Source: Rubrivivax sp. (GTDB lineage: Bacteria > Pseudomonadota > Gammaproteobacteria > Burkholderiales > Burkholderiaceae_C). Taken from it: DNA of 64,000 nucleotides. Shown in pieces: positions 1 to 64,000 of this stretch (its first letter is position 1; each line of letters opens with the position of its first letter). The position numbers and the translations under genes were made by a program. The stretch lies in assembly GCA_020248915.1 (NCBI GenBank), contig JADCGP010000009.1, positions 62,001 to 126,000 on the forward strand, read 5' to 3'. The notes beneath the pieces are model-generated. The model ran no database searches. It was not told the origin of the DNA and worked only from the letters and a program-made list of their open reading frames with translations.

Positions 1-1
1 G

Positions 2-193
2 CAGCGCCTGGCGCGGCTGCCTCAGAGCGGCTTCGCCGCGACGCGCCGCCTGCTGGAGGCGGCGCGGACGGACGCGCTGGACTCGCACATCGACCTCGAG
101 GCCAGGGAGCAGGCCGAGCTCGTGACCGGCGCCGAGTTTCGCGCGGCGATGGCAGCCTTCGCCGCACGCCGCAGGGGCGAGCCCGGAAAGTGA
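2..193 (+). CDS. Enoyl-CoA hydratase/isomerase family protein, C-terminal end (5' truncated by window)
   Basis: An open frame enters from the left edge and ends with TGA at 191-193, giving 63 residues. The charged, alanine-rich helical tail, with LEAREQAELV followed by EFRAAMAAFAARR, has the pattern of the C-terminal trimerisation helices of crotonase-fold enoyl-CoA hydratases, which usually finish with a phenylalanine-containing FxxKR-type end. The stop overlaps the GTG start of the downstream ABC permease by four bases (GTGA), so the two are probably co-transcribed and translationally coupled. Catalytic residues lie outside the window. The crotonase assignment rests on the tail alone and is moderate. 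It would add a third acyl-CoA enzyme to the locus, alongside the thiolase-like and CoA-transferase genes. Confidence 0.55.
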   Translation, partial: QRLARLPQSGFAATRRLLEAARTDALDSHIDLEAREQAELVTGAEFRAAMAAFAARRRGEPGK

Positions 194-1200
194 CGAAGAT
201 CGTCCTGCGCCGCCTGGCGATGCTGGTGCTCGTGATCTTCGGGGTCAGCGTGATCTGTTTCGTCATCTCACGGCTGATCCCGGGCGACCCGGCGCAGATG
301 ATGCTCGGCCCCCGGGCCACGCCGCAGGCCATCGCCGAGATGCGATCCCGGCTCGGACTCGACCAGCCCGTCACGACCCAGTACATCCAGTACATGAGCG
401 ACCTGCTCCGCGGCGACTTCGGCGTGTCGATCATCACCCGGCAGCCGGTGCTCGGCGAGCTGTGGAGCTACATCCCGGCGACGCTCGAGCTGATGCTGAT
501 GGCCATGGTGCTGTCGATCGTGGTCGGTGTGCCGCTGGGCGTCCTGACCGCGCTGCGGCGCGACACCTGGGTCGACAACCTCGGCCGCGGCCTGGCGATC
601 CTCGGCATCTCGGCGCCGACCTTCTGGCTCGGACTGATGCTGATGCTGCTGCTGTACGCGGAGCTCGGCTGGCTGCCGGGCTCGGGGCGCCTGGACATCG
701 GCGTGACGCCGCCGCCGCACGTCACCGGCCTGTATCTGATCGACGCCGCGATAGCCGGCGACGGGCTTGCGTGGCGCAGTGCCTTCAACCACCTGTTGCT
801 GCCCGCCATCACGCTGGCCCTGGCGTCGGTGGGCACCGTGGTGCGGCTGGTTCGCGGCTCGATGATCGAGGTGCTCTCGGAGGACTACATCCGCACCGCG
901 CGCGCCTACGGGCTGGCCCCTTGGCGCATCCACTTCGTGTACGCGCTGAAGAACGCGCTGATTCCCTTCGTCACCGTGCTCGGCCTCGAGCTCGCGTCCC
1001 TGCTGTTCGGATCGGTCGTCGTCGAGAGCGTCTTCGCCTGGCCTGGGGTGGGCAATCACGTGCTGGGCGCGATCCTGAACCTCGACTTCCCGGTCATCAT
1101 GGGTTTCACGGTACTGGCGTCGGTCGTGTATGTGCTGGCCAACCTGCTGGTCGACCTGGCCTACCTGATGCTCGACCCTCGCATCCAGATCTCGGCATGA
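190..1200 (+). CDS. Dipeptide/oligopeptide ABC transporter permease (DppB family)
   Basis: This inner-membrane permease of 336 residues belongs to the DppB/OppB/NikB family. It forms half of the translocation pore of a peptide-type ABC importer. An N-terminal membrane helix (about residues 7-28) is followed by the family region LIPGDPAQMMLG, then five more hydrophobic segments. The cytoplasmic EAA loop that docks to the ATPase is visible around residues 235-265 (EDYIRTARAYGLAPWRIHFV). The start is GTG at 190, overlapping the stop of the upstream crotonase-like gene. The partner permease follows 58 bp downstream on the same strand. The two ATPases (4837-6593) and the binding lipoprotein (11699-13276) are encoded separately nearby but complete one importer. 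The substrate is unknown; peptide-like substrates fit the neighbouring M81 peptidases. Confidence 0.93.
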   Translation: MTKIVLRRLAMLVLVIFGVSVICFVISRLIPGDPAQMMLGPRATPQAIAEMRSRLGLDQPVTTQYIQYMSDLLRGDFGVSIITRQPVLGELWSYIPATLELMLMAMVLSIVVGVPLGVLTALRRDTWVDNLGRGLAILGISAPTFWLGLMLMLLLYAELGWLPGSGRLDIGVTPPPHVTGLYLIDAAIAGDGLAWRSAFNHLLLPAITLALASVGTVVRLVRGSMIEVLSEDYIRTARAYGLAPWRIHFVYALKNALIPFVTVLGLELASLLFGSVVVESVFAWPGVGNHVLGAILNLDFPVIMGFTVLASVVYVLANLLVDLAYLMLDPRIQISA

Positions 1201-1258
1201 GTGCGCCTGGTCTCTCCCAAGCGTTCACGCCGGGGCCCGCAGGGCGGAGGGCGGTCCC

Positions 1259-2119
1259 GTGCGCATGCTGACCGGACAGGCCTCGATCTCCCGGCAGCTG
1301 CCGGCGTCGCTGCGCAAGCCGATGGCGGCTTCGGCACTGGTTGTCGTGCTGCTCGTGACCTTGGCGGCACTGTTCGCGCCCTGGATCGCGCCCTACGGCC
1401 CCGACACCATGAATCTCGATGCCGTGCTCCAGGCCCCCTCCTGGCAGCACTGGGCGGGCACCGACGAACTCGGCCGCGACGTCGCGTCGAGGGTCCTGCA
1501 CGGGGCACGGCCTTCGCTGGCGGCGGCGGTGGGCATCGTCTCGATCGGGCTGGTGCTCGGCTTGCTGGTCGGCACCTTCTCGGGCCTGCTCGCCGGCTGG
1601 ATCGACAACGTCATCATGCGCCTGACCGACATCGTCATGGCGTTGCCCGGGCTGGTGGTGGCCCTGGCCCTGACCGCGGCGATGGGACCGAGCCTGTTCA
1701 ACGCAGTCCTGGCGCTGGGGGTGCTGTCGGTGCCCGCCTACATCCGCGTGGCGCGGGGCCAGGCCCTGGCGCTGCGCGAGCGCGAGTTCGTGCTTGCCGC
1801 CCGCGCGATGGGTGCCGGCACGTGGCATCTGATGCGCGCCCATGTGCTGCCGGGGGTGCTGCCGCCGGTGCTCGTGTTCATGACCTTCCACCTGGGCGCC
1901 GCGGTGCTGGCCTCGTCCGCGCTCAGCTTCATCGGCCTGGGCGCACAGCCGCCAGCGGCCGAGTGGGGTGCGATGATCGGCAGCGGCCGCGAGTACGTGC
2001 TGGGCCACTGGTGGCTGGTGACGATGCCCGGCGTGGTGATCATCCTCACCGCTGCCTCGTTCAACCTCCTCGGCGACGCTCTGCGCGACTGGCTGGATCC
2101 GCGCGCCGCGTCGCGCTAG
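1259..2119 (+). CDS. Dipeptide/oligopeptide ABC transporter permease (DppC family)
   Basis: This is the second permease, 286 residues, DppC/OppC family. An N-terminal cytoplasmic stretch precedes a first membrane helix (about residues 23-45), then the typical periplasmic segment PYGPDTMNLDAVLQAPS and the motif HWAGTDELGRDV found in nearly all DppC proteins. The EAA loop is at about residues 178-205 (REFVLAARAMGAGTWHLM). I chose GTG 1259; ATG 1265 is two codons further in and equally possible. An ATG at 1198 overlaps the dppB stop but is out of frame and ends after 24 codons. It pairs with the preceding DppB-type permease. The gene ends 12 bp from the convergently oriented M81 peptidase gene. 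Confidence 0.93.
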   Translation: MRMLTGQASISRQLPASLRKPMAASALVVVLLVTLAALFAPWIAPYGPDTMNLDAVLQAPSWQHWAGTDELGRDVASRVLHGARPSLAAAVGIVSIGLVLGLLVGTFSGLLAGWIDNVIMRLTDIVMALPGLVVALALTAAMGPSLFNAVLALGVLSVPAYIRVARGQALALREREFVLAARAMGAGTWHLMRAHVLPGVLPPVLVFMTFHLGAAVLASSALSFIGLGAQPPAAEWGAMIGSGREYVLGHWWLVTMPGVVIILTAASFNLLGDALRDWLDPRAASR

Positions 2120-2131
2120 CAGCGGGCACCG

Positions 2132-3586
2132 TCACGGGCGCCAGGGGTCGGGTTCCCAGGGCCACATGGGCCGGGGGCGTCGGGCGAACGGCAGCTGAAG
2201 GATGTCGGCCACGCACACGCCCGGCGCGTCCAGCACCAGGCTGTGCGGCGAGATGCGCTCGAAGTGCGGCTTGTAGTGCTGGGCCGACTTGACGAGGATC
2301 ACGCGGGCGGCCTTCAGGTCGATGCCGAGGTCCTCGAAGAGCGACGGGCCGTAGGTCTGCTGCCGTTGCTCGGCAAGCGCCAGGTGGCCCTGGGCGAAGC
2401 GCAGCGCGACGGCGCGACCCATCGGCACGACCGTGCCGCCGCCGAGCCGGATCGCCCCCGCAGGGTCGAGCGCCGTCACCGTGACGTCCAGGTCCAGCGG
2501 CCGCCCCGACAGCGGGCAACGCTTGCCGCCGATCCGCAGCGAGAGGCGGGCGCCGACGCCGGCATCGAAGGCGTCGGCGACGGCCATCGGATCGACGTAG
2601 ATGCCTGCGACGATGCCGTCGATGCCGGCAGCGAGCAGCGCCTCGAGCACGTAGTTGGCATCGCCGGGAGACCCGCCGCCCGGGTTGTCCGGGAGGTCGG
2701 CCAGGATCAGCGGTCCGTGGGCACGGTGATCCCATGCCGCGGCCTGCGCCACGGCGTCGGCCAGCGGCGTGACCGGATCGCACCAGCCGCCGCGGCCTTC
2801 GAAGAGCTGGCGTCCGAGCCGCTCGGCGATCTCCGCGCCGGCTTCCGCGCGGTCATCCGTGATCACCAGCACGTGCGTGCCCAGCAGCGGAATGTCCGCG
2901 CGGCGGAACCCGTGCACGATGCTGATCGACAGCACGCCCGGCTCGTCGCGCTCGATGGCGCGCATGCGTTCCACGAAGGCCTTCATCGGTTCGCGCAGCG
3001 TCTGAAAGACGTCCGCCATGCGGCAGTCGAACACCGAAGTCACCGGACGAATCTCGCGCCGGGCGACCCGGATCAGCAGGTCGATGAGTTCGCGGCCGCG
3101 GCTGTCGATGTCGATGTGCGGGTTCTCGCGGTAGCACATCAGCAGGGCGTTGCGATGCATCTCCGGGCTGAGGTGCGTGTGCGGGTCGAGCAGGCAGCCG
3201 ACCGGCACGTCGGGGCCGACGATTGCGCGCACGCGGGCGAGGATGTCGCCTTCGCAGTCGTCGTAGCCCTGCGCGACCATGCCGCCGTGCATGTCGAGGG
3301 CGACGATGTCCACCGGCAGCGCATCACGAAGACGCTGCAGCAGCTCGTCGCGCAGCGCTTCGTAGGCGGACCGCACCACCGCGGCCCCGGGGTGCGCGTC
3401 GGCGTGCAGGCCGCCGACGACGTCCAGCCCGCGCGAGCGCGCGTAGCGGGCCATCGCGCTGCCGCGCTCGGGGTCGAGAATCTCCTCGCCGCGTTGCAGG
3501 CGGACGCTCGTGAAGGCCTGCAGGCCGACCGGGATCGGCGAGAACGTGTTCGTCTCGGTCAGCAGGCCGCCGAAGAACAGGCGCAT
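2132..3586 (-). CDS. M81 family (MlrC-type) metallopeptidase, paralogue 1
   Basis: A 484-residue protein of the MlrC/M81 family, named after microcystinase C, which hydrolyses linear peptide products of microcystin; most members have no known substrate. The family hallmarks are visible: the N-terminal TETNTFSP motif with Glu11, then DMHGGM (about 98-103), LDPHTH (Asp134, His136, His138) and a further NPHID histidine (157). These form a plausible metal site. A glycine-rich PDNPGGGSPGD segment and FDAGVGA loop follow in the C-terminal half. It lies last in a minus-strand run with the ATPases and thiolase-like gene, 22 bp after the latter. A second M81 gene at 9557-11002 has the same motifs. No signal peptide is apparent, so it probably acts in the cytoplasm on imported material. 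The substrate is not predictable from sequence. Confidence 0.9.
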   Translation of the reverse strand: MRLFFGGLLTETNTFSPIPVGLQAFTSVRLQRGEEILDPERGSAMARYARSRGLDVVGGLHADAHPGAAVVRSAYEALRDELLQRLRDALPVDIVALDMHGGMVAQGYDDCEGDILARVRAIVGPDVPVGCLLDPHTHLSPEMHRNALLMCYRENPHIDIDSRGRELIDLLIRVARREIRPVTSVFDCRMADVFQTLREPMKAFVERMRAIERDEPGVLSISIVHGFRRADIPLLGTHVLVITDDRAEAGAEIAERLGRQLFEGRGGWCDPVTPLADAVAQAAAWDHRAHGPLILADLPDNPGGGSPGDANYVLEALLAAGIDGIVAGIYVDPMAVADAFDAGVGARLSLRIGGKRCPLSGRPLDLDVTVTALDPAGAIRLGGGTVVPMGRAVALRFAQGHLALAEQRQQTYGPSLFEDLGIDLKAARVILVKSAQHYKPHFERISPHSLVLDAPGVCVADILQLPFARRPRPMWPWEPDPWRP

Positions 3587-3608
3587 GGCGTGCGGCTTCG
3601 AGCGGCGA

Positions 3609-4796
3609 TCAGGCCGCCCGGCGGTACATCGTGACGACGCACGCGCCGCCGAGCCCGAGGTTGTGCTGCAGGGCCACCTGGGCCCGCTCGACCTGACGGG
3701 CCTCGGCCTGGCCGCGCAGCTGCCAGGTGAGCTCGGCGCACTGCGCCAGGCCGGTGGCGCCCAGCGGGTGCCCCTTGGACAGCAGGCCGCCCGAGGGGTT
3801 CGTCACGACGCGGCCACCGTAGGTGTTGTCGCCGTCCATCACGAACTTCTCGGCACCGCCCTCCGGGGCCAGGCCCAGGGCCTCGTAAGTGAGAAGTTCG
3901 TTGGTCGTGAAGCAGTCATGCAGCTCGCAGACCTGCACGTCACCCGGACCGATGCCGGTCTGCTCGTACACCTGGCCCGCCGCCCGGCGCGCCATCTCGT
4001 AGCCGATCACGCGGATCATGCTCGCGCCTTCCAGCGTGTCCTGCGGGTCGGTGGTCATCGCCTGGCCGGCGATCTCCACGGCCTGTCCCGTGAGACCGTG
4101 GCGGCGGGCGTAGGCCTCCGAGACGATCACCGCCGCGGCGGCGCCACAGGTCGGCGGGCAGCACTGCAGCCGCGTCAGCGGGCCGTAGATCGGCTTGGAT
4201 GCCATCACCTCGTCGAGCGAGACCCGCTCGCGGAAGATGGCCAGCGGGTTGCGCGCCGCATGCTCGCGCGCCTTGACCGAGATGCGCGCGAACGTCTCGG
4301 CTCGCGTGCCGTGCAGCCGCTGGTGCTCGGCGCCCGCGCTGCCGAACAGCAGCGCGGCCATCGGCACCTGGTCGTTCCACTCGATGGCGTCGTGCGCAAC
4401 CGCCAGCTGGCGCCCCATGATGCTCGGCCGGTCGGTGGCCGTGACGCCCAGCGCGCCCGGGTTCATCTGCTCGAACCCGACCGCCAGCGCGACATCTACG
4501 ACGCCGCTCTGCACCGCCTGGCGCGCCAGGAACAGAGCGGTCGACCCGGTGGCGCAGGCGTTGTTCACGTTGACGATGGGGATGCCGGTCAGCCCGAGGT
4601 CGTAGAGCGCCTGCTGGCCGCTCGTGCTGTCCCCGTAGACGAAGCCGGCGTAGGCCTGCTGCACGGCGGTGTACTCGAGGCCGGCGTCGCGCAGCGCCAG
4701 CCGCGCGGCTGCCGCACCCATCGCGTCGTAGGGCTCACTCGAACCCGGCTTCTTGAACGGCACCATGCCGACACCCACGACCCAGGCCTTGCTCAT
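3609..4796 (-). CDS. Thiolase/lipid-transfer (SCP-x type) family protein
   Basis: A 395-residue thiolase-superfamily protein, closest in pattern to the acetyl-CoA acetyltransferase/lipid-transfer branch (SCP-x thiolase) rather than to classic FadA. The nucleophilic cysteine lies in NNACATGST (Cys81), and the C-terminal NPSGGLLSKGHPLGATG segment carries the second catalytic histidine. I selected the ATG at 4794-4796, preceded by AAGGAGACCGTC, a strong ribosome-binding site; the open frame continues 40 codons upstream without better support. Such proteins cleave or condense 3-ketoacyl-CoA, often of branched or sterol-type side chains. The gene sits between the peptide ABC ATPases and an M81 peptidase, suggesting the imported compound has an acyl portion. 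A decayed copy of a related gene start is present at 14482-14706. Confidence 0.9.
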   Translation of the reverse strand: MSKAWVVGVGMVPFKKPGSSEPYDAMGAAAARLALRDAGLEYTAVQQAYAGFVYGDSTSGQQALYDLGLTGIPIVNVNNACATGSTALFLARQAVQSGVVDVALAVGFEQMNPGALGVTATDRPSIMGRQLAVAHDAIEWNDQVPMAALLFGSAGAEHQRLHGTRAETFARISVKAREHAARNPLAIFRERVSLDEVMASKPIYGPLTRLQCCPPTCGAAAAVIVSEAYARRHGLTGQAVEIAGQAMTTDPQDTLEGASMIRVIGYEMARRAAGQVYEQTGIGPGDVQVCELHDCFTTNELLTYEALGLAPEGGAEKFVMDGDNTYGGRVVTNPSGGLLSKGHPLGATGLAQCAELTWQLRGQAEARQVERAQVALQHNLGLGGACVVTMYRRAA

Positions 4797-4836
4797 GACG
4801 GTCTCCTTGCTGAGATGAAAGCGATGCGCTTCAGTC

Positions 4837-5610
4837 CTAGGCCTCAACGGGCGCTGGCGCCGGTCCCGACAGGCTGGACGCGAGCAGCTCCGCCGTGTAG
4901 GCGTGGCGCGGAGCATGCAGGACCTGCGCGGCCGGGCCGCACTCGACGATCCGGCCGCGTTGCATCACGGCCACGTCGTCGGCCATGTGCCGGACGACCG
5001 CGCGATCGTGGCTGATGAACAGGTAGGCCAGATGCTGCTCGCGCTGGAGATCGAGCAGGAGGTTGAGGATCTGGGCCTGCACCGACAGGTCGAGTGCAGA
5101 AGTCGGCTCGTCGAGGATCAGCAGCTGCGGCGCGCCCGCCAGGGCTCGCGCGATGGCGATGCGCTGCCGTTGGCCGCCGGAGAACTGGTGGGCGCGCCGG
5201 GGCAGCGCGTCGGCCGGCAGGCCGACGCGCTCGGCGAGCGCCTGCGCCACCCCGGCGGTCGGGCGACCCGCGACGACCAGGGGCTCGACGATCAGGTCGT
5301 GTGCGCTCGGGCGCGGATCGAGCGAGCCGTTCGGATCCTGGAAGACGATCTGCATGCCGATGCCGCCTTGCAGGCGCTGCCGCGGTCGCAGCCGTGTGAT
5401 GTCCCGGCCTTGCCAGCGCAGCGTGCCGGCCTGGATGGGCAGAAGTCCCAGCAGCGCCCGGGCCAGCGTGCTCTTGCCGCAGCCGGACTCGCCGACGATG
5501 CCCAGCGTCTTGCCGGCCTCGATCGACAGCGACACACCCGTGACCGTGGGCGCGGAGCGTGCGCGGTGGCGGACCGTCACCGCGTCGACCTCGAGCAGGG
5601 GCGGGGTCAT
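4837..5610 (-). CDS. Peptide ABC transporter ATP-binding protein (DppF/OppF family)
   Basis: The 257-residue ATPase of the peptide-type importer. Walker A is GESGCGKST (about residues 44-52), the Q-loop FQDPNGSLDPR is typical of OppF/DppF, the signature is FSGGQRQRIAIARAL, and Walker B is LLILDEPTSALD. The start is the ATG at 5608-5610, which overlaps the stop of the upstream ATPase gene by four bases (ATGA), giving translational coupling. The frame extends 11 codons further upstream but that would overlap the neighbour more. The C-terminal zinc-ribbon-like oligopeptide-transporter extension is short here. Together with the DppD-type partner it would energise the permeases encoded at 190-2119. 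Confidence 0.92.
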   Translation of the reverse strand: MTPPLLEVDAVTVRHRARSAPTVTGVSLSIEAGKTLGIVGESGCGKSTLARALLGLLPIQAGTLRWQGRDITRLRPRQRLQGGIGMQIVFQDPNGSLDPRPSAHDLIVEPLVVAGRPTAGVAQALAERVGLPADALPRRAHQFSGGQRQRIAIARALAGAPQLLILDEPTSALDLSVQAQILNLLLDLQREQHLAYLFISHDRAVVRHMADDVAVMQRGRIVECGPAAQVLHAPRHAYTAELLASSLSGPAPAPVEA

Positions 5611-6593
5611 GCGGCGACCTCGCGGTGAGGGGCGAGCCAGCAAGCGGCGCGATGCGGCGCCGAGGGCGAGGGCTGCATCGAGGGCTGGTCATGACAGCGA
5701 TCCATCAAGTCCGCGCACCGGCTGCGGAATGCGCAGCCCGATGTCGCCGCGGGCAACGCCGGCAGCGCGGGCAGCGGCGACTTCGGAGCAGCGCGCTCCG
5801 GCAGCGCGTCCAGAAGCGCCCGGGTGTAGGGATGCCGCGGAGCACGCAGCACGTCGGCGGTCGGGCCGGACTCGACGATCCGGCCGGCGTACAGCATGTG
5901 CACCTCGTCGCAGCAGCGGCGTACGACACCCATGTCGTGCGTGATCAGCAAGACCGCGGTGCGGTGCTCGCGGGCCAGCGTTGCCAGCAGCGCGAGCACT
6001 TGGGCCTGGACGGTGACGTCCAGCGCGGTCGTCGGCTCGTCGGCGACGATGAGTGCCGGCCGGCAGGCGAAGGCCATCGCGATCAGCACGCGCTGGCGCA
6101 TGCCGCCGCTCAGCTGGTGCGGCCAGGCCTCGAGCACGGCCGCCGGGTCGTCGATGCGCACCTCGGCGAGCATCTGCCGTGCAAGGGTGTGGGCATCGCT
6201 CGCGGGACGGTGGGTCCGGATCACGTCCGTCATCTGACGGCCGATCCGCAGCACCGGGTTCAGCGCCGTCATCGGCTCCTGGAAGATGGTGGCGATCTCC
6301 GGGCCGCGCAGCGCGCGGAGCCGGGCCTCGGACGCACCGCGCAGGTCTTCGCCGCGCCAGAGCAGCCTGCCGCCTGTCACTGCCACGCCGGGGGGCAGCA
6401 GGCCGGGGATGGCTGCACCCAGGATGGTCTTTCCGGAGCCCGACTCGCCAGCCAGCGCGACGATGCGGGCCTCTTCGATGTCCAGCGTCACTCCGCGCAG
6501 CAGCGTGCGCTCGCCATCGCCGTGGCGCGCCACCACGACCAGCTCCTGCAGCGAAAGATGCGGGTTTCTCATGAGCCTGCCGACCCTGGACAT
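5607..6593 (-). CDS. Peptide ABC transporter ATP-binding protein (DppD/OppD family)
   Basis: A 328-residue DppD-type ATPase. Walker A is GESGSGKT, followed by the Q-loop IFQEPMTALNPVLRIG, the signature LSGGMRQRVLIAMA and Walker B LIVADEPTTALD. The C-terminal oligopeptide-transporter domain contains the cysteine-bearing region CAFRSRCADLMDRCHDQPS that in relatives can bind an iron-sulfur cluster. Two starts are possible: ATG 6593, or the in-frame ATG 6572, which gives 321 residues. The region upstream holds a GAACG-N2-CGTTC palindrome (6603-6614), and the divergent sigma-factor gene starts at 6638. This is the first gene of the minus-strand operon dppD-dppF-thiolase-M81. Confidence 0.92.
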   Translation of the reverse strand: MSRVGRLMRNPHLSLQELVVVARHGDGERTLLRGVTLDIEEARIVALAGESGSGKTILGAAIPGLLPPGVAVTGGRLLWRGEDLRGASEARLRALRGPEIATIFQEPMTALNPVLRIGRQMTDVIRTHRPASDAHTLARQMLAEVRIDDPAAVLEAWPHQLSGGMRQRVLIAMAFACRPALIVADEPTTALDVTVQAQVLALLATLAREHRTAVLLITHDMGVVRRCCDEVHMLYAGRIVESGPTADVLRAPRHPYTRALLDALPERAAPKSPLPALPALPAATSGCAFRSRCADLMDRCHDQPSMQPSPSAPHRAACWLAPHREVAA

Positions 6594-6602
6594 CTATTGA
6601 CC

Positions 6603-6614
6603 GAACGACCGTTC
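6603..6614. promoter_or_regulatory. TetR-type operator candidate between divergent dppD and sigma-factor genes
   Basis: The sequence GAACGACCGTTC has inverted arms GAACG and CGTTC separated by two bases. It lies 10 bp upstream of the farther dppD start and 24 bp upstream of the sigma-factor start, so one bound regulator could cover both promoters. A second, fully symmetric copy occurs at 14836-14847 in front of the decayed thiolase and the CoA-transferase. Such short high-GC palindromes with a CG at the centre of each arm are common for TetR-family regulators of acyl-CoA catabolism. No tetR gene is visible in this window. Seen: the palindromes. Inferred: the regulator class. Confidence 0.45.
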
Positions 6615-6637
6615 AAATCTAGCATGCCCTCGATCCG

Positions 6638-7291
6638 ATGCCAAGGGCGCTGACCAAGAGCGCCGACCCTCCGGCCAGCCGCGACGTGTCTTCTCAGGAG
6701 TTCCTGTTGAGCCTCTCCGACTGCAATGCTCCTGAGGCCGATTCAGCGCCCGCGGCGAGCGGACTGGACCAGCCGGGCCGAGCCGCCGAACGCGCCAGCT
6801 ACATCGCCGCGCTGTTCGCCGATCACCACCGTGCGCTTCGCAGCTTCCTGACCCGCTTTCTCCGCAACGAGGAAGACATCGCCGACACGGTCCAGGAGGT
6901 GTTCGTGCGCATCGCGCAGATCCCGGACCCTTCCCGGCTGGACCTGAACCCGCGCGCCTTCCTTTTCCGCACGGCCGAGCGCCTGGTGATCGATCGCGTC
7001 CGCCGCGAGACCTTCCGCCAGGCGAGCCAGCACGATCCCATGGACGACATGGAACTCGAGCAGCCGGGCGCATCGGTCGAAAGCCAGGTGCACTGGCGGC
7101 TGGCGCTGGCGCGAATCGCCCAACGGCTCCAGGAGGCCGGCCCGCGCGTGGCGCAGGTGGTCGAGTTGAGCTGTCTTCAAGACCTGACGCACCCCCAGAT
7201 CGCGCGCCGCCTCGGCGTGACGACCCGCACCGTCGAACGCTGCATGCAGCGCGCGCGCGCCGTGTGCGAACCCTTCCACGCCGAGGCCTGA
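6638..7291 (+). CDS. ECF (FecI-like) RNA polymerase sigma factor
   Basis: A 217-residue sigma-70 family protein. Region 2 spans about residues 55-125 (ALFADHHRALRSFLTRFL, then DTVQEVFVRIA), and region 4 lies at about 165-215 (LSCLQDLTHPQIARRLGV, an evident helix-turn-helix). The first 50 residues are an unconserved, probably disordered extension. FecI-type factors normally sit with a FecR anti-sigma factor and a TonB-dependent transducer; here the receptor gene begins 43 bp downstream and no FecR homologue is present in the window. The receptor also appears to lack the extra N-terminal signalling domain. The sigma factor therefore probably drives the receptor and downstream peptidase genes but is controlled some other way, for example transcriptionally through the palindrome at 6603-6614. 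Confidence 0.9.
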   Translation: MPRALTKSADPPASRDVSSQEFLLSLSDCNAPEADSAPAASGLDQPGRAAERASYIAALFADHHRALRSFLTRFLRNEEDIADTVQEVFVRIAQIPDPSRLDLNPRAFLFRTAERLVIDRVRRETFRQASQHDPMDDMELEQPGASVESQVHWRLALARIAQRLQEAGPRVAQVVELSCLQDLTHPQIARRLGVTTRTVERCMQRARAVCEPFHAEA

Positions 7292-7334
7292 GCCGAAGGC
7301 GCACCCCCCCCCCCGCAGCAACCCCGGAGCCGAC

Positions 7335-9545
7335 ATGCGCAAGACCTGCTTTGCCAAGACGCCGATCGCCACTGCCGCGGCAGCGACCGTGCTGCTCGGC
7401 TGGACCGTGGATCCCGTGCACGCGCAGACCGCGACAGCCAGCGACAGCACGCAGCAGGTCACCGTCACGGCGCGAAAGCGCAGCGAGCGCGTCATCGACG
7501 TCCCGCTGTCGATCAGCGTGGTCACGGGCAGCGAGCTGCAAGACCGTGGGGCCATCCGCCTGTCGGAAAACCCGGTGCCCAACGTGGTGTTCCTGGGCCC
7601 GGAGAACAACGCCCTGCCGAGCTTCTCCGTCCGCGGCGTGCAGAGCCAGAACCGGGCGAACATCGGATTCGACAGCGGCATCGGCGTCTACGTCGACGGC
7701 ATCTACATGGGACGGGGCGCGGCCTTCAACCTGGAGACCTTCGACATCGATCGTGTCGAATTCCTGCGCGGCCCCCAGGGCACGCTCTTCGGCAAGAACT
7801 CGATCGCCGGCGCGATCAGCGTCGTGACGCGCGAACCCTCCAGGAAGCTCGAGGCCACCGCCAGCGTCGACATCGGCAGCCTCAGCCTGCGCCGCCTGAG
7901 CGGCTACGTCAGCTCGCCGCTGGGCTCGGACGCGGTGCGGGGCAGCATCGCGGTCTACTCCGGCAAGCGCGACGGCTACATGAACAACGTGGCCACGGGA
8001 ACCAAGACCGGCAACGAGGACGTGACCAGCGCGCGCGTCAAGCTCTTGATCAAGCCTTCGGCAGGCCTGGACGTGACGATCGCGGCCGATCACCTGAAGG
8101 ACAAGTCGGTTGCCCCTTCCCCGCGAATTCTCTCGGGCTACGGCGCCATCGCCGACAGCAACGACCTGACCGCCAACGAGAACCTGCCCACGCTGGCCAA
8201 CCGGACCGTCCAAGGCGTGGGTGGCACGATCAACTACGACCTGGGAAGCGGGTTGACGTTGACCTCGATCACCAGTGTTCGCAAGCTCGACACCACGCGG
8301 ACATCGGACACCGACGTGGGACCGCTGAACATCGTCGCGTCCTCCGGTACCTCGGTGCAGAAGCAGTGGAGCCAGGAGCTGCGGATCGCCACCAACGGCA
8401 AGTCCGCCCTGGAATACGTGGCAGGCCTGTACTTGTATGAGCAGAAGGCCAGCGGCACCTCGATCAGCACCTTCGGCCCGGCCGCGCCCGTGCTGAGCCT
8501 CATCCGCAACACGACCGGCAACACCTTCGGGGACATCGACTCGAGGACCAGCGCGGTGTTCGGCAACGCCGACTGGAACGTCAGCGAACGTGTGACGTTG
8601 ACCGGGGGGATTCGGTATACCCGCGAGAAGAAGACCTTGGCCTACCAGCAGGTCGTCACCTTCCCCGCATTCCTGGCACCGTCCCTCCCGTTGGAGAACG
8701 ACAGCCTGAGCACCAGCAACGTGACGCCCCTGCTGAGTGCGCGCTTGCGCATCGACCGCGACACGATGGCCTACGCGACCTACAGCAAGGGCTTCCGCAG
8801 CGGCGGCTGGAACGTCGACAACATCACGGCCGGCGGCCCCACGAGCTTCAAGCAGACCCGCTTCACCGACGAGCGCATGGACAACTTCGAGGTCGGCGTG
8901 AAGGGCGCCATGCTCGGCGGCATGCTGAACCTGGGCGCGGCGGCCTTCCGCATGAACTACGACGACATCCAGGTCACCCAGCAGGTGCAGGTGCTGGGTG
9001 GCGGCGGCGCCGTCGTGGGCATCGTGACGAATGGCGGCAAGGCCAGGAGCCAGGGCGTCGAACTCGAAGCCGCGCTGCGCCCGACGTCGGCGTTGCGGGT
9101 CTCGGCAGGCGTCGGCTATGTCGATGCGCGCTACACCGACTATGTCGACACCCCGGCAGGCTCACCGGTCAGCTTCAACGACAACAAGCTGAACAACGCG
9201 CCGCGCCTGACCTCGAACCTGTCGGTGGCGTACTCCATGCAACTGCCGGTCGGATCGTTGACCCTGCGCCTCGACGGCCGACACACCGATGGCTTCTTCA
9301 TCGGCCGCGAGAACCTGGCCACGCAATGGATCCCGGGATACGACCTCTTCAACGGTCGGATCAGTCTGGCAGGCGAGAGCGGGCGCTGGGACGTGGCGCT
9401 CTACTCGAACAACGTCTTCGACAAGCGCTACGTCGTGGCGCAAGGGCCCGGCGGCTTTGCGCCTCCGGTCGGCGCGGGAACGAACCAGACGGTCACCTAC
9501 GGCCGCCCGCGTTCCTTCGGCGTCGTGGGCTCCTTCACGTTCTGA
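7335..9545 (+). CDS. TonB-dependent outer-membrane receptor
   Basis: A 736-residue outer-membrane active transporter. Residues 1-31 form a signal peptide ending PVHAQ. The TonB-box region is just after (QQVTVTARKRSE), followed directly by the plug domain (VPLSISVVTGSEL, GVYVDGIYMGRG, VEFLRGPQGTLFGKN, GAISVVT). The remainder is a beta-barrel ending VVGSFTF with a terminal phenylalanine. The plug follows the signal peptide so closely that the N-terminal signalling domain of FecA-type transducers is absent. It resembles receptors of the sphingomonad/Burkholderiales type that take up diverse organic compounds rather than only siderophores. It is transcribed after the sigma-factor gene and 11 bp before the second M81 peptidase, so its cargo is probably the substrate of that enzyme. 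Confidence 0.93.
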   Translation: MRKTCFAKTPIATAAAATVLLGWTVDPVHAQTATASDSTQQVTVTARKRSERVIDVPLSISVVTGSELQDRGAIRLSENPVPNVVFLGPENNALPSFSVRGVQSQNRANIGFDSGIGVYVDGIYMGRGAAFNLETFDIDRVEFLRGPQGTLFGKNSIAGAISVVTREPSRKLEATASVDIGSLSLRRLSGYVSSPLGSDAVRGSIAVYSGKRDGYMNNVATGTKTGNEDVTSARVKLLIKPSAGLDVTIAADHLKDKSVAPSPRILSGYGAIADSNDLTANENLPTLANRTVQGVGGTINYDLGSGLTLTSITSVRKLDTTRTSDTDVGPLNIVASSGTSVQKQWSQELRIATNGKSALEYVAGLYLYEQKASGTSISTFGPAAPVLSLIRNTTGNTFGDIDSRTSAVFGNADWNVSERVTLTGGIRYTREKKTLAYQQVVTFPAFLAPSLPLENDSLSTSNVTPLLSARLRIDRDTMAYATYSKGFRSGGWNVDNITAGGPTSFKQTRFTDERMDNFEVGVKGAMLGGMLNLGAAAFRMNYDDIQVTQQVQVLGGGGAVVGIVTNGGKARSQGVELEAALRPTSALRVSAGVGYVDARYTDYVDTPAGSPVSFNDNKLNNAPRLTSNLSVAYSMQLPVGSLTLRLDGRHTDGFFIGRENLATQWIPGYDLFNGRISLAGESGRWDVALYSNNVFDKRYVVAQGPGGFAPPVGAGTNQTVTYGRPRSFGVVGSFTF

Positions 9546-9556
9546 CCAGCCGACGG

Positions 9557-11002
9557 ATGCGGGTGTTCACCGCCACCCTGGGCACGGAGACGAACACCTC
9601 GTCTCCCATCCCCACGGGCTGGCGCGCCTTCGAAGACACCATGCTGTGGAGGCCCGGGCAGCACCCGGACCAGCCCACCGAGGCGACCGGGCCGCTGTGG
9701 GCGTGCCGTCGGCGCGCGCGCGACAGCGGCTGGTCGGTCGTGGAGGGGACATGTGCCTATGCGATGCCGGGCGGGCCAGTGCCGGAGCCGGTGTTCGAGG
9801 CCCTGCGCGACGAGATCCTCGGGCAGCTGCGGAACGCCCTGCCGGTGGACATCGTCGCGCTGGGTCTGCATGGCGCGATGATCGCCGACCGCACCGAGGA
9901 CTGCGAGGGCGATCTGCTGCAACGGGTGCGCGAGCTCGTCGGACCCGGGGTCGCGGTGGGCGCCGAACTGGACTGCCACGCCCATCACAGCGCGCGCATG
10001 CAGGCTGCTGCCGACGTGCTGGTGTATTTCAAGGAGTACCCGCACACCGACTACGTCGAACGCGGCGAGGAACTGCTGAGCCTGCTCGAGCGCACGCGGC
10101 GCGGCGAGGTGCGTCCCGTGATGCACGCCCGTCACTGCCACATGGCAGCCTCATTCCCCACGCGTCTGCCGCCGATGAAGGACTTCGTGATGCGCATGCG
10201 CGAGCGCGAGCGGGGCGCCGTCCTGTCGGTGTCGCTGGTTCACGGCTTTGCGGGCGCCGACGTGGCCGACATGGGGGCGCAGGTGCTGGTCGTCACCGAC
10301 GGCGATGCGACGCTGGCGCGCGACGTCGCGGACGAGCTCGCGCGCGAAGTCTTCGCGTTGCGCGGTGCGCTGCGCACGACAAGACCACCGGCGGAGGAGG
10401 TGCTCGCCCATGCCCTCGGCCACCCCGGGCGCCCGGTCATCCTCGTCGACGCCGACGACAACCCTGGCGGCGGGGCTGCGGGCGACAACGTCGACGTCAT
10501 CCGGCGTCTGCTCGCCCACGGGGTGCACGGGGCCTGCGTTGGCCCGCTGTGGGATCCGCTGGCGGTGCGCATGTGCTTCGACGCCGGCGTCGGCGCCCGG
10601 CTGGCGCTGCGCATCGGCGGCAAGGTCGGCGTCCAGTCCGGCCTGCCGCTGGACGTGCAGGCCCACGTGACCGCCCTGCGCGAGCACCACGTCCAACAGG
10701 TCGGCGCCGTGGCGGCGCCGCTCGGGGACTGCGCGGCCATCGCCTTCCAGGGCATCGAGGTCGTCCTCTGCAGCGTGCGCGACCAGGCGTACGATCCGTC
10801 GTTGTTCAGCGGCCTCGGGATCGACTGCACCACGCGCCGCCTCATCGTCCTGAAGTCGGCTCAGCAGTTCCGCATCGGCTTCGATGCGGTCAGCACCCAT
10901 GTCTTCACGCTGCGGCGTCCTGCGTCGGGCGGCGCCGAGCTGCTGCGCGTGCGTCGCCCGATGTGGCCTTTCGACGAACCGACGGAGTTGCCAGAGACAT
11001 GA
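9557..11002 (+). CDS. M81 family (MlrC-type) metallopeptidase, paralogue 2
   Basis: A 481-residue paralogue of the M81 protein encoded at 2132-3586. The same motifs occur in the same order: GTETNTSSP with Glu11, LHGAM, LDCHAHH (Asp139, His141, His143), EYPHTD (His163), DNPGGGAAGD and FDAGVGARL. The start ATG is 11 bp after the receptor stop; the ribosome-binding site is weak (ACGG), so coupling to the receptor is likely. The stop overlaps the start of the amidotransferase-like gene (ATGA). Both M81 proteins end with a proline/tryptophan-rich RPMWPF(D/E) type tail, which supports recent common descent. Two non-identical copies in one locus suggest successive cleavages, or two stereochemically different bonds, in one substrate. 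Confidence 0.9.
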   Translation: MRVFTATLGTETNTSSPIPTGWRAFEDTMLWRPGQHPDQPTEATGPLWACRRRARDSGWSVVEGTCAYAMPGGPVPEPVFEALRDEILGQLRNALPVDIVALGLHGAMIADRTEDCEGDLLQRVRELVGPGVAVGAELDCHAHHSARMQAAADVLVYFKEYPHTDYVERGEELLSLLERTRRGEVRPVMHARHCHMAASFPTRLPPMKDFVMRMRERERGAVLSVSLVHGFAGADVADMGAQVLVVTDGDATLARDVADELAREVFALRGALRTTRPPAEEVLAHALGHPGRPVILVDADDNPGGGAAGDNVDVIRRLLAHGVHGACVGPLWDPLAVRMCFDAGVGARLALRIGGKVGVQSGLPLDVQAHVTALREHHVQQVGAVAAPLGDCAAIAFQGIEVVLCSVRDQAYDPSLFSGLGIDCTTRRLIVLKSAQQFRIGFDAVSTHVFTLRRPASGGAELLRVRRPMWPFDEPTELPET

Positions 11003-11715
11003 AGCGAGCCAGGCCCGTCATCGGCGTCACCGCCGACCTCGAGCACTACGGCGACGCGCGGCCGCCACGGCCTGCGTACGGCCTCGATGCCACCACCTGC
11101 GACACGCTGCGGGAGATGGGTGCCGTGCCGATCATCCTGCCGAGCGAGGCCGACGCCGTCGACGACTACCTCGACCTGTGCGACGGCATCGTCGTCAGCG
11201 GCGGGGGCTACCAGTTCCGCGTGCCGGAGATGTTCCGCTTCGACGGCACCGAACCCCCGGAGAAGGAGCGCCGCTTCCGCTTCGAGGCGCGGCTGCTGCA
11301 GCGCTGCATCGAGCGCGACAAGGCCGCGCTGGGCGTGTGCGGCGGGTTCCAGGTGCTCAACCACGTGACGGGCGGCGAGTTGATCGTCGTGCTGGCGGAC
11401 GAGCGTGCGGAGTGGGCGGGGCATCGCGGGGCAGCCGCCCGAGAGACCGTTCACCCCGTGGTCCCCGTCGCCGGGACCCGGTTTGCCGCCATCGTCGGCG
11501 GGGCGCCTTTCGGGACGAACTCCCTGCATCGCCAGGGCGTGACCCGCGTGGGGCCCCGGGCCGTGGTCGCCGGCGTCGCGCCGGACGACATCGTCGAGGC
11601 CATCGAGGTGCCCGGCCGGCGCTTCGTGCTCGGGGTGCAGTGGCACCCGGAGTTCCTTCTGAGCGATCCGGAACGCCGCCTGTTCTCGGCCTTCGTCGAT
11701 GCGGCGCGCGACTGA
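10999..11715 (+). CDS. Class I glutamine amidotransferase-like protein (peptidase C26, gamma-glutamyl hydrolase type)
   Basis: A 238-residue protein of the C26/PuuD-like hydrolase group (distinct from urate oxidase PuuD). The catalytic triad is visible: Cys114 in LGVCGGFQVLNH, His216 and Glu218 in VQWHPEF. The oxyanion-type segment SGGGYQF is at about residues 67-73. Relatives hydrolyse gamma-glutamyl amide bonds, for example gamma-glutamyl-GABA in putrescine degradation. It overlaps the M81 gene by four bases and the binding-protein gene by 17 bases, so it belongs to the same translationally coupled unit. In this context it could remove a gamma-linked glutamyl residue from an imported peptide; microcystins and several lipopeptides carry iso-linked glutamate. 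That last step is inference. Confidence 0.85.
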   Translation: MKRARPVIGVTADLEHYGDARPPRPAYGLDATTCDTLREMGAVPIILPSEADAVDDYLDLCDGIVVSGGGYQFRVPEMFRFDGTEPPEKERRFRFEARLLQRCIERDKAALGVCGGFQVLNHVTGGELIVVLADERAEWAGHRGAAARETVHPVVPVAGTRFAAIVGGAPFGTNSLHRQGVTRVGPRAVVAGVAPDDIVEAIEVPGRRFVLGVQWHPEFLLSDPERRLFSAFVDAARD

Positions 11716-13276
11716 CCGCCTGATCCGCATCGGCGCGAGCCTGGTCGCGGCGCTCGCGCTCGCCGCATGCGACGTTTCCGACATCCCGGCCGACCCCCGG
11801 CGCGTCACGATGGCAGTGGCGCGCGACATCACGACGCTCGATCCCGCGGCGACGTTCGTCATCGGCAACCAGCTCGCGATCAACCTGGCCTACGAGAAGC
11901 TGGTGGTGGCCGAGGTGGCCGACGGCAAGCCCACCGGGCGCATGCTGGGGCAGCTGGCCGAGCGCTGGACGTCCTCCGATGACGGGCTGCAGTGGACCTT
12001 CCACCTGCGCCGCGGCCACCGCTTCGACGACGGCACCGAGGTCACCGCCGAGGCCGTGAAGTTCTCCTTCGATCGCACCCTGGCACTGAAGGCGCCGCCG
12101 GCGCAGTTCCTGTTCTTCCTGCGCCAAGTCGATGTGCTGGGGCCGTACGAAGTGCGCTTCGTCCTGCGCTCGCCGGTGGCCTTCTTCCTGCAGGTGCTGG
12201 CCGTGCCCACCGCCAGCATCGTCAACCCGGGCATCGCCCGCAGATCGGCGGCGGATCCGCTGGGTGCCCGGTTCCTCGCCACGAACACCGCGGGCAGCGG
12301 ACCCTACCGCGTCGAGCGTTTTGTCCGCGGACAGCAAGTCGTGCTGCGGTCCAACCCGCATGCGGCCGCGCCCCCGGGTCACTTCCGCGAAGTGAACTTC
12401 CTGGTCGTCAAGGACGATGCGACGCGGGCGATCCAGCTCGGCAAGGGTGCGCTGGACATCGTCGACCCCGTCCCAGGCAACATCGACGACTGGCTCGCCG
12501 GCCGCCCGGGTGTGCGGCTGGTGCGCGGCCCGTCGCCGACCGTCGCGTTCCTCCACATGAACAACGATCGCCCGCTGTTCAAGGATGTCCGCGTGCGCCG
12601 CGCCGTTTCGCTGGCGATCGACCGTGAACGGATCGGAAGGGCCCTCTACGGCGGCCGCACGCGTCTTCTGCACGGAGTGCTTCCCGAAGGTGTCCCCGGG
12701 CACGATCCTTCGCTCGCGCTTCCCCGCCACGACCCCGAGGCGGCGCGGCGGCTGCTCGCCGAGGCCGGCGTGAAGCCCGGCACGCGGGTCGTCTTCACGG
12801 TGGTGGGTGATGGCGCCAGCGCGTCACCGCTGGCGGTGGCGATCCGCGGCCAGCTGGCCGACGTCGGGATCGACGCGGTCATCGAGCGCGTGTCCACCGC
12901 GGCGCGCACCAAGGTGATGAAGGGCGACTTCGATCTGACGATGCAGTCGATCAACCTCGACTTCCCCGACCCCTCGATCGTGTTCAACTTCGTCTACAAC
13001 TCGGCGATGATCGGTGGCGCCAACTTCCCCCGCTACCGCAATCGCGAGCTCGACAACCTGATCGCGCGCGCCGACCGCACACTCGATCCCGCCGAGCGCG
13101 CCTCGCTGTATCGCCAGGCCCAGGCCATCGTCTTCGAGCAGGTTCCCACCGCAGTCCTGTTCCAGCTCGACTGGAGTCGCGCGCAGCGCGAGGACATCGA
13201 GGGCGTCAACTACAACTTCGGGCAACCGGGGTTCTACAACTTCGAGTCGATGCGCCGGACGGCTCACCGCCCGTGA
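11699..13276 (+). CDS. Peptide-type ABC transporter substrate-binding lipoprotein (SBP family 5)
   Basis: A 525-residue family-5 solute-binding protein (DppA/OppA type). The N-terminus is a lipoprotein signal peptide ending in a lipobox (ALAAC, cysteine at about residue 24), so the mature protein is membrane-anchored in the periplasm. Family features include ITTLDPAATFVIGNQ near the N-terminus, TFHLRRGHRFDDGTEVTAEAV (about 102-122), and DVRVRRAVSLAIDRERI. The start overlaps the preceding hydrolase gene by 17 bases. It would deliver ligand to the permeases at 190-2119 and ATPases at 4837-6593. It closes the plus-strand operon sigma-receptor-M81-hydrolase-SBP and faces the CoA-transferase gene convergently 88 bp away. 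Confidence 0.93.
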   Translation: MRRATDRLIRIGASLVAALALAACDVSDIPADPRRVTMAVARDITTLDPAATFVIGNQLAINLAYEKLVVAEVADGKPTGRMLGQLAERWTSSDDGLQWTFHLRRGHRFDDGTEVTAEAVKFSFDRTLALKAPPAQFLFFLRQVDVLGPYEVRFVLRSPVAFFLQVLAVPTASIVNPGIARRSAADPLGARFLATNTAGSGPYRVERFVRGQQVVLRSNPHAAAPPGHFREVNFLVVKDDATRAIQLGKGALDIVDPVPGNIDDWLAGRPGVRLVRGPSPTVAFLHMNNDRPLFKDVRVRRAVSLAIDRERIGRALYGGRTRLLHGVLPEGVPGHDPSLALPRHDPEAARRLLAEAGVKPGTRVVFTVVGDGASASPLAVAIRGQLADVGIDAVIERVSTAARTKVMKGDFDLTMQSINLDFPDPSIVFNFVYNSAMIGGANFPRYRNRELDNLIARADRTLDPAERASLYRQAQAIVFEQVPTAVLFQLDWSRAQREDIEGVNYNFGQPGFYNFESMRRTAHRP

Positions 13277-13364
13277 ACCGGCGACGGTGACCGTGCCGTA
13301 CCGGAAGGGCGGGCCTGGAGCGTGCTCGCCCGGGACAACCGCTCGTGGATGGCGCGGCGGCCAG

Positions 13365-14477
13365 TCAGCGGGAAGCCCAGCTCCGTCGGACCGCCTCGGG
13401 ATCCGAGGCGGCCGCGGGCGCCTGATCCCCGGCACGTGCCGGCGTCAGCGAGAAGCGCGGCACGGCCGCAGGCTGCGGGCCACCGGGCGTCTGCACGAGG
13501 GCCCCCCGTGCGGCGTTGTGGGGATGCGCGGCGACTTCGCCGAGGTCGAGGACCGGGGACACGCAGGCGTCGCGTCCGGCGAAGTGGGTGCACCAGGCGT
13601 CGCGCGTGCGCGAGGCGACCACGTCGGCGATGCGCTGCCGCTGCGACGACCACAGCGCAACGTCGTGCTGGTTGGCAAGGAGGGTGTCGCCGGCCAGCCC
13701 CAGCCCCTCGATGAATGCGCGGTAGAAGGGCGATTCCACCGCCCCGACGGCCAGCCAGCGGCCGTCCGAGCAACGGTAACAGCCGTACCACGGGGCTCCG
13801 CCGTCGAGCCAGTTGCCGCCTCGGGGAGCGCTCCAGCGCCCCTGTGCCCGCATCCACTGAAAGATCCCCATCAGCGCAATGCTGCCGTCGGTCATGGCCG
13901 CGTCGACCACCTGGCCGCGGCCGCTCGTGCGGGCGTGCAGCACTGCCGACAGTACGCCGAACAGCAGCAGCATGGCGCCGCCGCCGAAGTCGCCGACCAG
14001 GTTCAGGGGCGGAACCGGTGGTCCGCCCGCGGGACCGATCGCACCCAGGGCGCCGGCCAGAGCGATGTAGTTGATGTCGTGGCCCGGTTCTTGCGACAGC
14101 GGGCCGGTCTGCCCGTAGCCGGTCATCCGGCCGATCACCAGCGAAGGCCGAGCCGCGAGCAGGGTGTCGGGTGCCAAGCCGATGCGTTCGAGCACACCGG
14201 GTCGGAACCCCTCGAGCAGCACGTCGGCCGACGTGGCCAGCTCGAACGCACGCAGTCTGCCCTCACGCGACTTCAGATCGAGAACGACGAAACGCCGGCC
14301 TCGCTCCAGCACGCTTGTCCAGTCCTGGGCGTCGCCGGGGCGGTCCACGCGGACCACGTCCGCGCCAGCATCGGCCATCAGGGTCGCAGCGAACGGGACC
14401 GGTCCGATGCCGCCGAGCTGCAGGACGCGCAGACCCGCGAGAGGGCCGCTCTCGGTGTGTGTCGGCTCCGCCCGCAT
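13365..14477 (-). CDS. CaiB/BaiF family (class III) CoA-transferase
   Basis: A 370-residue class III CoA-transferase, related to alpha-methylacyl-CoA racemase, formyl-CoA transferase and CaiB. The N-terminal Rossmann-like start GLRVLQLGGIGPVPFAATL, the motif GADVVRVDRPGD, then LDLKSREGR, and the segment GQVVDAAMTDG are standard for the family. These enzymes transfer CoA between acids, or epimerise alpha-methyl branched acyl-CoAs. The start ATG lies only 4 bp after the stop of a decayed thiolase fragment on the same strand, which suggests the two were once coupled. The third acyl-CoA gene of the locus; racemisation of a branched acyl-CoA before SCP-x-like thiolysis would be a coherent pathway, but the substrate is not deducible. 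Confidence 0.88.
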   Translation of the reverse strand: MRAEPTHTESGPLAGLRVLQLGGIGPVPFAATLMADAGADVVRVDRPGDAQDWTSVLERGRRFVVLDLKSREGRLRAFELATSADVLLEGFRPGVLERIGLAPDTLLAARPSLVIGRMTGYGQTGPLSQEPGHDINYIALAGALGAIGPAGGPPVPPLNLVGDFGGGAMLLLFGVLSAVLHARTSGRGQVVDAAMTDGSIALMGIFQWMRAQGRWSAPRGGNWLDGGAPWYGCYRCSDGRWLAVGAVESPFYRAFIEGLGLAGDTLLANQHDVALWSSQRQRIADVVASRTRDAWCTHFAGRDACVSPVLDLGEVAAHPHNAARGALVQTPGGPQPAAVPRFSLTPARAGDQAPAAASDPEAVRRSWASR

Positions 14478-14481
14478 TGGC

Positions 14482-14706
14482 TCAGGCCAGGGCCCCGCGC
14501 AGAGCGCCTACACCAGCGGCGCAGGCGTTGTCGCTGACGGGTACGAAGTCCGCGGCCACGCCCGTCGAGCACCAGCCGCAGCGCCTGGTGATCAAGCGTC
14601 GGAGTGAGTGGCGACCGGCAACGCTGGCGGCGGGCTCGACACCGCGGCCGACCTCGCCATCGCCGAGCGGGACGATGCCGACGCCCCAAGCCCATGTCTT
14701 GCACAT
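14482..14706 (-). pseudogene. Decayed thiolase/lipid-transfer protein gene, N-terminal remnant
   Basis: The start region is clearly that of a thiolase-like gene: ATG at 14704-14706 behind GGAGACTTCG, then MCKTWAWGVGIVPLGDGEV, matching MSKAWVVGVGMVPFKKPG of the intact thiolase at 3609-4796. A fragment DHQALRLVLDG, like an early thiolase helix, appears in a different frame. Further on, VSDNACAAGVGAL, resembling the catalytic-cysteine segment, is in the first frame, and a stop follows at once. At least one frameshift and loss of nearly all of the remaining 300 codons are needed to explain this. It is probably non-functional, although it may still set translation of the CoA-transferase 4 bp downstream. 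Confidence 0.6.
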
Positions 14707-14835
14707 CGAAGTCTCCTGCATCGACCGGGGACGCGCTGCGCGGGACCGCCACGCGGGAGGTGTGCCACGCCGCGCGCGCAACGCAGCCCATTGCGTCCTG
14801 GAGAGCGTCCCGAAGACTCCCATGACTCATGGTAC

Positions 14836-14847
14836 GAACGATCGTTC
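14836..14847. promoter_or_regulatory. Perfect GAACGATCGTTC palindrome, second TetR-type operator candidate
   Basis: A 12-bp perfect palindrome with the same arms as the site at 6603-6614 (GAACG and CGTTC, two-base centre). It is about 130 bp upstream of the decayed thiolase start and so upstream of the CoA-transferase. The shared site links this transcription unit to the ABC/thiolase/M81 and sigma/receptor units as one regulon. It is the clearest remaining functional signal in an otherwise degenerate stretch. Confidence 0.45.
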
Positions 14848-15593
14848 AGGCGAACAAGACCCCTCGACCGGAATCGCTCGCGTTCGCGAGCGCGGCTGAA
14901 TGTCGCAGCCGGCCGTGAAGTGCCAGCCCGGCGGAGGCCCGCACGTGAGCCAGGGCGCCCGGAGCGTCCGGCAGCGCCGACGTCTTCAGGCACTCCCGCA
15001 AGCGATGGACCAGTTGCTTCGGGTTCCCCGCTCCGGTGTCGGCGGGATGGCAGCCAGCCGCACGCCACGCCACGCGTTCGGCGCAGGTCAACTCGCCCTC
15101 GGTGCCTGGCATGTCAACGACCTTCGCGGCCACCAAGCCCGGCTGAAGAACGGGCTGCGCCGCGTCGACGCCGTGGCCTCGTCTCTCCTCGAGCCCCACC
15201 GCAGCCGGCGCCGCGCGCTCGGCTGCAGAGCTCTGGCGCTCACTCCATCAGCAATGCCGGCGCTTGCTGTCCGGGGCTGCGGGCTTCCTCCCCCGAAGCG
15301 CATGGCGTTCCTTTTGCCGATCCCGCCGCCCGAAGCGAGCGATGTGAACATGCAGCCCTCACCGCACGCCCTGCGCAGGTGGTCTCTCCCGGCCAACACC
15401 GTCCACGACGTCTGGACCTGAGCGGCTGCGGGTGTACCTCTGTGGTCGACTTCGACGCACTGCGCCATACCCTTGGACTTCTCCGCGCCCCGCCGTCGGC
15501 CGAGGGGCGCGCGGGCCGATCCCGAGCTGCCCGCCCGACAGCCAGTGCCCGAGCCCGAGCCACGGCGCTTGGCTGCTCGGCTGCTCGGCCGCG
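14848..15593. other. Gene-poor, degenerate stretch
   Basis: About 750 bp with no recognisable intact gene. Open frames here are short and lack family motifs. One minus-strand frame (14846-15199, 117 codons) contains a cysteine-bearing segment TCAERVAWRAAGCHP that I do not recognise and cannot place in a family. The stretch is flanked by a decayed thiolase and a decayed PIN-domain toxin, so it is most likely relic DNA left by deletions. Confidence 0.5.
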
Positions 15594-15995
15594 ACGATCA
15601 TCCTGGGCGCCAACGTCCTGTCCGAGCCGCCGCGGCCCGAACCGGCCAGGCAGTCAAGCGGTGGTTGGCGGCCGAGGACGGCGCTAGGGTCCGCTTCGCC
15701 ACCATCGGCGAAGCGGGACTGCGGCACGGCGTGGCCAATCTTCCCGCAGGCAAGCGCCGCAACGTGCTCGCCCTCGCCTTCGCGGCCCTGCTCGAGGAAG
15801 GCTTCCGCGGCCGCATTCTTGCGTTCGACCGCGCTGTGGCCCGTGCCTGCGCCGCCATCGCCGCGGCACGCCGCGCCGTGGGTCGGCCGATCAGCCGGTC
15901 CGATGGTCGGATGGCCGGATGGCCGGATGGCCCGCACGCACGAGGCCCCGGTGGCGATCCGCAACCCGAGCGACGGCACGGGCTGCGGCATCGGG
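15594..15995 (+). pseudogene. FitB/VapC-type PIN-domain toxin pseudogene
   Basis: Three segments in two frames reconstruct a FitB-like PIN toxin. First, IILGANVLSEPPRPEPAR (first acidic-residue motif NVLSE, with the expected aspartate changed to glycine) from about 15597; the codon where the start should be is ACG at 15594. Then, after a frame change near 15650, VKRWLAAEDGARVRFATI and LRHGVANLPAGKRRN through GRPISRSDG. Then, after a second frame change at 15905-15930, MARTHEAPVAIRNPSDGTGC, which is the C-terminal metal-site region. The second shift coincides with a threefold 8-bp repeat (GATGGTCG/GATGGCCG), a likely slippage expansion. No FitA antitoxin is visible. The gene is dead by start loss, active-site loss and two frameshifts. 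Confidence 0.7.
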
Positions 15996-16002
15996 CTGGC
16001 TG

Positions 16003-16246
16003 GGATGCCATCCGCAAGGACATCGACGAGTACATCGCCGCGGCGCCGGGCGCGGAGTTCACGTTCGCCACGGTTTCGGTGCACGTGCTCGGCACCGACC
16101 TGGCCGTGGCCACCGCGCCGTTCACGGTGACGCTGCCGGTGGACGGCAAGCCGGCCCAGCTCAAGGGCGCGGCGTCGATGGTGGTGCGCCGCTCGGCCGG
16201 CCAACTGCTGATCGTGCACGACCACTACAGCCTGCAGCACGAGTGA
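16003..16246 (+). pseudogene. SnoaL-like (NTF2 fold) protein, C-terminal fragment
   Basis: About 80 codons ending in TGA at 16244-16246 encode GWDAIRKDIDEYIAAAPGAE, then a strand-rich segment (TFATVSVHVLGTDLAVATA, ASMVVRRSAGQLLIVHDHYS). This matches the second half of small nuclear-transport-factor-2/SnoaL-like proteins, in which an A-W/G-W-D helix is followed by alternating beta strands. The N-terminal half is missing: the reading frame runs directly back into the decayed PIN-toxin gene. The junction near 16000 is therefore a deletion or insertion scar. No start codon of its own is supported, so expression is unlikely. Confidence 0.55.
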
Positions 16247-16291
16247 GGGCGTGCGGGGCCGCCGCCCCACCCGGCGCGGCGCGCCGGCGGT

Positions 16292-17278
16292 TCAGGCGGC
16301 CCGCGGCCGTGCGCCCATGGAGCCCGCCTTGGGCCCCCCCTTGGCAGCCCGCGCCGCGGCCCGCCCTCGCACGCCTACGTCCACCAGCAGCTCCGCCATC
16401 AGCTGCCGCACCACCTCCAGCGCCGGCGGCATGGTGCGGCGGCGCAGCGTCACCAGTCCGAAGCGCGCGGTGGCGGCCAGGGGCGGGTCGAGCGTGAGTT
16501 CCACCAGGTCGGGCGCGGCGGCGCGTATGGCCAGCAGCACGGTGTCAGTGCGGCGGGCCAGTTCCACCAGGCTCGGTATCTCGTCGCAGCGCAGCGTGGC
16601 GCAGGCGTCGGGGTGGGCGCGGGGGCCGTAGCGGTCGACCAGGATGCGTGCCACCTCGTCCGACAGCGGGGTGGTGGCCACGGGGTAGTGCAGCAGCTCG
16701 TCGATGCCGACGGGTGCGCGGGCGCGGCGGCCGGTGCGGGCGGCCAGCAACGGGTGGCCGCGGCGCACGAGGAAGGCGCCGGGCATCTCGTGCACGAAGG
16801 CGGCGTCGAGGTCGGGCGCGGGCCGCAGCGAGCGGGCGTCGAGCACCAGCGCGTCGAGCGTGCGCTCGCGCAGCGCCTGCACCAGCAGCGCGGTGCCGGC
16901 CCGCGCGATCTCGAGCCGCACGCGCGGCCGCTCGCGCGCCATCTTCACCAGCAGCGGCGTCATCAGCATGGCGCCGGGCCCCGAGCCCATGCCCACGCGC
17001 AGCACGCCTTCCTCGTGCCGGCCGCCCTGCTTGCCGCTGGCACGCAGGTCGTCGGCGGCCAGCACCAGCTCGCGGGCGCGCTCCAGCGCCTGGCGGCCGT
17101 AGGGGGTGAGCTCGCTCGCGCGGCCCACGCGGTCGAACAGGCGCTGGCCGAGCTCGTCTTCGAGCGCGCGGATGCTGCGGCTCAGCGCCGGCTGCGTGAG
17201 GTGCAGCGGCGCGGCCGAGCGCGCAAACGAGCCGGTCTGCGCCAGCGAAAGAAAGTGCCTCAGCTGCACCAGCGTCAT
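16292..17278 (-). CDS. LysR-family transcriptional regulator
   Basis: A 328-residue LysR-type regulator. The N-terminal winged helix-turn-helix is unmistakable (LRHFLSLAQTGSFARSAAPL, LTQPALSRSIRALEDELG), followed by the linker helix and a periplasmic-binding-protein-like effector domain from about residue 90 (GVLRVGMGSGPGAML). It is divergent from the Bug-BoxB chimera gene at 17478 with a 199-bp gap that holds an AATGCA-N8-TGCATT dyad. LysR genes beside tctC-type genes commonly regulate them. The C-terminal 20 residues are low-complexity alanine/arginine. The effector is unknown; an aromatic acid or tricarboxylate would fit the neighbours. Confidence 0.93.
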   Translation of the reverse strand: MTLVQLRHFLSLAQTGSFARSAAPLHLTQPALSRSIRALEDELGQRLFDRVGRASELTPYGRQALERARELVLAADDLRASGKQGGRHEEGVLRVGMGSGPGAMLMTPLLVKMARERPRVRLEIARAGTALLVQALRERTLDALVLDARSLRPAPDLDAAFVHEMPGAFLVRRGHPLLAARTGRRARAPVGIDELLHYPVATTPLSDEVARILVDRYGPRAHPDACATLRCDEIPSLVELARRTDTVLLAIRAAAPDLVELTLDPPLAATARFGLVTLRRRTMPPALEVVRQLMAELLVDVGVRGRAAARAAKGGPKAGSMGARPRAA

Positions 17279-17330
17279 GCGCGATCTCCTGTTCGGGGCC
17301 CTGGAAACGGACGAACGTCAAATTCATCGT

Positions 17331-17350
17331 AATGCAAAGAACAATGCATT
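17331..17350. promoter_or_regulatory. LysR binding-site candidate in divergent intergenic region
   Basis: An inverted repeat with arms AATGCA and TGCATT separated by eight bases, centred 62 bp upstream of the LysR gene start and about 137 bp upstream of the tctC-boxB start. The geometry fits the interrupted dyad bound by LysR-type dimers. Only the dyad is seen; regulation is inferred from position. Confidence 0.4.
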
Positions 17351-17477
17351 GAACATGCCATGGGGCTGCTCCTACATTGGGCTCGCCGGGCGCCGCGTGT
17401 GTGCTGGCTGTCCGGCAAGGTCTCGGTTTTCGCCCTCCCACTGCCCGTTTCCGGCCCCACCTTCCACGAGGTTTCCC

Positions 17478-18338
17478 ATGCCCAAGCTCGACTTCCTTCG
17501 CACGCTGGCCCTGGCGGCCGGCATGCTTCTCGGCGCCCAGGCGGCGCTGGCCCAGACGTACCCGGTCAAGCCGGTGAACCTGATGGTCCCGTACCCGGCG
17601 GGCGGCCCGTCGGACGCCATCGCGCGCATCTTCAACACGCAGCTCGGCAAGGAGCTCGGCCAGCAGGTGCTGGTGGAGAACCTGGGCGGCGTCAGCGGCG
17701 CGCTGGCGGCGCAGAAGGTGCTGGCCGCGCCGGCCGACGGCTACTACATCTTCCAGGGCTCGCCCAACGAGGTGATCCTGTCGCCGCTGGCCAATTCCGC
17801 GGTCAAGCTCAAGGCCGAGGACTTCCGCCTCGTGCACCCGGTGGCCGACGCGGTGATGGTGTTCGTCACCCGCAAGGACCTGCCGGTGTCGAGCGTGGAC
17901 GAGCTGATCGCGCTGGCGCGCAAGTCGGCCGACAAGCCGCTCACCTACGGCAGCGTGGGCATCGGCTCGCTGTACCACCTGATCCTCGAGCAGGCGCAGG
18001 CCCAGACGCGCGTGCAGCTGAACCACGTGCCCTACAAGGGCAACGCCCCGCTGCTGCAGGACATCGCCGGCGGCCAGGTGGACTTTGCGGTGCTGGTGTA
18101 CAGCGCCGCCATGGGCGCGCTGGCCGGCGTGAAGGTCTCGCCCGACGGGCGCGTGGTGAGCGAGGCGGAGTGGAACGCCAAGGTCGACGAGTGGCTGCCG
18201 AGCGGCAGCGACCGCGCCTTCGTGGCCAGCCTGATGGGCCGCTGCGTCGAGCCGGGCAAGTTCGCCAACTGGATCGCGCCGCCGGCCATCGGCATCAACC
18301 GCCAGCCGGTGAACTTCGAGTACGTGCGGTTCAACTGA
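17478..18338 (+). CDS. In-frame chimera: Bug/TctC solute-binding protein fused to BoxB C-terminus
   Basis: A 286-residue fusion. Residues 1-25 are a signal peptide (AALAQ). Residues 26 to about 216 are a typical Bug/TctC extracytoplasmic binding protein ([72 protein letters not shown]). From about residue 217 the sequence switches to the C-terminal tail of BoxB, the diiron subunit of benzoyl-CoA 2,3-epoxidase ([46 protein letters not shown]). Normal Bug proteins are about 320 residues and BoxB about 470, so roughly the last third of one and five sixths of the other are missing. BoxA follows 86 bp later, in the normal boxBA order. An in-frame deletion between a tctC gene and boxB explains it. 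Neither parent activity is likely to survive. Confidence 0.85.
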
Positions 18339-18424
18339 GCCGTCGCGGACGCGGCCGGCGCGGCACCGCCGCCCGGCCGGCCGCGGCCCGACCCGGACAC
18401 CCAGGACAGACACGGAGACGCGGC

Positions 18425-19699
18425 ATGGACCACAGCGAAGTCATCGTCATCAGGCAGCACCTGATCGACCCCGAGATCTGCATCCGCTGCAACACCTGCG
18501 AGGCGATCTGCCCGGTCAAGGCGATCACGCACGACGCCAGCAACTACGTCGTCGACGCCGAGCTGTGCAACCAGTGCATGGCCTGCATCTCGCCGTGCCC
18601 GACCGGGTCGATCGACAACTGGCGCACGGTGCCCCGCACACGCGCCTACAGCGTGACCGAGCAGCTCGGCTGGAGCGAGCTGCCGGCCGAGCTGAGCGCC
18701 GAGCAGCTGGCCGAGGCCGGCGTGGCGCCGCAGGCGCTGGAGGCCGCCGCGCCGCAGCCGCAGGCCGCGGCCAGCGCCGACGGGGCGCCGTTCCAGGCCG
18801 CGTCGTACGGCGCCACGCTGCCGCCCTGGTCGGCCGCGCATGCGTACACCAACCTGTACGGGCCCAAGGCCACCGAGAAGCACGTGGTTGCCACCGTGAC
18901 CGGCAACCACCGCGTCACGGCCGTCGGCCGCGAATACGACACGCACCACATCGTGCTCGACTTCGGCGCCACGCCGTTCCCGGTGCTGGAGGGCCAGTCG
19001 CTCGGCATCGTACCGCCCGGGGTGGACGCGAACGGCCGCCCGCACCACCCGCGGCAGTACTCGATCGCCAGCCCGCGCAACGGCGAGCGTCCGGGCTACA
19101 ACAACGTGTCGCTCACCATCAAGCGCGTGCTGGAGGACCACCAGGGCCGTCCGGTGCGCGGCGTGGCCAGCAACTACATGTGCGACCTGAAGGTGGGCGA
19201 CAAGGTGCAGGTGATCGGGCCCTTCGGCACCAGCTTCCTGATGCCCAACCACCCGCGCAGCCACGTCGTCATGATCTGCACCGGCACCGGCAGCGCGCCG
19301 ATGCGGGCCATGACGGAGTGGCGGCGTCGTCTTCGTCAGTCCGGCAAGTTCGAGGGCGGCAAGCTGATGCTGTTCTTCGGCGCGCGCACGCAGGAGGAGC
19401 TGCCCTACTTCGGCCCGCTGCAGAGCCTGCCCAAGGACTTCATCGACATCAACCTCGCGTTCAGCCGCACGCCGGGGCAGCCCAGGCGCTACGTGCAGGA
19501 CGCGATGCGCGAGCGCGCTCCCGACCTGGCGCGCCTGCTCGCCGACCCCGAGACCCATTTCTACGTCTGCGGCCTGAAGAGCATGGAAGAAGGCGTCGTG
19601 CTCGCACTGCGCGACATCGCCGCGCAGGCCGGGATGGACTGGGACAGCGTCGGCGCATCGCTCAAGCGCACCGGGCGCCTGCACCTCGAGACCTACTGA
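18425..19699 (+). CDS. boxA: Benzoyl-CoA 2,3-epoxidase reductase subunit BoxA
   Basis: The 424-residue NADPH-dependent reductase subunit of the BoxAB benzoyl-CoA epoxidase of aerobic hybrid benzoate degradation. The N-terminal domain carries two [4Fe-4S] clusters: [12 protein letters not shown] (about 18-29) and [12 protein letters not shown] (about 48-59). An alanine-rich linker leads to a ferredoxin-NADP reductase-like module with the FAD motif RQYSIASP, and the NADP-binding [10 protein letters not shown]. It appears intact. Its oxygenase partner boxB survives only as a 70-residue tail fused to the upstream Bug gene, and boxC is not in the window, so this copy is an orphan unless complete partners exist elsewhere. 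A hairpin follows the stop codon. Confidence 0.93.
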
Positions 19700-19702
19700 A
19701 GG

Positions 19703-19724
19703 TCGGGCCGCGTGCGCGGCCCGA
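19703..19724 (+). terminator. Hairpin after boxA
   Basis: A strong stem with arms TCGGGCCGCG and CGCGGCCCGA begins three bases after the boxA stop and is followed by only two thymines. It fits a terminator or mRNA-stabilising hairpin in a high-GC genome; the short T run makes termination uncertain. Confidence 0.45.
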
Positions 19725-19749
19725 TTCCGGCGGCACAAGGGCGTGGTCT

Positions 19750-19782
19750 GGGCGCGGTCAGGGCGCGGTCAGGGCGCGGTCA
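19750..19782. repeat. 11-bp tandem repeat, three copies
   Basis: The unit GGGCGCGGTCA occurs three times in tandem, and a diverged fourth copy begins directly after. The last copy contains the stop codon of the minus-strand FMN-dehydrogenase gene. Copy number change here would alter the extreme C-terminus of that protein. Confidence 0.8.
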
Positions 19783-20991
19783 GGGCGACCCGGGCGCGCC
19801 GGGTGCCGCGTCGGGGCGCCCCCGAGCCGGCACCACCAGCCCGGCCGCGACGATGTCGCTCGCCCGCGCGACGCCGGCCAGCCCCATCGTGCGGTCGAGC
19901 TCGTCGTCCAGAAGCTCGAGCACGCGCGCCACGCCGTCGTGGCCGGCCACGGCCAGGCCCCACAGCGCGGGGCGGCCCACCAGCACGGCGGCCGCGCCGA
20001 GCGCCAGCGCCTTGAACACGTCGCTGCCGCGGCGGATGCCGCCGTCCAGCAGCACGGGCACGCGGCCGGCCACGGCCTGCACCACGGCGGGCAGCGCGTG
20101 CAGGCTGGCCTGCGCGCCGTCGAGCTGGCGGCCCCCGTGGTTGGAGACCACGAGCCCGTCCACGCCTTCGGCCACCGCGCGCGCGGCATCGTCGGGGTGC
20201 AGCAGCCCCTTCACCAGCAGCGGCCCGCTCCAGTGGCGGCGCAGCGCCTGCAGGTCGGCCCAGCCCATGCCGGGGTCGAGCATGCCGGCCATGCGCCCGG
20301 CCAGGTGGGCCACCGCCTCGGGCTCGCCCGGCCGCACGTAGTTGCCGAAGGTCACGCGCGGCAGCTCGCGCCGCATTCGCCACCACCAGGCGGGGCGGCG
20401 CGCGTAGTCGAGCCACTGGCGCGGCCCGAAGCGCGGCGGGATCGCGAAGCCGTTGGCCAGGTCGCGCTCGCGCTTGCCCAGCAGCTGGTTGTCCACCGTG
20501 AGCACCAGCGCGCCATAGCCGGCGGCGCGGGCGCGGTCGGCCAGCTCGCGCGTGAAGCCGCGGTCGCGGTAGACGAACACCTGCATCCAGCGCAGCGCCG
20601 CGTGCTGCGGGCCCAGCGCGCCGGCCAGCGCCTCGAGCGTGCACACCGAGCCGTGCGACAGGCAGTACACGGTGCCGCGCGCCGCGGCTGCGCGCGCCGC
20701 CGCGATCTCGCCCTGGGGCCAGAACAGGCCCGCCAGCCCGGTGGGCCCCACCAGCACCGGACTCGCCAGCCGCTGGCCGAGCAGCGTGACCGACAGGTCG
20801 CGCGCGGCCGCGCCCTGCAGCGGGCGTGGCAGGAGGGCCCAGTCGTCGAATGCCGCCTCGTTGGCGCGCAGCGTGGCCTCGTCCTCGGCGCCGCCGTCGA
20901 TGAAGTCGAACAGCGGCCGCGGCAGCCGCGCCTGCGCCTGCGCGCGCAGCGCCTGCACGCTCCAGGCGGCACGGAGGGCGGGGGCCGGCAT
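19780..20991 (-). CDS. FMN-dependent alpha-hydroxyacid dehydrogenase/oxidase
   Basis: A 403-residue TIM-barrel flavoprotein of the lactate/glycolate/mandelate dehydrogenase family. Visible features are FDFIDGGAEDEATLRANEAAF near the N-terminus, the FMN-binding GPTGLAGLFWPQGE, the catalytic SNHGGRQLD with its histidine base, and the phosphate-binding LLDGGIRRGSDVFKALALGA. The enzyme oxidises a 2-hydroxy acid to a 2-oxo acid. It is 28 bp downstream of the RraA-like aldolase gene on the same strand, suggesting a two-gene operon for 2-hydroxy/2-oxo acid metabolism. The C-terminus runs into an 11-bp tandem repeat and is probably variable. The exact substrate cannot be told from sequence; mandelate and lactate are both possible. 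Confidence 0.92.
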   Translation of the reverse strand: MPAPALRAAWSVQALRAQAQARLPRPLFDFIDGGAEDEATLRANEAAFDDWALLPRPLQGAAARDLSVTLLGQRLASPVLVGPTGLAGLFWPQGEIAAARAAAARGTVYCLSHGSVCTLEALAGALGPQHAALRWMQVFVYRDRGFTRELADRARAAGYGALVLTVDNQLLGKRERDLANGFAIPPRFGPRQWLDYARRPAWWWRMRRELPRVTFGNYVRPGEPEAVAHLAGRMAGMLDPGMGWADLQALRRHWSGPLLVKGLLHPDDAARAVAEGVDGLVVSNHGGRQLDGAQASLHALPAVVQAVAGRVPVLLDGGIRRGSDVFKALALGAAAVLVGRPALWGLAVAGHDGVARVLELLDDELDRTMGLAGVARASDIVAAGLVVPARGRPDAAPGAPGSP

Positions 20992-21019
20992 GGACGCGCG
21001 GGCGGTGCCTCTCGGTCTC

Positions 21020-21679
21020 TCAGGGCCGTTGCTTCAGGAACGCGGGCGAGATGGCGCCGGCGCGTACCGCGGCGTCGGCGCGGGCCTCGGCCTCGCGGAT
21101 GGCCGGCAGCCGGGCCACGACCTCGGCCAGGCGCTCGCGCGGCACCACGACCACGCCGTCGGCGTCGGCCAGCACCACGTCGCCGGCGTTCACGAGCACG
21201 CCCGCCACCGTCACCGGGTGGCCCACGGTGCCCGGGCCGTTGCGGTGCGGGGAGTTGGGCGTGACGCCCATCGCCCAGGCCGGCAGGCCCACCTGGCGGA
21301 TGCCGGCCAGGTCGCGCACGCAGCCGTCGGTGACGAAGCCCGTGGCGCCGCGGTTGCGCGCCATGCCGAGCAGCAGGTCGCCGGTGACGGCGCAGCCGGT
21401 GTAGCCGTCGGCGGCGGCCACGATCACGTCGCCCGGCGTGACGCTGTCCAGCGCGTGGATCAGCGCCAGGTTGTCGGCCGGACCGGCGTGGCAGGTGAGG
21501 GCCACGCCGCACATGGCCAGCTGCTCGGGCACGGCGGGGCGCAGCCGGTGGTCGAGCGCGCCCGTGCCGCCCATCGCGTCGCAGACGAAACCGGTGGGCG
21601 TGCCGCGCAGCTGCGCCACCAGCGCGGGGTCGGGCCGCGCGAACGCGGCCACCTGGATCAGCGGCACTTCCTCGATCAT
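21020..21679 (-). CDS. RraA-like protein / 4-hydroxy-4-methyl-2-oxoglutarate aldolase family
   Basis: A 219-residue RraA-fold protein. The class II aldolase/decarboxylase features are present: CDAMGGTGALDHRLRPA near the N-terminus, GDVIVAAADGYTGCAVTGDLL in the middle, and GFVTDGCVRDLAGIRQVGLP with the conserved R-D pair of the metal/pyruvate site. These residues favour a metal-dependent HMG/CHA aldolase or oxaloacetate decarboxylase over RNase E inhibition. It precedes the FMN-dependent hydroxyacid dehydrogenase gene. Together they may process a branched 2-oxo acid from aromatic breakdown, but substrate specificity is not established. Confidence 0.88.
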   Translation of the reverse strand: MIEEVPLIQVAAFARPDPALVAQLRGTPTGFVCDAMGGTGALDHRLRPAVPEQLAMCGVALTCHAGPADNLALIHALDSVTPGDVIVAAADGYTGCAVTGDLLLGMARNRGATGFVTDGCVRDLAGIRQVGLPAWAMGVTPNSPHRNGPGTVGHPVTVAGVLVNAGDVVLADADGVVVVPRERLAEVVARLPAIREAEARADAAVRAGAISPAFLKQRP

Positions 21680-21930
21680 CGGTGCGGTCTCCGGGCGCCT
21701 TGGCGCGAGCGCAGCCTACCGGATCGGTGCGGGCCGGACGATCCAGGACAACGCGGCCCCGGCAACGGGGCGGGCCCTTCGCCGGCCGTCGGGCCGTCGG
21801 GCCGCCGAGCCATTGCGCGGCCGGGCGGACGGGCGGTCGGGACCGCAACGTCGCCCAGGCCGGCCCCCGCCTATGATCCCGCGTGCGCTGACTGCAACGT
21901 GTCCGCCCGCCCGCGTCCGAGGAGCCAGCC

Positions 21931-22830
21931 ATGCCCACAACCGCCCGCCACGCGCCCCGCTTCCAGCGCCGCCGCATCGACGTGAACGGCGTGCGCATCC
22001 ACGCCGTCACCGGCGGGTCGGGGCCGCCCGTGCTGCTGCTGCACGGCTACCCGCAGACGCACGCGATGTGGCACGCGGTGGCGCCGGGCCTGGCCGCCCG
22101 CCACGAGGTGGTGTGTGCCGACCTGCGCGGCTACGGCGACTCGTCCAAGCCGCCGGGCGGGGCCGATCACGCCGGCTATTCCAAGCGCGCGATGGCGCAG
22201 GACATGGCCGACCTGATGACGGCCCTCGGGCACCGGCGTTTCCACCTCGTCGGGCACGACCGCGGCGGCCGCGTCGCGCACCGGCTGGCCGCCGACCACC
22301 CCGGGCGCGTGGCCAGCCTGACGGTGCTGGACATCGCGCCCACGCTGGCGATGTACGAGCGCACCGACATGGCCTTCGCGCGCGCCTACTACCACTGGTT
22401 CCTGTTCATCCAGCCCGCGCCGATCCCCGAGCGCATGCTGGCCGCGGTGGGGCTGGAGGCGATCTTCCAGCGCCACGTGCTGGGCGCGAGCGACCTGTTC
22501 CACCCTCGCGCCTGGGCCGAGTACGAGCGCTGCTTCACGCCGGCGATGATCCACGCCAGCTGCGAGGACTACCGCGCCTCGGCCGGCATCGACCTCGAGC
22601 ACGACCGCGCCGACCGTGCCGCCGGGCGCCGGCTGGCGCTGCCGCTGCACGTGCTGTGGGGCGCGCAGGGCGTGGTGGGCCGGCTGTTCGACCCGCTGGC
22701 GCTGTGGCGCGAGGTGGCCGACGACGTCAGCGGTCAGGCACTCGACTGCAAGCACTTCCTGGCCGAGGAGAAGCCGGCCGAGACGCTGGCCGCGCTCGCC
22801 GCCTTCCTGGGCCGGCAGCCGGCGCCCTGA
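21931..22830 (+). CDS. Fluoroacetate/haloacetate dehalogenase-like alpha/beta hydrolase
   Basis: A 299-residue alpha/beta hydrolase. The residues that define fluoroacetate dehalogenases are all present in register: nucleophile Asp110 with Arg111 and Arg114 in GHDRGGRVAH (carboxylate binding), Asp134 in TVLDIAPT, His155-Trp156 in YYHWFLFIQP (the halide pocket), Tyr214 in CEDYRASAG and catalytic His275 in CKHFLAEE. The nucleophile elbow carries Asp rather than Ser, which argues against esterase function. From family knowledge, the His-Trp-Tyr halide pocket is what lets these enzymes break the C-F bond, although some members prefer chloroacetate. No haloacid transporter is adjacent. Start ATG 21931 gives the usual family length. 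Confidence 0.85.
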   Translation: MPTTARHAPRFQRRRIDVNGVRIHAVTGGSGPPVLLLHGYPQTHAMWHAVAPGLAARHEVVCADLRGYGDSSKPPGGADHAGYSKRAMAQDMADLMTALGHRRFHLVGHDRGGRVAHRLAADHPGRVASLTVLDIAPTLAMYERTDMAFARAYYHWFLFIQPAPIPERMLAAVGLEAIFQRHVLGASDLFHPRAWAEYERCFTPAMIHASCEDYRASAGIDLEHDRADRAAGRRLALPLHVLWGAQGVVGRLFDPLALWREVADDVSGQALDCKHFLAEEKPAETLAALAAFLGRQPAP

Positions 22831-22951
22831 AGGCAGCAGGAGGGCAGTAGGAGGGCAGTCGGAGGGCAGGCGGCGAACCGGAGGCGCCGGAGCGCGCGTG
22901 CCCTGCGCCCGCGGCCCGGCCGCCCAGGCACGAAGGAAGCCGGGCGCCCAC

Positions 22952-22999
22952 AGGCGCTCAGGCGCTCAGGCGCTCAGGCGCTCAGGCGCTCAGGCGCCC
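22952..22999. repeat. 8-bp tandem repeat between convergent genes
   Basis: The unit AGGCGCTC is repeated five times, followed by one variant copy (AGGCGCCC), ending just before the stop of the minus-strand M20 peptidase gene. A second, looser GGAGGGCAG-type repeat lies at 22838-22870 after the dehalogenase stop. The 175-bp gap between the two converging genes holds nothing else recognisable. Confidence 0.85.
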
Positions 23000-23005
23000 G
23001 GGCAC

Positions 23006-24244
23006 TCAGACGCGCAGCAGGTCCAGCAGCGTGCGCGCCACCACCTTGGTGGCGCGGCGCAGGTCGTCGAGCACGATGTGCTCGTCGGCCCGCTTGGCGT
23101 TGGACTCGAGCACGGTGCGCGGCCCGGCGCCGTAGATCACGGCCGGGATGCCGCGCTCGCTGAACAGGCGCGCGTCGGTGTACAGCGGCGTGCCCGAGGC
23201 CTCCACCGGCTCGCCGAACAGCGCGCTCGCGTGCCGGCACAGCGACTCCACCAGCGGCGCGTTGCCGGCCAGCGGCTTCATCGCGTGGGCCAGCAGCAGC
23301 CGCCGGATCTCGACCCGTGCGCCGGGCACCTGCGCCACCGCATCCTCGATCAGCCGGTGCAGCGCCGCCTCGACCTGCGCCGGGTCCTCCTCGGGGATCA
23401 TCCGGCGGTCGATCTTCAGCACCACCTTGCCGGGGACGACGTTGGTGTTGGTGCCGCCCTCGATGCGGCCGACGTTGACATAGCCGTGGCGGATGCCCTT
23501 GACCGCACTCGTATGCCGGCGCAGGCGCACGTTCTCCTCGTACAGCGCCACCAGCACGCGGGTGGCGGCCTGCAGCGCGTCGATGGCGGTGTCGGGCACC
23601 GCGGCGTGACCCATCCGGCCGTGCACGGCCACCTCCATCTGCAGGCAGCCGTTGTGCGCGGTGACGACCTGGTAGCTGAAGCCGGCCGCGATCTCGAGGT
23701 CGGGCTTCGTCAGGCCGCGGTCGAGCAGCCACTTAGGGCCGAGTTCGCCGCCGAACTCCTCGTCGTAGGTGAACAGCAGATCCACGCCGCCGGCCAGCGG
23801 CACGCCGGCGGCCTCGAGCGCGCGGGTGGCGAAGGCGTAGGTCGAGAAGTCGCTCTTGCTGACCGCGGCGGCGCGGCCGTAGAGCCGGCCGTCGACGATC
23901 TCGGCGCCGTAGGGGTCGCGCGTCCAGCCCTCGCCCGGCGGCACGACGTCGCCGTGCGCGTTGAGCGCGACGATGCGCCCGCCCGCGCCGTAGCGGCGCC
24001 GGACCACGAGGTTGGTGACCGACTGCAGCCCGTGCTGCCGCACCAGGTCGGGCGGCACCTCGTGCGCCTGGGCGTCGAAGCCGAAGGCCGCGAGCAGCTC
24101 GCGCGTGCGCAGCGCGTGCGGCGTGTTGTTGCCGGGCGGCGTGTCGGTGGGCACGCGCACCAGCTCCTGCAGGAAGCGCACCTGTTCGTCGAAGTGGGCA
24201 TCGACGAAGCGGTCGACGGCGTCGTGGGGGCCGGGCTGGCTCAT
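23006..24244 (-). CDS. M20 family metallopeptidase (ArgE/DapE/carboxypeptidase type)
   Basis: A 412-residue zinc-dependent M20 hydrolase. Visible are the N-terminal metal-binding NAHGDVVPPGEGW, the catalytic acid pair YDEEFGGE, the dimerisation domain (VHGRMGHAAVPDTAIDALQA, GGTNTNVVPGKV) and the final YGAGPRTV-ADEH region with the last metal histidine. The ATG at 24242-24244 overlaps the stop of the UraD-AllC gene (ATGA), so it is the last member of the purine operon. The family includes amidohydrolases acting on N-acyl or N-carbamoyl amino acids; within this operon it may act on a ureido or carbamoyl intermediate, or on dipeptides. The annotation stays at family level. Confidence 0.9.
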   Translation of the reverse strand: MSQPGPHDAVDRFVDAHFDEQVRFLQELVRVPTDTPPGNNTPHALRTRELLAAFGFDAQAHEVPPDLVRQHGLQSVTNLVVRRRYGAGGRIVALNAHGDVVPPGEGWTRDPYGAEIVDGRLYGRAAAVSKSDFSTYAFATRALEAAGVPLAGGVDLLFTYDEEFGGELGPKWLLDRGLTKPDLEIAAGFSYQVVTAHNGCLQMEVAVHGRMGHAAVPDTAIDALQAATRVLVALYEENVRLRRHTSAVKGIRHGYVNVGRIEGGTNTNVVPGKVVLKIDRRMIPEEDPAQVEAALHRLIEDAVAQVPGARVEIRRLLLAHAMKPLAGNAPLVESLCRHASALFGEPVEASGTPLYTDARLFSERGIPAVIYGAGPRTVLESNAKRADEHIVLDDLRRATKVVARTLLDLLRV

Positions 24245-26019
24245 GGGGTCTCCGAGGCGAGCTGCTCGAGCAGGCGCCCGAAGGCCTGCGCGCACAGGTC
24301 GATGTCGTGGCTGGTGGAGGACTCCAGCGGGTTGTGGCTGATGCCGGAGTTCTCGCCGCGGACGAAGAGCATCGCCTGCGGCATGATCTCGTGGAGCTTC
24401 ATCGCGTCGTGGCCTGCGCCGCTGGGCATCCGGTGGACCGGCAGCCCGAGCGATGCGACCACGCGTTCCCACCGCGCCTGCCACGCGGGCGCGCTCGGTG
24501 CCGCCGCGACCCGCATCGTCTCCTCGATGCCGAAGGTCAGCCCGCGGCGGTCGCAGATGTCGCGCAGGGCGCCGAGCACGTCGTCGACGCAGGCATTGCG
24601 CACCGCGTCGTCCGGCGCGCGGATGTCGAGGCTGAACCGGCAGAGCCCCGGCACGACGTTGATCGAGCCCTTGGGCACCTCGAGCATGCCGACGGTGGCC
24701 ACCAGGTCGGGGACGGCGCCGGCGCGGCGCTCGACGTGCAGGATCAGCTCGGCCGCGGCCGCCGCGGCGTCGCGCCGGCGGTCCATGGGCGTGGTCCCGG
24801 CGTGGCTGGCCGTGCCGACGATCTCGCCGACGCAGCGCACGCTGCCGTTGATGGAGGTCACCACGCCCAGCGGCAGATCCACCTCGTTGAGCACCGGACC
24901 CTGCTCGATGTGCACCTCGACGAAGCCGAGGTAGCGGCCCGGGTCGCGCCGCAGCTTCGGGATGTCCGCGATGCACAGGCCCGCGTGCTCCATCGCCTGC
25001 CGCATGGTGATGCCGTCGGCGTCGCGCTGGTCCAGCCAGGCCTCGTCGAAGCGGCCCGTCAGGGCGCCGGAGCCGAGGAAGGTGGCCTTGTAGCGCTGGC
25101 CCTCTTCCTCGGCGAAGCCCACGACCTCGATGCCGAAGGGCAGCCGGCGGCCGGCCCGCGACAGCTCGCGCACGCAGGCCATCGGCACGAGGATCCCGAG
25201 GCGCCCGTCGTACCTGCCGCCGTTGCGCACGGTGTCGTAGTGGCTGCCGGTCATCAGCCGGGGCGCCGCGGGCCGGGCCCCGTGGTAGACGCCCACCACG
25301 TTGCCCACGGCGTCGATCTCGACGTCGTCGAAGCCGCAGTCGGACTTCATCCAGTGCGCCAGCCGCTGGGCGACCGCGCGGTGCGCGTCGGTCAGGTAGG
25401 TTACCGTCAGCTCGCCGCGCTCGGCGTAGCCGGGGTCGCTGTGCGCCGCGAGGCGCTCGGCCCAGTCCCAGACCTGGTGGCCGAGCGCGGGCACGGCGGC
25501 GAACTTGTCGTCGAGCCGGATTTCCGCGATGCGATGGATGTTGCGCAGCGCCTCGGCGAACTCGAAGTCGCGCGGGTTGCGCAGCCGGCGCCTGAAGGTG
25601 TCGATGATCTGCTTCTTGCCCAGCCCGGTGCCCCGCGGCCCGCGCACGGCGAGGATGAACGGGAACGCGAACCGCGCGCCGTAGGCCGCGTTGAGCTGCT
25701 GGATCGTGGCCAGCTCCTCCGGCGTGCAGGCCGTCAGGCCCGCCTTGTCCTGCTCGTGGGTCGACTCGGCGGTCAGCGACTTGGCGATCATGGCCTTGCC
25801 GGCGAGCTCGGGGTGGGCGCGGATCAGCGCCAGCTGCGCCGCCGGCCCGGCGTCGCGCACGGCCGCCACCAGCGCGTGCTTCAGCGCGGCCAGCGTCGCG
25901 AAGGGGCGCTGCGCCCAGGCCGCCTCGGCGATCCACGGCGAGTGCTCGTAGGTGCCTTCGAGCAGGGCCGTGAAGGCGGCCTGCGTCGAGTCGTTCAGTC
26001 GATCGAGCGTCAGCGGCAT
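24241..26019 (-). CDS. Fused OHCU decarboxylase (UraD) and allantoate amidohydrolase (AllC)
   Basis: A 592-residue bifunctional enzyme of urate breakdown. Residues 1 to about 170 are 2-oxo-4-hydroxy-4-carboxy-5-ureidoimidazoline decarboxylase (EHSPWIAEAAW, catalytic-region IRAHPELAGK with His69, FPFILAVRG, then FRRRLRN). From about residue 180 the sequence is an M20/amidase-type allantoate amidohydrolase (MKSDCGFDDVEIDAVGNVVG, metal motif TGSHYDTVRNGGRYDG, FAEEEGQRY, FVEVHIEQGPVL, SHAGTTPMDRR). The first domain makes S-allantoin and the second opens allantoate; allantoinase, the intervening step, is the upstream gene. The fusion occurs in some Burkholderiales. It overlaps the M20 gene downstream and is separated from puuE by a single base. 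Confidence 0.93.
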   Translation of the reverse strand: MPLTLDRLNDSTQAAFTALLEGTYEHSPWIAEAAWAQRPFATLAALKHALVAAVRDAGPAAQLALIRAHPELAGKAMIAKSLTAESTHEQDKAGLTACTPEELATIQQLNAAYGARFAFPFILAVRGPRGTGLGKKQIIDTFRRRLRNPRDFEFAEALRNIHRIAEIRLDDKFAAVPALGHQVWDWAERLAAHSDPGYAERGELTVTYLTDAHRAVAQRLAHWMKSDCGFDDVEIDAVGNVVGVYHGARPAAPRLMTGSHYDTVRNGGRYDGRLGILVPMACVRELSRAGRRLPFGIEVVGFAEEEGQRYKATFLGSGALTGRFDEAWLDQRDADGITMRQAMEHAGLCIADIPKLRRDPGRYLGFVEVHIEQGPVLNEVDLPLGVVTSINGSVRCVGEIVGTASHAGTTPMDRRRDAAAAAAELILHVERRAGAVPDLVATVGMLEVPKGSINVVPGLCRFSLDIRAPDDAVRNACVDDVLGALRDICDRRGLTFGIEETMRVAAAPSAPAWQARWERVVASLGLPVHRMPSGAGHDAMKLHEIMPQAMLFVRGENSGISHNPLESSTSHDIDLCAQAFGRLLEQLASETP

Positions 26020-26020
26020 G

Positions 26021-27031
26021 TCATTCCCAGACGAAGGCGGTGCGGGGGTCGAAGGGGTGCACGGCCTTCCAGTGCCGGGCGATGTCGATGCGGCGCGCCA
26101 CCCACACGCGCTCGTGCGCCGCGACGTGGTCGAGGAAGCGCTGCAGCGCGCGCATGCGCCCGGGGCGGCCGAGCAGGCGGCAGTGCATGCCGATGCTCAT
26201 CATCGACGGGCCGCCGTGGCCGTCGGCGGGGTCGCGGTCGCCCTCGGCGTAGTGCACGTCGAAGGCGTCGCGCAGGTACTCGAAGAACTCGTCGCCGTGG
26301 CTGTAGCCCTGCGGCAGCGCGAAGCGCATGTCGTTGCAGTCGAGCGTGTAGGGCACCACCAGGTGCGGCGCGAGCGCGCCGTCGCTGCGGCGCACCTGCA
26401 GCCACAACGGCAGGTCGTCGCCGTAGTAGTCGCTGTCGTACTCGAAGCCGCCGTGGTCGGCCACCAGGCGCCTCGTCGCGGGGCTGTCGCGGCCGGTGTA
26501 CCAGCCCACCGGCCGGGTGCCGGTCAGGCGCTGGATCGCGTCCATGCCCAGGCGCATGTGCTCGCGCTCGACATCCTCGGGCACCGACTGGTAGTGGATC
26601 CAGCGCCAGCCGTGGCAGGCGATCTCGTGGCCGAGCTCCCCGAAGGCCTGCGTCACCTCGGGGCAGCGCTCCAGCGCCATGCCGACGCCGAACACCGTGA
26701 GCGGCAGGCCGCGGCGTTCGAACTCGCGCAGCAGCCGCCACACGCCCACGCGCGAGCCGTACTCGTACACGCCCTCCATGCTGAGGTGGCGGGCCGGGTA
26801 GGCGGCGGGGTTGAACATCTCCGACAGGAACTGCTCGCTGCCGGCGTCGCCGTGCAGCACGCTGTTCTCGCCGCCCTCCTCGTAGTTGAGGACGAACTGC
26901 AGCGCCACGCGCGCGCCGCCGGGCCAGCGCGGATGCGGCGGGTGGCGGCCGTGGCCGCGCAGGTCGCGCGGGTAGCGCTGGGCGCCTGCCGCCGGGGCGG
27001 CCGGGGTCGGGGAGGGTGCGGGTGCTGACAC
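26021..27031 (-). CDS. puuE: Allantoinase PuuE (polysaccharide-deacetylase family)
   Basis: A 336-residue PuuE-type allantoinase, of the carbohydrate-esterase-4 fold and unrelated to the metal-dependent AllB. It hydrolyses allantoin to allantoate. Diagnostic segments are YPRDLRGHGRHPPHPRWPGG, LNYEEGGENSVLHGD, YEYGSRVGVWRLLREFERRG, GHEIACHGWRWIHYQ and TGRDSPATRRL. The first 18 residues are a low-complexity proline/alanine extension. It lies between the GntR regulator gene (4 bp upstream) and the UraD-AllC fusion (1 bp downstream), making one operon gntR-puuE-uraD/allC-M20. Confidence 0.93.
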   Translation of the reverse strand: MSAPAPSPTPAAPAAGAQRYPRDLRGHGRHPPHPRWPGGARVALQFVLNYEEGGENSVLHGDAGSEQFLSEMFNPAAYPARHLSMEGVYEYGSRVGVWRLLREFERRGLPLTVFGVGMALERCPEVTQAFGELGHEIACHGWRWIHYQSVPEDVEREHMRLGMDAIQRLTGTRPVGWYTGRDSPATRRLVADHGGFEYDSDYYGDDLPLWLQVRRSDGALAPHLVVPYTLDCNDMRFALPQGYSHGDEFFEYLRDAFDVHYAEGDRDPADGHGGPSMMSIGMHCRLLGRPGRMRALQRFLDHVAAHERVWVARRIDIARHWKAVHPFDPRTAFVWE

Positions 27032-27035
27032 GGGG

Positions 27036-27761
27036 CTATCCCTTGGGCTTGAGCACGGACGCGAGGTCGGGCGTGCGCGGGTCGAGCCGCAGGTTGCGCT
27101 CGACGCTGGTGATGTGGTGCTCCATCAGGCGCGCGGCGGCGCGCGCGTCGCGGCGGGCCAGCGCCTCGACGATGTCCACGTGCTCGGCCTGCGAGTGCTC
27201 GGCCGAGTGGCCCGACTGGTACATCAGCGCGATCAGCTGCGAGCGCGACAGCAGGTCGGCCACCAGCTCGGCCAGCACGTCGTTGCCCAGCAGCTGCGCC
27301 AGCACGACGTGGAAGTCGGCCAGCAGCCGGGTGCGGCCCGGCACGTCGTCGCGCGCGACCGCGTGGCGCTCGTCGCGCAGGTGCGAGCGCAGCTGCTCGA
27401 GCTGCGCGTCGGTGATCTGCTGCGCCAGCTGCCGCACCATGCCGCCCTCCAGCAGGCGGCGCACCGCGAACACCTGGCGCGCCTCGTCGATGCCGGGCGT
27501 GGCGACGAAGGCGCCCCGGGCCGGCTCGAGCGTGACCAGGCGGTCGCTGCTCAGGCGGTTGAGCGCCTGCCGCACCACCGTGCGCGAGACCGAGAACACG
27601 TCGGCGATCTGCTGCTCGACCAGCTTGGTGCCGGGCATCAGCCGGCGCTCGACGATGGCGCCGGTGATCGAAGCCACGATGTCGTCGGTGGTGCTCGGCG
27701 CGGCACGCTGGGGCCGCGCCGGCTCGACGACGCGCAACGGGATCCGGGTGTCCTTGGCCAT
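27036..27761 (-). CDS. GntR-family (FadR subfamily) regulator of the purine operon
   Basis: A 241-residue GntR regulator. The N-terminal winged helix-turn-helix includes IVERRLMPGTKLVEQQIAD and VSRTVVRQALNRLSSDRLV; the C-terminal helical FCD domain contains the metal-binding FHVVLAQLLGND and HVDIVEALARRD histidines. I chose ATG 27761; ATG 27776 is five codons upstream and has poorer ribosome-binding sequence. It heads the minus-strand purine operon and is divergent from puuD. GTATAC-centred boxes lie directly in front of it, upstream of puuD and upstream of the permease gene, so it probably represses both arms and itself until a purine intermediate binds. Confidence 0.92.
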   Translation of the reverse strand: MAKDTRIPLRVVEPARPQRAAPSTTDDIVASITGAIVERRLMPGTKLVEQQIADVFSVSRTVVRQALNRLSSDRLVTLEPARGAFVATPGIDEARQVFAVRRLLEGGMVRQLAQQITDAQLEQLRSHLRDERHAVARDDVPGRTRLLADFHVVLAQLLGNDVLAELVADLLSRSQLIALMYQSGHSAEHSQAEHVDIVEALARRDARAAARLMEHHITSVERNLRLDPRTPDLASVLKPKG

Positions 27762-27790
27762 GGGTCCGCTCGGCATCGACGATGTGAAAG

Positions 27791-27798
27791 TGTATACA
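27791..27798. promoter_or_regulatory. GTATAC box in front of gntR (autoregulatory operator candidate)
   Basis: The perfect palindrome TGTATACA lies 30 bp upstream of the regulator start. Read on the minus strand it extends to TTGTATACACTTTCAC, closely matching the box at 29805-29812 (TGTATACACTTTGAT). Similar GTATAC half-sites are used by several FadR/VanR-type GntR regulators. Confidence 0.55.
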
Positions 27799-27877
27799 AT
27801 CTTCTGAGCAACGGTAATCGCGGGCGCGACTTCTGGCCGCAGGCCCGGGTAAACGCTAGATAATGTAGTACACAAAA

Positions 27878-27886
27878 TTGTATACC
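27878..27886. promoter_or_regulatory. GTATAC box upstream of puuD
   Basis: TTGTATACC lies 175 bp upstream of puuD, between the divergent gntR and puuD genes and upstream of the leader element at 27975-27999. The surrounding 50 bp are unusually A/T-rich for this genome (GATAATGTAGTACACAAAA), as expected for a promoter region. Confidence 0.5.
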
Positions 27887-27974
27887 GTATAGGGGTCGCA
27901 GCGGGTCCGGGCCCGGCGGCACCCGGGGCTCCTGCAGCCTGCGGGGCCGGCGCCCGGCAGACGCGACGATCCAG

Positions 27975-28021
27975 CCTCACAGGGCCCGCCGTGGTGGGGA
28001 GACGATGCGGTTCGCGCCCAC
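27975..28021 (+). ncRNA. Candidate purine riboswitch (NMT1-like) in the puuD leader
   Basis: The core is CCTCAC, then AGGGCCCGCCGTG, then GTGGGG (27975-27999): a 6-bp stem with one wobble closing a conserved loop. The same core, differing at two loop positions, stands before the permease gene at 29863-29887. Both genes serve purine catabolism. Just 3' of the core, CCCAC (28017-28021) can pair with GTGGG (27994-27998) of the aptamer stem, a mutually exclusive alternative fold. From memory the conserved CCCGCC-GTGG loop and the gene context resemble the NMT1 xanthine riboswitch of Proteobacteria; I could not check this against a covariance model. The start codon is 61 nt after the core. Confidence 0.55.
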
Positions 28022-28060
28022 TGCCGGTCAGGCAGCGCGGCCGGCACCGGAGGTCTTCGC

Positions 28061-29272
28061 ATGGAAGCCTACCTGCTCGACTGGGTCAGCCTGCTGCTGC
28101 GCTGGGCCCACGTCATCACGGCGATCGCCTGGATCGGTGCGTCGTTCTACTTCGTGCTGCTCGACAACAGCCTGACGCAGCCGCAGGACGCCGACCTGAA
28201 GGCCAAGGGCGTCGACGGCGAGCTGTGGGCCGTGCACGGCGGCGGCTTCTACCACTCCAGCAAGTACATGCTCGCGCCGCGCTGGCGTGCGCTGCCCGAC
28301 AACCTGCACTGGTCGTACTGGGAGAGCTACTCGACCTGGCTGACGGGCTTCGCGCTGTTCACGGTGATGTACCTGTACCAGGCGGGCACCTTCCTGATCG
28401 ACCGCAGCGTGCACGACTGGTCGCCCGCGGCGGCGGTGACCGCGGCGCTCGGCTTCCTGGTGGTGTTCTGGCTCGTCTACGACGCGATCTGCCGCACGCT
28501 CGGGCAGCGCCAGCGCGGCGACCTGGTGGTGGGCCTGTGCGTGACGGCCTTCGTGGTGTTCGCGTCGTGGCTGGCCTGCCAGCTGTTCGCGGGCCGCGCG
28601 GCCTTCCTGCTGGTGGGCGCGATGCTGGCCACCGCGATGAGCGCCAACGTGTTCTTCTGGATCATCCCGGGGCAGCGCAAGGTGATCGCGCAGCTGCGCG
28701 CGGGCCAGGCGCCCGACCCGATCCACGGCCGGCGCGGCAAGCAGCGCAGCGTGCACAACACCTACTTCACGCTGCCGGTGATCGTGGCGATGCTGTCCAA
28801 CCACTACGGCTGGCTGTACCAGGGTCCGAACAACTGGCTGGTGCTGGTGCTGCTGATGCTGGCCGGCGCGCTGATCCGCCACAGCTTCGTCGCCCGGCAC
28901 CGCGCCCACGTGCTGGGCCGCCGCGCGCCCTGGGAGTACGCCGTCGTGGGCACCGTGGTGCTCGTGGGGCTGGCGGTGTGGATGGCGCCGAAGCCGCCGA
29001 GCCCGGCGCAGGCCGCGGCGGCGCGGCAGCCGGTGGCCTACGCCGAGGTGCGCGCCATCGTCGACCAGCGCTGCGCGATGTGCCACAACGCGCAGCTGGC
29101 GCAGAAGAACGTCGCGCTGCACGACGCGACCGAGCTGAAGCGCCACGCCCAGGCCGTGTACCAGCAGGTGGTGGTGCTGCGGCTGATGCCGCTGAACAAC
29201 GCCACCGCCATCACCGACGCCGAGCGCGACGCGATCCGGCGCTGGTACGAGGCCGGCGCGCCGGTGAACTGA
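28061..29272 (+). CDS. puuD: Membrane-bound urate oxidase PuuD with C-terminal cytochrome c domain
   Basis: A 403-residue urate hydroxylase of the PuuD type. The first 300 residues form about eight membrane helices with conserved histidines and tryptophans ([40 protein letters not shown]). The C-terminal domain is a c-type cytochrome with Cys338-x-x-Cys341-His342 (CAMCHN). It oxidises urate to 5-hydroxyisourate and passes electrons to the respiratory chain rather than to oxygen directly. The next gene encodes 5-hydroxyisourate hydrolase, the next step. It is divergent from gntR and preceded by a GTATAC box and a candidate riboswitch. GGAGG 9 bp before the ATG supports the start. Confidence 0.94.
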
Positions 29273-29318
29273 GAAGCCGTTGACGAACACCCGACCACCC
29301 GATGCAGGGAGACACACG

Positions 29319-29678
29319 ATGGGACGCCTGAGCACACACGTCCTCGACACCGCCCATGGCTGCCCGGCCGCGGGCATGCGCGTGACGCTGCAGCGGATCG
29401 CCGAGGACGGCACGCCGCACACCGTCAAGGAGATCACCCTCAACGCCGACGGCCGCAACGACGGCGGGCCGCTGCTGGACGCCGCGTCGATGGCGCGCGG
29501 GCGCTGGTGCCTGGCCTTCGAGGTCGCGGCCTACTTCCGCGGCCGCGGCGTCGAGCTGCCGGAGCCGCCCTTCGTGGACGTGGTGCGGATCGACTTCGGC
29601 ATCGCCGACGTCGCCGGCCACTACCACGTGCCGCTGCTGGTCAGCCCCTACGGCTACAGCACCTATCGCGGGTCGTGA
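29319..29678 (+). CDS. uraH: 5-hydroxyisourate hydrolase (transthyretin-like)
   Basis: A 119-residue HIU hydrolase, converting 5-hydroxyisourate to OHCU. The three signature regions are all present: [17 protein letters not shown] at the N-terminus with the catalytic histidine, the central arginine region, and the C-terminal tetrapeptide YRGS. The start is ATG 29319 with GGGAG seven bases upstream; no periplasmic signal is present. It lies 46 bp after puuD in the same operon, and its product is the substrate of the UraD domain encoded on the other strand at 24241-26019. Confidence 0.95.
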
Positions 29679-29774
29679 GCGCGGCCGCGGCGCGCAGGCG
29701 CCCCGGTGCGGTCGGCTGCAAAGCGGCTGGCAGGGCGGGCGCAAGCGCGGCGGCCCGCAGCGCAGACCGGACGG

Positions 29775-29812
29775 GTATACCCGGTACAACAATGAGTACC
29801 ACGCTGTATACA
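29775..29812. promoter_or_regulatory. Pair of GTATAC boxes upstream of the purine permease
   Basis: GTATAC (29775-29780) and TGTATACA (29805-29812) are spaced about 30 bp apart in the 294-bp gap between uraH and the permease gene. The second reads TGTATACACTTTGAT, matching the minus-strand reading of the gntR box at 27791-27798 over twelve bases. They probably place the permease under the same GntR regulator. A promoter should lie within or just after these boxes. Confidence 0.5.
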
Positions 29813-29860
29813 CTTTGATCCGGTCGCCGCGGGTTCCCGACTCCGGGATCGCGACCCTCG

Positions 29861-29922
29861 CTCCTCACAGAACCCGCCGTGGTGAGGGGAAGTGTGCGCC
29901 GGCCAGGCCACGGCTTCCCCTC
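29861..29922 (+). ncRNA. Candidate purine riboswitch (NMT1-like) in the permease leader
   Basis: The core CCTCAC, AGAACCCGCCGTG, GTGAGG (29863-29887) repeats the puuD leader element with compensating stem changes: the position that is G in GTGGGG is A in GTGAGG, restoring a perfect U-A pair. The stem extends to eight pairs (29861-29868 with 29882-29889). GAGGGGAAG (29884-29892), which overlaps the 3' stem strand, is perfectly complementary to CTTCCCCTC (29914-29922), so aptamer and alternative hairpin exclude each other. CTCCTC (29861-29866) is also complementary to the GAGGAG ribosome-binding site (29959-29964), hinting at translational control. Ligand inferred from context: xanthine or a related purine. 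Confidence 0.6.
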
Positions 29923-29972
29923 GACGGAACGCCTTCACGGCCGCACGGCGCGTCTGCCGAGGAGACGAGTCG

Positions 29973-31490
29973 ATGTCCGCCCCTGCTGTCCACCCCGTGG
30001 ACGAACTGCTCCCGCCCGGCCGCCTCACGGCGCTCGGCCTGCAGCACGTGCTGGTCATGTATGCCGGTGCCGTGGCCGTGCCGCTGATCGTTGGCCGGGC
30101 GCTGCAGCTCGGCCCCGAGCAGATCGTCATGCTGATCCAGGCCGACCTGTTCTGCTGCGGCATCGTGACGCTGATCCAGGCCTTCGGGGCCACCCGCTGG
30201 TTCGGCATCCGGCTGCCGGTGATGATGGGCGTCACCTTCGCCGCCGTCGGACCCATGGTGGCGATGGCAGGCTCGATGCCCGGGGTCGAGGGCGCCGGCC
30301 GCATCTTCGGCGCGATCATCGCCGCCGGGGCGATCTCGATCCTGCTGGCGCCGCTGGTCAGCCGGATGCTGCGCTTCTTCCCGCCGGTGGTCACCGGGAC
30401 GATCATCGCCGTCATCGGCATCAGCCTGATGCGGGTGGGCATCCAGTGGATCTTCGGCGTGCCCGTCGGCCCCACCGCGCCCGCGGTGGTCGACCCGGCG
30501 CATGCGCAGTGGCTGGCGCAGGTCAAGGCGCTGGCCGGCACGGCGCCCGCCTCCGGCGGCGCGGCCGTGGTGCCCGCCGTCGTGCCCGCGCTGCCGCCCG
30601 GGCTGTCGCTGTCGCCCACGCTGCCCAACCCGAAGTACGCGCCGCTGCCGCACGTGGCCATCGCCGGGCTGTCGCTGGTGGCCATCCTCGTCATCGCGCG
30701 CTTCGCCCGCGGCTTCCTCGCCAACATCTCGGTGCTGCTGGGCATCGTCGTGGCCGCTGTCGTGGCCACGTCGATGGGGCTGATGAACTTCGACAAGGTG
30801 GCCAAGGCCAACTGGTTCGACTTCGTGCTGCCCTTCGAGATCGCGCGGCCGGTGTTCGACCCGGTGCTGGTGCTGACGATGACGCTGGTGATGATCGTCG
30901 TGATGATCGAGTCCACCGGCATGTTCCTGGCGCTGTCGGACATCACCGGCCGGCCGATCGACCGCGGCCAGCTGTCGGCCGGCCTGCGCGTCGACGGGCT
31001 GGGCACGATGATCGGCGGCATCTTCAACACCTTCCCCTACACCAGCTTCTCGCAGAACGTGGGCCTGGTGGGCGTGACCGGGGTGAAGAGCCGCTACGTC
31101 TGCGTGGCCGCCGGAGTGATCCTCGTGCTGCTGGCGCTGCTGCCCAAGATGGCGGCGCTGGTCGAGTCGCTGCCCACCTTCGTGCTCGGCGGCGCGGGGC
31201 TGGTGATGTTCGGCATGGTGGCGGCCACCGGCATCCGCATCCTGGCCGGCGTCGACTACCAGGGCAACCGCAACAACCTGTTCATCGTCGCCGTGTCGAT
31301 CGGCATCGGCATGATCCCGCTGATCGCGCCGAAGTACCTGCAGTGGATGCCGCACGCGATCCACCCGCTGATCGAGTCGGGCATCCTGCTGGCGTCGCTG
31401 TCGGCGGTGCTGCTGAACCTGTTTTTCAACGGCGCGCGTGGCGACGCGCGCGGGGCCGTCGAGGCGGCCAAGGCGGCGCAGGCGCACTGA
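29973..31490 (+). CDS. NCS2 family uracil-xanthine permease
   Basis: A 505-residue nucleobase:cation symporter-2 protein with about 12-14 membrane segments. Family markers are LGLQHVLVMYAGAVAVPLIV near the N-terminus, RLPVMMGVTFAAVGPMVAMA, the substrate-binding segment MIVVMIESTGMFLALSDITG with the conserved glutamate, and the NCS2 signature IGGIFNTFPYTSFSQNVGLV. Members with this pattern import xanthine, urate or uracil. The start is ATG 29973 with GAGGAGA eight bases upstream. A hydrophilic insertion around residues 165-215 is longer than usual. The location in the urate operon with purine-type regulatory elements favours xanthine or urate as the substrate. Confidence 0.93.
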   Translation: MSAPAVHPVDELLPPGRLTALGLQHVLVMYAGAVAVPLIVGRALQLGPEQIVMLIQADLFCCGIVTLIQAFGATRWFGIRLPVMMGVTFAAVGPMVAMAGSMPGVEGAGRIFGAIIAAGAISILLAPLVSRMLRFFPPVVTGTIIAVIGISLMRVGIQWIFGVPVGPTAPAVVDPAHAQWLAQVKALAGTAPASGGAAVVPAVVPALPPGLSLSPTLPNPKYAPLPHVAIAGLSLVAILVIARFARGFLANISVLLGIVVAAVVATSMGLMNFDKVAKANWFDFVLPFEIARPVFDPVLVLTMTLVMIVVMIESTGMFLALSDITGRPIDRGQLSAGLRVDGLGTMIGGIFNTFPYTSFSQNVGLVGVTGVKSRYVCVAAGVILVLLALLPKMAALVESLPTFVLGGAGLVMFGMVAATGIRILAGVDYQGNRNNLFIVAVSIGIGMIPLIAPKYLQWMPHAIHPLIESGILLASLSAVLLNLFFNGARGDARGAVEAAKAAQAH

Positions 31491-31509
31491 GCGGGCGGCG
31501 CCAGCCCCG

Positions 31510-31532
31510 GGGCCCGGCGCGCGGTCGGGCCC
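31510..31532 (+). terminator. Hairpin after the purine permease gene
   Basis: Arms GGGCCCG and CGGGCCC enclose a nine-base loop about 20 bp after the stop codon. There is no T run beyond the stem, so intrinsic termination is possible but unproven. It separates the purine island from the polyol operon. Confidence 0.4.
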
Positions 31533-31550
31533 GCTCCTACAGGGTTTCAC

Positions 31551-31587
31551 CAGGGTTGACGCACCCTGTGTTTAGTTGAATAAACAC
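31551..31587. promoter_or_regulatory. Promoter with two dyad operators ahead of the polyol/Dha operon
   Basis: A perfect inverted repeat GTGTTTA-N6-TAAACAC (31568-31587) follows a second dyad CAGGGT-N6-ACCCTG (31551-31568). A -35-like TTGACG (31556-31561) and a -10-like GAATAA (31578-31583) with a 16-bp spacer overlap both dyads. A regulator bound to the A/T-rich dyad would block the -10 element. The start codon of the binding-protein gene is about 100 bp downstream. The responsible regulator is not identifiable here; the small helix-turn-helix-like protein at 40311 is one candidate. Confidence 0.5.
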
Positions 31588-31685
31588 GACTAAGCAGCGG
31601 GCCGCGGGCACGCTGCCCCGACGCCGCCCGATCGACGGCGCGGCGGTCGCACCGAGTGCGCACACCACCACTGAGGAGACAAGGC

Positions 31686-33020
31686 ATGACATTCCCGATC
31701 CGCCGTTCCCTGAGCGTCGCCGCCACGCTGGCGGCGCTGTCGCTCGGCGCCCCCTCGGCCTTCGCGCAGGGCAAGACGCTGACCCTGTGCTGGGCCGCCT
31801 GGGACCCGGCCAACGCGCTGGTGGAACTGAGCAAGGACTTCACCGCCAAGACCAAGATCAACATGAAGTTCGAGTTCGTCCCCTGGCCGAACTTCGCCGA
31901 CCGGATGCTCAACGAGCTCAACAGCAAGGGCAAGCTGTGCGACCTGATGATCGGCGACAGCCAGTGGATCGGCGGCTCTGCCGAGAACGGCCACTACGTC
32001 AAGCTGAACGACTTCTTCGCCAAGAACAACATCAAGATGAGCGACTTCCTGCCGGCCACGGTGTACGCCTACAGCACGTGGCCCAAGGGCAGTCAGAACT
32101 ACTACGCGCTGCCGGCGATGGGCGACGCGCTGGGCTGGACCTACCGCAAGGACTGGTTCGCCCGGCCGGCGCTGCGGGACGAGTTCCGCAAGAAGCACAA
32201 CCGCGACCTGGCCCCGCCCAAGACCTGGACCGAGCTCAAGCAGGTCGCCGAGTTCTTCCAGGGACGCGAGATCGACGGCAAGAAGGTCTACGGGGCGGCC
32301 ATCTTCACCGAGCGCGGCTCCGAGGGCATCACGATGGGCGTGACGGCCGCGATGTACAGCTGGGGCCTGCAGTACGACGACCCGAAGAAGCCTTACAGCA
32401 TGGCCGGTTTCACCAACAGCAAGGACGCCATCGAGGCCCTGGACTTCTACAAGTCGCTCTACAAGTGCTGCACGCCCCCGGGCTACAACAACGCCTACAT
32501 GCAGGAGGGGCTGGACGCGTTCAAGAGCGGCCAGGTCGCGATGCAGATGAACTGGTTCGCCTTCTTCCCCGGCCTGTTCAAGGACGAGAAGGTCGGCGGC
32601 AACAGGATCGGCTTCTTCGTCAACCCCCGGCAGAAGGTCGCCGCCTCCACGCTGGGCGGCCAGGGCATCTCGGTCGTCAGCTACTCGCCCAACCGGGCCG
32701 AGGCGCTCGAGTACATCAAGTGGTTCGCACAGGCCGACGTGCAGAAGAAGTGGTGGTCGCTGGGAGGCTACTCGTGCCACAACGCCGTGCTGAAGGACCC
32801 CGGCTTCGCGAAGACCGCGCCGTTCGCGGCCGACTTCCTCGAGGCAATGGGCGGCGTCAAGGACTTCTGGCAGGAGCCCGCCTACGCCCAGCTGCTGCTG
32901 GCGATGCAGAAGCGAGTGCATGACTTCGTCGTCGCCGACAAGGGCACCGCGAAGGAGGCGATGGACGCGCTGGTGGCCGACTGGACGAAGGTGTTCAAGG
33001 AAGAGGGCAAGATCAAGTAG
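31686..33020 (+). CDS. Carbohydrate/polyol ABC transporter substrate-binding protein
   Basis: A 444-residue family-1 (COG1653-like) extracytoplasmic solute-binding protein. Residues 1-28 are a signal peptide (APSAFAQ), without a lipobox cysteine at the cleavage site. The mature part begins KTLTLCWAAWDPANALVELS; later segments include NFADRMLNELNSKGK, MIGDSQWIGGS and GGQGISVVSYSPNRAEALEY. ATG 31686 is preceded by GAGGAGA. It leads an operon with two permeases, two ATPases and a PTS-linked dihydroxyacetone kinase, an organisation like the rhizobial glycerol transporter GlpVPQ-ST. Glycerol, another small polyol or dihydroxyacetone itself is therefore a plausible ligand. Confidence 0.92.
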   Translation: MTFPIRRSLSVAATLAALSLGAPSAFAQGKTLTLCWAAWDPANALVELSKDFTAKTKINMKFEFVPWPNFADRMLNELNSKGKLCDLMIGDSQWIGGSAENGHYVKLNDFFAKNNIKMSDFLPATVYAYSTWPKGSQNYYALPAMGDALGWTYRKDWFARPALRDEFRKKHNRDLAPPKTWTELKQVAEFFQGREIDGKKVYGAAIFTERGSEGITMGVTAAMYSWGLQYDDPKKPYSMAGFTNSKDAIEALDFYKSLYKCCTPPGYNNAYMQEGLDAFKSGQVAMQMNWFAFFPGLFKDEKVGGNRIGFFVNPRQKVAASTLGGQGISVVSYSPNRAEALEYIKWFAQADVQKKWWSLGGYSCHNAVLKDPGFAKTAPFAADFLEAMGGVKDFWQEPAYAQLLLAMQKRVHDFVVADKGTAKEAMDALVADWTKVFKEEGKIK

Positions 33021-33033
33021 CCCTGCCCCGGTT

Positions 33034-33064
33034 GCGGCCGGCGCCCCGAGCGGGCGCCGGCCGC
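33034..33064 (+). promoter_or_regulatory. Strong stem-loop between binding-protein and permease genes
   Basis: A perfect 13-bp GC stem (GCGGCCGGCGCCC with GGGCGCCGGCCGC) around a five-base loop begins 13 bp after the binding-protein stop and ends 24 bp before the permease start. No T run follows. Such intercistronic hairpins commonly stabilise the upstream message or partly terminate transcription, so that more binding protein than membrane components is made. Confidence 0.7.
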
Positions 33065-33088
33065 CCCGCAGTGGCACCCGGACACGCC

Positions 33089-34042
33089 ATGTCGAGGCTC
33101 GACCCCGTTGCGCAGCGCGCCGCTGCCGCCACCCCGCCCGTGGTGGCCGCACGCCTGCGCGGCCTGTCCGACCGCGCGCTCGCGTGGCTGTTCATCGCGC
33201 CGACGATGGTCCTGCTGCTGGCGATCAACATCTTCCCGCTGCTGTGGACGATCCGGCTGTCGTTCACCAACTACCGGGCCAACCGGCCCAACGCGGCGGT
33301 CCTGGACATCGGCCTCACCCACTACCGCAGCATCCTCACCGACCCCGACGTCTGGGCCGCGATGCAGGCCACCGCGCACTTCGTCTTCTGGACGCTGCTG
33401 CTGCAGACGCTGATCGGCTTCTTCCTCGCGTGGCTGATCGACCGCAAGTTCCGCGGCCACGACTTCTGGACCACCGTGATCCTGATCCCGATGATGCTCA
33501 GCCCCGCGGTGGTGGGCAACTTCTGGGTCTTCCTGTACCAGCCGCAGATCGGCCTGTTCAACTACGCGGTCAGCTTCTTCACCGGCATCCCGCCGTCGAG
33601 CTTCGAGATGCTCGGGTCGGTGCGGCTCGCGCCCTGGGCGATCGTCATCGTCGACACCTGGATGTGGACGCCGTACGTGATGCTGATCTGCCTGGCCGGG
33701 CTGCGCAGCATCCCCGACTACATCTACGAGGCGGCCGAGGTCGACCGGGCGTCGAAGTGGCGCCAGTTCTGGGGCATCACGCTGCCGATGGCGCTGCCCT
33801 TCATCATGCTGGCGGTGCTGTTCCGCGGCATCGAGAACTTCAAGATGTTCGACATGGTCAACCTGCTGACCAACGGCGGGCCCGGCTCGACCACCGAGGT
33901 GGCCTCGATCACGCTCAAGCGCGAGGCCTTCGAGAAGTGGCGCACCGGCTACTCCTCGGCCTTCGCGATCATCCTGTTCGTGGCGGTGTTCGGCCTGGCC
34001 AACATCTACGTCAAGGCCCTCAACGCGGTGAAGAACCGGTGA
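33089..34042 (+). CDS. Carbohydrate/polyol ABC transporter permease (MalF-like)
   Basis: A 317-residue inner-membrane permease with six predicted helices. The first begins at about residue 30 (AWLFIAPTMVLLLAINIFPL), and the EAA loop is near residues 205-235 (IPDYIYEAAEVDRASKWRQF, then FWGITLPMALPF). The start is ATG 33089. Its stop overlaps the GTG start of the second permease (GTGA). It resembles the sugar-type permeases that pair with COG1653 binding proteins. It would form the pore heterodimer with the next gene product. Confidence 0.92.
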   Translation: MSRLDPVAQRAAAATPPVVAARLRGLSDRALAWLFIAPTMVLLLAINIFPLLWTIRLSFTNYRANRPNAAVLDIGLTHYRSILTDPDVWAAMQATAHFVFWTLLLQTLIGFFLAWLIDRKFRGHDFWTTVILIPMMLSPAVVGNFWVFLYQPQIGLFNYAVSFFTGIPPSSFEMLGSVRLAPWAIVIVDTWMWTPYVMLICLAGLRSIPDYIYEAAEVDRASKWRQFWGITLPMALPFIMLAVLFRGIENFKMFDMVNLLTNGGPGSTTEVASITLKREAFEKWRTGYSSAFAIILFVAVFGLANIYVKALNAVKNR

Positions 34043-34986
34043 GCACCGTCGCCCACTCCGTCGTCGAGCCCGGCGCACGCTCCAAGGCGCTGGCGATGGC
34101 CGTCGTCGTGCTGTACGCGCTGCTGACCATGGTGCCGCTCGCGTGGATCGTGCTGACCAGCCTGAAGAGCCCGCCCGACTCGATCAGCTATCCGCCCAAG
34201 GTGCTGTTCGAGCCGACGCTGGAGGGCTACTGCAACCTGTTCACGACGCGCTCGCGCCAGACGGCCGATTACATCGCGTCGCTGCCGCCGCCCGACGACC
34301 GCTGCGAGGCCATCGCGCGCGCTCGCAACATGGTGGTCGCCGGACCGAGCAACTACGCGCCGCGCTTCGTCAACTCGCTGATCATCGCCTTCGGCTCCAC
34401 CTTCGTCTCGGTGGTGCTGGGCACGATGGCCGCCTACGCCTTCAGCCGCTTCCGCGTACCCGGCAAGGACGACCTGCTGTTTTTCATCCTGTCCACGCGC
34501 ATGATGCCGCCGATCGCGGTGGCGATCCCGATCTTCCTGATGTACCGCGAGCTCGGCCTGTCGGACACGCGGCTCGGGATGATCCTGCTGTACAGCGCGA
34601 TCAACGTCTCGCTGGCGGTGTGGCTGATGAAGGGCTTCATCGACGAGATCCCGCGCGAGTACGAGGAGGCCGCGCTGGTGGACGGCTACACCCGGCTGCA
34701 GGCCTTCTTCAAGGTCGTGCTGCCGCAGGCCACCACCGGCATCGTCGCCACCGCGATCTTCTGCCTGATCTTCGCCTGGAACGAGTACGCCTTCGCGGTG
34801 CTTCTGACCAGCGGCGAGGCGCAGACAGCGCCCCCCTTCATACCGATCATCATCGGCGAGGGCGGCCAGGACTGGCCGGCCGTGGCCGCGGGGACGACGC
34901 TGTTCCTGCTGCCGATCCTCGTGTTCACCGTGCTGCTGCGGCGCCACCTGCTGCGTGGCATCACCTTCGGGGCGGTGCGCAAGTGA
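34039..34986 (+). CDS. Carbohydrate/polyol ABC transporter permease (MalG-like)
   Basis: A 315-residue permease starting with GTG at 34039. The first membrane helix is at about residues 17-37 (ALAMAVVVLYALLTMVPLAW). A long periplasmic insert, about residues 45-110 and including two cysteines, separates it from the next helix, larger than in MalG. The EAA loop is IPREYEEAALVDGYTRLQAF (about 195-215). The stop codon overlaps the GTG start of the 56-residue membrane protein gene. It partners the preceding permease. Confidence 0.92.
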   Translation: MSTVAHSVVEPGARSKALAMAVVVLYALLTMVPLAWIVLTSLKSPPDSISYPPKVLFEPTLEGYCNLFTTRSRQTADYIASLPPPDDRCEAIARARNMVVAGPSNYAPRFVNSLIIAFGSTFVSVVLGTMAAYAFSRFRVPGKDDLLFFILSTRMMPPIAVAIPIFLMYRELGLSDTRLGMILLYSAINVSLAVWLMKGFIDEIPREYEEAALVDGYTRLQAFFKVVLPQATTGIVATAIFCLIFAWNEYAFAVLLTSGEAQTAPPFIPIIIGEGGQDWPAVAAGTTLFLLPILVFTVLLRRHLLRGITFGAVRK

Positions 34987-35153
34987 AGCGCTGGTTCCGC
35001 CGCGGGCCCTGGGAGGCGGTGGCCTCGGTCGTCATCGGCGCCGGGGTGCTGATGCTTCTGCAGCCGTTCTCGATCACGCTGTACACCTACTCCTTCGTGA
35101 CCACGCTGGCCGGCGTCGTGCTGTTCACCGTGGTCTCGAAGTTCCCCGACTGA
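34983..35153 (+). CDS. Small membrane protein (56 residues) inside the ABC operon
   Basis: A GTG start at 34983 overlaps the stop of the MalG-like permease by four bases. The product has a basic N-terminus (MKRWFRRGPWE), then two hydrophobic segments (about 13-28 and 34-51) joined by FSITLYTYSF, and ends SKFPD. No characterised family is recognised. Small membrane proteins also occur between permease and ATPase genes of rhizobial glycerol-type ABC operons (DUF2160 there), but this one is shorter. Translational coupling and position argue that it is a real subunit or assembly factor of the transporter. Confidence 0.75.
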   Translation: MKRWFRRGPWEAVASVVIGAGVLMLLQPFSITLYTYSFVTTLAGVVLFTVVSKFPD

Positions 35154-35187
35154 GCGCGCCCGCCGCTCGCCGAGCCGCCCCTGCCCG

Positions 35188-36300
35188 ATGGCCGAGATCC
35201 GAGTCGAGAAGCTGCGCAAGGCCTTCGGCGACTTCGTCGCCGTGCGTGATTCGACCTTCACGGTGGCCGACGGCGAGTTCGTCTGCCTGCTTGGACCCTC
35301 GGGCTGCGGCAAGACGACCACGCTGCGGATGATCGCGGGGCTCGAGCTGCCCACCGGCGGCCGCATCCTGCTCGGCGGCGAGGACGTGACGATGCAGCGC
35401 GCCTCGCTCCGCGACATCGCCTTCGTGTTCCAGCTGTTCGCGCTGTACCCGCACCTGAACGTGCGCGCCAACATCGCGTTCCCGCTGCAGTGCCAGGGCG
35501 TGCGCGGCGCCGAACTGGCGCGCCGTGTCGAGCAGGCGGCGGCAACGCTGCGCATCACGCACCTGCTCGACGCCCGGGTGTCGGGCCTGTCAAGCGGCGA
35601 CCGCCAGCGCGTCGCGCTCGGCCGCGCGATCGTCCGCGAGCCCAAGGCCTTCCTGATGGACGAGCCGCTGGGTGCGCTCGACGCCGAGTTCCGCCACCTG
35701 ATGTGCGGCGAACTGCGCGCGCTGCACGACCGGCTGCGTGCCACCACCGTCTACGTCACGCACGACCAGTCCGAGGCGATGACGATGGCCGACCGCATCG
35801 CGGTGATGAACCTGGGCACGATCGAGCAGCTCGCCTCGCCGCAGGAGATCTACGACCGGCCGGCGACGACCTTCGTGGCCGAGTTCATCGGCTCGCCGCC
35901 GATGAACCTGCTGCCGTGTGCCGCCGGTGCCGACGGCCTACGGCCGGGCGCCGACCGCGTGCGCGTGGGCGGTGTCGAGCTGGCGATGCCGGCGCTCGCT
36001 GAAGGCGCGGCCGGACCCGAGTTCGTGCTCGGCGTGCGGCCCGAGCACGTGGAGCTGGCCGACGACGCGCCCTTGCGCGCCTCGGTCTACGGCACCGAGT
36101 ACCTGGGCACCCTGCAGGTGGTCACGCTGACACTTGCCGACGGGCGCACGACGCTGCGCGCCCGGGTGCGCTCGGAGCTGCCGGTGCGGGCCGGCGACCA
36201 GGTCGGGCTGCGGCTGGCGCCCGGCAGGCTGTCGCTGTTCTCGCGCGCCGACGGGCGCGCGCTGCGCTCGGCACTGCACGACGGAGCGGCCCATGGCTGA
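35188..36300 (+). CDS. ABC transporter ATP-binding protein (MalK/GlpS-like), atypical signature motif
   Basis: A 370-residue sugar-type ATPase. Walker A is GPSGCGKTT (about 38-46), the Q-loop segment reads FVFQLFALYPHLNV, Walker B is AFLMDEPLGALD and the switch histidine is in YVTHDQSEAMTMAD. The C-terminal third is a MalK-like TOBE/regulatory domain. The family signature is LSSGDRQRVALGRAI: SSGDR replaces the canonical SGGQQ, and the helical-domain Q-loop carries L in place of the usual N or Q after Q. The next gene encodes a second ATPase with a canonical signature, so the transporter probably uses an asymmetric ATPase heterodimer, as in GlpS/GlpT. Confidence 0.92.
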   Translation: MAEIRVEKLRKAFGDFVAVRDSTFTVADGEFVCLLGPSGCGKTTTLRMIAGLELPTGGRILLGGEDVTMQRASLRDIAFVFQLFALYPHLNVRANIAFPLQCQGVRGAELARRVEQAAATLRITHLLDARVSGLSSGDRQRVALGRAIVREPKAFLMDEPLGALDAEFRHLMCGELRALHDRLRATTVYVTHDQSEAMTMADRIAVMNLGTIEQLASPQEIYDRPATTFVAEFIGSPPMNLLPCAAGADGLRPGADRVRVGGVELAMPALAEGAAGPEFVLGVRPEHVELADDAPLRASVYGTEYLGTLQVVTLTLADGRTTLRARVRSELPVRAGDQVGLRLAPGRLSLFSRADGRALRSALHDGAAHG

Positions 36301-37321
36301 GTTCCGGCTCGACGGCGTCTCCAAGCGCTTCGGCGCGGTGCAGGCGCTGCGCGACCTGACGCTGCACGCCGCCGACGGCGAGTTCGTCGTGCTGCTCGGC
36401 CCCACCGGGGCCGGCAAGACCACGACGCTGCGGCTGCTGGCCGGCCTGGAGCGTGCCGACACGGGCCACGTGACCATCGGCGGCGCCGACGTCACGTCGC
36501 TGTCGCCGGCCGGGCGCGACGTGACCTTCGTCTTCCAGCAGTACTCGCTGTACCCGCACCTGACGGTGCGCGACAACCTCGCCTTCCCGCTGCGCTCGCC
36601 GGCGCGGCGCTGGGACGCCGCACGCATCGACGCCAAGGTGCGCGAGGTGGCCGCACTGCTGCGCATCGACGACAAGCTCGACAACAAGGCCACGCGGCTG
36701 TCGGGCGGGCAGATGCAGCGCGTGGCGATCGGCCGCGCGCTGGTGCGCGCCCCGCAGGTGGCGCTGATGGACGAGCCGCTGTCTTCGCTGGACGCCAAGC
36801 TGCGCGGCGAGCTGCGCGTGGAGCTCAAGCGCATCCAGCGCGAGCTCGGCACGACCATCCTGTACGTGACCCACGACCAGACCGAGGCGATGACGCTGGC
36901 CACCCGCATCGGCGTGCTCGATCAGGGGCGGCTGGTGCAGGTGGGCACGCCGCGCGACATCTACGAGCGGCCGGCCAGCGTCTACGTGGCCACGCGGCTG
37001 GGCAGCCCGGCGATCAACCTGCTGCCGCGCGCGTTGCTGCCGCGTCTGGCCGCGCCGGAGGCGACCGCGACGATCGGCGCGCGCACCGAGCACCTGCGGG
37101 TGCGGCGTGCCGCCGGTGGCGCGGGCATCGGCCGCGTGCGCTGGATCGAGCACCTGGGCGACGCCAACCACCTGCACCTGCGCGTGGCCGACGGCGGCGA
37201 CGAGCACGACCTCGTCATCCTCACCGACCCCGGTGCCGGCCTCGTGGTCGGCGACGCGGTGGAGGTCGACTTCGTCGCCCCGCTGTTCTTCGGCGCCGAC
37301 GGGCGCCGCATCGAGGCCTGA
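36293..37321 (+). CDS. ABC transporter ATP-binding protein (MalK/GlpT-like), canonical
   Basis: A 342-residue ATPase. Walker A is GPTGAGKTT, the Q-loop FVFQQYSLYPHLTV, the signature LSGGQMQRVAIGRAL, Walker B ALMDEPLSSLD and the switch region YVTHDQTEAMTLA. A TOBE-like regulatory domain occupies the last 100 residues. It overlaps the preceding ATPase gene by eight bases, starting ATG 36293. It presumably pairs with that non-identical ATPase and the permeases at 33089-34986. The phosphotransfer gene dhaL begins 18 bp later. Confidence 0.92.
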   Translation: MAEFRLDGVSKRFGAVQALRDLTLHAADGEFVVLLGPTGAGKTTTLRLLAGLERADTGHVTIGGADVTSLSPAGRDVTFVFQQYSLYPHLTVRDNLAFPLRSPARRWDAARIDAKVREVAALLRIDDKLDNKATRLSGGQMQRVAIGRALVRAPQVALMDEPLSSLDAKLRGELRVELKRIQRELGTTILYVTHDQTEAMTLATRIGVLDQGRLVQVGTPRDIYERPASVYVATRLGSPAINLLPRALLPRLAAPEATATIGARTEHLRVRRAAGGAGIGRVRWIEHLGDANHLHLRVADGGDEHDLVILTDPGAGLVVGDAVEVDFVAPLFFGADGRRIEA

Positions 37322-37339
37322 CACACTCCCGCCCCACCC

Positions 37340-37942
37340 ATGGACATCCAGCTCGCGCGCCGCATCGTCGAGGCCCTGGCCGACCGCATCGTGGCCGAGG
37401 CCGACACGCTGACCGCCCTCGACCAGGCCATCGGCGATGGCGACCACGGCCTGAACATGAAGCGCGGCTTCGAGGCGGTGCGCGCCGAGCTCGACGCGCT
37501 GGCCGCCGGTGGCGTGCCCGCGCTGTGGAGCGGCGTCGGCCGCACGCTGGTGATGAAGGTGGGCGGCGCGTCGGGGCCGTTGTACGGCACGCTGTTCCTG
37601 CAGCTGGGCAAGTCGTGGCCGGCGACCCCCGACGCGGCCGGGCTGGCGCGCTGCCTGGAGGAGGCCGTGGCCGCGGTGGCCGCGCGCGGCAAGTCGCAGG
37701 CCGGCCAGAAGACGATGCTCGACGTGCTGCTGCCGGTGGCGGCGCGCGTGGCCGCGGGCGACCGGCCGGCGGCGCTGCGCGCGCACGCCGCGGCGGCCGC
37801 CGAGGCCACCGTGCCGATGCTGGCCGAGCGCGGCCGGGCGTCGTTCCTGAAGGAGCGCTCGATCGGGCACCTGGACCCGGGGGCGCACTCGAGCCGCCTG
37901 ATGATCGAGGCGGTGTGTGACGTTCTGGAAGAACTCGGATGA
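37340..37942 (+). CDS. dhaL: Dihydroxyacetone kinase subunit DhaL (ADP-binding)
   Basis: A 200-residue DhaL, the nucleotide-binding subunit of PTS-dependent dihydroxyacetone kinase. It keeps a tightly bound ADP that is rephosphorylated by DhaM. Diagnostic segments are the metal-binding LDQAIGDGDHGLNMKRGF (about 29-46), KVGGASGPLYGTLFL and KSQAGQKTMLDVLLP, and the C-terminal SSRLMIEAVCD. It lies directly after the ABC ATPase genes and overlaps dhaM (ATGA at 37939). Presence in the transporter operon suggests that the imported polyol is converted to dihydroxyacetone and then phosphorylated. Confidence 0.95.
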   Translation: MDIQLARRIVEALADRIVAEADTLTALDQAIGDGDHGLNMKRGFEAVRAELDALAAGGVPALWSGVGRTLVMKVGGASGPLYGTLFLQLGKSWPATPDAAGLARCLEEAVAAVAARGKSQAGQKTMLDVLLPVAARVAAGDRPAALRAHAAAAAEATVPMLAERGRASFLKERSIGHLDPGAHSSRLMIEAVCDVLEELG

Positions 37943-38346
37943 GCAACGGCAACACAAACGTCGGCATCGTGATCGTGTCGCACTCGCCCGACGTGGCGCG
38001 CGGCGCGGCCGACATGGTGCGGCAGATGGTGGGTGGCGGGATCCCGCTGGCGTGGACGGGCGGCAACCCCGACGGTGGCCTCGGCACGTCGGTCGAGGGC
38101 ATCCTGCAGGCGATCGACGCCGCGTGGTCCGAGGCCGGCGTGGCGATCCTGGTCGACCTCGGCGGGGCCGAGACCAACAGCGAGATGGCCATCGAGATGC
38201 TGCCCGAGCCGCGCCGCGGCCGCGTCGTCATCTGCGACGCGCCGGTGGTCGAGGGCGCGGTGATGGCGGCCACCGAGGCCTGGGGCGGCTCGGACCTGCA
38301 GACCGTGCGCCGCACCGCCGAGGAACTCGGCGAGCGGCCGGAGTGA
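37939..38346 (+). CDS. dhaM: DhaM-type PTS EIIA (mannose-family) phosphotransfer protein
   Basis: A 135-residue EIIA-like domain, the phosphoryl donor to DhaL-ADP. His15 in VGIVIVSHSPDVARGA is the expected phosphorylation site; ILVDLGGAETNSEMAIEML and the following VICDAPVVEGAVMAATEA are family features. In E. coli DhaM this domain is fused to HPr- and EI-like domains. Here the protein stops after the EIIA domain and the HPr and EI proteins are separate, successive genes. It overlaps dhaL and HPr genes by four bases on each side. Confidence 0.93.
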   Translation: MSNGNTNVGIVIVSHSPDVARGAADMVRQMVGGGIPLAWTGGNPDGGLGTSVEGILQAIDAAWSEAGVAILVDLGGAETNSEMAIEMLPEPRRGRVVICDAPVVEGAVMAATEAWGGSDLQTVRRTAEELGERPE

Positions 38347-38633
38347 CGGCGATGCAGGCCGAAGGCACGGTGCTGCTGCTCCACGCCGCGGGCCTGCACG
38401 CGCGGCCGGCCGTGACGTTGACCAAGACCGCCAAGACCTTCCGCGCCAAGGTGCAGGTGGCCGCCGACCCGGCCGGTCCGTGGATCGACGCGAAGAGCGT
38501 GGTCCGCGTGATGGGCATGAAGACGCCGGCGCGCACGCTGCTGCACCTGCGTGCCGAGGGCGACGACGCCCAGGCCGCGGTGGATGCGCTGGTGCGGCTG
38601 GTCAACGACGACTTTCAGGGAGGGCCCGAGTGA
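38343..38633 (+). CDS. HPr-family phosphocarrier protein
   Basis: A 96-residue HPr. The active-site histidine is His19 in AAGLHARPAVTLTKTA; the central DAKSVVRVMGMKTPARTLL corresponds to the regulatory-serine helix region, with serine in the KSV context. GTG 38343 overlaps the dhaM stop; ATG 38352 is an alternative. Being sandwiched between dhaM and an EI gene, it most likely serves dihydroxyacetone kinase specifically rather than a general sugar PTS. Confidence 0.92.
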   Translation: MTAMQAEGTVLLLHAAGLHARPAVTLTKTAKTFRAKVQVAADPAGPWIDAKSVVRVMGMKTPARTLLHLRAEGDDAQAAVDALVRLVNDDFQGGPE

Positions 38634-40243
38634 CGCGGCTGGTCGGCCAGGCGGCGGCGCCGGGCCTGGCGCTCGGCCGCGTCGTCGAGTGGCCGGCGGC
38701 CGGTGGCGCCGCGGTGCACGAAGCCGCGCCGCCGCGCACGCTGCCCGAGGCGCTCGAGCAGGCCGCGGCGCAGCTGCGCGAGCTGCGCGAACGCACCGAC
38801 TCGGCCGAGGCGCGCGCGATCCTCGAGTTCCAGGTGGAGTTCCTCGGCGACCCGGCTCTGCTCGAGCCGGCGCTGCCGCTGCTGCAGCAGGGCAGTGACC
38901 CTGCCGCGGTCTGGTGCGCGGCGATCGACGCCCAGATCGCCGACTTCGAGGCGTCCGACGACGACTACTTCCGCCATCGCGTCGGCGACCTGCGCGACAT
39001 GCGCGCGCGCGTGCTGGCGGTGCTGGCCGGCCAGGCCGCGGCCGAGGTCGAGCTGCCGGCCGATGCGATCGTGGTCGCCGACGACATCGCGCCCTCGCGC
39101 TTCCTGGCCACGCGCTGGGGGCCGCGCCAGGCCGTCGTGCTGCGCGGCGGCTCGCCCACCGCGCACGTGGCGCTGCTGGCGCGCTCGCGCGCGCTGCCGA
39201 TGGTGGTGGCGCTGGGCACGGCGCCGATCCCGCCCGGCAGCACGGCCATCGTCGACGGCGGCGCCGGCACGGTGGAGCTCGCACCCGACCCGCAGGCGCT
39301 GGCGCGCTTCGAGCAGCGCCGCGACGCGCTGGAGCAGGGCCGCCGCGCGGCCGAGCGCAGTGCCGCCGGGCCTGCCCGCACGCGCGGCGGCGAGCGCGTG
39401 CAGGTGCTGCTGAACGTGTCCGACGCGACCGAGCTCGAAGGCGTCGATCCGGCTTTGTGCGACGGCATCGGCCTGGTGCGCACCGAGTTGATGTTCGCCG
39501 AGGGCCCGCCCGACGAGGCCACCCAGCTCGCGGCCTACGGCCGGCTGCTGCACTGGGCCGGCGGCCGGCAGGTGGTGGTGCGCACGCTGGACGCCGGCGG
39601 CGACAAGCCGGTGCCCGGCTGGTCGATGCCGCACGAGGCCAACCCCTTCCTCGGCACGCGCGGCCTGCGCCTGTCGCTGCGCCAGGCCGAGGGCTTCAAG
39701 GTGCAGCTGCGCGCGCTGCTGCGTGCCGCCGCAGGTGGCGACGGGCTGCGCATCCTGCTGCCGATGGTGACCGACGCCGCCGAGGTGGCCGCGGTGCGCG
39801 CGCTGGTGGCGGCCTGCGCCGACGAGCTGCGCGGCGCCGGGCTGGCGCACCGGCTGCCGCCGCTGGGCGTGATGGTCGAGGTGCCGGCCGCGGCGCTGGC
39901 GCTGGACCGCCTGGGCCCGATCGACTTCGCCTCGATCGGCTCCAACGACCTGCTGCAGTACACGATGGCGGCAGCGCGCGACAACCCGCGGGTCAGCCCG
40001 CTGGCCGACGCCGCGCACCCCGGCTTCGAGCGGCTGCTCGGGCTGGTGGTCCAGGGGGCGGCGGCCGCGGGCATCCCGCTGTCGCTGTGCGGCGACCTGG
40101 CGGCGCAGCCGGCGCAGGTGCCGCGGCTGCTGGCCGCGGGGCTGCGCTCGCTGTCGATGCCGGCCGCGGCCGTGGGTGCCGTCAAGCAGGCCATCGCGGG
40201 CTGGCCGGCGGCGCCGCACGAACCGCCCGCCGGCGCTGGCTGA
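38630..40243 (+). CDS. PTS enzyme I (phosphoenolpyruvate-protein phosphotransferase)
   Basis: A 537-residue complete enzyme I. The N-terminal HPr-binding helical domain covers about residues 35-140; the phosphohistidine is His179 in GGSPTAHVALLARS; the C-terminal PEP-binding barrel contains GIGLVRTELMFAEGPP, TLDAGGDKPVPGW, NPFLGTRGLRLSL, GVMVEVPAAAL, IGSNDLLQYTMAAARDN and the cysteine in SLCGDLAAQP. GTG 38630 overlaps the HPr stop codon. At 537 residues it is slightly shorter than E. coli EI (575). The tight coupling suggests a dedicated PEP-to-DhaM relay. Confidence 0.94.
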   Translation: MTRLVGQAAAPGLALGRVVEWPAAGGAAVHEAAPPRTLPEALEQAAAQLRELRERTDSAEARAILEFQVEFLGDPALLEPALPLLQQGSDPAAVWCAAIDAQIADFEASDDDYFRHRVGDLRDMRARVLAVLAGQAAAEVELPADAIVVADDIAPSRFLATRWGPRQAVVLRGGSPTAHVALLARSRALPMVVALGTAPIPPGSTAIVDGGAGTVELAPDPQALARFEQRRDALEQGRRAAERSAAGPARTRGGERVQVLLNVSDATELEGVDPALCDGIGLVRTELMFAEGPPDEATQLAAYGRLLHWAGGRQVVVRTLDAGGDKPVPGWSMPHEANPFLGTRGLRLSLRQAEGFKVQLRALLRAAAGGDGLRILLPMVTDAAEVAAVRALVAACADELRGAGLAHRLPPLGVMVEVPAAALALDRLGPIDFASIGSNDLLQYTMAAARDNPRVSPLADAAHPGFERLLGLVVQGAAAAGIPLSLCGDLAAQPAQVPRLLAAGLRSLSMPAAAVGAVKQAIAGWPAAPHEPPAGAG

Positions 40244-40310
40244 CACGGCGGACAATCCGCGCCCCTGTCGTCTCGACAGCCCTCCAGCGCCACCGAGCCA
40301 CGCACGCACC

Positions 40311-40769
40311 ATGGGTACCCCGATCGACACCGGCACCGCGGTGGCCGCCTACAAGCAGATCCTGCGCGAGGCGCTCGAGAAGCGCCCGGCCGGCATCCGC
40401 CGCCGGCTGGCCGAGGTGCTGGGCAAGAACCGCAGCTTCATCACCCACCTGTCCAACCCGGCGTACTCGACGCCGATCCCGGCGCGCTATGTCGACTCGA
40501 TCCTCGCGGTGTGCCACTTCTCGCTCCCCGAGCGTGAGGCCTTCCTCGCCGCCTACGAGAAGGCCCACCCCGGCAAGCTGGCGCGGCCGGCCGCGCACGC
40601 GGCGCTGCGCACGGTGACGATGCACCTGCCCGACCTCGAGGACCCCGACCGCAACGCGCAGCTCGAGCGCATGCTGCACGACATGGCGTTCCGCGTCGCC
40701 CACCTGATCCAGGCCGCGGCGCAGGACGCCGCCACCGCCGAGCCCCGGCCTGAAGGAGACCGCCGATGA
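40311..40769 (+). CDS. Conserved protein with helix-turn-helix-like N-terminus, inserted between EI and dhaK
   Basis: A 152-residue protein, not recognised beyond its shape. The N-terminal 70 residues are helical and resemble a divergent Cro/XRE-type unit (IRRRLAEVLGKNRSFITHLS, then PIPARYVDSILAVCHFS). A second helical part carries FLAAYEKAHPGKL, and the C-terminal stretch (LEDPDRNAQLERMLHDMAFR) looks like a coiled or oligomerisation helix. ATG 40311 is 67 bp after EI; the stop overlaps the dhaK start (ATGA), so it is part of the operon. It could be the operon's regulator binding the dyads at 31551-31587, or a kinase accessory protein. The operon lacks DhaR/DhaQ-type regulators. Confidence 0.7.
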   Translation: MGTPIDTGTAVAAYKQILREALEKRPAGIRRRLAEVLGKNRSFITHLSNPAYSTPIPARYVDSILAVCHFSLPEREAFLAAYEKAHPGKLARPAAHAALRTVTMHLPDLEDPDRNAQLERMLHDMAFRVAHLIQAAAQDAATAEPRPEGDRR

Positions 40770-41752
40770 AGAAGTTCGTCAACGCCATCGACCAGCTGAT
40801 CCCGCAGAGCCTGGCGGGCTTCGCCGCCGCGCACGCCGACATCGTCGAGCTCGGTGCCGAGGGCAAGTTCGTCCGGCGACGCCGGCTGCAGCCGGGCAAG
40901 GTCGCGCTGGTGTCCGGCGGCGGCTCGGGCCACGAGCCGCTGCACGCCGGCTTCGTCGGCCGCGGCATGCTCGACGCGGCCTGCCCGGGGCAGGTGTTCA
41001 CGTCGCCCACGCCCGACCAGATGGCCGAGGCCGCGGCGGCCGTGGACACCGGCGCCGGCGTGCTCTACATCGTCAAGAACTACGAAGGCGACGTGATGAA
41101 CTTCGAGATGGCCGCCGAGATGGCGGCCGGCCGTGTGGCGCGCGTGCTCACCGACGACGACGTCGCGGTCGAGAAGTCGACCTGGTCGACCGGCCGCCGC
41201 GGCGTGGCCGGCACGCTGGTGGTCGAGAGGATCGTCGGCGCGGCGGCCGAGGCCGGGGCCGACCTGGAGGCCTGTCGCGCACTGGGTCAACGCGTCAACG
41301 ACGCCACGCGCTCGATCGGCGTGGCGCTGACGAGCTGCACCGTGCCCGCCGCCGGCAAGCCCACCTTCGAGCTCGGCGAGGCCGAAATGGAGTTCGGCGT
41401 CGGCATCCACGGCGAGCCCGGGCGCCGGCGCGTGCCGCTGGCCGGCGCGACGGAGATCGCGCGCGAGATGGCCGCCGCCATCTGCACCGACTTCGCCGGC
41501 CGCCGCGGCCCGGCGCTGCTGCTGGTCAACGGCTTCGGCGGCACGCCGGCCATCGAGCTGTACCTGATGTACGACGAGTTGCGCCGCGCCTTCGAGGCCG
41601 AGGGCTTCGCCGTCGCGCGCTCGCTGGTGGGCAGCTACGTCACCTCGCTCGAGATGGCCGGCTGCTCGGCCACGCTGACGCTGCTGGACGACCAGAGCAC
41701 GGCGCTGTGGGACGCGCCGGTGCACACCGCCGCGCTGCGCTGGGGCGCCTGA
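40766..41752 (+). CDS. dhaK: Dihydroxyacetone kinase subunit DhaK (substrate-binding)
   Basis: A 328-residue DhaK, which binds dihydroxyacetone covalently as a hemiaminal and receives phosphate from DhaL-ATP. Key residues are in register with the E. coli protein: His56 in SGGGSGHEPLHAGFVG, Asp109 in NYEGDVMNFEMA, and the covalent His215 in FGVGIHGEPG. It overlaps the preceding small gene by four bases. It closes the operon that begins with the binding-protein gene at 31686. Confidence 0.95.
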   Translation: MKKFVNAIDQLIPQSLAGFAAAHADIVELGAEGKFVRRRRLQPGKVALVSGGGSGHEPLHAGFVGRGMLDAACPGQVFTSPTPDQMAEAAAAVDTGAGVLYIVKNYEGDVMNFEMAAEMAAGRVARVLTDDDVAVEKSTWSTGRRGVAGTLVVERIVGAAAEAGADLEACRALGQRVNDATRSIGVALTSCTVPAAGKPTFELGEAEMEFGVGIHGEPGRRRVPLAGATEIAREMAAAICTDFAGRRGPALLLVNGFGGTPAIELYLMYDELRRAFEAEGFAVARSLVGSYVTSLEMAGCSATLTLLDDQSTALWDAPVHTAALRWGA

Positions 41753-41868
41753 GGCCGCGCCGCGACGCACGGCGCAACGCAAGAAGCACCGCACGACGCA
41801 TCGCACGCAGGATTGCACTCGGGCGCGCACGCAGACACGCGCGCACGCCTGAACGCACGGAGGCACGC

Positions 41869-43103
41869 ATGGGACAGATCCACTTCCGCAACGTCCGCGT
41901 CATCGACGGCAGCGGCGCGGCGCCCTACGCCGGCGAGGTGCTGGTCGAGGGCAACCGCATCGTCGAGGCCGGCCCGCGCGTGCGCGCCGCCGCCGGCGCG
42001 CAGACGATCGACGGCGCCGGCGCGACGCTGATGCCGGGGCTGGTGGAGTCGCACTCGCACCTGAGCTTCCTCGACACGCCCGACCTCGAGAGCCTGGGCT
42101 ACGTGCCGGTGGAGGAACACCTGCTGCGCACGCTGAAGAACGCGCGCCGGATGCTCGACCAGGGCTTCACGTCCTGCGTCAGCGCGGCGGCCGCCAAGCC
42201 GCGGCTGGACGTCGTGCTGCGCAACGCGATCGACGCCGGCGACCACCCCGGCCCGCGCACCTTGGCGGCCACGCCGGAGCTCACCGTCTCCGGCGGCCTG
42301 GGCGACGTGAACCTGTGGCACATGCAGCGCTCGACCTTCGCGCTGGTGTGCAACGGCGCCGACGAGTTCCGCAAGACCGCGCGCGAGATGGTGCGCGAGG
42401 GCGTCGACACGCTGAAGATCAACCCCTCGGGCGACGAGTTCGTGCCGCACGCGCGCGCCAACCAGACCGTCATGACCGAGGCCGAGATCGCCGCCGTGTG
42501 CGACGTGGCGCACGCGCACGGCAAGGCGATCGCCGCCCACGCGCGCAGCGCCGGCGCGGTGAAGCTGTGCGTCAAGCACGGGGTGCAGCGCATCTACCAC
42601 GCCACGCTGTGCGACGACGAGGCGCTGCAGGCGCTGGTGGACGCGCGCGACCGCGTCTTCGTCGCCCCCACCATCGGCATCACGATCGCCACGCTCTACG
42701 AGGCGGGCCCCTGGGGCCTGACGACCGAGGCGGCCGAGGCGATGGGCATGAAGCTCGAGCTCGATGCCGCGATCGCCAACATGAAGAAGCTCAAGGCCGC
42801 CGGCGTGCGCGTGCTGCCCGGCGGCGACTACGGCTTCGCGTGGAACCCGATCGGCCGCAACGCGCGCGACCTGCAGCACTTCGTCGAGCGGCTGGGCCAC
42901 ACGCCGCTGGAGGCGATCCACGCCGCCACCGCGCTCGGCGGGCAGATGATGGGACGCAGCGATCTCGGGCTGGTGCGCGCCGGTGCGCTCGCCGACCTGC
43001 TGCTGGTCGACGGCGACCCGTCGCAGGACGTGTCGATCCTGCAGGACGCGCAGCGGCTCCTGGGCATCATGAAGGACGGCCGCTTCCACAAGGATCCGCG
43101 GCG

Positions 43104-43107
<4 letters not shown>
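41869..43107 (+). CDS. Amidohydrolase-family protein (imidazolonepropionase/prolidase-like)
   Basis: A 412-residue TIM-barrel metal hydrolase. The first metal motif is ESHSHLSF (about residues 63-70), the carboxylated-lysine region [15 protein letters not shown] follows, then histidines in [12 protein letters not shown] and [12 protein letters not shown], and the final aspartate in [14 protein letters not shown]. The flanking beta-sandwich motifs ([19 protein letters not shown]) are typical. No signal peptide. ATG 41869 has GGAGG eight bases upstream. It lies 116 bp after dhaK behind a CGCACG-rich low-complexity stretch and converges with the exporter genes; a functional link to the kinase operon is doubtful. 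Substrate unknown. Confidence 0.88.
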
Positions 43108-43831
<724 letters not shown>

Positions 43832-43835
<4 letters not shown>

Positions 43836-45058
43836 AGCCGGATCGCCTGCGCCGGATCGAGCGCGGCGGCGCGGCGCGCCGGCGCGATGGCGGCGAGCAC
43901 GCCGCACACCGTGGCCAGCGCGGCGGCCTGCAGCAGCAGCGCGGGCTCCAGCGTGATCGGGAACAGCGGCGCGCCGTCGGAGCCCCTGACGAAGGCCGTG
44001 AAGGCCCAGACCAGCACCGCCGCCAGCAGCACGCCGAGCGCCGAGCCGACTGCGCCGACGATGGCGCCCTGCAGCAGGAACACGCGCAGCACCTGTCCGC
44101 GCGTGGCCCCCATCGCACGCAGGATGCCGATCTCGCGCTGCTTCTGCACCACCGACACCACCAGCACGCTGGCGATACCCAGCACGACGACGACCAGCAC
44201 CACCGCGCGGATCACGCCGGTGCTGACGGACTGCGCGTTCAGCGCCGACACGAGCTGCGCGTTGGCCTCCTGCCAGCTCTCGACCTTGACCGGGTGGCGT
44301 GCCCGCAGCGACTGCGCGATCGCCTGCGCCTGCCAGACGTCGTCGACCGTCATGTCCAGCCGCGTGGCGCCGCCGGGCAGCCCGAGCAGGCTCTGCGCGG
44401 CGCGCAGCGGCACGAGCACGGTGCGGCGGTTCAGGTCGCGGATGCCGAGGTCGACGAGGGCGGTCACCAGCACCGTGTCGGTGACCGGCCCCGTCGACAC
44501 GGCGATGCGGTCGCCGACCTGCACGCCGAGATCGGACGCGAGCTCCTGGCCCAGGATCGCGTCGCCGGGCGCCAGCCGCGCCGTGCCGGCGACGACCTTG
44601 GAGCGCAGCTGCACGATGCGGTCGTAGCGGTCCAGGTCGACGCCGGCCAGCGCGATAGCGCGCGAGGCCTCGCCGCGCTGCGCGAGTGCCGCGCCGGTGA
44701 CCATCGGCGAGACCGCCGCCACGCCGGGCCAGGCCTGCACCGCGTCCATCAGCGGCCCCCAGTTGGCGATCGACTGCAGGCGCTGCGCGCGCGCCTGGGT
44801 GGCGGCCAGCGTCGTGGTGCCGTCGACGCGCGGTGCCGCGGGGCGCACGACGTCGTCGGGCGCGTACAGCGTCAGGTGGGCCTGGGCGCCGAGCGTCTCT
44901 TCCAGGGTGTTGCGCTGCAGGCCACCGATCAGGGCCGTGATGTAGGTCACCACCGCCACGCCCGCGGCGACGCCCACGATGATCAGCACCGACTGCATGC
45001 GCCCCTCGCGCAGGAAACGGATCGCCACCTGGCGCTCGAAACCCAGCAGCGTGGCCAT
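43832..45058 (-). CDS. MacB/FtsX-type ABC transporter permease
   Basis: A 408-residue permease with the type VII topology: one N-terminal helix (about 22-45, [20 protein letters not shown]), a large periplasmic MacB-like domain (about 50-270), then three helices in an FtsX domain ([20 protein letters not shown], then [20 protein letters not shown], the coupling-helix region). It pairs with the downstream ATPase and the upstream HlyD-type adaptor. The adaptor distinguishes it from LolCDE and favours a MacAB- or DevBCA-like exporter. The substrate is unknown. Confidence 0.92.
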
Positions 45059-45109
45059 CGTCGTCTCCGGAGGCTGCGGCAGCGGCGCGTGCGCGGCGGG
45101 GCGGGCGCG

Positions 45110-46393
45110 TCAGCGTCCCATGGCGCGGGTCAGCGCACCGGCCGCGCTGCCGCCGGGTCCCTGCGCGCCCTGGGCACCCGGCGTGACCAGCGGCACCAGC
45201 TGCGGATGCACGCGGGTGCCCGGCGCCAGCGCCTGCGGGCCGGCGAGAACCAGGTCGCCGGCCGACAGGCCCTCGAGCACCTGGACCGCCTGCGCGGTGC
45301 GCAGGCCGAGGCGGACGCTGCGGTCCTCGACCCGGCCGTCGCGCACCGCCTGCACCTGCGCCCGACCGTCGCCGGCCGTGCTGCGCAGCGCGGCCAGCGG
45401 CACCACCAGTGCGCGCTCGGCGCGCGCCGTCTCGACCTCGATCGACAGCGTCATGTCCTCGCGCAGGAACTCCGGCGCCGGCCCGTCGGGATCGAGCTTG
45501 ACCTCCACCGCGCCGCGCTGCGCGTCGACGCGGGGCGCGATGGAGCCCACGCGCGCGGCGAACGGCCGGGCCGGGAAGGCATCGGCCACGACCGACGCGC
45601 GCTGGCCGATGGCCAGCTGCTCCAGGAAGCGCTCGTCCACCGGGGCCACCAGCTGCACCGGGGCGGCCAGGGCGAGGGACATCAGGGCCTTGCCCGGCTG
45701 CACGATCTGCCCCGGCTCGACGGCACGCAGGAGCACGCGCGCGTCGGTGGGCGCCGTGATGCGGGCCTGCGCGAGCCGTGCCTCGGCCGCCGTGCGGGCC
45801 GAACGCGCCAGCCCGACCTGCGCCTGCGCCTGAGCGATCTCGGTGCCGCCATCGGCGACGGCCTGCGCCTGGGCCGCGGCACCGGCGCGCTGGGCTTCGG
45901 CCACGGCCACGGCGCGTCGCGCCTCGTCCAGCCGCGCGGGACTGACGAAGCCCGAGGCGATCAGCTCCTCGGTGCGGCGCAGCTCGGCGCGCGCGGCCAC
46001 GAGCACCGACTCGGCCTGCGCCACGCCGGCGGCGGCGGAGGCACGGCCCGTGGCCTGCAGGCCGGCGAGCCGGGCCGCGGCCTGGCGCTCGGAAGCCGAT
46101 GCCTGCTCGAGCGCCGCGCGCGCCTCGTCGGCCTCCAGCACGACGAGCAGGTCGCCGCGGCGCACCGAGGCGCCCTCGGCCACCGCGACCTGCGCGACGC
46201 GGCCGGTGACGGTGGCCCCGACATCGACCCGGGCCGCCGTGGCCACGCGGCCGGAGAACTGCACCGTGCGCACCACCTGGGTCAGCCGTACCTCCACGAC
46301 TGGCACATCGACGGCACGCGCGCGCCACAGCCACAGCGCGGCGATCGCGGCCAGGGCCAGCGCGGCGGTGATCAGGAGCGCGCGGAGCTTCAA
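45110..46393 (-). CDS. HlyD/MacA-type periplasmic adaptor of the ABC exporter
   Basis: A membrane-fusion protein of about 427 residues. An N-terminal membrane anchor (LLITAALALAAIAALWLW) precedes a beta-barrel/lipoyl part (TGRVAQVAVAEGASVRRGDL), an alanine-rich coiled-coil hairpin (about 95-200), the second lipoyl half (ITAPTDARVLLRAVEPGQIV) and the barrel and membrane-proximal domains. No ATG fits; TTG 46393 begins the membrane anchor and is my best guess, without a convincing ribosome-binding site. The C-terminus is low-complexity. An outer-membrane TolC-like partner is not encoded nearby. Confidence 0.88.
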   Translation of the reverse strand: MKLRALLITAALALAAIAALWLWRARAVDVPVVEVRLTQVVRTVQFSGRVATAARVDVGATVTGRVAQVAVAEGASVRRGDLLVVLEADEARAALEQASASERQAAARLAGLQATGRASAAAGVAQAESVLVAARAELRRTEELIASGFVSPARLDEARRAVAVAEAQRAGAAAQAQAVADGGTEIAQAQAQVGLARSARTAAEARLAQARITAPTDARVLLRAVEPGQIVQPGKALMSLALAAPVQLVAPVDERFLEQLAIGQRASVVADAFPARPFAARVGSIAPRVDAQRGAVEVKLDPDGPAPEFLREDMTLSIEVETARAERALVVPLAALRSTAGDGRAQVQAVRDGRVEDRSVRLGLRTAQAVQVLEGLSAGDLVLAGPQALAPGTRVHPQLVPLVTPGAQGAQGPGGSAAGALTRAMGR

Positions 46394-46917
46394 GGCGGGA
46401 GCGGGGGGTTGGGATCGGGACGGGTTGCAGACCGGGGCGGGCGGCTGTGCGAACGGCGCCCGGCGACGGACCGACGGGCCGACGGGCCGAAGGACCCGGG
46501 GACCCGGGGGCCCGGGGGCCCGGGGGCCCGCCCAGCCATTCTGCGGCGACCGCCGGGTCCGCGGCCACGCCGCGGTACCCGACCGGGACGGGTCAGGATA
46601 CCTCAGGACGGTATCTCCGCCGCCCGGCCGCGGCGGCCCATCCGCGGGTGCGTGCGAGGCCGAGGCGCCGGCGGCGCGGCCGGCGCGAGACCCCATGGGA
46701 CCGCGGTGACCACGCCAAGGCCGAGGCTGGTGCAGGCCGAGCCGTCCTGTTGCGCCCCTCAAGCCGCTTCGAGCAATCCTTCACGACCTGAATCCCGGTC
46801 GCGCCTTCATCTGGAGCGTTCCCGAGACGAAGACCTTTCAAATCCTGGGTGTTCATGCACGACACAAGTGCATCCACGGCGTCCCTGCGGTTCCTGCAAC
46901 CCTTGCGAGGTGATCCC
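46394..46917. other. 524-bp intergenic region between divergent exporter and heme-protein genes
   Basis: No gene is supported. It should contain the divergent promoters of the adaptor gene (minus) and of the heme protein-chemoreceptor pair (plus). A G/C tandem repeat lies at 46503-46534. The last 150 bp are less G+C-rich (TTTCAAATCCTGGGTGTTCA), consistent with a promoter for the plus-strand genes, but no clear consensus elements could be fixed. Confidence 0.5.
46503..46534. repeat. 8-bp tandem repeat of alternating C3G5 blocks
   Basis: The unit CCCGGGGG is repeated four times in succession, ending in CCCGCC, and is preceded by related GACGGGCC copies (46473-46490). The runs of five guanines at regular spacing could form a G-quadruplex on the plus strand. 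It lies about 110 bp upstream of the adaptor start. Confidence 0.8.
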
Positions 46918-47643
46918 ATGTTTTCGTCGCTACGGGCTTTGGCCCCGGTCTGGATGTCGTGCCTGTCGGTGCTCGCCGCACTGGCCTGGCCGGGCCTCGC
47001 CCGGGCCCAGGCCGATGATCCCAAGGCCACCGCCGTGGCGCAGGAGATGGCGCGCCTGGTGTCGGAGGCCACCGCCGTCATCGGCGGCCTGCAGGCCGAC
47101 ATCAACGCCGGCAAGGCGGCCGACAAGACCTCGGCCGACCAGCTCTTCAAGGCCTTCCAGGAGCGCTACGCCAAGGCCGCCGGCAAGCCGTTCGAGGACA
47201 AAGGCGACGGGCTCGAGGGCGAGGTGCGCAAGGCCTTCGCATCCAGCCTGCGCGACACCTTCAGCCGTTTCGGGCCGACGATGGCCAAGGGTGGGACCGA
47301 TGCCTTCGTGCCGGCGTTCTTCCGCGCCGAGCTGCTCAAGCGCTTCAATGCCCAGATGAAGGGCAAGGCGCAGGCCTATGCGACGACGCGCGACAAGGAG
47401 CTGATCAACGCCGACTGGTCGGTCGACAAGGTGATGAAGGGCTCCCCCTTCGTCGCCGAGGTCAGCGGGCTGATGAAGGCCGGGGGCCTGAACCCGGTGA
47501 CCAAGCGTGGCGACGACCGGATGATGCTGTACGCGCCGATGAAGCTGGGCGCGGCCTGCGTGGCTTGCCACGCGCGCAACGGGATCAACCAGAAGGAGGG
47601 CGAGTTCGGTGGCGCCCTGATCGCCGAGGTCTGGATCAAGTGA
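46918..47643 (+). CDS. Periplasmic c-type heme protein, DUF3365 (Tll0287-like)
   Basis: A 241-residue secreted protein. Residues 1-33 form a signal peptide (PGLARAQA). The rest is a Tll0287-like/DUF3365 domain with a single heme-c motif, Cys214-Val-Ala-Cys217-His218, near the C-terminus. ATG 46918 has GAGGTG at the right distance. Family members are periplasmic heme sensors, sometimes found as the extracellular part of histidine kinases, cyclases or chemoreceptors. Here a chemoreceptor gene follows 43 bp later, so the heme protein may act as its redox or gas-sensing partner. Its own electron-transfer role is an alternative. Confidence 0.85.
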   Translation: MFSSLRALAPVWMSCLSVLAALAWPGLARAQADDPKATAVAQEMARLVSEATAVIGGLQADINAGKAADKTSADQLFKAFQERYAKAAGKPFEDKGDGLEGEVRKAFASSLRDTFSRFGPTMAKGGTDAFVPAFFRAELLKRFNAQMKGKAQAYATTRDKELINADWSVDKVMKGSPFVAEVSGLMKAGGLNPVTKRGDDRMMLYAPMKLGAACVACHARNGINQKEGEFGGALIAEVWIK

Positions 47644-47686
47644 GCGCGGGCGCGGGCGGTCCGGCATCGGGAAAGGCGCCGCGGAC

Positions 47687-49207
47687 ATGAAGATCGCACA
47701 CATCGGCGCCGCCGCGATGGCGTTCAGCGTCGTGGTCACGGCGGCGGCGCTGGGGCTGCTGTTCGTGCAGGACCAGCGAATCGGCGGCCTGGCCACGCTG
47801 CAGGCGGAGGGCCAGGCCAGGCTGGCCGCGCTGGTGGGCGTGCGCCAGGCCTGCGACGGGATGAAGGTGCGCGCGCTGTCGTGGACGCTGACGCGCCGCG
47901 CCGCGCAGCGCGGCCAGTACAACGAGGCCAAGCAGGCCTGCCTCGGCCGGATCGGGAGCCTGGCGCAGCGGGAGCCGGCGGCCGCTGCACTGAAGACCGA
48001 GCTCGAGCGCTTCGCGCAGCTGATGGAGGACGTGCAGTCCAACATGACCGACGAGAACCGCAACTCGGCCACCGCCACGTTCCAGCAGCAGGCCGACCCG
48101 CTGGCGCGCAAGCTCGACACCGGCTTCGACAGCCTGCAGGCGGCGGTGTCGGCGGCCACCGAGGAGGCCACGCGCAACCTGGTCGAGGGCTCGCGCCGCG
48201 CGGTGTACCTGGTGTCGGCCGCCTGCCTGCTCGCGCTCGGCCTGCTGGTGGCGGTGCTGGTGCTGGTGCGGCGCCGGGTGGTCGGGCCGCTGGTCCAGGC
48301 CAGCGCCACGGCGCGCGGGCTGGCCGAGGGCGACCTGACGCGCCCGATCCGCAGCACGCACGACGACGAGGTCGGCGACCTGCAGCGCTCGCTCGAGCAG
48401 ATGCGGCGCGCCTGGGTGGAAGCGCTCGGCCGGGTGCGCCAGACCACCGGCCACATCCAGGACGCGTCGGCCGGCATCGTCGACGGCAGCATCGCCCTGT
48501 CGGAACGCACCGACCAGGCGGCCCGCAACCTGCAGGCGACGGCGGCGTCGATGGAGCAGATCAACGCCACGGTGGTCGGCAGCGCGCAAAACGCCAGCCG
48601 CGCCAACGAAGTGGCCCAGGGCACGAGCCAGGCCGCGACGGAGGGCCGGCACGTGATGCTGCAGGCCGTGCGCAGCATGACCAACCTCGAGGCCGGCAGC
48701 CGGCGCATCGCCGAGATCACGGGGCTGATCGACGGCATCGCCTTCCAGACCAACCTGCTGGCGCTGAACGCCGCCGTGGAGGCCGCCCGGGCCGGCGACC
48801 AGGGCCGCGGCTTCGCCGTCGTGGCCTCCGAGGTGCGCACGCTCGCGCAGCGCGCCCAGGCCGCGGCCAGGGAGATCCGCGGCATCGTGAACGACAGCAC
48901 CGAGCATGTCGTCGAGGGGTCGCGCCTGGTCAACGACGCCGGCACGACGATGGAAGGCATCGTGCAGCAGATCGAACACCTGTCGGAGCTGATGCGCGAG
49001 ATCGCCTCCAGCACCGTGGAGCAGCGCTCGGGTGTCGGCTTCGTCAGCGACGCCGTCACTCAGCTCGACCGGATGACGCAGCACAACGCCGGCCTGGCCG
49101 CGCAGTCGGGCGAGGCAGCGTCGAGCCTGCGCGAGCAGGTGCAGGTGCTCGACCGCGTGGTGTCGGTGTTCAAGCTGCCTGTGGCCGGGGAGCCGGCGGC
49201 AGGCTGA
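47687..49207 (+). CDS. Methyl-accepting chemotaxis protein
   Basis: A 506-residue transmembrane chemoreceptor. An N-terminal membrane helix (about 6-28), a periplasmic four-helix-bundle-type sensor (about 30-180), a second helix (about 183-205), a HAMP domain (RRVVGPLVQASATARGLAEG to about 260), and the signalling domain whose hairpin tip reads GIAFQTNLLALNAAVEAARA with FAVVASEVRTLAQRA. Tar-type tip residues and short glutamine/glutamate methylation segments are visible. There is no C-terminal NWETF pentapeptide. The gene is probably co-transcribed with the DUF3365 heme protein, suggesting energy or redox taxis. Confidence 0.94.
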   Translation: MKIAHIGAAAMAFSVVVTAAALGLLFVQDQRIGGLATLQAEGQARLAALVGVRQACDGMKVRALSWTLTRRAAQRGQYNEAKQACLGRIGSLAQREPAAAALKTELERFAQLMEDVQSNMTDENRNSATATFQQQADPLARKLDTGFDSLQAAVSAATEEATRNLVEGSRRAVYLVSAACLLALGLLVAVLVLVRRRVVGPLVQASATARGLAEGDLTRPIRSTHDDEVGDLQRSLEQMRRAWVEALGRVRQTTGHIQDASAGIVDGSIALSERTDQAARNLQATAASMEQINATVVGSAQNASRANEVAQGTSQAATEGRHVMLQAVRSMTNLEAGSRRIAEITGLIDGIAFQTNLLALNAAVEAARAGDQGRGFAVVASEVRTLAQRAQAAAREIRGIVNDSTEHVVEGSRLVNDAGTTMEGIVQQIEHLSELMREIASSTVEQRSGVGFVSDAVTQLDRMTQHNAGLAAQSGEAASSLREQVQVLDRVVSVFKLPVAGEPAAG

Positions 49208-49330
49208 GCGGCCTGCGTCGGCGCCGCGTGGCGGCCGCCCCGCCGGCCGCGCGCGGCAGTTGCGCCGCGCGCCGCATCGCGGTCCACTGCAGCCGTCCGG
49301 CGCGCCGTGGCGGACCCTGGAGCAGCCTGC

Positions 49331-50107
49331 ATGACCGTATCCACCCACACCCCGGCGCCGCACGTGCGCTGCATCACCATCGAGCGGCCCGAGCGTCGCA
49401 ACGCCGTCGACTTGGCCACCGCGGCGGGGCTGGTCGCCGCGTTCGAGGCCTTCGACCGCGACGACGACGCCTTCGTGGCCGTGCTGAGCGGGCGCGGTGG
49501 CGCGTTCTGCGCCGGCGCCGACCTGCAGGCGCTGGCACAGGGCGAGGGCGGGCGCGAGCGCATCTCGGAAGACGGCCACGGCCCGATGGGGCCGACGCGG
49601 ATGCGCCTGGGCAAGCCCGTCATCGCCGCGATCGAGGGGCCGGCCGTGGCCGGCGGGCTGGAGCTGGCGATCTGGGCCGACCTGCGCGTGGCCGCGCGCG
49701 GCGCCGTGCTGGGCGTGTTCTGCCGCCGCTTCGGCGTGCCGCTGGTCGACCTGGGCACGGTGCGGCTACCGCGCCTGGTGGGGCACGGCCGCGCGATGGA
49801 CCTGATCCTCACCGGACGGGCCGTCGGGGCGGAGGAGGCGCTGCGCATCGGCCTGGTCGACCGCGTCGTCGACGACGGGCAGGCGCTGGAACACGCAGTG
49901 GCGCTGGCCTCGCAGCTGGCGGCGCTGCCGCAGCGCTGCCTGCGCAACGACCGCGCGTCGGCGATCGGCCAGTGGGACCTGGACACCGACGCCGCGATGC
50001 GCGCCGAGGTCCGCGGCGGTCTCGACACCCTCGCCTCCGGCGAGCCGCTCGCGGGGGCGCAGCGGTTTGCCGCCGGGGCCGGGCGGCACGGCGGGGCGGC
50101 GTCCTGA
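49331..50107 (+). CDS. Enoyl-CoA hydratase/isomerase (crotonase) family protein
   Basis: A 258-residue crotonase-fold protein. Family regions are TIERPERRNAVDLATAAGL, the oxyanion hole AVLSGRGGAFCAGADLQALA, IAAIEGPAVAGGLELAIWAD (about 105-125) with the second oxyanion glycine, RRFGVPLVDLGTVRLPRLVG, and the C-terminal AQRFAAGAGRHG. The position usually filled by the first catalytic glutamate is occupied in a variant context, so hydratase versus isomerase or hydrolase activity is uncertain. ATG 49331 chosen; the frame extends eight codons upstream. It is a single gene between the chemoreceptor and a pseudogene. Confidence 0.9.
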   Translation: MTVSTHTPAPHVRCITIERPERRNAVDLATAAGLVAAFEAFDRDDDAFVAVLSGRGGAFCAGADLQALAQGEGGRERISEDGHGPMGPTRMRLGKPVIAAIEGPAVAGGLELAIWADLRVAARGAVLGVFCRRFGVPLVDLGTVRLPRLVGHGRAMDLILTGRAVGAEEALRIGLVDRVVDDGQALEHAVALASQLAALPQRCLRNDRASAIGQWDLDTDAAMRAEVRGGLDTLASGEPLAGAQRFAAGAGRHGGAAS

Positions 50108-50199
50108 GGGGTCGTGTGCGGCTGGGGCCGTGCGCTGAAGGACGCCTTGCCCGAGTGCCGTGTGCTGATCGGTCTGGAGCCCGCGGTGCGGGTGGCGCC

Positions 50200-50821
50200 G
50201 ATGTCCGCTGCAACCCCGCCACCGAGCGGCGCCAGCCGACGACGATCGACACGCCCCCAGCCCTTCGGTCCGGCCTGCTGCTGCTGGCGCTGTGCGCCTG
50301 CATGGCGGCCCAGGCCCGCCTCGTCGAGCAGGTCATCCAGGTGCCGGTGAAGGTGACCGACGCCTACGGCAAGGTGATCGAGCAGGCGATCGTCGTCAGC
50401 CTGTACCACGAGAGCACGACGCCGGCGCCGCGGCCGATCGCGCTCGTCAACCACGGCCGCGCGGCCGAGGCCGACAAGCGCGCGTCGATGGGCCGGGCCA
50501 CGTCGATCACCAACGCGCGCTGGCTGGCCGGCATGGGCTTCCTCGTGGTCGTGCCCACGCGGCTCGGCTACGGCGTGACGGGCGGCGAGGACGTGGAGGA
50601 CTCCGGGCCCTGCGAGTGCTAGCGCCACCCGCCGGGCTGCGAGGCCGCGGCCGCGCAGACGCTGCAGGTGCTCGAGGCCGTGCGCCAGCGGCCCGACGTG
50701 GTGCCCGACCGCACGCTGGTGCTGGGCCAGTCCTTCGGCGGCACGGCCGCCGTCGCGGTGGCCGGCGGCGCTGCAGTTCCTGCGCGCCAACGGCTACCCG
50801 GACCTGGCTCCCAGGGAGTAG
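50200..50821 (+). pseudogene. Broken alpha/beta hydrolase (secreted dienelactone-hydrolase-like)
   Basis: Reading one frame, a signal-peptide-like segment (RSGLLLLALCACMAAQARLV) leads to mature sequence (VIQVPVKVTDAYGKVIEQAI, ARWLAGMGFLVVVPTRLGYG) that stops at TAG 50620-50622. Beyond it the same frame continues with homologous sequence to the nucleophile elbow LVLGQSFGGTAAVAVA (about 50715-50763), then the frame changes and only the C-terminal end ALQFLRANGYPDLAPRE remains, stopping at 50821. Roughly 80 codons between elbow and end are deleted. No good start codon precedes the signal peptide. Nonsense mutation, deletion and frameshift together make it a pseudogene. Confidence 0.75.
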
Positions 50822-50886
50822 CGCGCGGGCGGCGCGCGCGGACCGCTCCGGGAGCGAGAGGCCGCGACGGATGGCCGCTTGCCCTG

Positions 50887-52629
50887 TCAGGTGCCGCAGA
50901 ACGTGCGGTAGCAGGCGGTGACCTCGGCCGGCGCGGGCTGGGCGTAGCGCGCGAGCGCGGGGTCGTCGTCGAACGGGCGGCCGACTGCGGCGAGCAGCGC
51001 CTCGAAGGGCGCCAGGTCGCCGTGGTCGGAGGCGGCGGCGAGCGCCTCCTCGACGAGGTGGTTGCGCGGCACGATGCGCGGGTTGACGGCGCGCATCCGC
51101 GCCGCGCGCGCGGCGGCGCGCTCCGGTGTCGCGGGGCCGCCGTCGTCCTTCGCGCAGCGCGCCTGCCAGCGCGCGAGCCAGGCGGCCAGGGCGGCCGGGT
51201 CGGCGAACAGCGTGGACAGGGGTGCAGCGGGTGCGGCAGAGGGCGCCGAGCCGCCCGGCGCCCCGGCCGCGGCGGCAGCCGGAGCAGCCGCCGCATCGGA
51301 CAGCGCGCGCCAGGCCTGCGTGAAGTCCACGCGCTGCGCCTGCAGCAGCGCGAGCCAGTCGTCGGCCAGCGCGGCGTCCTCGTCGTCGAGCGTGTCGTCG
51401 AACGTGGCGTCGTCGCGCTGCAGCCCGAGCTTGCGGCGCTGTCCGGCGAGCAGATGCGCCCGGTAGCGCGCGGGGAAGGTGTCCAGCACCGCGGTCACCG
51501 GGGCCACGCCGTCGTGCGGGTCGTCGGCCACCAGCGGCAGCAGCGCCTCGGCCAGCCGCGCCAGGTTCCACAGCAGGATCGGCGGCTGGTTGCCGAAGGC
51601 GTAGCGGCCGCCATGGTCGATCGAGCTGAACACGGCCTGCGGGTCGTAGGCCTCCAGGAAGGCGCAGGGGCCGTAGTCGATGGTCTCGCCGGAGATCGTG
51701 GTGTTGTCGGTGTTCATCACGCCGTGCAGGAAGCCCACGCCCATCCAGCGCGCCACCAGCGCGGCCTGCCGCTCCAGCACCGCGCCGAGGAAGGCGAGGT
51801 GGCGCTCGCGCGCGTCGGCCACGGCCTGCAGCGCGGGGTCGTGGCGCGCGATCGCGTAGGCCGCCACGCGCGCCAGGCGCTCGCGGTCGCCGCGCGCGGC
51901 GAAGAACTGGAACGTGCCCACGCGCAGGTGGCTGTCGGCCACGCGCGTGAGCACCGCGCCGGGCAGCATCCGGTCGCGCAGCACCGGCTCGCCGGTGGCC
52001 GTCACCGCGAGCGCCCGCGTGGTGGGGATGCCGAGGGCGTGCATCGCCTCGCCGAGCAGCGCCTCGCGCAGCATCGGCCCGACGGCGGCCTTGCCGTCGC
52101 CGCCGCGCGAGAACGGCGTGCGGCCGCTGCCCTTGAAGGCGATGTCGCGCCGGCGCCCGGCGCGGTCGACCTGCTCGCCCAGCAGCAGCGCGCGGCCGTC
52201 GCCCAGCTGCGGCGAGAAGCCGCCGAACTGGTGGCCGGCGTAGGCCTGCGCGACCGGCTCGCAGCCCTCGGGCAGCCGGTTGCCGGCGAACAGCTCGGCG
52301 CCGGCCTCGCCGCCCAGCGGGTCGGCGTCCAGCCCGAGCTCCGCGGCCAGCGCCCGGTTGAGGAACAGCAGCCTGGGCGCGGGCGCGCGGTCGGGCCGGC
52401 CGGGCACGCTGCAGCCCGGCAGCTCGCGGGCGTACGTGTGCTCCAGGCGCAGGCCGGCCCAGGGCGGCGGTGTGGCGCCGGGGGGCTGGGATGGCGTTGC
52501 GGCGGGGGCGGCTGCGGGAGCGCCGGGGGCGGCAGCTGCGGCGGGCGGTGCGGACGGCAGGGCGGACGGCAGGGCGGACGGCAGGGCGGACGGCAGGGCG
52601 GACGGCAGGGCGGACGGCAGGGCGGACAT
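50887..52629 (-). CDS. selO: SelO/YdiU family protein adenylyltransferase
   Basis: A 580-residue pseudokinase-fold enzyme that transfers AMP to protein hydroxyls (AMPylation). Recognisable parts are YAGHQFGGFSPQLGDGRALL (about 128-147), FKGSGRTPFSRGGDGKAAVG, the region MGVGFLHGVMNTDNTTISGE that contains the metal-binding residues, IDYGPCAFLEAY, and the conserved C-terminal CYRTFCGT with its redox cysteine. ATG 52629 makes an N-terminal extension of about 60 residues containing seven SALP repeats and alanine/proline runs, absent from usual SelO proteins. A later start is possible but no good candidate was found. It is followed on the same strand, upstream, by the TerB-like gene. Confidence 0.9.
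   Translation of the reverse strand: MSALPSALPSALPSALPSALPSALPSAPPAAAAAPGAPAAAPAATPSQPPGATPPPWAGLRLEHTYARELPGCSVPGRPDRAPAPRLLFLNRALAAELGLDADPLGGEAGAELFAGNRLPEGCEPVAQAYAGHQFGGFSPQLGDGRALLLGEQVDRAGRRRDIAFKGSGRTPFSRGGDGKAAVGPMLREALLGEAMHALGIPTTRALAVTATGEPVLRDRMLPGAVLTRVADSHLRVGTFQFFAARGDRERLARVAAYAIARHDPALQAVADARERHLAFLGAVLERQAALVARWMGVGFLHGVMNTDNTTISGETIDYGPCAFLEAYDPQAVFSSIDHGGRYAFGNQPPILLWNLARLAEALLPLVADDPHDGVAPVTAVLDTFPARYRAHLLAGQRRKLGLQRDDATFDDTLDDEDAALADDWLALLQAQRVDFTQAWRALSDAAAAPAAAAAGAPGGSAPSAAPAAPLSTLFADPAALAAWLARWQARCAKDDGGPATPERAAARAARMRAVNPRIVPRNHLVEEALAAASDHGDLAPFEALLAAVGRPFDDDPALARYAQPAPAEVTACYRTFCGT
52549..52626. repeat. 12-bp tandem repeat in the selO 5' end
   Basis: The unit GGCGGACGGCAG is repeated about six and a half times without change except in the first copy. 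Read on the minus strand it encodes Ser-Ala-Leu-Pro repeats just after the initiator methionine. As 12 bp is four codons, copy-number change keeps the frame. Confidence 0.9.
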
Positions 52630-52786
52630 CGTGGGCCGCAGTGTGCACGCGTTCCGGATGGCGGCAGCGTCGAGGGGAAGCGGCCCTGTCCTTGCGGGAG
52701 AACCGCCCGGAAGACCGGCCGGGCGGGGTGGAGGCAGCGCGGGGCAGGGCAGGTCAGGGCAGGGGCCGCCCCGCGCGACCGGGCCC

Positions 52787-53251
52787 TCAGCCGCCTGCGG
52801 CCTGCTGCGCCCGCATCCGCGCGTGCACGTAGGCGCCCTGCGGCACGTGCAGCAGGTCGGCGATGCGCCACAGCACGTGGCGCTCGTGCGCGGCCAGGTG
52901 GCCGTCGGCGTACGCCACGCGCCACATGTGCTCGAGCATCGCCAGCTTCTGCGGCATGTCAAAGCGCTCGTTGATGTGCGCCGTGAAGGTGTAGAGGTCG
53001 GTGGCGCGGGCGGCCTCCTCGCGCGCAAGCTCGGTCAGCCGCGCGGCCTCGTCGTCGTCGAGGGCGAAGCGCTCGCGCAGCGCGGCCCGCACCGCCTCGC
53101 GCTCGCCGTCGTGGAAGGTGGCGTCGGCGCGCATCACCTCCACCAGCATCACCGCGGTGGCCAGCTGCAGCAGATGCTCGGACTCGCGCGCGGGCGCGCC
53201 GGGCGCGGGCGGGGCGAGGCGGTCGAGCAGGTCCTTCAGCGTGCGCAGCAT
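52787..53251 (-). CDS. TerB-family (tellurite-resistance-like) protein
   Basis: A 154-residue all-helical TerB-fold protein. The pattern LATAVMLVEVMRADATFHDG (conserved acidic D-x-x-x-x-x-E metal site), EREAVRAALRERFAL, and HMWRVAYADGHLAAHERHVL is typical of the TerB/DjlA-N group. ATG 53251 begins MLRTLKDLL. TerB-like proteins bind metal and are linked to stress responses, but their exact role is unclear; no other ter gene is present. It is upstream of selO on the same strand with a 157-bp gap. Confidence 0.9.
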   Translation of the reverse strand: MLRTLKDLLDRLAPPAPGAPARESEHLLQLATAVMLVEVMRADATFHDGEREAVRAALRERFALDDDEAARLTELAREEAARATDLYTFTAHINERFDMPQKLAMLEHMWRVAYADGHLAAHERHVLWRIADLLHVPQGAYVHARMRAQQAAGG

Positions 53252-53319
53252 CGGTCGATCATGGCATGCGGTGACGGGGCGCCGGGTGGCCGGGTGCGAT
53301 GGGTCGTGCCCGGCTGCGC

Positions 53320-54639
53320 TCAGCCGCGCTCGAGAAGCAGCAGCAGGCCGCCGATGGGGCGCTGCTGGTCGTGGCGCAGCGTCGCGCGCTCGACGCCGCG
53401 CTCGACGAAGCCGCAGGACGCGGCCAGCGTGCGCAGCGACTGCAGGCCATGCGCGTAGCGCGAACTCGTCCGCAGCTGCAGCGCCTGGCCGGCGTCGGCC
53501 TCCTCCACCGAGAACAGGAAGCGCCCGCCCGGTGCCAGCACGCGGGCGGCGCCGGCGAACACCTCGTCCAGCGCGCCGACGTAGACGAAGACGTCGGCCG
53601 CCACCAGCAGGTCGTGCCGCTCGGGGGTGACGCGCAGGTGCTCGGCCACGTCGCCGTGGTGCAGGTGGCGATAGCGGCCGAGCGCACGCGCGCGCTCGAG
53701 CATCGCGGCCGACAGGTCCACGCCGTCCAGCGTGGCGTCCGGGGTGCGCAGCGCGTCGAGCAGCGGCGCCATCAGCCCGGTGCCGCAGCCCAGGTCCAGC
53801 ACCGCGCCGTAGCGGCGGCCGTCGGCGGCGAGCAGGGCCGCCAGCAGCTGCGGCGTGCGGTAGCCGAGCCGCCCCACCAGATGGTCGTCGAACTCGGCCG
53901 CGTAGCTGTCGAACAGGCCCTCGACGTAGGCGCGCGGCGCGGCCTGCGGCGCCGCGTCGCCGGTGACCGAGGCGAGGAAGTAGCGGTTCAGCTCGACGTC
54001 GCCGCCGTGCGCGAGCGCCTGGCGGAAGCACTCGGCCGCATCGGCGTGACGTCCCATGTCCTTCAGGATGCCGCCGCGCTGCGTCCAGGCCGGCGCGGCG
54101 TCGGGGTGCGCGGCGAGCAGCCGCTCGTACTCGGCCAGCGCCTCCTTCGGACGGCCTGCGGCCTGCAGCGCCTGCCCGCGCAGGAAGAGCACCTCGGCGT
54201 CGCCGGGCCGCGCCGCCTGCAGCGCGTCGAGCGCCGCCAGCGCCTCGTCGTAGCGGCCGAGCGCGCCGAGCGCCAGCGCGCGCTGGTGCAGCGCGGCGGG
54301 CTGCCCGGGGGCGAGCGCGATCGTGCGGTCCAGGCTCGCCAGCGCCTCGTCGTGGCGGCCCAGCGCGGCCAGCGCGGTGGCGTGGTGGCCCCAGGCCTGC
54401 GCGTCGGCGGGCTGCTGGCGCAGCAGTTCGTCCAGCAACGGCAGCGCGTCGGCGGGCCGGCCCAGGCGCAGCCGCACGGCGGCCAGGTTCAGCAGAGTCG
54501 ACGGCCGGCCCGGCAGCAGCGCGAGGGCGGCCTCGAGGTGCGGCTCGGCATCCGCCCAGCGGCCGGCCTCGATGGCCGCGAGGCCCTGCAGGAAGCGTTG
54601 CCGCGCGGACTCGAAGGCGTCGGGCGGGATGGCGGACAT
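53320..54639 (-). CDS. TPR-repeat protein with C-terminal SAM-dependent methyltransferase domain
   Basis: A 439-residue two-part protein. Residues about 10-235 comprise six tetratricopeptide repeats (for example LNLAAVRLRLGRPADALPLL, AWGHHATALAALGRHDEALA). The second half is a class I methyltransferase: motif I VLDLGCGTGLMAPLLDAL (about 290-307), GVDLSAAMLERAR, then DLLVAADVFVYVGALDEVF. ATG 54639 (MSAIPPDAF) was chosen over the longer frame because the extra 16 residues are antisense-like proline runs. Proteins with this layout are often described as predicted methyltransferases with TPR; the substrate is unknown. Confidence 0.9.
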   Translation of the reverse strand: MSAIPPDAFESARQRFLQGLAAIEAGRWADAEPHLEAALALLPGRPSTLLNLAAVRLRLGRPADALPLLDELLRQQPADAQAWGHHATALAALGRHDEALASLDRTIALAPGQPAALHQRALALGALGRYDEALAALDALQAARPGDAEVLFLRGQALQAAGRPKEALAEYERLLAAHPDAAPAWTQRGGILKDMGRHADAAECFRQALAHGGDVELNRYFLASVTGDAAPQAAPRAYVEGLFDSYAAEFDDHLVGRLGYRTPQLLAALLAADGRRYGAVLDLGCGTGLMAPLLDALRTPDATLDGVDLSAAMLERARALGRYRHLHHGDVAEHLRVTPERHDLLVAADVFVYVGALDEVFAGAARVLAPGGRFLFSVEEADAGQALQLRTSSRYAHGLQSLRTLAASCGFVERGVERATLRHDQQRPIGGLLLLLERG

Positions 54640-54643
54640 CCGG

Positions 54644-57600
54644 TCACTGTACGCGGGCGGCGGCGGCGGGGGCGAGCTCCAGCCCAACCACCACGCTGCC
54701 GGCAGCGGCTTCGGCCTGGCCGCTGCCGCCTGCGCGCACGCGGGCCGGGTCGAGGCCGGCGGCGCGCAGCGCCTCGGTCATGGCGGCGCGCCGCGCCTCG
54801 CCCAGGGCCGCGAGCGCGGCGTCGTCGACCGGCTCGGCCTGCAGCAGCCGCTGCCACAGCGTCTCGGCCGGCACTGCGGGCGGCACGGGCGCCGCCGGCG
54901 CCGCGGCCGTCGCCGCTGGCGTGCCGGCCACCGTCGCGGCGGGCGCCGCCGCGGGCTGGGCCTGCGCGCGCACTTGAGCCAGCGCCGGCGCACCGAAGCG
55001 CTGCACGAAGCGCTGCTCGAGCGCTGCCTGCGTGGCCGGCAGCTGCAGCGCCAGCGGACCCGGGTCGCCGTCGGGGCCCAGGGTGCGGCCCTCCAGCGCG
55101 GCCAGCGCGCGGCGCAGCTGCAGCTCGCGCAGCGCCTCGCGGTCGGCCGCCGCGGTGGCCGCGGGCAGCTGCAGCGCGAGGCCCGGCCGCTGCGCCAGCG
55201 TGGTCGCCAGGCGCCCGAGCTTCTCGCGCTCGGGCGGCAGCAGGGCCGCGCGCCCGGCGTCGAAGGAAATGCGGCCGATGCCGTCGGCCAGCGCCTCGTT
55301 GCCGCCCAGCAGCGCGCCGAGGGCGCGGAACGGGGCCGTGACCACGCGCGTCAGCACGTTGACGATCACCTTCCACACCAGCGCGCCGTAGCTGAACTGC
55401 GGGTCGTCCAGGCTGCCGCTCACCGGCAGGCCGAGGTCGATGCGGCCGTCGGCGTCCTGCAGCAGCGCGACGGCCAGGTCCAGCGGCAGCGAGGTGGCCG
55501 AGGGGCTGTCGACGCGCTCGCCGAGCACGAGCCGCTCCATGACGACGCGGTTGTCGCCCTGCAGCCGGCGCTCGCGCAGCTTGTAGTCGAGGTCGAGCGA
55601 CAGCCGGCCCGAGGCGATGCGGCGCCCGGCGAAGGTGGCGGTGTACGGCGTGAGCGTCGTCATCTCCACGTTGCGGAAGGTGACCTGCACGTCGCTGAAG
55701 GCGGCGGGCGCCAGCGGCTGCAGGCTGCCGCGCGCCCGGGCCAGCCCGTCGGGCGCCACGCGTCCGGTCAGCTCGACCTGCGCCGGCGCTGCGCCGGCGC
55801 CGCTGTCGAGCCCCGCGATCTCGCCGTTGAGCTGCTCGATGCGCGCGGCGAAGGGCAGGGCCAGCGACAGGTCGGCGAAGTCGAGCCGGGCATCGACCAG
55901 GCGCAGCCGGTCGAGCACGATGCGCGGCAGCGGGTTCGCGTCGGCGGGTGCCGGGGCGCGGGCTGCCGCCGCGGCGCTGGTGGTCGGGGCCGGCGTGGCT
56001 GACGGGGCAGGCGCGGCAGGCGCGGCAGACCGAGCCGACGGTGCGGGCGGGGCAGGTGCGGCGGTGGAAGCCGCTGCTGCTGCCGCCGCGGCCGTGCCCG
56101 CCGCCGGCCCGCGGCCGAGCTGCGCCAGGTTGATGCGGCGCTCGCGGTCGATGATCAATTCCGCCGCCAGCCCGTCGAGCTGCAGGTTGCCCAGGTCGAT
56201 CCTTGCCGGCGTCAGCGCGAGCCGCGGGGCGTCGAGCCGTGCCAGCTGCAGGAAGGGCTCGTCGCGGCCGGCAATTTCGATGCGCAGGCCGGACAGCCCG
56301 GCGCTGCCGGCGTAGGACCAGTCGCTGCCCTGCCATCGCAACCGACCGGCAGTGCGCGCCTCGCCGCGGGCCAGGCGCAGCACCGTCAGGGCCTCGAGGT
56401 AGGGCTGCGCGGCGGCGAGGGCCAGGCCGTCGACGCGCAGTTGCAGCTCGGCGCGCGGGGTTGCGGCGGCACCGGCCTGCGGCGTGACGCTGCCCTGCAG
56501 CGCGACGCGCCCGCCGCTGGCCACCCGTGCCCCGGCGCGCACCGCCACCGGCCGGCGCAGGTCGGTGCCGAGGTCGCGCAGCTCGAGCTGCAGGTCGACC
56601 AGGCCCAGACGTGCCGCCGGTGCGACGGAGGCATCGGTCCACGCGGTCTGCCAGCCCTCCAGCTGCAGCGCCTGCAGGTCCAGCTGCCAGGGCGCTGCCG
56701 CCGGCGGGGTGGCCGCTGCTGTCGCCCTGGCCGCCACCTTCGGTGCGGCCTTCGGTGCTGCCGCTGCTGCCCCAGTGCTTGCCTTCGAGTCCGGTGCCTG
56801 CGCAGCCGCGGCCTTAGGCGCAAACGCGCGTGCCAGCGCCAGGCCGCCGTCGCGCTCGCGCGCCAGCGCCAGGCGGCCGCCCCGCAACTGCAGGCGCGCC
56901 GCCCCGGCGCGGCGCGACGCGAGGTCGAGCGTGCCGCCCGCGAGCTGCAGCGCATCGAGCGCGAGCCACGGGGCTGCGCCGCCGCTGGCGAGCTCGAGCC
57001 CGTCGAGCTGCAGGCCGAGGTCGCGCAACGCGAGGGCCGGGGCGGCGTCGCCCAGGCGCGCCGAGGCGCCGAGCGTCAGCGCAGCGCCCGCGCTGCGCAC
57101 CCGAAGCGGCTGCGCCCACGCACGGTCTTCGAAGTCGAGCGCGACCCGCTCCACGGCGAGGCGCTCGAGCTTCAGCGCCCAGGCCTTCGCAGGCGCGGCG
57201 GAAGGCGCGGCGGCAGGCGCGGCGGCCGGCAAGGCCGGGCCTGGCGATGCCGTCGCCGCGGATGGCGACGCCACGGATGGCGACGCAGCGGATGAAACCA
57301 CAGCGGGTAGTGCGACAGCGGGTAGTGCGACAGCGGGTAGTGCGACAGCGGGTAGTGCGACAGCGGGTGGTGCGACAGCGGGTGGTGCGACAGCGGGTGG
57401 TGCCGAAGCAGGCGACGACACCCTCGGCGCTGCCGCAGACGGCAACGTTGCCGTCGGCGTTGCCGCCGCCGGCTCGGCGCGGGCCGGCGGCAGCCAGTCG
57501 AGCAGGTCGATGCGGCCCTGCCCGTCGCGCGCGGCCTGCACGCGCCCGCCCTCGATGCGCAGCGTCGCGAAGGCGAGCTCGCGACGCTGGCCGTCGATGC

Positions 57601-58507
57601 GGCCGCCGTCCAGCGCGATGCGGTCGAGCCGCAGCGCTGCGCCGGCGCCCTGCTCACCCTGCAATGCGAGGCCGTCGAGCTGCAGACGCACGCCGTCCAG
57701 GCGCCAGCCCTGCGGGTCGAACTCGTAGGCGAGCGCGGCACTCGCCCGGCCGGCCGGCGGCGCGGTGCGCAGCGGGGGCTGCGGCAACAGCGCCCACAGC
57801 CGCGCGAGATCGATGCCCTCCACCTCGACGCGGCCCTGCGCCTGCAGCGGCGCGAGGCCGAGGCGGCCGTCCCAGCGCAGCGTGCCGCCCAGCGTGCTGC
57901 GCGCGGCCAGCTGGTGCGTGCCGCGATCGTCGGGCAGCGTCGACAGCTCGTCCAGCGCGAACTCGACCGCGTCGAGCTCGTGGCGGCGTTCGATTCCGCC
58001 ACGCCGGTCGATCCAGAGCAGGCGACCCCCGGTCAGGCGCAGCGCCTCGATGCGCAGCCGCGGCAGTTCGGTGGCGGGCCCGGCCGCCGGCGGCCGCGGC
58101 GGTTGCAGCGCCTGCAGCAGCGCGCTCCAGTTCGAGCGGCCGTCGGCGGCCAGCGCGAACGCCAGCCGCGGGCCCTCGAGCCGCAGCGCGTCGAGCGTCC
58201 AGGCCCGCCGCAACAGCCCGGCCGCGGCGAGGTCCACCTCGAGCCGCTGCACCGCGGCCAGCTCGTCGCCCTTCGGGCCGCGCAGCACCAGGCCGTCGAT
58301 CCCGGCGGCCAGCCGCCAGGGCGACCAGCGCGCGGCTGCGAACTCGATGCGATGCCCAGCCCAGGACGCCGTGGCCCGTTCGGCGGCCCAGCGCACCAGC
58401 GGCTCGAAGGCAAGCGGCAGCGCGACGCCCCAGGCCAGCACGGCGGCCGCCAGGGCTGCCGCGCCGTAGCGCAGCGCGCGCGGCAGCGACCCCAGGCGAG
58501 CGGCCAC
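54644..58507 (-). CDS. Very large DUF748/AsmA-like envelope protein
   Basis: A 1287-residue protein. An N-terminal membrane anchor (about 14-34, YGAAALAAAVLAWGVALPLA) is followed by a long periplasmic domain of repeated beta strands with LDGL/LRLEG-type motifs, typical of the AsmA/DUF748 superfamily, whose large members are thought to bridge the envelope and move phospholipids. Two low-complexity alanine/proline linkers lie at about residues 350-440 (with a VALPA repeat) and 850-890. A C-terminal OmpA-like or DUF748 tail contains repeated LAQRPGLALQLPA-type strands. The start is GTG 58507. It ends 4 bp from the TPR-methyltransferase start, so the two are likely co-transcribed. Confidence 0.85.
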   Translation of the reverse strand: MAARLGSLPRALRYGAAALAAAVLAWGVALPLAFEPLVRWAAERATASWAGHRIEFAAARWSPWRLAAGIDGLVLRGPKGDELAAVQRLEVDLAAAGLLRRAWTLDALRLEGPRLAFALAADGRSNWSALLQALQPPRPPAAGPATELPRLRIEALRLTGGRLLWIDRRGGIERRHELDAVEFALDELSTLPDDRGTHQLAARSTLGGTLRWDGRLGLAPLQAQGRVEVEGIDLARLWALLPQPPLRTAPPAGRASAALAYEFDPQGWRLDGVRLQLDGLALQGEQGAGAALRLDRIALDGGRIDGQRRELAFATLRIEGGRVQAARDGQGRIDLLDWLPPARAEPAAATPTATLPSAAAPRVSSPASAPPAVAPPAVAPPAVALPAVALPAVALPAVALPAVVSSAASPSVASPSAATASPGPALPAAAPAAAPSAAPAKAWALKLERLAVERVALDFEDRAWAQPLRVRSAGAALTLGASARLGDAAPALALRDLGLQLDGLELASGGAAPWLALDALQLAGGTLDLASRRAGAARLQLRGGRLALARERDGGLALARAFAPKAAAAQAPDSKASTGAAAAAPKAAPKVAARATAAATPPAAAPWQLDLQALQLEGWQTAWTDASVAPAARLGLVDLQLELRDLGTDLRRPVAVRAGARVASGGRVALQGSVTPQAGAAATPRAELQLRVDGLALAAAQPYLEALTVLRLARGEARTAGRLRWQGSDWSYAGSAGLSGLRIEIAGRDEPFLQLARLDAPRLALTPARIDLGNLQLDGLAAELIIDRERRINLAQLGRGPAAGTAAAAAAAASTAAPAPPAPSARSAAPAAPAPSATPAPTTSAAAAARAPAPADANPLPRIVLDRLRLVDARLDFADLSLALPFAARIEQLNGEIAGLDSGAGAAPAQVELTGRVAPDGLARARGSLQPLAPAAFSDVQVTFRNVEMTTLTPYTATFAGRRIASGRLSLDLDYKLRERRLQGDNRVVMERLVLGERVDSPSATSLPLDLAVALLQDADGRIDLGLPVSGSLDDPQFSYGALVWKVIVNVLTRVVTAPFRALGALLGGNEALADGIGRISFDAGRAALLPPEREKLGRLATTLAQRPGLALQLPAATAAADREALRELQLRRALAALEGRTLGPDGDPGPLALQLPATQAALEQRFVQRFGAPALAQVRAQAQPAAAPAATVAGTPAATAAAPAAPVPPAVPAETLWQRLLQAEPVDDAALAALGEARRAAMTEALRAAGLDPARVRAGGSGQAEAAAGSVVVGLELAPAAAARVQ
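57301..57403. repeat. 15-bp tandem repeat in the DUF748 gene
   Basis: Four copies of CAGCGGGTAGTGCGA are followed by two full copies of CAGCGGGTGGTGCGA and a partial one. On the minus strand these encode the five-residue unit VALPA (first type) or VAPPA (second type). The length is a multiple of three, so expansion preserves the frame of a flexible linker. Confidence 0.92.
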
Positions 58508-58525
58508 GGTGCGTTTACCCCGCGG

Positions 58526-59383
58526 CTAGGCCTGCTGCGAGCGCTCGACGAAGCCCTTCGCGCCGTCGAACCGACCGAGCGTGCGCGCGAGCCACGGCAG
58601 CAGCGGCTGCAGCGTGGCAAACAGCGTGTGCGGCGGGTTGGCCACGAACACGCTGCTGCCCAGCAGGCCGAAGCCGCGCGCGTCGGCCTGGGCCACGGTC
58701 AGGCGCGCGTGCAGCCAGCCCTTCCTGGCCAGCGCCTCCGCGCTCGCCTTCAGCCGCTGCGGCAGGCGCGCCGCCTCCACCAGCTGCACCTGCGGCAGCC
58801 AGACGATCACGATCCCCTCGGCGAAGCGCCCCAGCGCCTCGCGCAGCCCGCCCAGCGCGCGCGCGTAGTCGGTCTTGATCTCGTAGGGCGGGTCGATCAG
58901 CACCGCGCCGCGGCGCGTGGGCGGGGGCAGCGCCGACTTCAGCGCCGCGAAGCCGTCGGCCAGGTGCACCTCGACACCGGGCTCGTCGCCAAGGTAGGAG
59001 GCGAGGATCTTGTGGTCGGTGGGGTGCAGCTCGAACAGGCGCAGCTGGTCCTGCGGGCGCTGCGCCGCGTGCGCGAACGCGGGCGAGCCCGGGTACTGGC
59101 GCAGCCGGCCGTCGGCGTTGAACTGGCGCACCCGCTCGACATAGCGCGCCACGGGCGCCGGCAGGTCGGTGCGCGGCCACAGGGCGCCGATGCCGCCATC
59201 GTGCTCGCGCTTCCTCTCCGCGTACTCGCCGTCGAGCGCGTAGCCGCCGGCGCCGGCGTGGGTGTCGACGTAGCGCCAGCCCTTGTCCTTGGAGTTCAGG
59301 TGCGCCAGCACTTCGGCGAGGACGATGTGCTTCAGCACGTCGGCGTGGTTGCCGGCGTGGAAGGCGTGGCGGTAGGCGAGCAT
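58526..59383 (-). CDS. rlmJ: 23S rRNA (adenine(2030)-N6)-methyltransferase RlmJ
   Basis: A 285-residue RlmJ, which methylates A2030 of 23S rRNA. The signature is unmistakable: MLAYRHAFHAGNHADVLKH at the start, YVDTHAGAGGYALDG (SAM binding), the catalytic DPPYEIK motif (VLIDPPYEIKTDY), and the C-terminal GLLGSSVFVANPPHTL. ATG 59383 is the family start; the frame runs on upstream without homology. It is 18 bp upstream of the DUF748 gene on the same strand. Confidence 0.95.
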   Translation of the reverse strand: MLAYRHAFHAGNHADVLKHIVLAEVLAHLNSKDKGWRYVDTHAGAGGYALDGEYAERKREHDGGIGALWPRTDLPAPVARYVERVRQFNADGRLRQYPGSPAFAHAAQRPQDQLRLFELHPTDHKILASYLGDEPGVEVHLADGFAALKSALPPPTRRGAVLIDPPYEIKTDYARALGGLREALGRFAEGIVIVWLPQVQLVEAARLPQRLKASAEALARKGWLHARLTVAQADARGFGLLGSSVFVANPPHTLFATLQPLLPWLARTLGRFDGAKGFVERSQQA

Positions 59384-59692
59384 CGCGCGACTGTGCCACG
59401 GTCCGTGCACCGGGCCGCGCCACGCTGCGCGGCCCTCGGCCGGGACCGCGGGAACAGCCTGCCGATAGCGGTGCTTCTCGGGCGACCGTCCGGCCTGTGG
59501 CGCGGTCACGATGACCGAACGTCCGCGAGGTACCGCGGCGCTCCCGCGTCGGGCATCCAGCGCGTCGCGGCCGACGAGGACGGGAGCGGGCCTGGCCCGC
59601 CGGCTTCCGCGTGCTGTTCGCCCCGGTGCGCGGCGAGCGTGACGTCCGGGCGCCGCGCCCCGCCTGCCCATGACTTCCGAGGTGATCCCAAC
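59384..59692. other. 309-bp divergent intergenic region
   Basis: Lies between rlmJ (minus) and the lipoprotein gene (plus). Open frames through it are shadows. It should contain both promoters; I see no confident -35/-10 pair, palindrome or repeat. The only firm element is the ribosome-binding site GAGGTG eight bases before the lipoprotein start. Confidence 0.5.
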
Positions 59693-60838
59693 ATGAAGAC
59701 GAACCCTGGTGCATCGCTCCTGGCCTGGCGCCTGCTGCTGGTGGCCGCGGCCGGCCTGTCGGCCTGCGGCGGCGGCGGCGGCTCGGGCCCCGCAGCGTCG
59801 AGCGCGGGCAGCGGTGAGCCTCCCGGCGTGGGGTCACCGCCGCCGCCGCCGCCGCCGAGCCCCGCGCCCGCGCCGAGCCCCGCACCGAGTCCCGCGCCGA
59901 GTCCCGCGCCGAGTCCCGCGCCGAGCCCCGCGCCCGCGCCGAGCCCCCCTGCCCCTCCGGGCGGCGGCACCTCCGGCATCACCATCACCAAGGACTACGT
60001 GATGGCCTTTCACGCCTGCTCGGCGACGGATTGCGGCAGCCCGTCCAACCACTTCACCTACCTCGCCGAGTCCTCCGACCTGACGAACTGGACCATCGTC
60101 AGCGGCTGGACGGCCTACCAGGGCAGCGTGCCCGACGTCATCCAGAAGGGCACGAACCTCTACATCTTCAATCCCGGCACCGTGCGCAAGCTCGACCTCG
60201 TGGCCGGCACGCTCGGCCCGTCACGGCCGGTCGCGATCCGTACCGCCGACGGAGTCCAGGTGCGGTTCGTCGACCCGAGCCCGATCCTGGACGGCGCGGG
60301 CAAGGTGGCGCTCTTCTACCTCGACAGCACGTCGGTGCCGGTGGGTGTAGACCCCGCCGGCTGCGTCAGCTACCCGTGCGCCAAGAACTTCGGCAGCGCA
60401 GTGGAGGTGGAGGGCTCGGACATGACCGAGTTCACCGCCGCCCCCGGGTTCCGGGCGACGGTGAACATCTCGTCCGGGACGGCCTCCGACCCCGACATCT
60501 TCGCCGGGGCCGCGGCCGACGGCTACGTGATGTACATCTCGAAGGGCAACAACATCGAGGTCTGGACGTCGGCGAGCCTGGCGGGAACCTACTCGCTGCA
60601 GACCACGGTCATGAACAAGGGGGGCGTGCCGGCGGGGTTCCACGACGGCACGCAGTACTGGTTCTTCGGCGCGCTCAACCAGGGCAGCGGCAAGAACATC
60701 GTCGCCTACAAGTCGGGCTCGATTCCGGGGCTGACGTCGGCCCCGGCGAGCTACACGCTGACCCCGGGCAGCTTCCCCAGCCTGGGCAACTCCGCGCGTC
60801 TGGTGGACAGCCCGGGCATCCTGCGCGTGATCCGCTGA
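59693..60838 (+). CDS. Secreted lipoprotein with proline-rich stalk and beta-propeller-like domain
   Basis: A 381-residue surface or periplasmic lipoprotein. The signal peptide ends in a lipobox (GLSAC, cysteine about residue 25), followed by polyglycine, a poly-Pro/Pro-Ala-Ser stalk of SPAP repeats (about residues 50-90), and a globular domain from about 97. The globular part has propeller-like strand patterns (YVMAFHACSATDCGSPSNHF, VRFVDPSPILDGAGKVALFY, GFHDGTQYWFFGAL), reminiscent of five-bladed glycoside-hydrolase-43-type proteins, but the catalytic acids cannot be assigned with confidence. Paired cysteines suggest disulfides. It stands alone, with its own ribosome-binding site. Confidence 0.8.
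   Translation: MKTNPGASLLAWRLLLVAAAGLSACGGGGGSGPAASSAGSGEPPGVGSPPPPPPPSPAPAPSPAPSPAPSPAPSPAPSPAPAPSPPAPPGGGTSGITITKDYVMAFHACSATDCGSPSNHFTYLAESSDLTNWTIVSGWTAYQGSVPDVIQKGTNLYIFNPGTVRKLDLVAGTLGPSRPVAIRTADGVQVRFVDPSPILDGAGKVALFYLDSTSVPVGVDPAGCVSYPCAKNFGSAVEVEGSDMTEFTAAPGFRATVNISSGTASDPDIFAGAAADGYVMYISKGNNIEVWTSASLAGTYSLQTTVMNKGGVPAGFHDGTQYWFFGALNQGSGKNIVAYKSGSIPGLTSAPASYTLTPGSFPSLGNSARLVDSPGILRVIR
59852..59945. repeat. 12-bp-type repeat encoding the SPAP stalk of the lipoprotein
   Basis: Successive copies of AGTCCCGCGCCG and close variants (AGCCCCGCGCCC) encode Ser-Pro-Ala-Pro repeats after a run of CCG codons. Frame is preserved by unit loss or gain. Confidence 0.85.
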
Positions 60839-60915
60839 CCAGGCGGCTCGCCGACTTGCCGACCCGTCGGCCTTCTGCCCGGGCCGATGGCGGGCCAGCG
60901 CCCCGCCGCGCGCGC

Positions 60916-61152
60916 CTACAGCTTGTTGTGCGAACCGTCGCACAGCGCGCCGTTGGCGCTGTGCTTGCAGCCGCAGAAGTACACCGTCTGGCTCGCGGTG
61001 GCCTCGTACTTGACCGGCACGAACTCGCTGCCCTTGTGCGAGCCGTCGCAGAACGGCTGCGACTTGCTCTTGCCGCAGGCGCACCAGTAGTAGGACTTGC
61101 CGGCCTCGACGGCGACCGGATAGGGTGACTTCTGGGCGATGGTGGCGGACAT
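60916..61152 (-). CDS. Double CDGSH iron-sulfur protein
   Basis: A 78-residue protein with two CDGSH-type [2Fe-2S] binding motifs: C-A-C-x9-CDGSH (CACGKSKSQPFCDGSH, about 28-43) and C-G-C-x9-CDGSH (CGCKHSANGALCDGSH, about 60-75). Each cluster has three cysteines and one histidine. ATG 61152 was chosen; the frame extends upstream through alanine/arginine-rich shadow sequence. Bacterial members are small cytoplasmic redox proteins of uncertain partner. A SoxR-like gene lies upstream on the same strand. Confidence 0.92.
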   Translation of the reverse strand: MSATIAQKSPYPVAVEAGKSYYWCACGKSKSQPFCDGSHKGSEFVPVKYEATASQTVYFCGCKHSANGALCDGSHNKL

Positions 61153-61232
61153 GGTTGCGGGCTCCGGGTCGGAAGGTTGGGCGGTGGCCGAGGGGCGGGG
61201 ACGGGGAGGCCCGTCACCGCGACCCGGCCAGT

Positions 61233-61742
61233 CTATCCAGAACCCGCGCGCGGCCCGCGCCGGCGCGGCGCGGCCGGCCACAGCAGGTAGCGCGGCCCGT
61301 CGCCGAGGTCGGCGGCGCGGTCGCCGGGGTTGAGCAGGCGGCAGCGCTGCAGCGACAGGCAGCCGCAGCCGATGCAGGAGCCGAGATCGTCGCGCAACCT
61401 CGCCAGCACGGCGATCCGGTGGCCGAGTTCGTCGTGCCAGCGTCGCGACATCCGGGCCCAGTCGGCGGCCGTCGGCTCGCGGCCGGCGGGCAGCGCGGCG
61501 AACGCGGCCACCACCTCTGCCAGCGGCACCCCCATCGCGCGCGCGGCCCGCACCACGGCCACCCGCCGCAGTGCGGCGCGCGCGTAGCGGCGCTGGTTGC
61601 CGGCGGTGCGCACCGCGCCCAGCAGGCCGAGCGACTCGTAGTAGCGCAGCGCCGAGGGCGCCACCCCGCTGCGCGCGGCCAGTTCGGAGATCGTCAGCGC
61701 CGGCGCTGACGCGGGCGGGGACAAGGCACGGTCCGGAGGCAT
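61233..61742 (-). CDS. soxR: SoxR-like redox-sensing MerR-family regulator
   Basis: A 169-residue MerR-family protein. The N-terminal winged helix-turn-helix reads ISELAARSGVAPSALRYYES, followed by the GNQRRYARAALRRVAVV wing, a dimerisation helix, and the SoxR [2Fe-2S] motif C-x2-C-x-C-x5-C (SCIGCGCLSLQRC). ATG 61742. It senses redox-cycling compounds in known relatives. A perfect 20-bp palindrome (61760-61779) sits just upstream, between this gene and the divergent VOC-family gene, and is the obvious operator. The C-terminal tail is arginine-rich and unconserved. Confidence 0.93.
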   Translation of the reverse strand: MPPDRALSPPASAPALTISELAARSGVAPSALRYYESLGLLGAVRTAGNQRRYARAALRRVAVVRAARAMGVPLAEVVAAFAALPAGREPTAADWARMSRRWHDELGHRIAVLARLRDDLGSCIGCGCLSLQRCRLLNPGDRAADLGDGPRYLLWPAAPRRRGPRAGSG

Positions 61743-61756
61743 TTGGGACTGAGGTC

Positions 61757-61787
61757 TTGACTTCAAGTCGACTTGAAGTTTGACACT
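61757..61787. promoter_or_regulatory. SoxR operator with stretched promoter spacer
   Basis: ACTTCAAGTCGACTTGAAGT (61760-61779) is a perfect 20-bp palindrome. A -35-like TTGACT overlaps its left end (61757-61762) and a weak -10-like GACACT (61782-61787) follows after 19 bp, the long spacer typical of MerR-family activated promoters. The E. coli SoxR site is CCTCAA-based; the inner CTTCAAG arms here preserve the TCAAG core. It could serve soxR and the divergent VOC gene. Confidence 0.7.
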
Positions 61788-61838
61788 GCGCCCGTCGCGC
61801 CGCAACACCGCCGGCGCGAGACCCCCAAGGAGCCCCTC

Positions 61839-62267
61839 ATGGACACCCGACTCGAACACGCCAACCTCGTCGTCCGCGACGTCGACGCCACGCTCCGTTT
61901 CCTGCAGACCGCGCTGCCAGACTTCGGCGTGCGCCACGACTCCGGCGGCGGGTCCTCGGACCGCTGGGTGCACGTGGGCAACGACCACGCCTACGTCGCG
62001 CTGATGCAGTCGAGCGTCGAGCCCGCCGAGGCCTGGACGCCCTACGTGGGCCGGCCCGGCGTCAACCACCTGGGCTTCGTGGTCGGCGACGCCGGCGCGC
62101 TGCGCGCGCGCATGCGCGAGGCCGGATATACGGAGTCCGGCGTGCCCAACGCGCACCCGTGGCGCAAGCGCGTGTACTTCCTCGACCCCGACGGCAACGA
62201 CTGGGAGTTCGTCGAGTACGGGTCCGACGACCCGGCGCTGCGCAACGATTACGCGTTACGGGGCTGA
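61839..62267 (+). CDS. VOC (glyoxalase/bleomycin-resistance) family protein
   Basis: A 142-residue vicinal-oxygen-chelate protein of two beta-alpha-beta-beta-beta modules. Metal-ligand candidates are the His of EHANLVVRDVDATLRFL (about residue 7), and the second-module residues in VNHLGFVVGDAGAL and FLDPDGNDWEFVEYG, where the final glutamate is conserved. ATG 61839 has AAGGAG eight bases upstream. It is divergent from soxR across the SoxR operator, so it is probably induced by redox-cycling agents and may detoxify or sequester one. Confidence 0.9.
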   Translation: MDTRLEHANLVVRDVDATLRFLQTALPDFGVRHDSGGGSSDRWVHVGNDHAYVALMQSSVEPAEAWTPYVGRPGVNHLGFVVGDAGALRARMREAGYTESGVPNAHPWRKRVYFLDPDGNDWEFVEYGSDDPALRNDYALRG

Positions 62268-62413
62268 AGGGCTGCCGGCCCGTGCCGCCTTGCGCCGCGC
62301 CCGCGAACTTCCTTATCCTCCGCCGGCGGCCGCCGTGAAGCCGACGCGATCTCCCGGCTGCGGCACCGGCGGCCCCGGCACGCGCACCGCGGCGGGCCGC
62401 TCCAGGGGGCCGG

Positions 62414-62439
62414 GCCTGCCCTGGCTGCCCGGGGCAGGC
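62414..62439 (+). promoter_or_regulatory. Leader hairpin upstream of the response-regulator operon
   Basis: Arms GCCTGCCC and GGGCAGGC enclose a ten-base loop, 41 bp before the response-regulator start. The 213-bp gap after the VOC gene otherwise shows nothing definite. No T run follows, so it may be a leader structure or a terminator for the VOC gene. Confidence 0.3.
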
Positions 62440-62480
62440 GGCGGCGTACCCGGCCGCACACGACTCGACGGACGGACCCG

Positions 62481-63224
62481 ATGGAAGGCGCACGGCTGCT
62501 GCTGGTGGAGGACGACGAGCGCCTGGCGCAGCTGGTGGCGGACGCGCTCACGCGCGCGGGCTGGCAGGTCACGCACTGCGCGCGCGGCGACGAGGGCGAG
62601 GCGCTGATCCGGCGCGGTGGCTTCGACGTGGTGCTGCTGGACGGCCACCTGCCCGGCAAGGACGGTTTCGACGTGCTGCGCGACGTGCGGCGCGACTTCG
62701 CCGGCCGCATCGTGATGCTCACCGCACGCGACGACGACATCGACCAGGTGCTGGGCCTGGAGGGCGGGGCCGACGACTACATCGCCAAGCCGGTGGCGCC
62801 ACGCGTGCTGCTGGCGCGGCTGAAGGCGCTGATGCGCCGCGAGGCGGCGCCGGCGCCGCCTGCCGGCCCGGCGGACACGCCCGGCATGCCCGCCCCGGCG
62901 GGCCAGGCTGCGGCCGCCCCGGCGGTCCTGCGCTTCGGCACGCTGGAACTGCACCCGGCCGCGCGCGAGGTGCGGCTGGCCGGCCAGGTGCTGGCGCTGA
63001 CCACGGCCGAGTACGAGCTGCTGCACTTCCTGGCCGTGCGCGCCGGGCAGGTGGTCTCGCGCGACGACATCATGCAGGGCCTGCGCGGCCTCGAGTTCGA
63101 CGGCCTCGACCGCGCGATCGACGCGCGCGTCTCGCGCCTGCGGCGCAAGATCGGCGACGACGCCGAGGCGCCCGCGCGCATCAAGACCGTGCGCGGCAGG
63201 GGCTACCTGTTCGCGCCCGGATGA
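62481..63224 (+). CDS. OmpR-family response regulator (RstA-like)
   Basis: A 247-residue two-component response regulator. Receiver domain residues 1-120: acidic pocket VEDDE (about 9-13), phosphoacceptor Asp in VVLLDGHLPGKDGFD (about 54), LTAR threonine and the conserved lysine in YIAKPV. A proline/alanine linker (about 122-155) leads to the OmpR-type winged helix (LTTAEYELLHFLAVRAGQVV, DRAIDARVSRLRRKIGDD, TVRGRGYLF). The GLRGLEFDGLDRAIDARVS sequence is characteristic of RstA. Its stop overlaps the kinase start (ATGA). Confidence 0.93.
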   Translation: MEGARLLLVEDDERLAQLVADALTRAGWQVTHCARGDEGEALIRRGGFDVVLLDGHLPGKDGFDVLRDVRRDFAGRIVMLTARDDDIDQVLGLEGGADDYIAKPVAPRVLLARLKALMRREAAPAPPAGPADTPGMPAPAGQAAAAPAVLRFGTLELHPAAREVRLAGQVLALTTAEYELLHFLAVRAGQVVSRDDIMQGLRGLEFDGLDRAIDARVSRLRRKIGDDAEAPARIKTVRGRGYLFAPG

Positions 63225-64000
63225 GCGTGCCTTCCACGCGCGAAGGGGAGGCCGCGCCACCCGCTCTGGCGCCGCAATCGCCGATGCCGCCGATGCCGCC
63301 GGTACCCCCGGTACCCCCGGTACCCCCGGTACCCCCGGTAGCGCCAGCGCGGCCGGTACCGCCGAAGCCACCGCAGCCGGCCGTGCGCCGGCGGGCCCGC
63401 GTGGCGCGCGTGGCCGCCGGGCTCGCGCTGGCGGTGATGGCGGCGATGCTGCTGGTGCAGCTGGTCGTGGCGCTGGCCGTGCGCGAGGTGACCGACGACT
63501 ACGTGCGCCGCTTCATGGGCGGCACGGTGCAGATGCTGCAGCACGAGCTGGCCCCGCTGGACGACGCGGCGCGCGCGCAGCGGGTGCGCGAGCTCGACGA
63601 GCGTTTCGCCTATCCGGTGGCGCTCGCGCCCGCGGCCGGCTTCGCGCCCGCCGACCGGGCCCGGCTCGCGGCCGGCGAGCTGGTGGTGACGGGCCTGCCC
63701 CGGCGCGTGGCGGCGGCGCTGCCGCCCGCCGCGGGCCTGCCGGCGGGTGGCGCGGCGCCGGCCGCCGAACCCGCCGCCGGACCGACGGCCGAGCAGGTGC
63801 TGGTGCTCGGGCCGCTCGACCCGGACTGGAACCCCGAGCACCGGCTGCACGTGCCCGCCGAGCTCTGGCTGCAGCTGGTCGCAGCAGCACTTCTCGCGGC
63901 GGCGGTCGGCCTGGCCGCGTGGGCGCTGCTGCGGCCGGCCTGGCGCGACCTGCGGGCCCTGCAGCGGACGGCCGACGCGCTCGGCGCCGGACGCTTCGGC
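63221..64000 (+). CDS. Sensor histidine kinase (RstB-like), N-terminal part, truncated by window
   Basis: 260 codons run off the right edge. The N-terminus is a 50-residue cytoplasmic low-complexity stretch with VPP/MPP repeats, then a first membrane helix (about 64-87, AAGLALAVMAAMLLVQLVVA), a periplasmic sensor of about 130 residues (REVTDDYVRRFMGGTVQML to ELWLQ), a second helix (about 218-238) and the start of a HAMP domain (RPAWRDLRALQRTADALGAG). No catalytic part is visible. Coupling to an RstA-like regulator and the REVTDDYVRRFMGGT pattern support RstB. The proline-rich pre-membrane extension is unusual for the family. Confidence 0.88.
   Translation, partial: MSVPSTREGEAAPPALAPQSPMPPMPPVPPVPPVPPVPPVAPARPVPPKPPQPAVRRRARVARVAAGLALAVMAAMLLVQLVVALAVREVTDDYVRRFMGGTVQMLQHELAPLDDAARAQRVRELDERFAYPVALAPAAGFAPADRARLAAGELVVTGLPRRVAAALPPAAGLPAGGAAPAAEPAAGPTAEQVLVLGPLDPDWNPEHRLHVPAELWLQLVAAALLAAAVGLAAWALLRPAWRDLRALQRTADALGAGRFG
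63281..63341. repeat. 9-bp tandem repeat at the start of the histidine kinase gene
   Basis: Two ATGCCGCCG units are followed by four units of GGTACCCCC, encoding MPP and VPP tripeptides. The unit is three codons, so copy-number change keeps the frame of the cytoplasmic N-terminal tail. Confidence 0.9.

Follow-up and report, generated by a model that had tools for sequence, protein, structure and literature searches.

The open reading frame at positions 17478 to 18338 (+) of the window, by which we mean the whole 64,000-nucleotide stretch analyzed here, raises the question of how a single gene came to begin as a member of one protein family and to end as a member of another, and whether the box pathway was lost along the way. 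It runs without a stop through 286 amino acids. The first-pass annotation had read it as a Bug/TctC binding protein up to about residue 216, continuing as the end of benzoyl-CoA epoxidase BoxB, and profile and sequence searches confirmed this division, with the switch at about residues 212 to 216. The Pfam model for Bug/TctC solute-binding proteins (TctC, PF03401) matches residues 48 to 209 with an E value of 6.2e-30 and 105.1 bits, above the gathering cutoff of 27, yet it does so with profile positions 1 to 161 of 274, and the profile end beyond position 161 is missing. The NCBIfam model of BoxB (TIGR03225) matches residues 208 to 285 with positions 394 to 471 of 471, i.e., with its very end, and scores 101.8 to 102.3 bits, below the curated cutoff of 499.1 that applies to a whole BoxB. 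Residues 27 to 216 match the solved Bug-type protein 5oei (2qpq and 2f5x match over slightly different ranges), and residues 211 to 286, also searched as the tail alone, match residues 398 to 473 of Azoarcus BoxB (3per; E value, 9.5e-30). Given that the E values of both halves lie below 1e-27, a chance match is excluded.

The Bug-derived part, residues 1 to 212 (17478 to 18113, +), has a signal-peptide-like start and is a close orthologue of Bug/TctC proteins. Seventeen other members among 81 genomes of the genus (its own included) have a Bug orthologue, with an identity of 84 to 91% for the best one in each, and these matches, among those listed best first, run from near residue 1 to residue 216 or 217. 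The BoxB-derived C-terminal part with its stop codon (18127 to 18338, +) is 77 to 91% identical to 67 distinct BoxB tails. A tail that is simply a divergent Bug C terminus is ruled out by these BoxB matches, and the relatives' Bug genes continue as (D/E)QG where they were inspected. Sequence comparison thus confirms the frame as an in-frame Bug-BoxB chimera, made by one join, in which the C-terminal third of the Bug protein has been replaced. Its last ∼70 residues, the following spacer, and boxA resemble the end of a boxCBA operon.

To place the join, we compared the region around it with distinct windows of relatives from both families. Between the two parts lies a 13-nt sequence common to both parental families, GGCGCGCTGGCCG (18114 to 18126, +), which codes for G-A-L-A plus one base of the next codon. 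Exact matches to it occur in 16/35 Bug and 7/68 BoxB windows, and allowing one mismatch adds 13 and 17 windows, respectively. The flanking bases mark its limits and show a sharp switch: base 18113 is of the Bug type (G in 35/35 Bug and 0/68 BoxB windows), and base 18127 is of the BoxB type (G in 0/35 Bug and 66/68 BoxB windows). The junction can therefore be placed inside 18114 to 18126, which is finer than the earlier estimate of about residue 216, or positions 18080 to 18180. Bug orthologues read YSAAM-GALA-(D/E)QG at this place, with small variants, and the join kept the frame because Bug and BoxB share their reading frame over G-A-L-A. In 400,000 random joins between a Bug gene (L083) and the boxB of contig C12 of the same assembly, a common stretch of at least 13 nt appeared at a rate of 5e-6. 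These data fit recombination at a short common sequence. Since the true parents are gone, the overlap of 13 nt is taken from relatives, and we infer from these relatives that the lost parents carried the exact 13-mer; the mechanism, the order of events, and the inertness of the product that we propose below are of the same kind.

The explanation that we favor, and consider fairly probable, is that a Bug/TctC gene and a second boxB copy recombined at this common 13-nt sequence, leaving a probably inert chimera and an intact second boxA, with the pathway still encoded by the box cluster on contig C12. According to this scheme, recombination at the 13-mer present in both genes would have created the in-frame chimera, and the same event or series of events would have removed the Bug gene's end along with both of its partner genes, the greater part of the second boxB and, if one existed, a second boxC. 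The second boxA would have been left intact behind the Bug start, and the C12 cluster would maintain the pathway. A single deletion, if that is what happened, would have begun in the Bug gene, taken out its partners, and ended within a second box operon; alternatively, an imported box fragment may have been joined at the 13-mer. That only a minority of BoxB sequences contain the 13-mer exactly (the 7 of 68 windows mentioned above) counts against the favored explanation.

A join seen once may also be an artefact of assembly or amplification, in which two loci, both real, became fused through a short sequence that they share. The assembly is a draft of 54 contigs (rated 99.01% complete, with 0 contamination), the chimera is found in this assembly alone among the genomes searched, and template switching in amplification also uses short homologies. 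However, the common stretch is only about 13 nt long, as judged by the flanking bases of both families, which is shorter than usual assembly word sizes, and the 226 kb of contig read contain no N. Moreover, two intact loci should have left their other halves elsewhere, and no close copies of these were found in the assembly. The best match there to the Bug C terminus is 33% identical and none exceeds 37%. The best match to the M20 gene that follows Bug in relatives is 58%, versus at least 77% among the genes of 16 relatives, and that to the D-amino-acid dehydrogenase is 42%, versus at least 80% among 16 relatives. A second boxC was likewise not found in the assembly, which holds the C12 copy alone. 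The absence of these halves suggests that sequence was truly lost rather than that two intact loci were joined falsely, and we regard an artefact as unlikely.

No further case of a Bug-BoxB fusion appeared in the 81 genomes of the genus, with up to 30 candidates scored per genome, or among the matches listed from named genomes (80 loci). A family search, run on 399 genomes taken from a larger set with 6 candidates scored per genome, gave matches in 22 genomes (its own included, and some shared with the genus search) and no second case; every row other than its own also stops at residue 216 or 217. Two kinds of candidates were examined and rejected. Listed loci matching from residue 110 to 196 into the tail are ordinary BoxB with an AFxRxIG start (in the rows inspected, with L142 left out), and Bug loci matching up to residue 240 to 245 continue as Bug in the rows inspected. 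We have therefore set aside the notion of a lineage-wide fusion protein, the chimera being seen in this genome alone among those searched. The literature searched, as judged from its listings, yielded no printed mention of a Bug-BoxB fusion.

We fetched the surroundings of the Bug orthologue at one place per genome, giving 17 loci (G009 has a further place, at 81%, that was left out). In 16 of them Bug is followed on its strand by a gene for a protein of 394 to 420 amino acids, L060 being the exception; these 16 genes are 77 to 94% alike, and both that were scanned (L048 and L050) are M20 amidohydrolases by profile. A D-amino-acid dehydrogenase-like gene then follows in 16/17 loci (80 to 95% alike), the exception in this count being L052, which reaches a contig end. 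Both the M20 amidohydrolase and the dehydrogenase are missing after the chimera. A LysR gene with 61 to 79% identity adjoins Bug in 16 of these loci (L013 to L029), and none was found in L021. No match to boxA, boxB, or boxC was obtained in the 17 Bug loci of relatives (tblastn, E value of 1e-10), and in the box loci that were fetched the box genes are grouped together, mostly behind a boxR-like gene. This ancestral order, in which Bug and box genes would be neighbors, is thus not seen, which also counts against the favored explanation. The first-pass annotation had proposed a single in-frame deletion; one in-frame join stands, but the deletion part does not follow from the relatives, since it needs an earlier arrangement that none of the 17 loci displays. 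As a single join inside a short stretch that the two families share, the chimera is like the deletions and fusions that arise at short direct repeats by illegitimate recombination; it differs from such deletions in that the ancestral neighborhood of both repeats is absent from the relatives' loci examined.

Downstream, the claim that boxA is intact 86 bp 3' of the chimera stop was borne out. This second boxA (18425 to 19699, +; 424 amino acids) scores 742.5 bits against TIGR03224, versus a cutoff of 459.2, and departs at none of the 151 columns that are otherwise invariant among 69 relatives, a weak test given that the median relative likewise has 0 departures. The 86-bp spacer (18339 to 18424, +) is inside the range found between boxB and boxA of relatives: the distance from the boxB stop to the codon of the BoxA motif (K/R)QHLIDPE is 113 nt here versus 36 to 178 nt in 11 measurable loci among 19 tried. 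A boxA match at an E value of 1e-150 is present in 60 of the 81 genus genomes, and two full-length copies occur only in this one. Two box copies within one genome are known as such (PMC6449761). In a BoxA tree of 70 rows, the two copies of this genome group weakly (91/32, bootstrap not settled), and at fourfold sites each is the nearest of 69 to the other. This fits an old duplication in this lineage as the source of the second box piece, but shared codon bias may explain the likeness instead, and the piece may also have come by transfer. A partial boxA, the second in its genome, is interrupted by one in-frame TGA in a relative, at about positions 239 to 1141 of locus L209 (G069:C157), so other genus members may likewise carry second box copies that are decaying.

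The intactness of boxA could also mean that the gene itself is the useful product, captured behind a LysR-controlled Bug promoter, with the chimera serving as a translated leader. A LysR-type regulator gene (16292 to 17278, −; Pfam HTH_1 and LysR_substrate) is indeed divergent from the chimera, in the position that it has in 16 of the 17 relatives' loci, and the score and conserved columns of boxA agree with this idea as well. On the other hand, contig C12 already has a boxA, and the column test is weak for the reason given above; a sigma-70 consensus scan of 17200 to 19900 found 0 sites with 0.0 expected and is hence uninformative. We consider promoter capture improbable, somewhat more so than an artefact.

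The rest of the genome bears on the favored explanation through another contig, C12, on which boxR, boxC, boxB, boxA, an enoyl-CoA hydratase-like gene, and a 3-hydroxyacyl-CoA dehydrogenase gene stand in their customary order. Its boxC, boxB, and boxA score above their equivalog cutoffs, and the hydratase below the cutoffs of its best models. The regulator is matched by the model "anaerobic benzoate catabolism transcriptional regulator," which we take to be boxR. A check for other copies of boxB and boxC, as the first-pass annotation had recommended, gave one full-length boxB (914.8 bits) and one boxC in the genome, both on C12. The annotation had also expected the fusion to disable the box pathway; given the complete boxR-boxC-boxB-boxA cluster on C12, pathway loss is not supported, and judged by gene content the pathway is probably kept. 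The chimera locus itself differs from a boxCBA operon in having neither boxC nor boxR nor the diiron core of BoxB, the full set being on C12.

What the chimera protein may do can be approached from its two parts. At its N terminus is what we take, judging by eye, to be a Sec-like signal motif, and export of the BoxB tail from such a start is plausible. Neither part shows obvious decay. No departure was found at the 96 invariant columns of the Bug part (37 relatives) or at the 33 of the BoxB tail (67 relatives); because the median relative also has 0 departures in both cases, these tests say only that the parts are not visibly rotten. The pN/pS values lie within the relatives' range, ranking 9th of 38 for the Bug part and 12th of 68 for the tail, counted from the highest. 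This lack of decay fits a recent event but also retained function, and in the latter sense it counts against the favored explanation. The diiron ligands of BoxB are Glu120, Glu150, His153, Asp211, Glu240, and His243 in Azoarcus numbering (PMC5489048). All of them precede the retained part (398 to 473 of 3per), so the chimera has none. With every BoxB iron ligand gone and the final third of the Bug profile missing, the chimera protein is probably inert.

An opposite reading is that the chimera is a working exported protein which gained a new role from its BoxB tail. The open frame, the kept residues in both halves, and the signal-like start speak for it, and the absence of any catalytic ligand from the tail and of the chimera from all other genomes searched speak against it. 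Two AlphaFold2 models, with mean pLDDT values of 49.7 and 54.1 and values below 50 from residue 248 onward in both, point in the same negative direction but weakly: their inputs were shallow alignments without a control, the first with misplaced Bug rows and the second without BoxB rows, and the models were not used as fold evidence. We hold a working protein to be very unlikely. Equally slim are the chances of the broader scenario in which selection kept the join, with a LysR/Bug promoter driving the second boxA together with a stable exported Bug-BoxB chimera. If it were true, a benzoyl-CoA epoxidase reductase would answer to a signal other than that of the BoxR-controlled cluster. Most likely, the chimera is instead a unique, recent, nonfunctional scar beside an intact second boxA.

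The chimera thus looks like a real gene whose junction is clear, and among the genomes searched it occurs in this one only. It is ordinary in kind, a genomic scar in one draft genome without pathway loss by gene content. It nevertheless offers a clean case in which a chance codon agreement (G-A-L-A) between unrelated families lets a join at a short repeat keep the frame, and it illustrates the origin of chimeric genes. It is also an annotation hazard: naming the chimera by either half would be wrong, and the pathway could wrongly be called broken.

The right-hand neighbor of boxA is an FMN-dependent dehydrogenase-family gene (19780 to 20991, −; Pfam FMN_dh), which is found with an RraA-like partner in other surroundings in G077, G039, and G040. 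No mobile elements were found at the edges among ten neighboring genes scanned against Pfam, and nearby repeats were rejected as fragment borders, as those found do not flank the fragment. In the stretch from the boxA stop to where this next gene ends, positions 19738 to 19781 contain head-to-tail copies of an 11-nt unit, and a run of the 8-nt repeat GCGCTCAG lies between two genes at 22946 to 22993. A second two-part protein is encoded nearby at 24241 to 26019, where a single frame combines an OHCU decarboxylase domain with an M20 peptidase domain. Two M81/MlrC-family genes (Pfam), at 2132 to 3586 and 9557 to 11002, share one neighborhood. Lastly, the predicted start of a SelO-family protein (Pfam) at 50887 to 52629 contains a run of ALPS repeats (MSALPSALPSALPS...), and its start codon may have been placed too far upstream.
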